The notes under the pieces: generated by a model | Seen by the model: the letters and a program-made list of their open reading frames with translations, nothing else | Databases searched by the model: none | What the model was told of the DNA's origin: nothing | From: a virus | DNA length: 21,634 bases | Reading direction: 5' to 3' (one strand) | Virus record (IMG/VR): IMGVR_UViG_3300035183_000600 | Coordinates: 1 to 21,634 of that record | Program-made: the position numbers and the translations under genes | Part shown: in pieces, positions 1 through 21,634 of the stretch | How the letters are laid out: the number at the start of each line of letters is the position of its first letter | How positions within the stretch are numbered: position 1 is the stretch's first letter

Positions 1-127
1 TGCACACATCGCAGGCTGGCTCAGCATCGTTACGGTAGCTGATGGCGTTCGCCCTACAACGACAAGATCGCCGAATCGCTCCCCATCAACACACACTGTC
101 ACAATGAGCGATTTCGTGACTACATAC
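1..127. other. Host DNA left of the element
   Basis: Flanking chromosomal sequence up to the ATAC (124-127) that abuts the left terminus. On the minus strand one frame is open throughout and reads plausibly as protein (it includes VDGERFGDLVVVGRTPSATV). One plus-strand frame is also open, so the coding strand is undecided. Joined to the right flank with one ATAC copy removed, both frames continue across the junction. No gene is assigned because only a fragment is visible. Confidence 0.6.
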
Positions 128-144
128 TGTGGATTATCCAATTA
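128..144 (+). repeat. Left terminal inverted repeat, site L1
   Basis: TGTGGATTATCCAATTA, the outermost transposase-type site. It pairs with 21495-21511 at 16 of 17 bases. The inner 12 bases, ATTATCCAATTA, differ from the internal end-site motif ACTCTCCAATTA at two positions, so the terminal sites form their own subtype at both ends. Binding by the transposase is inferred. Confidence 0.88.
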
Positions 145-155
145 TTTTCCCGCCC

Positions 156-168
156 TACTCTCCAATTA
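156..168 (+). repeat. Left-end transposase-type site L2
   Basis: TACTCTCCAATTA, in the same orientation as L1 and 24 bp further in. It is an exact 13-base match, inverted, to the right-end site at 21437-21449. In Mu, three sites per end bind the transposase; I find only two clear ones here. Confidence 0.8.
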
Positions 169-183
169 ACACAATTCTGCACA

Positions 184-204
184 AGCCGTTCATCTACCAT
201 TCAT
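184..204 (+). repeat. Direct repeat shared by both ends (left copy)
   Basis: Starts AGCCGTTCAT and ends ATTCAT. The right-end copy is at 21326-21346 in the same orientation and of the same length, with 18 of 21 bases identical. Because it is direct rather than inverted, it is not simply part of the terminal repeats. It may be an accessory protein site or a remnant of duplication; function unknown. Confidence 0.55.
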
Positions 205-227
205 TTTTCGTTCTGTCACTATGACAT

Positions 228-254
228 AAAAAAAAGCCCGCCATCGAGGCGGGC
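228..254 (-). terminator. Rho-independent terminator of the leftward late operon
   Basis: Read on the minus strand, GCCCGCC pairs with GGCGGGC (248-254 with 236-242) around a 5-base loop, followed by eight T (235-228). It lies about 110 bp past the last leftward gene and before the left-end sites. It should stop late transcription before it enters the end sites and host DNA. Confidence 0.9.
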
Positions 255-296
255 TTGGCGTACGGTTGCGCAGTCATACAGCAGACGATGGCTTGA

Positions 297-326
297 CCGA
301 GACGGGGACAAACGCCACCGTCTCGG
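297..326. repeat. Inverted repeat downstream of the last tail gene
   Basis: CCGAGACGG (297-305) and CCGTCTCGG (318-326) are perfect 9-base arms around a 12-base loop. It lies between the stop of the last leftward gene and the U-tract terminator. There is no T run, so it is more likely a 3'-end RNA structure than a terminator. I see no gene in 255-367. Confidence 0.5.
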
Positions 327-367
327 CTCCGCGCTCGCAATCTTGCGTGCGCGTGGCGTAGGTAAGA

Positions 368-811
368 CTAAGCGGTCTCGCGCACGATCGGCAACCCGAT
401 CGTCAGAATAAGACGACTGCCGATAGAGTAGCCGATGACCTGGTAGAGCGGTCCGCTCGGATTGTCGAGCTGCCCATTATCACCCAAGTAGTGCCACCCA
501 TCCGCAATCTCCGATTGCCACGCGATCGAGCCGCCGATGCGCAGCATGATCTGCTCATCTACTGCTGCTGCTGTCAGCGCGATCGCATGTGCGGCGATGC
601 CTGCTGCCGATGACGCACGCACATATCTGCCATCGCTCGCTCGCGATACGAGCATATATGCGCTGATCGCCTCGCCGGCTATACCAGTGATCACGTCCGG
701 ATCGCCGCTACTGCTGCCGACCGCAACGCCACCGCCACGACGCCCCCGGAGGTGCGGTGGCAGGTGATACTCGAAAATCGAAGTCGGTCGCAAAATCTCA
801 GAGGACGGCAT
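368..811 (-). CDS. Small distal tail or decoration-type structural protein
   Basis: 147 aa, last gene of the leftward late operon. Its start overlaps the end of the 535-aa tail gene by 14 bp. After a Gly/Arg-rich segment (about residues 22-33) it reads like a small beta domain of the kind used in capsid decoration and fibre-tip proteins. Visible stretches include alternating hydrophobic strands around GEAISAYMLVSRA, an AHAIALTAAAV segment and a hydrophobic C-terminus (GSRLILTIGLPIV). Its position at the end of the tail module suggests a tail-tip or fibre-associated part. No catalytic motif is visible. The product class is inferred; that the gene is real is well supported by frame, overlap and the following terminator. 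Confidence 0.6.
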   Translation of the reverse strand: MPSSEILRPTSIFEYHLPPHLRGRRGGGVAVGSSSGDPDVITGIAGEAISAYMLVSRASDGRYVRASSAAGIAAHAIALTAAAVDEQIMLRIGGSIAWQSEIADGWHYLGDNGQLDNPSGPLYQVIGYSIGSRLILTIGLPIVRETA

Positions 812-2405
812 AGTAGGTCCCTCGTACTTGATCCGCCGAAAAATCTATCTCGATCGAAAGCGGGACGTGCACGACGTTGTCGATCTGCACAGCCCGCCCC
901 ATCAGCAGTTGTGCATGATCGATGATTGCTTGTGAGTAGGGCAGGTCTGCTTCGATTGTGCGCTGATGGTCGCTCCCGAACAAGGCGACAAGCAGCTTTG
1001 CAGCCCAGCGACCGTATGTGCTGATCGATTGGCATTTGAGACATTTCTCGGTCGGTCGCTCTGGCGGCAGCTCTGACCAGTCCATGTACACAGGCGAGAT
1101 GTAGTCGTCGCTGGTGAGACCGAGCTGATGTGAGATGAGCCAGCGCGTGTACTCGTGGCATCTCCAGAATTCGTTGTTGTCGTAATAGTAGAGCCCACTC
1201 GTGCGCATACGACGCGCGATCCAGCGTGTGCTATCGCGCCGATCGTAAACCACGCCAACGGGCGCATTGCTCCACACACATGTGAGATTGTATGAGTTGT
1301 CCGATCTAACGCTCTGCTTGATCTCCTCCCATCGATCGACTTCCTCGAATTCGTTGCTTGTGTATTTTTCCGGCGCTGAAACTTGCACCTGTCGCAACTG
1401 CTGCTGACGCAGCCGCCGCTTGCCACTGAGCAGATCGGCAGAAGAAATCGTTGCTTGCAATCCTGCGTAGTAGATTGGTTGCAGCTCGAGCGTCGCTCCG
1501 CTCCAGATCGCTCGCAGCATTGCCCACTCAGCGTACTCGCGCACGTAGTCCCATATCGAGGAGTAGCGATTGATGAGCGAGTACTCGTCTCTCTCGATGA
1601 GCGCACCAATCGTGATGCCACTGACGACACCGCGCTTGACGAAGTAGAGATCGGCTGGAAGCAGCTCTGCGCCAGGCGTTCCGGCTGCTGCGGTCGTCTG
1701 CTTGAGCATAGTTGGATAGCGCCAAGTGATAGAGCAGACAATCCCCGAATATCCTCTCATCATCAATGCTGCGATGATTGCGAGCACAGTGTTGATGAGC
1801 GCATGCAAGTCGCTCAACTTACTCATGTAGAAAGCGCCGTTAAGCGAATCATACGTATATGTCCCGCCAGCCGTGTAACGCTGTTGAATCAAGCGTACAG
1901 CCGGCGTCGGATAGATCGGAAGAGCGCTGTCGTTGTATTCGCCGAAACGCACAAAAGCAAGCGCACGACGTATGACATGCTGTGCGCGAAACGTTATACG
2001 TCGCTCTGCGAGATCGTACTCGACGTCATCGATTGCATTGCCGACAAACACAAGCTGCCAGCCCATTCCTGCGTTGATCCAAAGGACGAAGCCGACTCCG
2101 ATGATCACCGGAATTGTCCAAATGAGAAACTGCGTACCGATCACATACGGCTGCTCTGCGAGCGTTGTGCGGATTGTGTCGTCAGGAAGGAGATCGAGAG
2201 AGACTTCGACGGTGAGTTCCGGGACCTCGCCGATGCCGAGAGGATACTTGTCGTATCGGCATGTGAGCTGCTTAGGTTCCGCCGCTCCGGGGGGCAGCGT
2301 GCGTATCTCCGGCGACGATAGCGCAGTCGTTGCAGGTGGGATGAGATCGAGTCTATATGAGTGACCATTGCGACCCTGCCACTCGTAGCGATAGATAGCG
2401 TTCAT
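798..2405 (-). CDS. Tail tip / baseplate hub-like protein
   Basis: 535 aa. It starts on an ATGA overlap with the upstream 154-aa gene, which implies translational coupling. It follows the tape measure and a small tail protein, where long-tailed siphophages encode their distal hub. The N-terminal 150 residues look beta-rich, with a strongly hydrophobic stretch at about 92-110 (FLIWTIPVIIGVGFVLWI). A second hydrophobic stretch lies at about 204-216. A CxxC pair (KCLKC) occurs in the C-terminal quarter and many Tyr/Trp residues suggest a carbohydrate- or surface-contacting part. No peptidase or lysozyme motif is apparent. The hub role is inferred from position, size and the beta-rich start. A receptor-binding function is also possible. 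Confidence 0.55.
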   Translation of the reverse strand: MNAIYRYEWQGRNGHSYRLDLIPPATTALSSPEIRTLPPGAAEPKQLTCRYDKYPLGIGEVPELTVEVSLDLLPDDTIRTTLAEQPYVIGTQFLIWTIPVIIGVGFVLWINAGMGWQLVFVGNAIDDVEYDLAERRITFRAQHVIRRALAFVRFGEYNDSALPIYPTPAVRLIQQRYTAGGTYTYDSLNGAFYMSKLSDLHALINTVLAIIAALMMRGYSGIVCSITWRYPTMLKQTTAAAGTPGAELLPADLYFVKRGVVSGITIGALIERDEYSLINRYSSIWDYVREYAEWAMLRAIWSGATLELQPIYYAGLQATISSADLLSGKRRLRQQQLRQVQVSAPEKYTSNEFEEVDRWEEIKQSVRSDNSYNLTCVWSNAPVGVVYDRRDSTRWIARRMRTSGLYYYDNNEFWRCHEYTRWLISHQLGLTSDDYISPVYMDWSELPPERPTEKCLKCQSISTYGRWAAKLLVALFGSDHQRTIEADLPYSQAIIDHAQLLMGRAVQIDNVVHVPLSIEIDFSADQVRGTYYAVL

Positions 2406-2866
2406 GGCATGCCCGGCGCTGCGTAATCACACTTGAGCGTGACCATCTTCGTGCCGCTCTCGTAATCGTGCTCGATCGAGAGAGCAATTACAACAGGCAC
2501 TGCCTTGCCGTCGCCATGTAGGTGTAACCCTGCGAAGTCATACGTCCCGCGATAGAGATAGCAATAGCGATTGCGCAGCAGCCGACCGATCGCAACGATG
2601 ATGCCGACGTCGTCCGGAAATACAACTGGTGCAACCTTGATCTCGAGCGTGCGTCGCACACGCGGATTGATGACACGCATGCCGCCAACAGTCGTCGTGT
2701 CGTCGCCCTCAATCGTAGGTGCAAAGCCAGCTCCGAGTATGTCGAGCTTGAGCCAATTGCTATCATTCATCGGATCGCTTGTCCCAAGCGTGGCAAGCGA
2801 TACCTCGCCGTTGGAGTCGGGAGGATAGTACGTGTTGGTGGAGTACAAAGCGATCCGCCAGGTCAT
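2402..2866 (-). CDS. Small tail protein downstream of the tape measure (distal-tail-like)
   Basis: 154 aa. It is joined to the tape measure gene by a 4-bp overlap and to the hub gene by an ATGA overlap, so it sits inside a tightly packed tail operon. The sequence looks like a beta-sandwich: RRTLEIKVAPVVF, YLYRGTYDFAGLHLHGDG, VVIALSIEHDYESGTKMVTL. Its place between tape measure and hub matches the distal tail protein of siphophages, but it is shorter than most and I recognise no family signature. Function is inferred from position. Confidence 0.5.
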   Translation of the reverse strand: MTWRIALYSTNTYYPPDSNGEVSLATLGTSDPMNDSNWLKLDILGAGFAPTIEGDDTTTVGGMRVINPRVRRTLEIKVAPVVFPDDVGIIVAIGRLLRNRYCYLYRGTYDFAGLHLHGDGKAVPVVIALSIEHDYESGTKMVTLKCDYAAPGMP

Positions 2867-5800
2867 AGTCTGCGCAACGCATTGATGCGACGTTGCTCGA
2901 TACGATCGATGAGCGCACGATCGCTGACGTGCACGTCGAGCTCGACATGCGAGTATGTGTCACGCCGACCGCGCAGCGATCGCTCGACTGCTGCACGCAG
3001 TGTGCGCAACTCTCCAATTACGCGATCGTCGGTAGCACTGCCCTGCATCAGCCGCTCCGCATATCTGCGCTCGATCACTCGCTCGATGTAGCGCTCCACC
3101 GGCTGCCCTGTGCGATTGATCCACTCGAGCATGTCGCGGTTGGCGCGCGTTGCCTGCGCAGTAATGATTGATTCGCCCTTAGAAACACGCACCAAAATTG
3201 AATCGCTCGTCTCTGTTCCTGGTCCCTCTATGCCTACAACGCCAGTGGCAAAACCGGCAATCTTAGCTCGAGCAGCCTCGAGCAGCGCAGTCACGAGTGC
3301 AATTGCACCGGTCGCCGCCGGAATGCCAAGCGGTCCAAGTAGCGCTGCAAACGCAGCATAAATCTGCGGGATATATGTCATGATAGCCATCTCCGCTTGC
3401 TTTAGTAGCGTGTCGAGGATACCGCGCGTAAACGCTTCGCCCGCGCTCATGCCGGCTGCGAGCATGGCACCGAAGGCGCTCGATGCCATGCCGAGTGAGA
3501 CTTCCGCATATTGCGAAATCGCGCCGATATTGACCTTGACAAGGTCGGTGATTGATTCGATATTCTTCGGTAAGATTTCCTCCGCAATCTTCTGAGCTTT
3601 AGATGCCAGCGATTTGTACATCGCCTCGGCGCTCTTGATGACCGTCTCCATCATCCGTCGCTGTGCTTCGCTGATTTGCTGCGCCTTCATTGCTTCGGCG
3701 TCGGCAAGCGCGGCGAGGGTCTTGTTTGCGCTCGCGCGTCCCTTGATGTAGTCATCCATGATCGCTTTGCGGTCCTGTGCAGCGCTTTGCTGCTGCGCCT
3801 TCGCGCGATCGTTGAGCGTGTTGAGCGCTGCCGCGAAAGCGTCGCTCTGACCGATGAGCGTCTCGATGAGCTGACGCACTGAGTCTTGCAGCGCTGCGCG
3901 GTAGATGTTTTCGAGCTTGAGCGAATCGTTCAGGTACTTCTGTTGCAAATCGAGCTTCGCTTGCTCGAATTTCTGCCGCGCAGCGAGCTGTTTGGTGAGC
4001 GATGCGCCAGCGGCTGCCAGCTCCTGCTCGTAGGTTTGCTTTGCGATTTCGAGAGCGCGGTTGTATTCGGCTTCAGCGATCTCGCTCACATTGCCGCTTG
4101 CGACGAGATCGAGTCGCAACTTGAGCTGCTGATCGTCGAGCTGCTTTTGCAGCGAGAGGAGCTGCCCTTCGAGCTTGGCTTTGTCGAGCTCGTCGGTCGT
4201 CACCGCGATCTTCGCTGTGAGACGATCGCGCTCTGCTTCGAGCGCGGCGATAATTTTCTTGCGCAGCTCTGCTGCTGCTTCTGGGTCGGCTGTGATGTCG
4301 AGCCGTGCTTGCAAGTTTTGCAACGCCTGCTCTCGCAGTTGGCGCAGCCGCTCCTCCTGCTCCTCCGCTTGCTTGCGCAGCAGCCGCTCTGCTTGCAGGG
4401 CAGCGTTGCTGGCATCTTGCTGGATTGCGGCGATGTCCTTGCGCAGAGTAGCCGCGTCCTTACGACTATCCGGTATCTTGATCTTCGCCGCTGCTTCGGC
4501 TGCCTCCTTGTGTATGGCTGCAATCGCCTGCGCGTCGGCGATCTCTTTATCGGCAGTCTTTGCGCGACCTTCGCGCAAGCGTTGCAATTCTTCTTCCTGC
4601 TGACGTTGTTTTTCGCGTTCGAGTTTCTCATCGCGGATGGCTTTGATTTGTTCGATCTGCTTTTTGAGCATATCATCTTCGCTTTGTGCGCGTTTTTTCG
4701 CTGACTCTTTGATCGCTTCGAGCCGCGCGAAGAGTTGATCCGCTTGCTTGGCATCGAGCTGCCCTGCCTGCTGCGCAGCTTCGATCTGTGCTTTGATTGC
4801 CGAGACTTGCTTGTTGAGCATCTCCTCGCTCTTCGGACGATTGCGCGCGAGGTCTTGCAATGCACGATTGATGCGGTCGTATGCACTGACCTCCTCTTGC
4901 GCAGCGGCTGTCACTGCCTTCTGCTGCTGCTGTGCAGCCTGCGTGCGCGATGTCAACAGCCGCTGTTGCGCAGAGATGAGCTGCTCTGCACGATTGCTGA
5001 TTTCGAGCAGGTCTTCCGAACTGATCCCACGCTTGAGAGCCTCGACGATCTGGCGCGCTTGCTGCTCGTTGTATCCATACGTCTTGCGAATAAATGCAAC
5101 GAGATTGTCCGCCTCCAAGACCGCAATAGATCGAAGCTGCGCGGCGAGCTGGTCGAAGGTTTCCGGCGTTGCTCTCGAAAGGTCTTGCGCTGCGCGCCTC
5201 AAAAGATCAGCCATCATTTGCGGTGCATTGATGCCACCCATGCTAATGCTGAATTTCGACCAGAACGTGTCCACGACTTCGAGCATCTTTTCCTGCGCGG
5301 ACTGCGCTTGCAGCTCGAGCAGTCGCTGTTGATTTTGCATCGCTTGTTTGTTGAGCGAGTCCAGCCGAGAGTTGAGTTTGACGAGTTCGTCGCCGGTGCG
5401 TGCGCTTTGCTCCTTGAGCACGGCGAGCGTTTCGGCGTAGCTCGATGTCGAGCTGATCAGCGAGGGATAGGTCTTGGTGACTTCTGCGTGCAGCGTCTTG
5501 AGTCGCTCTTGCTCGGCTGCTGTGCGATTGCTTTTTTCGGCAAGCGCGATGTATTCGTCAGCGAGCGCCTTCTTTGCTTCTTTCGCTTTGATCGTCTCGC
5601 GTGTTTCGTCTATCTGCTTCTGGATGAGCTGCTGCGTTGCTTCGGCGTTCTTGATTTTGTCCTCGGTGGTCTCGATGAGTAACGGCTTCAGCGCGTTGAA
5701 AGCCGCCACAGCAGCCATGATGCCGGCGATCGCAAGACCGAGCGGATTGGTCGCCCATGCAGCCTTGAGCGCATTCGTCGCAACAGTGGCTGCGTTGGTA

Positions 5801-7095
5801 GCAGTGGTCTTTGCGATCATCGCCGTCGTCGCTGCGATGATCTGTTGCGGCAGCTTCGAGAGTCCCGCGAGCAGATCGCTGTTGAGCGCTTTGTACGCAG
5901 CGAACGCCGCCACTAATGAGAGCACCACCTCCTTGTGCTTGCCCACTTCGCCGACAATCGTCGCGACAGTCGAGACGACCGGCGTGACGATCTCCAACAC
6001 CTGTCCACCGATTTCGATCACGATCTGCTCGATCATCCGCTGCAAGTGTTCGAGCTGCGCTTCGGTGGTCTGCGTCATATCGCGCATAGCTGCATCGGTC
6101 GTGCCCGTAGCATTGCCGACATCGCGCACAGCGGCTGCGAAGCGCTCTGTATCGTTGGCGAGCGCGCTGAATGCAGCGCTCGCTTCGACGCTTGTAAACA
6201 CAGCGCCTGCTTGCAAGCCCAGCTCTTTCATCGATGCGGAGAGCTTGGCAACAGTCGTGGCGAGACCTTCTTGTGCGAGCGATTGCAGCGTCACTCCTGC
6301 GTGTTGCATGACCTGCGCCAGCTCTTCGCCGGGCTTGATCATCTGCACGAGCAGTTGATTGAGCTTGGTCGCTGCTTGTTGCGTGGGGATGCCTGATGCA
6401 GTCATCACCGCAAGCGCACCGCCGATCGAATCGAACGAGAGCTTGACGCTTGCAGCAGTCGGTATCACTTGCGACAGAGCACTCGACAGCTCCGGGATTG
6501 TCGTCTTGCCGAGATTGACAGTTGCGAATAGCTGATCGCTAAAGACTCGCGCTTTGTCGGCGCTCTCCCCGTATGCGTTGACGAGCGAGGAGAGAATGTT
6601 GACGGTGTTCTTGATCTTCTCCCCACCGCCGACAGCGAGCGATGATGCGGCTTGCATGAACGCTTCGATGCTCTGCTTGTTTGCTTCGATGCCCGCGCTC
6701 AAGGCATCATAAGTGGCGGCTTGCAACTCTGCTGCGCTGATCGGAACGCGCGTGCTCATCTGCACAGCGAGCTGCTCGAGCTCTGGTGCGATCTCGCGCG
6801 CAGCGCCGCCGAGCGTGCGAATCTGCGCAGTCGCACGTTCCAGCCCGAAGACTGCATCGCGCATTGCAGAGAATGACGTTTCGACTATGTTGAATGCAGC
6901 CATCCCCTTGACTATGTCGCCGACGCTCGACTTGAGAGAGCCGACCGACGTGGAGACCGCATCACTGCTTGCTTTGCCGGCTTTGCTGACGCGATCGACG
7001 AGCGTCTGCATCTCGCGCTCGACGTCGGCGATGCGCGCGAGTGCTTCGTCGGTTTTGAGCTTCAGTTCGAGCTGGATTGATTGCGTCGTCGCCAT
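2863..7095 (-). CDS. Tail tape measure protein (TP901-type core)
   Basis: 1410 aa, the longest gene, straight after the frameshifted chaperone genes as in lambda-like tails. An N-terminal helical segment is followed by a TP901-type core (about residues 75-320) with ATYDALSAGI, FATVNLGKTT and a GGALAVMTASGIPTQQAATKLNQL-like region. Hydrophobic segments follow at about 385-470. A long Gln/Glu/Ala/Lys-rich coiled coil spans about 470-1180. A second hydrophobic region precedes the GPGTETSDSILVRVSKGE motif common near tape-measure C-termini. By the lambda ratio of about 0.15 nm per residue, a tail near 210 nm is expected (inference). The gene carries an internal end-motif copy (3009-3020) and an operator-like site (3058-3069). 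Confidence 0.93.
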   Translation of the reverse strand: MATTQSIQLELKLKTDEALARIADVEREMQTLVDRVSKAGKASSDAVSTSVGSLKSSVGDIVKGMAAFNIVETSFSAMRDAVFGLERATAQIRTLGGAAREIAPELEQLAVQMSTRVPISAAELQAATYDALSAGIEANKQSIEAFMQAASSLAVGGGEKIKNTVNILSSLVNAYGESADKARVFSDQLFATVNLGKTTIPELSSALSQVIPTAASVKLSFDSIGGALAVMTASGIPTQQAATKLNQLLVQMIKPGEELAQVMQHAGVTLQSLAQEGLATTVAKLSASMKELGLQAGAVFTSVEASAAFSALANDTERFAAAVRDVGNATGTTDAAMRDMTQTTEAQLEHLQRMIEQIVIEIGGQVLEIVTPVVSTVATIVGEVGKHKEVVLSLVAAFAAYKALNSDLLAGLSKLPQQIIAATTAMIAKTTATNAATVATNALKAAWATNPLGLAIAGIMAAVAAFNALKPLLIETTEDKIKNAEATQQLIQKQIDETRETIKAKEAKKALADEYIALAEKSNRTAAEQERLKTLHAEVTKTYPSLISSTSSYAETLAVLKEQSARTGDELVKLNSRLDSLNKQAMQNQQRLLELQAQSAQEKMLEVVDTFWSKFSISMGGINAPQMMADLLRRAAQDLSRATPETFDQLAAQLRSIAVLEADNLVAFIRKTYGYNEQQARQIVEALKRGISSEDLLEISNRAEQLISAQQRLLTSRTQAAQQQQKAVTAAAQEEVSAYDRINRALQDLARNRPKSEEMLNKQVSAIKAQIEAAQQAGQLDAKQADQLFARLEAIKESAKKRAQSEDDMLKKQIEQIKAIRDEKLEREKQRQQEEELQRLREGRAKTADKEIADAQAIAAIHKEAAEAAAKIKIPDSRKDAATLRKDIAAIQQDASNAALQAERLLRKQAEEQEERLRQLREQALQNLQARLDITADPEAAAELRKKIIAALEAERDRLTAKIAVTTDELDKAKLEGQLLSLQKQLDDQQLKLRLDLVASGNVSEIAEAEYNRALEIAKQTYEQELAAAGASLTKQLAARQKFEQAKLDLQQKYLNDSLKLENIYRAALQDSVRQLIETLIGQSDAFAAALNTLNDRAKAQQQSAAQDRKAIMDDYIKGRASANKTLAALADAEAMKAQQISEAQRRMMETVIKSAEAMYKSLASKAQKIAEEILPKNIESITDLVKVNIGAISQYAEVSLGMASSAFGAMLAAGMSAGEAFTRGILDTLLKQAEMAIMTYIPQIYAAFAALLGPLGIPAATGAIALVTALLEAARAKIAGFATGVVGIEGPGTETSDSILVRVSKGESIITAQATRANRDMLEWINRTGQPVERYIERVIERRYAERLMQGSATDDRVIGELRTLRAAVERSLRGRRDTYSHVELDVHVSDRALIDRIEQRRINALRRL
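3009..3020 (+). repeat. Internal copy of the end-site motif in the tape measure gene
   Basis: ACTCTCCAATTA, a perfect 12-base match to the L2 and R2 core, in left-end orientation. It lies inside coding sequence about 3 kb from the left end. Whether the transposase binds here is unknown. Confidence 0.5.
3058..3069. promoter_or_regulatory. Operator-like site in the tape measure gene
   Basis: CGCATATCTGCG fits the YGCATATSTGCR consensus shared with the early and late control regions, 38 bp beyond the internal end-motif. It is in coding sequence and no promoter is evident, so it may be a decoy or chance site. Confidence 0.3.
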
Positions 7096-7654
7096 TCGTT
7101 CTGCGCGATTTCGATCGAGAGCAGATGATACACTTCGCTCGGTCGTGTGCGATCGTAGAGCTGCTCATAGTCTGCGATGCTGCGCGCAAGTGTCCAGCAG
7201 ATGATCGAGCCGCTCGCGACGATGTCATCGTCGTGTGATTTGAGCAGGTCTTCGATCGTCACTTTTGCTGGCTTGTCGGCGAGCATCATCGCTGGGCGTT
7301 GCATGATCTCCTCGATGCGCCGCTCCTCTACGTCAGCAGCCCGTTGAAAAAATCCACAGCACGCTTGACCTCCGCGAGATCGACATCTTGCCACCACTCG
7401 TCGTCCTCCGGAGGCAGTTCTGCTGCGCCTTCCAGCGGTTCCGCGATAATGCGAAAAACACGGATGAGCATGCGGTCGTTGATCGCTTGGATTTTCAGCG
7501 CACGCTCGGCTTGCTCAATCGGAGAGTTGGTTTCGATCTCTCCGAGTGTTGCCAGCTCTGCGAGCTGCTCAGAATAGATGCGCCGCAAGGAGTCCCTGCG
7601 GCGCATCGTCGGCGTACCTATACGAACCGTGGTACCGTTGATCGTCAGCTCCAT
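7062..7654 (-). CDS. Tail assembly chaperone, long form (G-T type -1 frameshift product)
   Basis: Predicted 197-aa fusion. Ribosomes read the short chaperone frame from 7654, slip back one base on TTTTTTC (7352-7346) after residue 103, then continue in the second frame to the TGA at 7062. The second frame has no start of its own near the overlap that explains it better, and its segment from QRAADVEERRIEEIM onward looks coding. The arrangement (short ORF, overlapping -1 ORF, then tape measure) is the conserved G/GT pattern of long-tailed phages, where the long form binds tape measure and tail tube during assembly. It overlaps the tape measure start by 34 bp. Confidence 0.85.
7319..7352 (-). 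promoter_or_regulatory. Programmed -1 frameshift signal
   Basis: The heptamer T_TTT_TTC (7352-7346, minus strand) is in the zero-frame phase required for tandem -1 slippage: the codons are GAT TTT TTC. Five bases downstream a six-pair stem is possible, GCTGCT (7340-7335) with AGCGGC (7324-7319, one G-U pair). The zero-frame stop lies in its loop. Slippage efficiency cannot be judged from sequence. Confidence 0.8.
7328..7654 (-). CDS. Tail assembly chaperone, short form (G type)
   Basis: 108 aa, read without frameshifting to the TAG at 7328. It begins with a small beta segment (MELTINGTTVRIGTPTMR) followed by helices, and carries an acidic DDEWWQDVD region near the C-terminus. It starts 9 bp after the major tail protein stop. 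Size and position between major tail protein and tape measure match lambda gpG analogues. These chaperones are not expected in the finished virion. Confidence 0.82.
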   Translation of the reverse strand: MELTINGTTVRIGTPTMRRRDSLRRIYSEQLAELATLGEIETNSPIEQAERALKIQAINDRMLIRVFRIIAEPLEGAAELPPEDDEWWQDVDLAEVKRAVDFFNGLLT

Positions 7655-7663
7655 CCCTGTGCC

Positions 7664-8272
7664 TTACGCCTTATTGACGTACTTGCGGAGGAAGAAGCTG
7701 TTGGCTGGCAGCGTCTGATCTGCTGCTGTCACAATCGTTGCGCGTTGCATGCCGCTCACGATCGTGAATGCAGCTTGCGTCTTGATCGACTTGAACTCGA
7801 TCGTCGGCTTTGTCAGGTTTTCCGCGCTCGTGTCGAACGAGAGCGACGTCGGCGAGATTGTTCCGATCGCCGCGACGACGAACACTTTCGACGGGCTTCG
7901 CGTGTCGTCGTAATTGAGATACGAGATCGCAAGCACGAGTTCACCGGTTGCAGTCGAGCCGCCGATCTTCGTGCCGTTTTCAAGCGTGACCTCCTGGAGA
8001 TTGGCTCCAGAGCTTGCTTTCGCGACTTTGTCGCAGAATGCGATCAGCTCGTCGTCGAGCTCGTATTGATCCCACGATAGCTGCAACGATCCATCATCCT
8101 GGAAAGCAACCTTGGTGCTCGAGATATAATCGAGCGAGGCTGCGACGTTAGTTGTCGTCGGCGCCGTCGCGACTGTGTCGGTGAGCTTGTCGAGCACCTG
8201 ATATGCGGTGCCGTTCCACTTGACGCGATAGAAATCAGTCTTCGACTGACCGCCATATGTGTACGATGGCAT
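7664..8272 (-). CDS. Major tail (tube) protein
   Basis: 202 aa. A strong AGGAGG sits 6 bases before the ATG and overlaps the preceding stop, consistent with high expression. The protein is rich in Thr, Ser, Ala and short beta strands with few charged clusters, for example TGELVLAISYLNYDD, FVVAAIGTISPTSLSF and KPTIEFKSIKTQAAFTIV. This composition is typical of siphophage tube subunits. It lies directly upstream of the G/GT chaperones and tape measure, the standard place for the tube gene. I see no immunoglobulin-like C-terminal extension. The family assignment is by position and composition rather than a diagnostic motif. Confidence 0.75.
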   Translation of the reverse strand: MPSYTYGGQSKTDFYRVKWNGTAYQVLDKLTDTVATAPTTTNVAASLDYISSTKVAFQDDGSLQLSWDQYELDDELIAFCDKVAKASSGANLQEVTLENGTKIGGSTATGELVLAISYLNYDDTRSPSKVFVVAAIGTISPTSLSFDTSAENLTKPTIEFKSIKTQAAFTIVSGMQRATIVTAADQTLPANSFFLRKYVNKA

Positions 8273-8281
8273 GATTGCCTC

Positions 8282-8944
8282 CTATGGATTGTTACACTCT
8301 GTGATTGTCACTTGATAATTCCCGACGCCGCTCGACATGTTGAGCTCAGCGCCAGCAGCATCGCAGTTGATCGTTATGCGCGTCAGATTCTGATTCGGCG
8401 GCAACAGATGCACAAAGGAGCATGCCATTGCGAACGCGTCGCCATGAAGCAGCTTCTCGCGCCAAAGAATCATCTCTGTGTTCCACTGCGATCCATCATA
8501 GACTTCGTAGCGGACGGTCACCTCGATCGATTGCATCGGATCGCCTTGCACACGCATGAAGCGACCGCACATGGACCAGTGTATGCGGAGAGCAGGTTGC
8601 GACGTCGTGATCTGCAACTGCTCATCGCCTTGCATGCCGAGCACAACTTGCACATTCAGGTTGCCTATCGTGGCAGCATTGTTCCACATGCCAGGCGGCC
8701 AGTTGTCGCCATTTTGCAGTTGCCACATACCTTCGCCGCGAAGCCGCTTCCATGCAAGCGCTGGTGCGGCATTGACGGCGATATTGCGCACTTCGTTGAT
8801 CGCAGCGACAAGTGACGTCTTGTCGGTCGTCGCAAGATCGGCGAGCAATCCTGGTCTGCACTCGGAGTGAATCTCCGCATTGCGGATGAGACCAGCGTAG
8901 TGCTTGAGATCGCCGTCGTCGAGCTTGATTGCAAGGCGTGCCAT
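8282..8944 (-). CDS. Fibre-like or neck/head-associated structural protein
   Basis: 220 aa. The N-terminal part contains LATTDKTSLVAAINEVRN, a motif often seen just before the receptor or tip domain in phage fibre proteins, where it begins a trimeric coil. The C-terminal 150 residues look beta-rich (LNVQVVLGMQGDEQLQITTS, SIEVTVRYEVYDGSQWN, GVGNYQVTITE) and could form a compact knob. It lies between the small membrane proteins and the major tail protein. Its start overlaps the preceding stop by one base (TAATG). A short head or neck fibre is my preferred reading; a baseplate-independent side fibre is the alternative. Confidence 0.55.
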   Translation of the reverse strand: MARLAIKLDDGDLKHYAGLIRNAEIHSECRPGLLADLATTDKTSLVAAINEVRNIAVNAAPALAWKRLRGEGMWQLQNGDNWPPGMWNNAATIGNLNVQVVLGMQGDEQLQITTSQPALRIHWSMCGRFMRVQGDPMQSIEVTVRYEVYDGSQWNTEMILWREKLLHGDAFAMACSFVHLLPPNQNLTRITINCDAAGAELNMSSGVGNYQVTITECNNP

Positions 8945-9246
8945 TACGACTGCTGCGATCGTTTCTGCTCGAAATGCCGTCCACCGAAGAGACCGGCGAC
9001 GAATGCGATCACAGCCGTGATGCTGTCAATGAGCCAATCGGGGATGTCCACGATTTCGAGTATTCGCAGCACCTGCGCGATGGCGGCGAGGATGACTGCG
9101 AGCACTGCTTTGAGTTTGTTGTTGTTCATGGTCGTCTGTCCTGGAATCGAGATTTGATGCGGCTTCTGGGACTTCGCGAGTTTTTCGATCGCATCGAGCG
9201 TGCGATCGCGATGATCGTCGATCGGTGTTATCGGTGTGATTTCCAT
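8944..9246 (-). CDS. Small membrane protein, holin/lysis-type candidate
   Basis: 100 aa from the ATG at 9246; a GTG at 9264 would add six residues. A charged N-terminal part (about 40 residues, DDHRDRTLDAIEKLAKSQK) precedes two hydrophobic helices, about residues 44-60 (KAVLAVILAAIAQVLRIL) and 69-86 (LIDSITAVIAFVAGLFGG), and a basic tail (HFEQKRSQQS). It overlaps the preceding 56-aa membrane gene. Two adjacent small membrane genes suggest a holin with an antiholin or second holin. No spanin or signal-anchor motif is clear. A shorter product starting at 9129 (MNNNKLKAV) is possible. Confidence 0.55.
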   Translation of the reverse strand: MEITPITPIDDHRDRTLDAIEKLAKSQKPHQISIPGQTTMNNNKLKAVLAVILAAIAQVLRILEIVDIPDWLIDSITAVIAFVAGLFGGRHFEQKRSQQS

Positions 9247-9398
9247 GCGCGGTACCAGCGCCACAGTGTGTACGAGATCGTTACCAATCCAGAGAGCACG
9301 ACGATGATCGGCGACACTTGCGCCGCCCAGGCTGCAATCGTCGCGATTGCGCCACCGATACTCGCGTAATCAACTCGATGCATCGCCGTGCTACTCAT
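9228..9398 (-). CDS. Very small two-helix membrane protein, probable holin
   Basis: 56 aa starting at the ATG at 9398, eight bases after the capsid gene stop; longer upstream starts would lie inside the capsid gene and are rejected. The sequence has a hydrophobic segment around YASIGGAIATIAAWAA, a second one SPIIVVLSGLVTISYTLW, and a basic C-terminus (RWYRAWKSHR). Short size, two helices and a basic tail are the usual holin pattern. The endolysin is not next to it but in the opposite late operon. No Shine-Dalgarno is obvious, so translation may be coupled to the capsid gene. Confidence 0.6.
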   Translation of the reverse strand: MSSTAMHRVDYASIGGAIATIAAWAAQVSPIIVVLSGLVTISYTLWRWYRAWKSHR

Positions 9399-9405
9399 CG
9401 CTGCG

Positions 9406-10347
9406 TTACACGTTGAGACGGATGCCTTTGATGCAGAGCGCTGCGCGTGGCGAGAGATACGCCACTTGCACGTCGATCTCAATCTGCGTGACGTAAGCGG
9501 AGCCTTGCACACCGAGGTCTTTCACTTGCACGCCGACGTTCGTCGCGAGCGAGAGATCGGTCTTCTCGCCCCACCGCACAAGATAGATGGATGTGCAGTC
9601 TGTGCTCGTTCCGACTGTTTCGGTGTTGTCGATAACAAGTCCGCTCATGTCGCGGTTGAAGCCAGCATCAATGAGCGGAACTGTCTTGTATGTGCGTAGC
9701 GTGTTGAGCTGCGCATCATCGAATGCGCTTTGAACAGAGTCGTAACGCACATGCTCTTTTTCGATCATTTCGAGCCGACCGATAAAATCGCTGTTGGCAA
9801 TGATGCAATTGCATCCGGTGTAGATCATCTGCCGGCGGAGGAACTCGAGGAACGCCGCGATTTTTTTCTTGTCGTCAGCGGGGAACTCGCCACCGTTAGC
9901 GCCGCCGAACGTCACGCTCGGCGCAGTCGTTGCCAGACCGCGGAGATGACCCGCAGCACCATCGCCATTGACGAGATCGTTGACAAGTCCACGCGAGATC
10001 GCTGATGCCTCTTGCGCGAGCTGACGTGTCCGCTCGGTACCGAGATCGTCACCGCGCCGTGCGAATGCGATGTCCGTTGCGACTTTGCCGCCGTAGATGG
10101 CAAGGGAGAATGTGTCGGTGGTGGGGTTGGCAGTCGTCGTCGAGAAGTCGCTGCCGATATCTCGCGTGCCGCCCGCAGAGCCGCTACCAGCCATGTACGG
10201 AGCATCTGCGTTGCCACGCATAGTGTACCACTGCGCGACCGACCAGATTGCGTTTTCGGCGATCATGCGATCGATGACGTAGCGAGCGAGCGTCGGGTTG
10301 TATTGCCCTTGACCATCGTCGCGAATCAGCTCTTGGAGTAGTGCCAT
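9406..10347 (-). CDS. Major capsid protein (HK97-fold type)
   Basis: 313 aa. AGGAGG lies 7 bases before the ATG. The pattern fits an HK97-type capsid protein without a large cleaved prodomain: a short helical N-arm, a glycine-rich loop (AGSGSAGGTRDIG), an E-loop-like strand (TFSLAIYGGKVATDIAFARRG), a spine-helix region (ERTRQLAQEASAISRGLVNDLVNGDG) followed by HLRGL, and A-domain-like strands near the C-terminus (GSAYVTQIEIDVQVAYLSP). It follows the scaffold gene, as usual. I see no protease gene, so a delta-domain cleavage is not expected. Confidence 0.8.
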   Translation of the reverse strand: MALLQELIRDDGQGQYNPTLARYVIDRMIAENAIWSVAQWYTMRGNADAPYMAGSGSAGGTRDIGSDFSTTTANPTTDTFSLAIYGGKVATDIAFARRGDDLGTERTRQLAQEASAISRGLVNDLVNGDGAAGHLRGLATTAPSVTFGGANGGEFPADDKKKIAAFLEFLRRQMIYTGCNCIIANSDFIGRLEMIEKEHVRYDSVQSAFDDAQLNTLRTYKTVPLIDAGFNRDMSGLVIDNTETVGTSTDCTSIYLVRWGEKTDLSLATNVGVQVKDLGVQGSAYVTQIEIDVQVAYLSPRAALCIKGIRLNV

Positions 10348-10364
10348 GGTGATGCCTCCTTGTG

Positions 10365-10898
10365 TTAGTTCGTTTGCTGCGAGAATAGTTCAGCCACTTG
10401 ATCGCGGAGCGATTTTCGCGATTGTGAACGATCGCCCTCCGGCTTGGAAGGCGCATCAGAGCTTGCTTTCAGGGGAGTCAAGTTCTTCGATGCTTCGCTC
10501 GCCGCGTCGAAATCTTTTTCGAAGAGCGCTCGCCACTTTTCGATCAGCTCTTTGTTTTGCGCCGGCAAGCGACCTTCGGCAACGAGTTTTTCGACCGCCG
10601 CATCGATCTGTTTCTGCCGCTCTTGCTTTGCACGCTCTTCGAGCGCTTTCGCGGTGTTCTCCTCTCGCTCTTTGATGCGTGCAAGCTCGGCGAGCAGACG
10701 CTTGTTTTCTTCGCCGAGCGACCGTGCAACCCGCATCAGTTCTGCGATTGCGGACTGCACGTCGTTCGATTCCGGCTTTTTGCCGCCGAGCGATTCGAGC
10801 TCTGCTTCGAGCTGCGCGCGGAGCTGCTCGAGCTCCGCTTTGCGATCGTCGGGCGCTGTGCCGATGAGTTTATCCACGAGTGCGATGAGCGATTTCAT
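10365..10898 (-). CDS. Capsid scaffolding protein
   Basis: 177 aa, first gene of the leftward late operon. It is almost entirely charged helix: a coiled coil over about residues 15-105 (KAELEQLRAQLEAELESL, ENKRLLAELARIKEREE), then VEKLVAEGRLPAQNKELIEKW and a Ser/Lys-rich end. The GRLPAQ-type segment resembles the scaffold part of Mu-like protease/scaffold proteins (gpI/Z), but no protease domain precedes it. It is located immediately before the capsid gene. Spacing to a possible SD (AAGG) is about 9 bases. Confidence 0.78.
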   Translation of the reverse strand: MKSLIALVDKLIGTAPDDRKAELEQLRAQLEAELESLGGKKPESNDVQSAIAELMRVARSLGEENKRLLAELARIKEREENTAKALEERAKQERQKQIDAAVEKLVAEGRLPAQNKELIEKWRALFEKDFDAASEASKNLTPLKASSDAPSKPEGDRSQSRKSLRDQVAELFSQQTN

Positions 10899-10927
10899 GC
10901 AACAATGCCTTCGATTGTTCGCTGCGA

Positions 10928-10956
10928 AATTCAGCGAGCAGATCGCCCCCTGTCAA
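10928..10956 (-). promoter_or_regulatory. Candidate promoter for the leftward late operon
   Basis: Minus strand: a perfect TTGACA (10956-10951), 17 bases, then a poor -10 TGAATT (10933-10928). The weak -10 next to the operator/T-tract array just upstream fits a promoter needing an activator, as Mu late promoters need C. This is a prediction. Confidence 0.45.
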
Positions 10957-10964
10957 GCCCTGCG

Positions 10965-11044
10965 TGCAGATATGCGTATTTTTTTAGGGACTCCCTGCAG
11001 ATATGCGTATTTTTTTTGGCGAGTGTGCAGATATGCATGATTTC
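10965..11044. promoter_or_regulatory. Triple operator and T-tract array between the divergent late operons
   Basis: Three repeats begin TGCAGATATGC at 10965, 10996 and 11026, spaced 31 and 30 bp, close to three helical turns. The first two continue as GTATTTTTTT(T); the third diverges after the core. The core is nearly palindromic (TGCA-GATA-TGCR). A fourth core is in the early control region. This suggests a phage regulator bound on one face of phased, probably bent DNA. The rest of 10899-11160 holds no gene I can support. Confidence 0.75.
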
Positions 11045-11160
11045 TTCGTCGTGCGCTTGCACCGCCGATTGGCGACGCGCGAATTTTGCGTGCGGCAGTA
11101 TTGCATTATCATCAGAGATGCACTGCCCGGAAATCAAGCATTGATGCGGTTTTGACGGCG

Positions 11161-11511
11161 ATGACACTCCGCGATCTCGAAGACGATCTCGTGATGACGT
11201 TGCAATCGGCGCTGCCGACGATCAACGTCATGCATGGTCGCTATGGCGATCTCAACATCTCCACGCCGGCAGTGATGGTGTATTGTGAGCCTGCGGGCTT
11301 TCTGCGCGAAGACGGTCGCTACACATCTGCGCATGTGACGATTGCAGCATGCAGCGCCGAAGGAGATGCGACCGAAAGCAAGTTCGCATCGCTCGAACTT
11401 CTGGCTCAAGCGATGGCAGCGCTTCGCCCGCCAGCCCGCTCTGCGCCTGCGTTCGACGGCTACTACGACAACATCGCCGTCGCTCTTGTCGAATACACGT
11501 TGCCACTCTGA
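11161..11511 (+). CDS. Gp37/DUF1834-like tail terminator or completion protein
   Basis: 116 aa from the ATG at 11161; an upstream TTG (11086) would add an unlike, basic extension and is not preferred. The start MTLRDLEDDLVMTLQSAL followed by a strand TPAVMVYCEPAGF and a helix KFASLELLAQAMAAL resembles the small alpha/beta tail-terminator fold, and the opening resembles Mu gp37-type proteins. It is first in the rightward head operon and overlaps the next gene by one base (TGATG). There is no clear SD. The assignment is by weak pattern and context. Confidence 0.5.
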   Translation: MTLRDLEDDLVMTLQSALPTINVMHGRYGDLNISTPAVMVYCEPAGFLREDGRYTSAHVTIAACSAEGDATESKFASLELLAQAMAALRPPARSAPAFDGYYDNIAVALVEYTLPL

Positions 11512-11843
11512 TGAGCATCAACTACGACGACATCAAGCTGCTCTTACCGTCGCACATCAAGCAATTGCTCGATCGCGACGCTGCCCTGAGAGCAAGCAAA
11601 ATCGAGGCTTGCGAGGAGATCGTCAAACGCTGGCGCAATACTACGTCGCTCACGGTCGAGGCGTGGATGTTGCAACCAATCGCATGGGTGATCGCGTACT
11701 TGTGCGATCTCAACGCAGGACAGCTCACACCAGAGTACGCCGAGCGATCGCAGCGGCAGTACCAGCAGGCACGCGAGATGTTGCTTGCGACAACGGCAGC
11801 GAAAGCAATCGGTACCGTCGGACAAATCGAAGGCATGTACTGA
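11511..11843 (+). CDS. Gp36/DUF1320-like head-tail connector
   Basis: 110 aa, starting at the ATG that overlaps the previous stop. It is all-helical: YDDIKLLLPSHIKQLLD, KIEACEEIVKRWRN, LQPIAWVIAYLCDLNAG, and YAERSQRQYQQAREMLLAT. The order of an N-terminal short helix, a helix ending in Arg-rich residues, a long hydrophobic helix with 'A.YLCDL', and a final 'RQYQQAREML' helix matches the DUF1320/gp6-type connector family of Mu-like phages. Longer in-frame starts upstream lie within the previous gene and read as noise. It overlaps the next gene by one base. Confidence 0.6.
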   Translation: MSINYDDIKLLLPSHIKQLLDRDAALRASKIEACEEIVKRWRNTTSLTVEAWMLQPIAWVIAYLCDLNAGQLTPEYAERSQRQYQQAREMLLATTAAKAIGTVGQIEGMY

Positions 11844-12397
11844 TGACATCGGCTATCGAAGAAGCACTCGGACCGAAACCGCGAAAGAACCGGAAAGCCG
11901 CTCCACGCCTACGTTTGCGGGATCGGCTTCGCATCATCAAGTACTGGAACAAGCATCCGGAGCTCGGTCCAAGCGCGATTGCCGATCTGTTCGGCATCAC
12001 GCGATCGCAAGCCCGATGGATACTCAAGCTCGAACAGGAAGGCAAGCTGCAATCTGAGATCCCGGGCATGCGGCGAAGAGCAGTCAGCACAATCCAACTG
12101 AAGAAGATGACCAGAGAAATCGATCTCGATCAAGCGCTCGAAGAGCAGCTCCGCATGTGTCTTGCCGAGCTCTCGACTGTCTCGAGCATGCCGATGCTCG
12201 AACGGATCGATCGTCTTTCGCAACTGATGCAAGTACGCAAGACCCTGCTGCAAACCAAGCTCCAGAGCCACTTGCGGCGGATCGATGCCGATGTGATCGC
12301 AACCATCATCCGCAAGTACGATCCCGAAGCAAGCGACGAAGACGTCGTGAAAATCTACCGCGCAGCAATCGAAGAGTTGAAAGCGATGCAATCATGA
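11843..12397 (+). CDS. Putative small terminase subunit with helix-turn-helix
   Basis: 184 aa. A basic N-terminus (PRKNRKAAPRLRLRDRLRII) leads into a helix-turn-helix at about residues 30-62 (HPELGPSAIADLFGITRSQARWILKLE). A helical, probably oligomerising part follows (EEQLRMCLAELSTV, LSQLMQVRKTLLQTKL). DNA-binding N-terminal and oligomerising C-terminal parts, together with position two genes before the large terminase, fit a small terminase subunit. A late transcription activator (Mor/C role) is a real alternative, since no other activator gene is visible. It overlaps the endolysin start by 4 bp. Confidence 0.6.
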   Translation: MTSAIEEALGPKPRKNRKAAPRLRLRDRLRIIKYWNKHPELGPSAIADLFGITRSQARWILKLEQEGKLQSEIPGMRRRAVSTIQLKKMTREIDLDQALEEQLRMCLAELSTVSSMPMLERIDRLSQLMQVRKTLLQTKLQSHLRRIDADVIATIIRKYDPEASDEDVVKIYRAAIEELKAMQS

Positions 12398-12894
12398 TGA
12401 CGTTCGACCGCGCAGTCGAAATCATACTCGCGCTCGAAGGCGGGCGCAGCAATCATCCGCAGGACAGCGGTGGACTGACTGTTTTCGGTATCACCGCCGA
12501 GACTGCGCGGCGACATGGTTACAACGTCGAGCACCTCACACGCGAGCAGGCGATCGCGATCTACAAGATCGATTACTGGCAAGCGATGCGGTGCGACGAT
12601 CTGCCGTCGCGATGGCGCTTGCCTGCGTTCGACGCAGCAGTGCAACATGGCGTGCGCCGCGCGACGACGATGCTGCAGCAAGCCATCAAGACGAAAGCCG
12701 ATGGCATCATCGGACCGAAGACGCTGGAAGCGGCTCGCAATGCGGGTTTGGTGGCGATCGCACGCTTCTTCTCCTACCGCATAACGCTCTATTTCGACCA
12801 CCCAAAGCGGGCGTATTTCCTCGAAGGCTGGATGCGTCGGCTCGTCACAGTTGCGACGATGATGCACTATTACGAGGACGCTGTCGATGCATAG
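12394..12894 (+). CDS. Endolysin, GH108-type lysozyme
   Basis: 166 aa cytoplasmic muramidase with no signal peptide, so it needs a holin. The N-terminus has the GH108 signature: catalytic Glu15 in LALEGG, then DSGGLTVFGITAETAR and IYKIDYWQAMRCDDLP. The C-terminal half has FDAAVQHGVRRATTMLQQA and the peptidoglycan-binding motif DGIIGPKTLEAA. Mu gp22 is in the same family. Length is typical. The gene is wedged between the probable small and the large terminase genes, overlapping both (4 bp and 8 bp). Confidence 0.92.
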   Translation: MMTFDRAVEIILALEGGRSNHPQDSGGLTVFGITAETARRHGYNVEHLTREQAIAIYKIDYWQAMRCDDLPSRWRLPAFDAAVQHGVRRATTMLQQAIKTKADGIIGPKTLEAARNAGLVAIARFFSYRITLYFDHPKRAYFLEGWMRRLVTVATMMHYYEDAVDA

Positions 12895-14395
12895 CACGCT
12901 CGACATAGCGATGCAGCGCTTCGAGCAGCGTATGTCGTTCGCGCTGCCAGGACCGCCATTCGACGAGCGCGAGCGCTCGACTCGCAGCGAGCGATTGGAG
13001 CGTGCTGCTCGTGATTACTGGTATTTCGATCGTACCTACTTCCCCGCGGCTCTCTACCAGGACGGCTATAGCAAGCCTGCACGCTTCCATCGCGACCTTG
13101 TGCGCATTGCACAGCAACCGGGCATGCATATCATCATGGCGCCGCGCAAGCATGGCAAGACGGCAACGCTGAAGAAATACATGGTATGGGCATTGCTGCA
13201 CCGCGTGCAGTTTGCGGCGATCTACGCTGCGACGATCACGACGGCAAGCAACATCCTCGACGACATCGCTACGCTCATCCGCTACAACAGCCGCATTACT
13301 GCTGACTTCCAGCCGGAGATTGTCGAATGCAACAGCGAGCAGATGACGTTCGTTGCTGGCGGCAAGATGCGCCGCGTCATCGTCGCAAGCGAGGGTCGAT
13401 CGCTGCGCGGAGCGACGATGCAATTCGGACGCCCTGAACTGCTCCTTGTTGACGACATCGAAACGCGTGCATGCTCGTTATCGAGCGAAGCTGTACAATC
13501 GCGATACTACGCGCTCAAAGAAGCCTACGCATCGCTCTCTGCCGGAGGCACTGCGATCGTGCTCGGCAACAATTTCGACGAGCGCTGCTTACTCAATCAG
13601 CTTAAGTGTGCAGTGCTGCTTCCGGAAGGCTGGACGTTGCACGAATACAATGCGTGGAGCGGCTCTGGTCCGCTCTGGCGCTCGCGCTACCCAGCGTCGA
13701 GCGAAGCAGAGTTGCGCGCGATGCTCAAGGTGAGCGACGAGTCCGAGTGGCTCGCCGACTACCAGCAAGAGCCGGCACCACCGGAAGGAACAATCTTCCC
13801 GCGCGAGCATCTGGTCACCTACAGCGGCAAGCTGCCGAGCGATGCGCGTGGCGTGGTCTATTGCGATCCCAACCTTGCCAAGCGTGGGCGTGGCGACACG
13901 ACCGCAATGGTAGCGCTGCTCTACTCGCCGAGCACCGATCGCTACTACATCCCGGACGTACGATGCCGATCGTACTCGCAAGCATCGGAGCTGCTCGACG
14001 ATCTGCTCGCTTTGAGGCGCTACTCTCCAATTATCGGCTTTGATGGCAACGTTGCGCAAGAGTCGTTTTGGACACAACTAGTCCGCGACTGGTGTCGCAT
14101 TCGCGGCGAGTCGTATCCGGCGATCATCTATTGCAGGTACAAGGTTGACGAGCTCGCGAAAAATGCAAGTGTGCTCTGGTGCGACGAACGAATCATGATC
14201 AACGAGCAACTGCTCGCAAACGTAGAGGGGAAGCGCTTTCTGACGCAGGTACTCGCTTTTGCGGGCAAGCAATCGGGACGCCACGACGATGCCGCCGATG
14301 CGCTCATCTGCGCAATCGAGCTGCTACATGAGCGCAGACCTGCATCGCGCACACGTTACGCCACGAGTATCATCACCGACTACTACGCGCTATGA
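12887..14395 (+). CDS. terL: Terminase large subunit (ATPase and nuclease)
   Basis: 502 aa DNA packaging motor. The ATPase half has a Walker A-type loop at 85-92 (APRKHGKT), a motif around 111-120 and Walker B at 185-192 (LLLVDDIE). The RNase H-like nuclease half has acidic residues at D327 (VVYCDPNLAKRGRGDTT), D386 (IIGFDGN) and D467/D468 (RHDDAADAL), in the usual order. A Mu relative would package headful-wise from an adjacent chromosomal end. It starts within the last 8 bp of the endolysin gene and overlaps the portal start by 4 bp. It contains an internal end-motif copy at 14021-14033. Confidence 0.95.
   Translation: MHSTLDIAMQRFEQRMSFALPGPPFDERERSTRSERLERAARDYWYFDRTYFPAALYQDGYSKPARFHRDLVRIAQQPGMHIIMAPRKHGKTATLKKYMVWALLHRVQFAAIYAATITTASNILDDIATLIRYNSRITADFQPEIVECNSEQMTFVAGGKMRRVIVASEGRSLRGATMQFGRPELLLVDDIETRACSLSSEAVQSRYYALKEAYASLSAGGTAIVLGNNFDERCLLNQLKCAVLLPEGWTLHEYNAWSGSGPLWRSRYPASSEAELRAMLKVSDESEWLADYQQEPAPPEGTIFPREHLVTYSGKLPSDARGVVYCDPNLAKRGRGDTTAMVALLYSPSTDRYYIPDVRCRSYSQASELLDDLLALRRYSPIIGFDGNVAQESFWTQLVRDWCRIRGESYPAIIYCRYKVDELAKNASVLWCDERIMINEQLLANVEGKRFLTQVLAFAGKQSGRHDDAADALICAIELLHERRPASRTRYATSIITDYYAL
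14021..14033 (+). repeat. Internal copy of the end-site motif in terL
   Basis: TACTCTCCAATTA is identical over 13 bases to L2 and to the reverse complement of R2. It lies inside the nuclease-coding part, where it encodes YSPI. Confidence 0.5.
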
Positions 14396-15507
14396 TGTAC
14401 CCACAACTAAGCCAGTACAGACGCGCAGTCCAAGACGCGATCACCACCGATGATGACAAGCGCACGGTTGCGCAACTCTACGCATATCTGCGACTGTTCG
14501 AGCTGTTCTCGCCGCACATACGCGGACTAATCAATGTGCGCTCTACCGGTCTTGTCGCGCTCGACTGGATCATCAGCAATGAGGATGGCACCGTTGACGA
14601 GCGCACACAGACCGCACGCATCCTGCTCGGCAAGGCGATCGATACGATTCTTCGTCATGCATATCGGGTCGATCTCTACGGCGTGCTCGGTTTTGCGATC
14701 ATGTGGCAAAAGACTGCGATCGGCTGGAAGCCGCAACTGTCCTTGCTTCCAGCGGGGCGGCTCGAAGTGATGAGCGACGGAACGATCGCAATGCTGCCAT
14801 CGCGCTTGCGTGTACAGACAGACGACTACACCAAGATTGCCAGCGCCGACGCAGCAGCGACCAACGGCGGGATGATGATCTCGATCGGCTACCTCGAAAT
14901 CATGCGAGACGACATCTTGCGCGAATGGGCGAACTACAATCGCAAGCTCAAAGGATTGATACACGGCATCGATCGCGGCGCAAGCGAGCAAGAGCGGATG
15001 GCAGCAGAGCAGGCATTGCAACAAGCAATCCTGCACAACTACATGATCACGAGCGACCTCATTGACATCAAGCTCGATCAGCTCGCATCGAGCCAAGGCG
15101 CGCAGTCGTTCAGCGGGTTCCTCGATTACGTCAACCGCATGATCTCGATTGCGATCTGCGGTCAGGCGAACGTTAGCGATCTGCCGCAGCGAAGCGGATC
15201 GCGTGCTGCGCTCGTTGTGCAGCGCAGTATTACGCGCGACATCATCATGACCGACTCCGTCTATGCAGCGGACATGATTGGTCAGCTCATCGCGCATTAC
15301 TCGCGTCTCAACTTCGGTGGCGATCGTGGGCTGACGTTCGCATTCGACTACTCATTCGACGACGACGCCGAGACCGCATCGGTGGTGATTCGCAACGCGC
15401 TTCAAAGCGGCATCCCGCTTCGTCGCGATGAGGTCTATCGGCGGCTCGGTTACACGCAGCCGCAGGAAGGAGACGACGTCATCACTGCACTAACGCCGAC
15501 GTTCTGA
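14392..15507 (+). CDS. Portal protein, Mu gp29 (DUF935) type
   Basis: 371 aa dodecameric portal. Features of the DUF935 portal family are present: an N-terminal helical region (IRGLINVRSTGLVALDWIISNED), where Mu-type portals have 'R...V....W.I'. After it come a helix AIDTILRHAYRVDLYGVLGFAIMWQ, a strand region WKPQLSLLPAGRLEV, and a long helical crown-like part (residues about 180-290) ending in an acidic strand segment AFDYSFDDDAE. It is a little shorter than typical DUF935 portals (450-500 aa). It lies directly after terL with a 4-bp overlap. An operator-like word occurs at 14481-14492. Confidence 0.85.
   Translation: MMYPQLSQYRRAVQDAITTDDDKRTVAQLYAYLRLFELFSPHIRGLINVRSTGLVALDWIISNEDGTVDERTQTARILLGKAIDTILRHAYRVDLYGVLGFAIMWQKTAIGWKPQLSLLPAGRLEVMSDGTIAMLPSRLRVQTDDYTKIASADAAATNGGMMISIGYLEIMRDDILREWANYNRKLKGLIHGIDRGASEQERMAAEQALQQAILHNYMITSDLIDIKLDQLASSQGAQSFSGFLDYVNRMISIAICGQANVSDLPQRSGSRAALVVQRSITRDIIMTDSVYAADMIGQLIAHYSRLNFGGDRGLTFAFDYSFDDDAETASVVIRNALQSGIPLRRDEVYRRLGYTQPQEGDDVITALTPTF
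14481..14492. promoter_or_regulatory. Operator-like site in the portal gene
   Basis: CGCATATCTGCG is the same 12-mer as at 3058-3069 and fits the shared operator consensus. It is in coding sequence without a visible promoter. Confidence 0.3.
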
Positions 15508-16046
15508 TGCGCACGCTGCTCGCCAAATTCGCTCCAATAGCGCTCGGCATGATCACCGAGCAGATCGAGCAAGGCATTGACATCGAGGGCAAGCGCTATC
15601 GCTATTCGGCGAAGCCGTTCTCCGCGCCGGCAGGGTCGCTGCTCAAATTCGCACGACTTGCACTCGCACGCAATCGCGAGTTACATTACTTTCGCGCAGC
15701 AAGCGGTGGACTGTGGGTCGTCGTCACTGGCGGATATGCGTCGTATCGCAGAGCTGCACGGCGGCTCGATACGGGGGACTATCTCACGTTCAGCGGCAAG
15801 CTAATGAGCTCGATGGTCTATCAGTACGACGATCAGCGCATCACGATCAAGTTTGCAACGCCCAAACAAGCAGCGATCGCCTACTACCTCAACATCAGCG
15901 GCGCCGGCAAGGGACGGCGCTTGTGGCGATTTCTGGGACTGACCAAGCGCAACCTCGAACGGCTCGCAGATATGATGAGTGCGGAGTTGACGCGAGGAGA
16001 TTTTGCTGGCACGATCGCCGAGCGACTGCGCAAATCTGCGCGTTAG
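15507..16046 (+). CDS. Virion morphogenesis protein, Mu gpG / tail completion S-like
   Basis: 179 aa, last gene of the rightward late operon. IDIEGKRYRYSAKPFS near the N-terminus is the 'D.dGk.y..l....' strand of gpG-like virion morphogenesis proteins. After the 'GKLMSSMVYQYDDQRITIKFATPKQAAIAYYLN' middle, the RRLWRFLGLTKRNLERLADMM motif corresponds to the family's '(R)PfLGls..d...i' ending. Members help join heads and tails. It starts on the portal stop (TGATG). Its TAG and the repressor TAA overlap face to face in TTAG (16043-16046), so the two transcripts converge with no terminator between them. Confidence 0.75.
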   Translation: MRTLLAKFAPIALGMITEQIEQGIDIEGKRYRYSAKPFSAPAGSLLKFARLALARNRELHYFRAASGGLWVVVTGGYASYRRAARRLDTGDYLTFSGKLMSSMVYQYDDQRITIKFATPKQAAIAYYLNISGAGKGRRLWRFLGLTKRNLERLADMMSAELTRGDFAGTIAERLRKSAR

Positions 16047-16642
16047 AGCTGGCGATAGATGCGAGCGATCACGATGCCGATGATCTCGATCTCAGCCGCG
16101 CGAACGAGCATTGACGCGGTTTGCGGGTTGTCGGCGTCGAGCTTGATCGTCTTGCGATCGGCTGCGCGCAATCGGCGGAGCATGATCCATCCATCGTGGC
16201 GGACAACGTAGATCGCGCCGTCGCTGAGCTGCTCGCCAGCGTGGTATCGCCTGACCAAGACGAGATCGCCGCTCTCGATCGTCGGCGCCATCGAATCCCC
16301 CGAAACCCGCATCACAACTGCGTTTCGCGGCGATATGCTATCGAGCAACGCGCGGGGAATAGGCATGAGCGATTCAACGTGATCGTCGCCAGCGATTGAC
16401 TTGCCAGCACCAACCGGCTGCAACAGAAGAGGGACATGCACAACGTCGGTACTCTCCAATTGCAACGCCCGCCTCGCCGCTGCAATCCACGTTGCATCCG
16501 CATACCCGCGCGCACGCCATCGCGAAATCGTCTTGCGAGAGACATGCAACTCTGGCGGAAGTCGCTCGATGAGATCAACATCGGTTGTAACGCCAGCCGC
16601 TCGGAGCAATTCATCGAGCGCTGGCAACGGTCGCTTGCGCAT
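16043..16642 (-). CDS. LexA/CI-type phage repressor with altered S24 catalytic dyad
   Basis: 199 aa. An N-terminal DNA-binding part (about 1-62) has VSRKTISRWRARGY as recognition region. The C-terminal S24 domain has the cleavage-site-like GAGKS (Ala79-Gly80) and the nucleophile Ser117 in RVSGDSMAPTIESGDLVLV. It also has the strand DGWIMLRRLR, where LexA-type proteins have VKRL: the catalytic Lys is Arg156 (CGC, 16177-16175). Autocleavage should therefore be lost or much reduced. It is transcribed away from the transposase gene. Operator-like sites lie over its start codon (16638-16649) and at 16682-16693, suggesting autoregulation. The Mu repressor c belongs to a different family. Confidence 0.9.
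   Translation of the reverse strand: MRKRPLPALDELLRAAGVTTDVDLIERLPPELHVSRKTISRWRARGYADATWIAAARRALQLESTDVVHVPLLLQPVGAGKSIAGDDHVESLMPIPRALLDSISPRNAVVMRVSGDSMAPTIESGDLVLVRRYHAGEQLSDGAIYVVRHDGWIMLRRLRAADRKTIKLDADNPQTASMLVRAAEIEIIGIVIARIYRQL
16450..16461 (+). repeat. Internal copy of the end-site motif in the repressor gene
   Basis: TACTCTCCAATT matches L2 over 12 bases; the thirteenth base differs. It is in left-end orientation and about 290 bp from the early promoter. Confidence 0.42.
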
Positions 16643-16649
16643 ATGTGCA
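16638..16649. promoter_or_regulatory. Operator-like site at the repressor start codon
   Basis: CGCATATGTGCA, inside the near-palindrome TGCGCATATGTGCA (16636-16649), covers the repressor ATG at 16642-16640. It shares GCATATGTGCA with the site at 20825-20836. Confidence 0.55.
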
Positions 16650-16681
16650 TAGCCGAGGATTGCACGCGCAGCAAAGTTACG

Positions 16682-16693
16682 TGCAGATATGCA
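16682..16693. promoter_or_regulatory. Operator in the early control region
   Basis: TGCAGATATGCA, extended by G and C to GTGCA-GATA-TGCAC. It is identical to the core of the third late-region repeat. It lies just downstream of the probable repressor start of transcription and about 48 bp upstream of the early -35 box. Binding by the repressor is inferred. Confidence 0.65.
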
Positions 16694-16708
16694 CGGGTGA
16701 CATCCGCA

Positions 16709-16731
16709 ATTCTACCGACAAAAAATTTTTT
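16709..16731 (-). promoter_or_regulatory. Possible repressor promoter with A6T6 tract
   Basis: Minus strand TAGAAT (16714-16709) matches five of six -10 bases. No good -35 precedes it; instead there is a perfect A6T6 block (16720-16731), which often bends DNA or acts as an upstream element. Start of transcription would be near 16702. Confidence 0.4.
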
Positions 16732-16740
16732 GCGGGACTC

Positions 16741-16787
16741 TTGACACAAAAAGGGACATTGTGTATATTCGCGCCCAGTTGTGTCCC
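16741..16787 (+). promoter_or_regulatory. Early promoter with TTGTGT/ACACAA sites
   Basis: TTGACA (16741-16746), exactly 17 bases, then TATATT (16764-16769): a near-consensus sigma-70 promoter reading into the transposase. Over it lie ACACAA (16744-16749) and TTGTGT at 16759-16764 and 16779-16784 (20 bp apart), plus GGGACA (16753-16758) paired with TGTCCC (16782-16787). These look like a second operator type, distinct from the YGCATATSTGCR sites. Confidence 0.8.
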
Positions 16788-16802
16788 ATAAAGTCCTCGG
16801 CA

Positions 16803-18431
16803 ATGGACATGCGCGTACATACACTCCAGCTATCCGACCCCAAAGGGGAGGAACGCCCACTGCTGCAACAAATGCAGAGAGCCGAGGCTCTGCAACCATC
16901 GGTCCCGCGCCCAACCGCACTTGCATTACATACCTCCGGGAACATACACAACCCCAATGCACGCTCGTCACGTAGTGACCGCGGGAGGGCGCGGGGTGCC
17001 GATGCCGCAATCATCGAGCGGGTCGTTCCGCTCGTGCTCGCAGAATTTCTCGCGGACCCTGCAGCATGCAATCCGCGCACAATGAAGCCGCGCGGTCTGA
17101 GATCGGCGATCCTGCGCGTAGCACAATCGCTGGCACAGAGCGGCATCGTATTCGACGTCGATCGTGTCTATCGCTACATCATCGGTCATGGTCGCCGATC
17201 GATCTTTTACATGCAGGATTGGCAGTCGCAATGGCGGCTGCGCTGGCGCAAGCACGATGCCGCGATCGATACAGCACACGTCGCCTATTCATTCTGGGAG
17301 ATCGCCGAAGCGGACTTCGGCGCTGGTCATGGCAGTGGCGGTTATCGGTGGATTTTCCTCGACGACCGTGTTAGCAAAATCTATCTCGATAACAACAATG
17401 ATCTCGCCAAGCAAACGATGATCATTGGTTGGGACGTGCTAACAGGGGAGCTGCTCCACATGCACATTTGCGACTCGCTCCGAACGGAGGATTACATCAT
17501 CGCGATCATGGATATCGTTTTGCGATACGGTCTCGATCGCACGACGTGGTTCCTCGAGAACGCCTCCGTTGCAGCAGCGGAGCGGCTTTCGCGGCTGATC
17601 GAGCATCTTTACACGGAGGAGGAGCGAGACTACTTCAATCGCTACGAGCATCGAGCATTGTTCGGTGGGCAGGGTTGCATCGTGCGCAATGTGCCCGCGA
17701 TACCGATCGGCATCGGCAAGGCGATCGGCGAGCGATTCAACGCGCAGCTCAAGTGGCTCGATGCGTTGATCGCTCCGCAAGCATACATGGGTAGCAACCG
17801 CGACGAAGCAGTGCAACTGCGCCGATCGCACGAGCCGGTGATCAGCGATGCACTTACAATCGCAGCGAGCGCGTACATCGAGCAGCTCTGGTCGGCATGG
17901 CAGTCACAGCTCGATACAATCGTGCCTTCGATGCGACGGTGGGGAGAGCTCAAGAGGATCGAGCCTACACGACGCAACATCATCGAGTATTACCGACCGC
18001 AACAGACACAGCGACCGCTCGACGAGCGAATTGCAATGCTGCTCTACTACTCGCTGCCCAAGCCGCCGAAACGCTGCTCGCTCACCTCTCGCGGCTGTCT
18101 GCGCCTATTCCGCAAGAATAGGCACATCAATCTCATCGCTCCTGCTTTATACGCCGATCATTTGACACGTCCGCGTTGTCTATCCGCAATCGAGCTGCCC
18201 TGGCAGCCGGAGACGTATGCGATCTACTACCACGAGGGCGATCGTGTCGAACTGCTCTGCATTGCGCGCGACGCCACTGCTCGCAGCGTTGCGGCTGCGG
18301 TCGATCTCCGCACTGCTGTGCGCGCACTCCGCGAGCAAGATCAGCGATCGCTCCAACGCAACGATGACGAAATCGAAACGGACGTCATCATCCCGATCGA
18401 TGACGTCGAACGTATCATCAACCAATTATAG
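16803..18431 (+). CDS. Mu-type DDE transposase with a D-E-E triad
   Basis: 542 aa from the ATG at 16803. A GTG at 16761 is rejected because it lies upstream of the predicted start of transcription, within the promoter. The N-terminal 110 residues are basic and probably bind end sites. The catalytic core has FLDD (D187/D188), then FLENAS with E252 where Mu has LDN, then KAIGERF with E310. Spacings of about 65 and 58 match MuA (D269, D336, E392). The stretch after the last Glu, LDALIAPQAYMGSNRDEA, matches the MuA family region after its catalytic Glu. A beta-barrel-like region follows (AIYYHEGDRVELLCIARD). It lacks an obvious MuB partner. AGGAGG for the next gene overlaps its stop. Confidence 0.92.
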   Translation: MDMRVHTLQLSDPKGEERPLLQQMQRAEALQPSVPRPTALALHTSGNIHNPNARSSRSDRGRARGADAAIIERVVPLVLAEFLADPAACNPRTMKPRGLRSAILRVAQSLAQSGIVFDVDRVYRYIIGHGRRSIFYMQDWQSQWRLRWRKHDAAIDTAHVAYSFWEIAEADFGAGHGSGGYRWIFLDDRVSKIYLDNNNDLAKQTMIIGWDVLTGELLHMHICDSLRTEDYIIAIMDIVLRYGLDRTTWFLENASVAAAERLSRLIEHLYTEEERDYFNRYEHRALFGGQGCIVRNVPAIPIGIGKAIGERFNAQLKWLDALIAPQAYMGSNRDEAVQLRRSHEPVISDALTIAASAYIEQLWSAWQSQLDTIVPSMRRWGELKRIEPTRRNIIEYYRPQQTQRPLDERIAMLLYYSLPKPPKRCSLTSRGCLRLFRKNRHINLIAPALYADHLTRPRCLSAIELPWQPETYAIYYHEGDRVELLCIARDATARSVAAAVDLRTAVRALREQDQRSLQRNDDEIETDVIIPIDDVERIINQL

Positions 18432-18439
18432 GAGGACCT

Positions 18440-18802
18440 ATGCGAACCGCACCACAGCAGCAGTCGCAGGAGCTGATCGTCAAGCTCCCGACGAACGATA
18501 TCGAGCGCCAGCTCGACGCCAAAACGGCGAAGTACTACCGAGACCTGGCGCAGAAGATCAGCATCGCCGCAAGCACACTTGCGAGTGTGCAGGCTGACAT
18601 CCGCAAGCTCCAAAGAGAGCTCGCGACGCTGAAACCCGCACAGCAGCTTGCTTCCAGGCGAGCACAGGAAAAGCAACTCAAGAAGGCACTCGCCGAGCTC
18701 TCGATGAAGCTCGCGGGCATTATCGAGGCGACCACCGGTGAGACGCCATCGCGCCTGCTCGATGCCGCGACCGGTCGCAACAACGGGAGGATCGAGCGAT
18801 GA
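18440..18802 (+). CDS. Unknown early coiled-coil protein
   Basis: 120 aa, directly after the transposase, with AGGAGG 5 bases before its ATG. Residues about 30-95 form an uninterrupted charged helix (KYYRDLAQKISIAASTLASV, RKLQRELATL, RRAQEKQLKKALAELSMKL). There is no Walker motif, so it is not a MuB ATPase. Position in the slot where Mu has B suggests a small transposase partner or DNA-binding accessory, but this is only context. It overlaps the next gene by ATGA. Confidence 0.72.
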   Translation: MRTAPQQQSQELIVKLPTNDIERQLDAKTAKYYRDLAQKISIAASTLASVQADIRKLQRELATLKPAQQLASRRAQEKQLKKALAELSMKLAGIIEATTGETPSRLLDAATGRNNGRIER

Positions 18803-19341
18803 AGGAACGCGAAGACTCGCTCCGACGCGATCTCAACCGAAAAATATGGTTGGAGCTGAGGAAGTACGTTGACTGGGGCGACATCGAAGAAAATATCCGC
18901 GTGGCTCGCGCTGCCGCATGCAAAGCAGTAACGGAAGTCACTCGCCGGCACAAAGCGACGAGCGACTACAAGCAGCTCACGCTTGCAGAGCTGCGGGCAG
19001 TGCTGCACTACATCCGCACCGGTCAGCTGCCGAGCAAGATTGCAAGCGCGCGGCAGCTTGGCATGCTCAAGGCGCTCGAGATCCGCTGCGCCACATGGTA
19101 CGAAACCGACGGTCAATCAACCGACATCCGTCCGCGATCGCAGCAGGAGATCTACAACCTCTTCGACCGCTACATCAATCCGCTTGTGATGAAGTGGCTC
19201 GAGGAAGGTGGCTTCCGACCACGTCGCTACGTTGATTACTCCTCGCTTCGCAGCGATGAGTGCAGCTATCTCATTCAAAGATTTCGTGCAATGTTGAACA
19301 ATCTGATCATCCGCCATGAAGGTGAACACCAGCTCAATTGA
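18799..19341 (+). CDS. Unknown early protein, possibly gp16/DUF1018-like
   Basis: 180 aa, helical. SD GGAGG lies 8 bases before the ATG, which overlaps the previous stop. The middle (LTLAELRAVLHYIRTGQLPSK) and the later part (QLGMLKALEIRCATWY, LFDRYINPLVMKWLEEGGF, LIQRFRAMLNNLI) recall the layout of Mu gp16-type early proteins, with 'eL..vL', 'Q...i..L.', and a W-containing helix before the C-terminus. The match is weak and I would not transfer a function. Co-transcription with transposase and Gam suggests a role in replication or control. Confidence 0.6.
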   Translation: MKEREDSLRRDLNRKIWLELRKYVDWGDIEENIRVARAAACKAVTEVTRRHKATSDYKQLTLAELRAVLHYIRTGQLPSKIASARQLGMLKALEIRCATWYETDGQSTDIRPRSQQEIYNLFDRYINPLVMKWLEEGGFRPRRYVDYSSLRSDECSYLIQRFRAMLNNLIIRHEGEHQLN

Positions 19342-19543
19342 TGACGTGCGCAAGATTGCACTTATACGCGGCATGCTCGCTCTCCGCGAAGACGCACAAC
19401 GCGACCGCGATCTCTTGGCAGAGAGCATTCGCCAGCAACGGCTGCAACGCAAGCGCGCTCTGCTGGCAACCGCATTACTGCTTGCTTTGACGGCAGTAGC
19501 ATGTTTCATTTTCCTCTGGAGCCGCAATGCGCAAATCAACTAA
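19316..19543 (+). CDS. Small single-helix membrane protein
   Basis: 75 aa. A charged, Arg-rich cytoplasmic-like part (RGMLALREDAQRDRDLLAESI, QRLQRKR) is followed by one transmembrane helix near the C-terminus (ALLATALLLALTAVACFIFLW) and a six-residue end, so it is probably tail-anchored. It overlaps the preceding gene by 26 bp and the gam gene by 17 bp. Small membrane proteins in prophage early operons sometimes act in superinfection exclusion; here function is unknown. Start chosen as the only ATG compatible with length; no strong SD. Confidence 0.6.
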   Translation: MKVNTSSIDDVRKIALIRGMLALREDAQRDRDLLAESIRQQRLQRKRALLATALLLALTAVACFIFLWSRNAQIN

Positions 19544-20024
19544 GGTGACTGCGCTCGATCCTGCTGAGCACCTATATGAATACGCGCAACTCGATGCTGA
19601 AAAACGTAAGATCGAGGCAAAGATGGATGCAGAGATCGCGCAAATTCGTGAGAAGTACGCGGACCGACTACTCAAGCTCGATCGCCGTCTCGAAGAACTT
19701 TTCGACGGGATGCTGATCTGGGCGGAGGCAAATCAGCATCTTTTCGAGGGCAAGCGATCGCTCGACTATCCGCATGGGGTGGTTGGTTACCGGCTCGGTA
19801 ATCCCGCTGTGCGCTTACAACGCGGCATGACGACCGACAAGGTGATCGCACTCGCACGCGAGATCGCACCGGACCTTGTAGCGATCAAAGAGTCGCTCAA
19901 CAAGGACCTCATCATCGATCGCCGCGACGATCTTGCACGCGAGGGCATCCTCGATCGGCTCAAAATTCAGATCGTGCAAGAGGACCGCTTCTATGTTCAA
20001 CCCAAGACGGAGGAAACCACATGA
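19527..20024 (+). CDS. gam: Gam-like DNA-end-binding host nuclease inhibitor
   Basis: 165 aa. Mu Gam, a Ku-like dimer, coats DNA ends and blocks exonucleases. Family features: N-terminal helix pair with KKR-type charges (LDAEKRKIEAKMDAEIAQIREKY), the strand pair RSLDYPHGVVGYRLGNPAVRL, and a helical C-terminal part (ALAREIAPDLVAIKESLNKDLI) ending in the strand QEDRFYVQP. The 'RSL....G..G.R.G.P' motif is diagnostic. Length is close to Mu Gam (174 aa). SD TGGAG precedes the ATG. It overlaps the zinc-ribbon gene by ATGA. Confidence 0.93.
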   Translation: MRKSTKVTALDPAEHLYEYAQLDAEKRKIEAKMDAEIAQIREKYADRLLKLDRRLEELFDGMLIWAEANQHLFEGKRSLDYPHGVVGYRLGNPAVRLQRGMTTDKVIALAREIAPDLVAIKESLNKDLIIDRRDDLAREGILDRLKIQIVQEDRFYVQPKTEETT

Positions 20025-20305
20025 AGTGTCCCTTCTGCGGAACAGTCAATACGCTGCGCATCTTTCGCACCTACCGCAACCGCAAGTACTACAAAGGCTG
20101 GTTGCGCGCAGATTGCGACACGCGATTGACGCAATGCAGCTCTTGCAAGAGGATTGTGATCACCGTTACCACAGTGGATGATGGAGCAACTCGTCAATTT
20201 CTTGCGAGCGGCGGAGGAGCTGATGTTGCAGCTCTTGCGTCAGCGAGCGAGCAGTCAGGAGATCGAGCGCCAACTCCGCCGTTTGGCGAGGAGGATGGGG
20301 ATTGA
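20021..20305 (+). CDS. Small zinc-ribbon protein
   Basis: 94 aa. A CPFC (residues 3-6) and a CSSC (39-42) form a four-cysteine zinc-ribbon around a basic middle (RTYRNRKYYKGW). The pattern occurs in small phage DNA- or RNA-binding regulators (Com-like). In Mu, Com is a zinc-binding translational activator of mom; no mom gene is visible here. SD GGAGG precedes the ATG. The C-terminal 40 residues are low in structure and are encoded by a 128-bp overlap with the next gene in another frame, so the true C-terminus may simply be unconstrained. Confidence 0.75.
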   Translation: MKCPFCGTVNTLRIFRTYRNRKYYKGWLRADCDTRLTQCSSCKRIVITVTTVDDGATRQFLASGGGADVAALASASEQSGDRAPTPPFGEEDGD

Positions 20306-20804
20306 TCCGCGCACGCTTGCGGGCGCAACTCTGCAAGAGGCGATAGCGCGTGCGCGTGTGCGGATGATGACGATCCCTTCGCAGCTTTACACGGCAGCCG
20401 TCCGCGAGATCACGCGGACGGCTGCGGCTATTGATCGTGGCGTCATCGAGATGGTCACACGTGCATTACGCAGAGGTACCAGCGAGCAGCGTTTGCGCGA
20501 GCGATTGCGTCGAGAGTTCGATGTGCAGCGGCAGCACGTTTACACGATCGGCAACACGATCGAGGCAAGCGTCGGCAGGGCTGCACTGATTGAGCAGTCG
20601 CATCGAGATCGTGTACAGCGCTTTCGCTATGTCGGTCCTCGCGCGCGCGCGCGTGCATTTTGTTCGCAACTTCTCGACCAAGCGGCTGCGGGCAAGACGT
20701 GGACGATCGAGGAGATTGAGCGTCTCGACAATGGGCAGGGATTGCCGGTGTTGTACTTTTGTGGCGGTTACAATTGTCGTCACAGATGGATGCCAGTGCA
20801 ATGA
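20178..20804 (+). CDS. gpF/SPP1 gp7-like minor head protein
   Basis: 208 aa. After N-terminal helices, the C-terminal 70 residues carry the head-morphogenesis signature: HRDRVQRFRYVGPRARARAF, FCSQLLDQAAAGKTWTIEEI and LDNGQGLPVLYFCGGYNCRHRW. In Mu-like phages this domain protein (gpF) is encoded beside the portal; here it is in the early operon near the right end, about 4.7 kb from the portal gene. An ATG at 20223 with GGAGGAG just before it is an alternative start that would shorten the overlap with the zinc-ribbon gene. Full gpF is longer, so this is a compact version. Confidence 0.85.
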   Translation: MMEQLVNFLRAAEELMLQLLRQRASSQEIERQLRRLARRMGIDPRTLAGATLQEAIARARVRMMTIPSQLYTAAVREITRTAAAIDRGVIEMVTRALRRGTSEQRLRERLRREFDVQRQHVYTIGNTIEASVGRAALIEQSHRDRVQRFRYVGPRARARAFCSQLLDQAAAGKTWTIEEIERLDNGQGLPVLYFCGGYNCRHRWMPVQ

Positions 20805-21307
20805 GAGCGATCATGATCATCTGCTGCATATGTGCAGCATTGCATGCGCGCGAGCGTGCATGCGATTTTCATCCGGACTCAATCGGCTATCTTATCGATG
20901 GATGTTTAGGCAAGCGACTCATCGAGCGAATGCTGCGCGACAGCGTATATCGCGCAGCATTGCAAGAGCGGTACGGTTGCACGATTGATGTTTTCAGTGA
21001 TACGACCAATCCGATTCTTTCGCCGTCGGTGAGGATTACATATTTCACACAACAGTGGACGTTCACGCGGAAGAGCGATTCGGATTGGGCAATCGGTTAC
21101 GAGAGCAGATTCGATAGTAACAAGGCGGCGCAGTTTGTGTTTGATCAGTTGCTTCCACGTGCACGTAAGCGTGGGCGATTTGTCGCGGTCAAGGATTCTG
21201 TTTACATCTTTTCTCAAGCCGATGGGACATACATATTTTTTGGTGCTCGCCGCAACATAATGCTGGTCGCACATGTGTCGGGTGCAGTCTATTCGCGTTT
21301 GCGGTAA
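20801..21307 (+). CDS. Exported protein of unknown function (possible conversion gene)
   Basis: 168 aa from the ATG at 20801, which overlaps the minor-head stop as ATGA; an upstream start (20759) would lie inside that gene. A short signal peptide is visible (MRAIMIICCICAALHA), with cleavage probable after about residue 16. The mature part has several Cys near the start (ACDFHPDSIGYLIDGC, YGCTIDVF), then mixed alpha/beta sequence (FTQQWTFTRK, RFVAVKDSVYIFSQADGTYIFFG). I recognise no family. It is the last gene before the right end, where transposable phages often carry cargo. An operator-like site lies inside its signal-peptide codons. Confidence 0.75.
   Translation: MRAIMIICCICAALHARERACDFHPDSIGYLIDGCLGKRLIERMLRDSVYRAALQERYGCTIDVFSDTTNPILSPSVRITYFTQQWTFTRKSDSDWAIGYESRFDSNKAAQFVFDQLLPRARKRGRFVAVKDSVYIFSQADGTYIFFGARRNIMLVAHVSGAVYSRLR
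20825..20836. promoter_or_regulatory. Operator-like palindrome at the start of the exported-protein gene
   Basis: TGCATATGTGCA, in the 18-base near-palindrome TGCTGCATATGTGCAGCA (20822-20839). It fits the phage operator consensus and lies 24 bp inside the gene, so the gene may be regulated separately from the early operon. Confidence 0.5.
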
Positions 21308-21325
21308 TATCTGTCAATATGTCAC

Positions 21326-21346
21326 AGCCGTTCATTTTCTATTCAT
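21326..21346 (+). repeat. Direct repeat shared by both ends (right copy)
   Basis: AGCCGTTCAT...ATTCAT, 18 of 21 bases identical to 184-204 in the same orientation. It lies just inside the innermost right-end site. Confidence 0.55.
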
Positions 21347-21350
21347 CAAA

Positions 21351-21363
21351 TAATTGGAGAGTG
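21351..21363 (-). repeat. Right-end transposase-type site R3
   Basis: Reverse complement CACTCTCCAATTA, identical to the L2 motif over the last 12 bases. It is the innermost of three right-end sites. Confidence 0.78.
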
Positions 21364-21436
21364 AATAACAGCAATAACAGATCGAACCTGCGAATTCAGC
21401 GAGTTTTCGCAATTGCCGTTATTTGATTTTCAGCCT

Positions 21437-21449
21437 TAATTGGAGAGTA
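21437..21449 (-). repeat. Right-end transposase-type site R2
   Basis: Reverse complement TACTCTCCAATTA, identical to L2 over 13 bases. It is 86 bp from R3 and 58 bp from R1, spacing quite unlike the left end (24 bp between L1 and L2). Confidence 0.8.
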
Positions 21450-21494
21450 GCGTTTTCGTAAGTCCCTTATTTTGCGTGTCCTCTTGGATTTGGT

Positions 21495-21511
21495 TAATTG
21501 GATAATCCTCA
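21495..21511 (-). repeat. Right terminal inverted repeat, site R1
   Basis: Reverse complement TGAGGATTATCCAATTA, 16 of 17 bases identical to L1. On the plus strand it ends ...CCTCA, followed by ATAC. Confidence 0.88.
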
Positions 21512-21634
21512 ATACACTATAGAGGAACGGGGTGAAATACTCCGTTCCGTCGAAAGCAACAGTGTTCAACTCCTTCCGGTGGTGGTGGTGAGATTTCTTT
21601 TGCCCAGCGATGCAGTCGGGAAGCTTCCCGTAGC
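21512..21634. other. Host DNA right of the element
   Basis: Starts with the ATAC duplicate. A perfect 10-pair hairpin (one G-U) is at 21524-21533 / 21539-21548 around loop GAAAT. A 14-base perfect palindrome CGGGAAGCTTCCCG lies at 21617-21630. Neither is followed by a T run. One plus-strand frame is open from the junction to the window end, in phase with the open left-flank frame. The hairpins argue for an intergenic or REP-like setting instead. Undecided. Confidence 0.5.

Follow-up and report, generated by a model that had tools for sequence, protein, structure and literature searches.

What does a regular array of short repeats do between two sets of late genes that are read away from each other? 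The window, i.e., the whole stretch of DNA that was analyzed, is a 21634-base virus record of an uncultivated Mu-like phage. The array lies in its divergent gap at 10899-11160, with the scaffold, capsid and tail genes on the minus strand on one side and the terminase and portal genes on the plus strand on the other. The genes that define the gap and the two operons are:

9406..10347, minus strand: major capsid (head) protein (PHROG 212, E 8e-23)
10365..10898, minus strand: scaffold / head-maturation-protease-like gene, first of the minus late operon (PHROG 976, E 5e-4; found in the same place in relatives)
11161..11511, plus strand: gene with which the plus late operon begins
12887..14395, plus strand: terminase large subunit (PHROG 38, E 4.8e-55)
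14392..15507, plus strand: Mu-type portal protein (PF06074, Portal_Mu, E 1.7e-29)

Judged from its Mu-type portal, its Mu Gam protein (PF07352, E 7.9e-25) and a DDE transposase, the phage is classified as a Mu-like transposable phage. The putative transposase gave no family match with its own sequence; its relative in locus L068 matches rve and a PHROG transposase. An S24 repressor (16043-16642) was identified by family match. In addition, a glycosyl hydrolase 108 endolysin-like gene is located within the terminase operon (12157-12894).

Three operator-like sites in the late gap

TGCAGATATGC occurs in the array three times without mismatch, at 10965-10975, 10996-11006 and 11026-11036 (plus strand), separated from start to start by 31 and then 30 bp, as an earlier sequence-only reading had described. 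A 15-mer search allowing up to three mismatches found seven sites in the window where 0.50 would be expected, and none of 100 shuffles reached seven; the array of three cores is far beyond chance in the window. The first two copies share 90% identity over 29 nt; between copies 1 and 3 it is 69%. The same reading had reported seven to eight T after two of the three cores, and these runs are present as T7 and T8, which are two of the four A/T runs of at least seven in the entire window; copy 3 is followed by ATTTCTT only. The predicted operators, whose dyad frame was taken from relatives, and their T tracts (by run count) are as follows, a slash marking the dyad centre:

10965..10984, plus strand: predicted operator O1, TGCAGATATGC core, dyad ATATGC/GTAT, centre 10975.5
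10979..10985, plus strand: T7 tract after O1
10996..11015, plus strand: predicted operator O2, dyad centre 11006.5, 78 bp to each predicted -7 box
11010..11017, plus strand: T8 tract after O2
11026..11045, plus strand: predicted operator O3, right half degenerate, dyad centre 11036.5

The centres of T7 and T8 are 31.5 bp apart, exactly three turns at 10.5 bp per turn, and copies 1 and 2 are in good helical phase (-17 degrees). The proposed period of nearly three helical turns describes these two units, but copy 3 drifts out of phase (-51 degrees to copy 2 and -69 degrees to copy 1). The palindrome GCANATATGC, which had been the first candidate operator, was dropped as it is not conserved among relatives.

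Promoters on both sides of the array were predicted with a matrix trained on the -7 boxes of the relatives:

10925..10932, minus strand: GAATTTCG, best minus box and predicted -7 box for the scaffold/capsid operon, 47 bp from the O1 dyad, predicted start ~10920
11081..11088, plus strand: GAATTTTG, best plus box if the O1 T tract is left out and predicted -7 box for the terminase/portal operon, 48 bp from the O3 dyad, predicted start ~11093
10928..10956, minus strand: TTGACA (10956-10951), N17, TGAATT (10933-10928), found by sequence and overlapping the predicted promoter of the scaffold/capsid operon

A TTGACA with a poor -10 had been noted beside the array, and this pair does occur on the minus strand with TGAATT 17 bp on, however, boxes of the TAnnTTTG type describe the promoters better. 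A sigma-70 scan of the window region returned no promoters and left the TTGACA/TGAATT pair unscored. The window boxes GAATTTCG and GAATTTTG are weak, do not have the TAnnTTTG consensus and are 156 bp apart, compared to 70-72 bp in relatives, and the top-scoring box pair of the window takes the O1 T tract as its plus box. The dyad of O2 is the exact midpoint of the two predicted boxes. If transcription starts 8.5 bp beyond the box centre, the outer dyads would be positioned at about -55.5 and -56.5. When the motif matrix of the relatives was applied to the window, O1 and O2 ranked joint 102nd and O3 563rd of 21617 places.

The late gap in related phages

Relatives were collected by terminase searches, which gave loci L068-L070, L071-L072 and L073-L075 and then 14 matching genomes among the 391 of the class to which the Kapaibacterium genome carrying L072 belongs, so that the set comprises 24 loci besides the window. 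Among viral contigs, the repressor query mostly returned S24-domain matches of other phages and no close relatives, and neither the capsid nor the transposase query returned any relatives. A paired-motif scan of the viral contigs yielded 17 stretches, none of them a close relative by protein comparison, with weak protein matches to the MuF-like gene in L054, L060, L062 and L064 and to the repressor in L065.

Scaffold and terminase genes diverge around a gap containing a palindrome or quasi-palindrome in 20 of the 24 terminase-found relatives; the remaining loci were excluded from the gap analysis because the structural genes are co-directional (L073), the match is weak and partial (L075) or no scaffold was found (L107 and L109). 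The terminases of L068-L074 share about 37-50% identity with that of the window (29% over part of the protein in L075), indicating that the likeness of the intergenic regions does not stem from recent descent. In L073 (264-13243), capsid, terminase and portal genes all point in one direction, suggesting that the divergent late promoter was lost or moved. The contig of L071 is labelled Candidatus Hydrogenedentota, and as the terminase occurs in one of 68 genomes of that class, this contig is possibly misbinned.

The gaps of the relatives contain TAnnTTTG-like boxes that face outward and flank a central dyad. In PMC9723704, TAnnTTTG is given as the -7 box of the flavobacterial sigma-A, extending from -12 to -5, and TAnnTTGY as a known variant that is one base shorter. 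Pairs of TAnnTTTGC boxes scoring at least 11 of 14 had a spacing of 72 bp in 10 of the 19 relatives compared (L099 not being part of these counts), compared to a maximum of five at any separation in 200 shuffles; with a looser threshold (10 of 14) the signal was weak (14 of 19 at 68-80 bp, shuffle mean 12.0). Using the box matrix with leave-one-out and free separation, the best pair was 70-72 bp apart in 11 of 20 relatives (L068, L069, L070, L071, L072, L074, L094, L095, L096, L104 and L108). The training boxes had been seeded at separations of 70-72, which favours this range, and the controls are the leave-one-out procedure and the shuffles of the 72-bp test. The dyad lies within 0.5 bp of the box-pair midpoint in 11 of 20. 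In L099, L100, L103 and L105, a box pair at 70-73 bp ranked second to seventh with weaker boxes, and in five (L097, L098, L101, L102 and L106) the script found no clear dyad-centred pair; the automatic rank-1 pairs of L097 (69 bp) and L106 (73 bp) are off-centre from the dyad and were not counted. Separations of 69-71 seen by eye in L097, L099, L102, L105 and L106 are outside the script counts. With starts placed as above, the dyads of the relatives would lie at about -44.5 from each start.

Two-fold symmetry was also apparent across phages. Complementarity plotted by dyad offset gave a single peak at offset 0 in 11 phages (62 of 110, next 45), and with four more phages offset 0 reached 86 of 150 (next 66). 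Aligning 13 phages by the box midpoint alone resulted in TAnATGC/GCATnTA. L102 has a perfect 18-bp palindrome, and a GCATTA-GCGG-TAATGC dyad was recognized by eye in L099. One host genome, G358, carries three related prophages (L097, L105 and L106) with different dyads (TTGTAC and TGCAC types), and thus offers a natural test of operator specificity. Of the 20 relatives, 13 carry a run of at least five T beside the dyad towards the terminase and three carry one on the opposite side, suggesting that the unit of operator plus T tract is a feature of the family. Inspection of the 20 divergent gaps revealed no second site. Three phased sites occur in the window phage only, and phasing is therefore not the rule of the family. 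The suggestion of activator-dependent late transcription in both directions is supported insofar as relatives keep a site midway between divergent promoter-like boxes, but not in its sigma-70 TTGACA/-10 form.

A proposed shared late operator and its candidate regulator

The single symmetrical site midway between two promoters in relatives makes the array look like a virus-assembly on-switch in triplicate. We favour, with somewhat more confidence than doubt, that it represents a shared activator operator for the divergent late promoters which has been tandemly multiplied, and that the likely regulator is a zinc-ribbon protein encoded near the end of the record:

20021..20305, plus strand: zinc-ribbon protein of 94 aa (C-x2-C...C-x2-C) and candidate late activator, overlapping the start of the MuF-like gene

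A phage regulator would bind the dyads between the back-to-back late promoters and recruit RNA polymerase to each of them, and the scaffold/capsid/tail and terminase/portal operons would thereby be switched on together. In the relatives, a single dyad midway between the -7 boxes would serve both promoters; in the window phage, a unit of site plus T tract of about 30 bp may have been tandemly multiplied, leading to three sites three helical turns apart. The regulator itself would be expressed from the last part of the early operon. Against this reading count the non-consensus boxes of the window and their wide separation, the low ranks of O1-O3 under the motif matrix of the relatives, the five relatives without a clear dyad-centred pair and, as regards the regulator, the lack of a family match for the window protein and the marginal covariation of operator and zinc ribbon.

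The protein at 20021-20305 is the most likely regulator of the late operator. A C-x2-C...C-x2-C gene is located upstream of MuF in all 15 phages in which MuF was located, including the window, and the proteins have 69-99 aa where complete (that of L098 overruns the edge of the fetched sequence). The NrdR zinc ribbon (PF22811) scored above the cut-off in two of 14 complete proteins (L097 and L102) and near it in L108 and L073; the window protein reached E 0.11 and had no zinc-ribbon family match above the cut-off. A profile of 14 zinc-ribbon sequences compared with solved structures gave NrdR as all of its best five matches (E 4e-6 to 5e-5), and a search of the zinc-ribbon proteins for an ATP-cone domain gave no match. 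The structure predicted for the window protein has low confidence (mean pLDDT 62); a fold search with it gave no matches at E of 0.001 or below, and among the 50 listed an NrdR chain ranked sixth (E 2.4) with the highest probability (0.69). With terminase distance removed, operator distance and zinc-ribbon distance were marginally correlated (partial Mantel r 0.26, p 0.047, n=11). In genomes G358 and G039, the listed NrdR-ribbon matches above the cut-off are short frames only (88-97 aa), one per genome and within the studied prophage, and no full-length NrdR was above the cut-off among the matches listed.

The window holds further copies of the core in the gap between repressor and transposase:

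16682..16692, plus strand: fourth exact TGCAGATATGC, adjoining a TAACTTTG box (minus strand) at 16672-16679
16639..16649, minus strand: TGCACATATGC, one mismatch, over the repressor start codon and inverted relative to 16682

The stretch 16639-16692 hence appears as two inverted TGCA[GC]ATATGC sites, one of which covers the repressor start codon. The same gap has an A6T6 tract beside GGGAC/GTCCC repeats (16718-16770), and these repeats overlap an early promoter-like TTGACA-N17-TATATT.

The early copies could mean either that this phage's late regulator turns off the repressor as well or that the repressor binds both regions. In the latter case the phage's own S24 (LexA/CI-like) repressor of lysogeny would use the sites as its operators, silence the late promoters in the prophage and autoregulate at 16639-16692. 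In favour of this, the fourth exact and the one-mismatch copy lie in the repressor/transposase gap, and the copy at 16682 is in a repressor-like position, 12 bp from the TAACTTTG box of the repressor gene. However, in the 12 relatives tested the repressor/transposase gap had no operator repeat beyond marginal half-site matches, and elsewhere in the available sequence of the relatives the operator is restricted to the late gap. In addition, a site at about -44 and halfway between two divergent promoters has the position of a class II activator, and the extra copies would be explained equally well by a regulator that turns the late genes on and the repressor off. We therefore regard operators of the S24 repressor as rather unlikely.

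The T tracts in helical register in the window, and their conservation on one side in relatives, would also fit a host nucleoid protein or global regulator that recognizes T tracts and kinkable AT-rich dyads. But the dyads differ strongly between phages, even among the three prophages of the single host genome G358, which fits a phage-encoded partner better and makes a host protein improbable. Direct repeats of regular spacing next to the terminase operon might instead be iterons, packaging sites or transposase sites without a role in promoter control. The Mu packaging and transposase sites are located at the genome ends, whereas this array is in the middle of the record, and the single site of the relatives has a spacing tied to promoter-like boxes on both sides, so that this explanation is given very little weight. 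Least of all do we believe in an intrinsic terminator made up of palindrome and T tract. A hairpin followed by T is possible in some relatives (L098, z -3.3; L102, z -2.1; L069, z -1.9), but the units of the window (z 0.26, 0.15 and -0.38) and likewise those of L070, L071, L074 and L108 fold no better than shuffles. Also, no upstream gene on that strand requires a terminator, and it was rejected for the window since there is no stable GC hairpin with T run and a terminator scan of the region found none.

If the array is indeed a multiplied activator operator, these phages provide a sequence rule for late promoters in uncultivated Mu-like phages, i.e., a dyad with a one-sided T tract that is flanked by two TAnnTTTG-type boxes at a distance of about 72 bp from each other, together with a named and testable candidate activator. 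The tripled array would further illustrate how an operator may multiply yet keep its symmetry. A more far-reaching version, which we offer tentatively and with more doubt than belief, is that in little-described transposable phages of Bacteroidota-type hosts the late genes are governed by one two-fold symmetric divergent promoter, with a domesticated NrdR-type zinc ribbon lacking the ATP-cone as activator. Here, the operator would have been tripled at three-turn spacing, thereby re-creating the paired-box rule of NrdR and forming a cooperative bent late enhancer, and the activator may also switch off the lysogenic repressor. The part of the literature that was covered yielded no earlier account of late control of this kind in these phages, Kapabacteria prophages included.

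Likeness to NrdR, Mu and P2 control

The proposed control connects three systems that had been regarded separately, namely Mu-like genomes, shared late operators of the P2 type and zinc ribbons of the NrdR type. NrdR tetramers depend on a pair of palindromic boxes separated by a whole number of helical turns, in most cases three (PMC12051234, PMC9110341). Taken as a profile, the family of the candidate regulator resembles the DNA-binding zinc ribbon of NrdR, and the paired boxes of NrdR are, like the sites of the window array, about three turns apart from centre to centre, a correspondence in spacing that is suggestive only. However, the phage proteins are short and have no ATP-cone match, NrdR represses, the other phages have a single site, and the 30 bp between O2 and O3 are at the edge of the NrdR spacing range.

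At the Mu promoter Pm, the Mor dyad is centred at -43.5 (PMC4287176), which is near the predicted -44.5 of the relatives, and an activator is needed there as well. In contrast, a homologue of Mor/C (PF08765) above the cut-off was found in none of 15 genomes or records, and the Mor site at Pm serves a single promoter rather than a divergent pair.

In the PO/PP region of P2, controlled by Ogr (and by Delta of P4), one activator site is located midway between the divergent scaffold/capsid and terminase/portal promoters, as in the relatives. Such a shared midway site is clear in 11 of the 20 relatives and applies to the window by the midpoint only, as its boxes are weak. P2 Ogr is a small zinc-binding activator, which is also what is proposed here. 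Ogr and Delta sites have the form TGT-N12-ACA; arms of this form occur in L097, L105 and L108 only and are absent from the window. Ogr itself weakly matches the NrdR ribbon (E 0.007). Its comparison with the zinc-ribbon profile by hhalign gave P 9e-4 at a probability of only 23%, and the zinc-ribbon protein of L101 matched Ogr_Delta at E 0.05 only. Ogr_Delta (PF04606) was found in none of 16 genomes or records, placing the candidate activator outside this family, and the system is therefore not classed as an Ogr system. It also differs from P2 in that the phage is Mu-like and transposable, with Bacteroidota-type boxes and three sites, and in that the dyads of the relatives would be centred near -44.5. 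In the P2 annotation, the one activator site (3057-3087, centre 3072) is at -56 from the minus-strand start (3016) and at -55 from the plus-strand start (3127), which is about the distance predicted for the outer sites of the window.

Follow-up and report, generated by a model that had tools for sequence, protein, structure and literature searches.

Can a Mu-type transposase work when the second aspartate of its catalytic triad is replaced by glutamate? The question is raised by a gene in a 21,634-base viral contig (IMGVR_UViG_3300035183_000600, record class "linear"; referred to below as the window), in which a sequence-only reading had recognised a MuA-type transposase with a D-E-E triad. 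Apart from the nearest relative, described below, all the other Mu-type transposases in the alignment keep the second Asp, and Glu at the corresponding position of piggyBac nearly abolishes excision (in two assays, D346E gives 0 and about 9e-5 where the wild type gives 1.4e-2 and 3e-3; PMC2533014). A lineage in which Glu is fixed offers a testable case of whether second-shell changes, here a Gly before the third catalytic residue and an Asp after the first, permit a longer ligand, and allows one to ask whether the preferred metal has changed or the balance has shifted between nicking and joining. If true, it would be a worked example of how DDE recombinases can exchange a metal ligand that hardly ever varies, and a caution that automatic rules labelling non-DDE transposases "dead" can be wrong.

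The transposase gene and its setting

In the window, which comes from a Mu-like tailed phage, genes were recognised for the terminase, Mu portal, major head protein, tape measure, S24 repressor and Mu Gam. Sister phages were found by a terminase search, and three of them encode relatives of the window transposase: G001 (IMGVR_UViG_3300009566_000010), G002 (IMGVR_UViG_3300005393_000019) and G004 (IMGVR_UViG_3300047557_001972), an independent 28.7 kb phage contig. The features of the window that bear on the question are as follows.

12887..14395, + strand, terminase large subunit, the query for finding related phages (phrog_38, E 4.8e-55)
14392..15507, + strand, Mu-type portal protein (PF06074, E 1.7e-29)
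16043..16642, − strand, S24-type (LexA/CI-like) repressor, divergent from the transposase (Pfam PF00717, E 1e-22; PHROG repressor)
16741..16769, + strand, sigma-70-like promoter before the transposase gene, TTGACA-17-TATATT (11/12 matches)
16803..18431, + strand, Mu-type transposase, D-E-E variant (Foldseek best match Mu transpososome 4fcy; PF02914 DDE_2 below cut-off)
18799..19341, + strand, early gene of unknown function with counterparts next to the G001 and G002 transposases
19527..20024, + strand, Mu Gam-like DNA-end protection protein (PF07352, E 7.9e-25)

The transposase thus occupies a MuA-like position, as the divergent neighbour of the S24 repressor and upstream of Gam, in a phage that also carries a Mu portal and a terminase. 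Its reading frame (16761–18431, + strand) encodes 556 amino acids from a GTG, and the open frame extends back to 16701. The GTG at 16761 is a mechanical start, from which D201, E266 and E324 are counted throughout; the ATG at 16803 is probably the likelier start, since the promoter overlaps the GTG, and the D187, E252 and E310 of the sequence-only reading are the same three residues numbered from that ATG. Shuffles are expected to give 0.3 promoter sites of this type. The promoter lies between the arms of a 22-nt inverted repeat (16638–16659 and 16794–16815, 82% complementary and 134 nt apart), of which the first lies where the repressor gene starts and the second at the ATG of the transposase (16803). 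Together, the repeat and the promoter between repressor and transposase look like an operator arrangement.

The contig, which is shorter than those of related phages, is probably incomplete. The sequence-only reading had described the element as intact and inserted; neither flanking host DNA nor an end of the phage was recognised in the 21.6 kb. No MuB-like ATPase was recognised in the window, and the only Walker-A open reading frame of at least 180 amino acids is the terminase; this is true also of G004 throughout and of G001 over nearly its whole length.

A very divergent MuA/TnsB-type transposase

The window protein is a very divergent transposase of the MuA/TnsB type. Searches with hmmscan returned no significant match to Pfam, including the curated family models PF02914, PF00665 and PF09299, to PHROG or to NCBIfam, and a PDB sequence search returned no meaningful match. 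In a one-genome search, PF02914 (Mu transposase DDE_2) aligned with residues 197–277 at an E-value of 7.1e-4, with a score of 12.9 bits that falls below the curated cut-off of 23. In PDB comparisons the link to MuA is through fold only.

AlphaFold models of the window and G004 proteins are both of low confidence (mean pLDDT 49, with a core of about 60–78, and 55, respectively), and the window model is adequate for topology, not for side-chain geometry. Both models have strands 1–3, a helix, strand 4, helices and a long helix in the RNase H order, and these low-confidence models predict an RNase H-like core with a MuA-like C-terminal barrel. For the low-confidence window model the best Foldseek match is the Mu transpososome 4fcy (E 7.6e-9), and VIA-align superposes it on 1bco with a Z score of 11.0 over 241 residues, pairing residues 185–505 with MuA 258–560. 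The G004 model gives a Z score of 12.5 against the MuA core. TnsB of Tn7 and of type V-K CAST is alike in overall fold, with Z about 11 for 8rdu, 8aa5 and 7svw; TnsB is the DDE enzyme of a different element type.

Glutamate at the second catalytic position

When 15 Mu-type transposases are aligned with L-INS-i, among them those of Mu, D3112, SuMu, BalMu-1, RcWaterboi, VW-6B, G001, G002 and G004, residues D201, E266 and E324 of the window protein fall in the columns of MuA D269, D336 and E392. Together with the fold matches, this alignment bears out the assignment to the MuA type made in the sequence-only reading, and also its identification of Glu at the second position. The residues concerned, all located by alignment, are listed here.

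17361..17363, + strand, D201, first catalytic Asp (MuA D269 column; model strand 197–209)
17364..17366, + strand, D202, extra Asp after the first catalytic Asp, present only in the window and G004 among the 15
17556..17558, + strand, E266 (GAG), second catalytic position (MuA D336 column; predicted end of strand 4, 262–266)
17727..17729, + strand, G323, Gly before the third catalytic residue, where the other 13 proteins of the panel have Ile or Val
17730..17732, + strand, E324, third catalytic Glu (MuA E392 column; predicted helix 319–337)

Asp fills the second catalytic column in 13 of the 15 proteins, the window and G004 being the two with Glu, and the canonical relatives align across this position without a gap. 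The spacing from D201 to E266 to E324 is 65 and 58 residues, as the sequence-only reading had it; the MuA triad of D269, D336 and E392 is spaced by 67 and 56 (PMC3362531). In the window model D201 lies in strand 197–209, E266 ends strand 262–266 and E324 lies in helix 319–337, and D215, E282 and E340 of the G004 model are placed in the same way. This is the arrangement of MuA (PF02914 DDE_2/PF09299 Mu-transpos_C; 1bco, 4fcy), with the first Asp on strand 1, an acid ending strand 4 and the third Glu in the next helix. The window phage further resembles Mu in the early-gene position of the transposase opposite a repressor and in the presence of Gam. In contrast to MuA, the window protein has Glu at the second position, an Asp after the first catalytic residue and a Gly before the third, and it comes without a Pfam match by hmmscan and without a recognised MuB-like ATPase. 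Because Glu stands where the D-D-E triad has its second Asp, the protein is to be classed as a variant, outside the canonical Mu-type (MuA) DDE transposases.

A two-member D-E-E subclade

The nearest relative, the G004 transposase, is 33% identical to the window protein and reads FFMENS at the second catalytic position. Its Glu codon is GAG, as in the window. The Gly before the third catalytic residue and the Asp after the first occur only in these two among the 15 proteins, so that G004 shares the D-E-E triad together with the neighbouring changes. Both proteins also keep the first catalytic Asp, the third catalytic Glu, the Asn after the second position and the Lys-Ala before the third; as judged by sequence comparison, an active site in decay would look different. 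The nearest canonical relatives are G001 and G002, whose transposases are 17–21% identical to the window protein (a range that depends on the alignment). These phages are like the window in their terminase (about 50% identical), portal, head protein and the gene downstream of the transposase (18799 in the window), and likewise have no recognised MuB, whereas their transposases carry the canonical motifs V-D-[AG]-T, [LM]-D-N and K-A-x-I-E.

A six-protein tree groups the window with G004 (93/97) and G001 with G002 (100/99). The sequence-only reading had asked whether Glu is fixed in the clade, and in the aligned homologues it is fixed in the only two members of the subclade sampled. Since G001, G002 and all outgroups have D-D-E, the Glu is most simply taken as derived, with a single origin in the common ancestor of the lineages leading to the window and to G004, a subclade of two members only. 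Single-protein and profile scans of viral and genome contigs, and tblastn of phages and plasmids, produced no further D-E-E members. The open-access literature gave no relevant match to a described DEE triad, which does not in itself establish that none has been described.

The two proteins differ at their N termini, where a helix-turn-helix is predicted in G004 (residues 17–56) and weakly matched in G001 and G002; none is recognisable in the window transposase (window 16761–16980). The G004 early region also encodes a ParB-like protein (L015:4860-5879; phrog_4715, E 3e-13).

Is the variant enzyme active?

We read this gene as a Mu-like phage transposase that is most likely working and in which Glu266 replaces the second catalytic Asp. 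Glu266 would hold the two catalytic metal ions together with D201 and E324. The loss of the bulky Ile or Val beside E324, where G323 now stands, may make room for the longer Glu side chain, and D202 may act as an accessory acid. MuA binds the phage ends, nicks them and joins them to target DNA in replicative transposition; by analogy, the window enzyme would do the same. We regard the Glu as a natural active-site variant, as opposed to a mutation or sequencing error, because a distant phage, G004, has the same Glu and the same neighbouring changes. A near-consensus promoter opposite the S24 repressor and a gene position upstream of Gam count in favour of a working enzyme. Counted against it are the small number of known D-E-E members, just two, the piggyBac effect, the low confidence of the models and the lack of a recognisable N-terminal helix-turn-helix in the window protein. 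A wider claim, that these proteins represent a natural, active D-E-E branch of Mu transposases with compensating changes, Ile/Val to Gly by the third residue and an extra Asp by the first, is only slightly favoured over its negation.

The main concern for a working enzyme is that the transposase might be impaired or dead, retained for example only for end binding or regulation, in phages that use another recombinase or a host function. The sequence-only reading had stated that Asp-to-Glu changes at this position usually abolish activity. That holds for the engineered piggyBac enzyme (PMC2533014), but a survey of the RNase H-like superfamily states that Asp, Glu and His each occur relatively often at the catalytic position on strand 4 (PMC3985635), and the natural Glu in the window and G004 is accompanied by two neighbouring substitutions. 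The missing helix-turn-helix would also fit an impaired protein, and the window contig is short enough that another recombinase gene could lie outside it. However, the three acids and the residues around them are kept in both D-E-E lineages at an identity of 33%, the scanned open reading frames of the window and of the 28.7 kb G004 contig include no other recognised integrase or recombinase, and the layout of the early operon is normal. We therefore consider loss of function improbable, although the Glu may have had a single origin, in an enzyme that lost one reaction step.

A rebuilt active site, in which D202, D185 or D259 is the true metal ligand and E266 is secondary, is a little less probable again. 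D185 (before strand 1), D202 and D259 (before strand 4) are identical in the two D-E-E proteins, an Asp directly after the first catalytic residue is found in none of the 13 other transposases, and an acid beside the first Asp is known in RNase H2 and some transposases (PMC3985635). Against this, E266 still occupies precisely the strand-4 position and is still followed by Asn, and in a regular strand D202 and D201 should face opposite ways. D259 was rejected as the real second ligand, since the model places it at the opposite, wrong end of strand 4. Far less probable than either is an artefact of alignment or sequencing, with the position non-catalytic or the codon wrong. The protein is divergent enough to escape a Pfam or PHROG match by hmmscan, which counts in favour of an artefact; yet the canonical relatives align without gaps, MuA D336 falls in the same column, the fold models of the window and G004 agree, and none of the homologues aligned shows the second position to be non-catalytic, an outcome that the sequence-only reading had thought could overturn it. 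Sequencing or assembly error was rejected, as the independent G004 contig has the same change, also as GAG.

Module exchange and gene order in related phages

A further phage of the same terminase family, G005, carries a transposase with a Mu-transpos_C domain and a MuB-like AAA ATPase (L011:13535-16325). Their counterpart in the window and G004 is the divergent transposase, with no recognised MuB, and the difference is an exchange of transposition modules. Gene order varies as well. In the window, the early module, from the transposase to a MuF-like gene, runs in the same direction as the terminase and portal (12887–21307), and the portal-side gene at 15507–16046 abuts the repressor at its end. 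In G001 and G002 (L002, L003) the early module is inverted relative to the terminase and portal, and one module has thus flipped within the family. G004 differs from the window in having its early and late genes on one strand. Elsewhere in the window, the tape measure gene (2863–7095, − strand) encodes a protein whose C-terminal residues 1280–1333 match an endolysin PHROG (phrog_971, E 9e-10), which suggests a cell-wall hydrolase domain within the tape measure protein.
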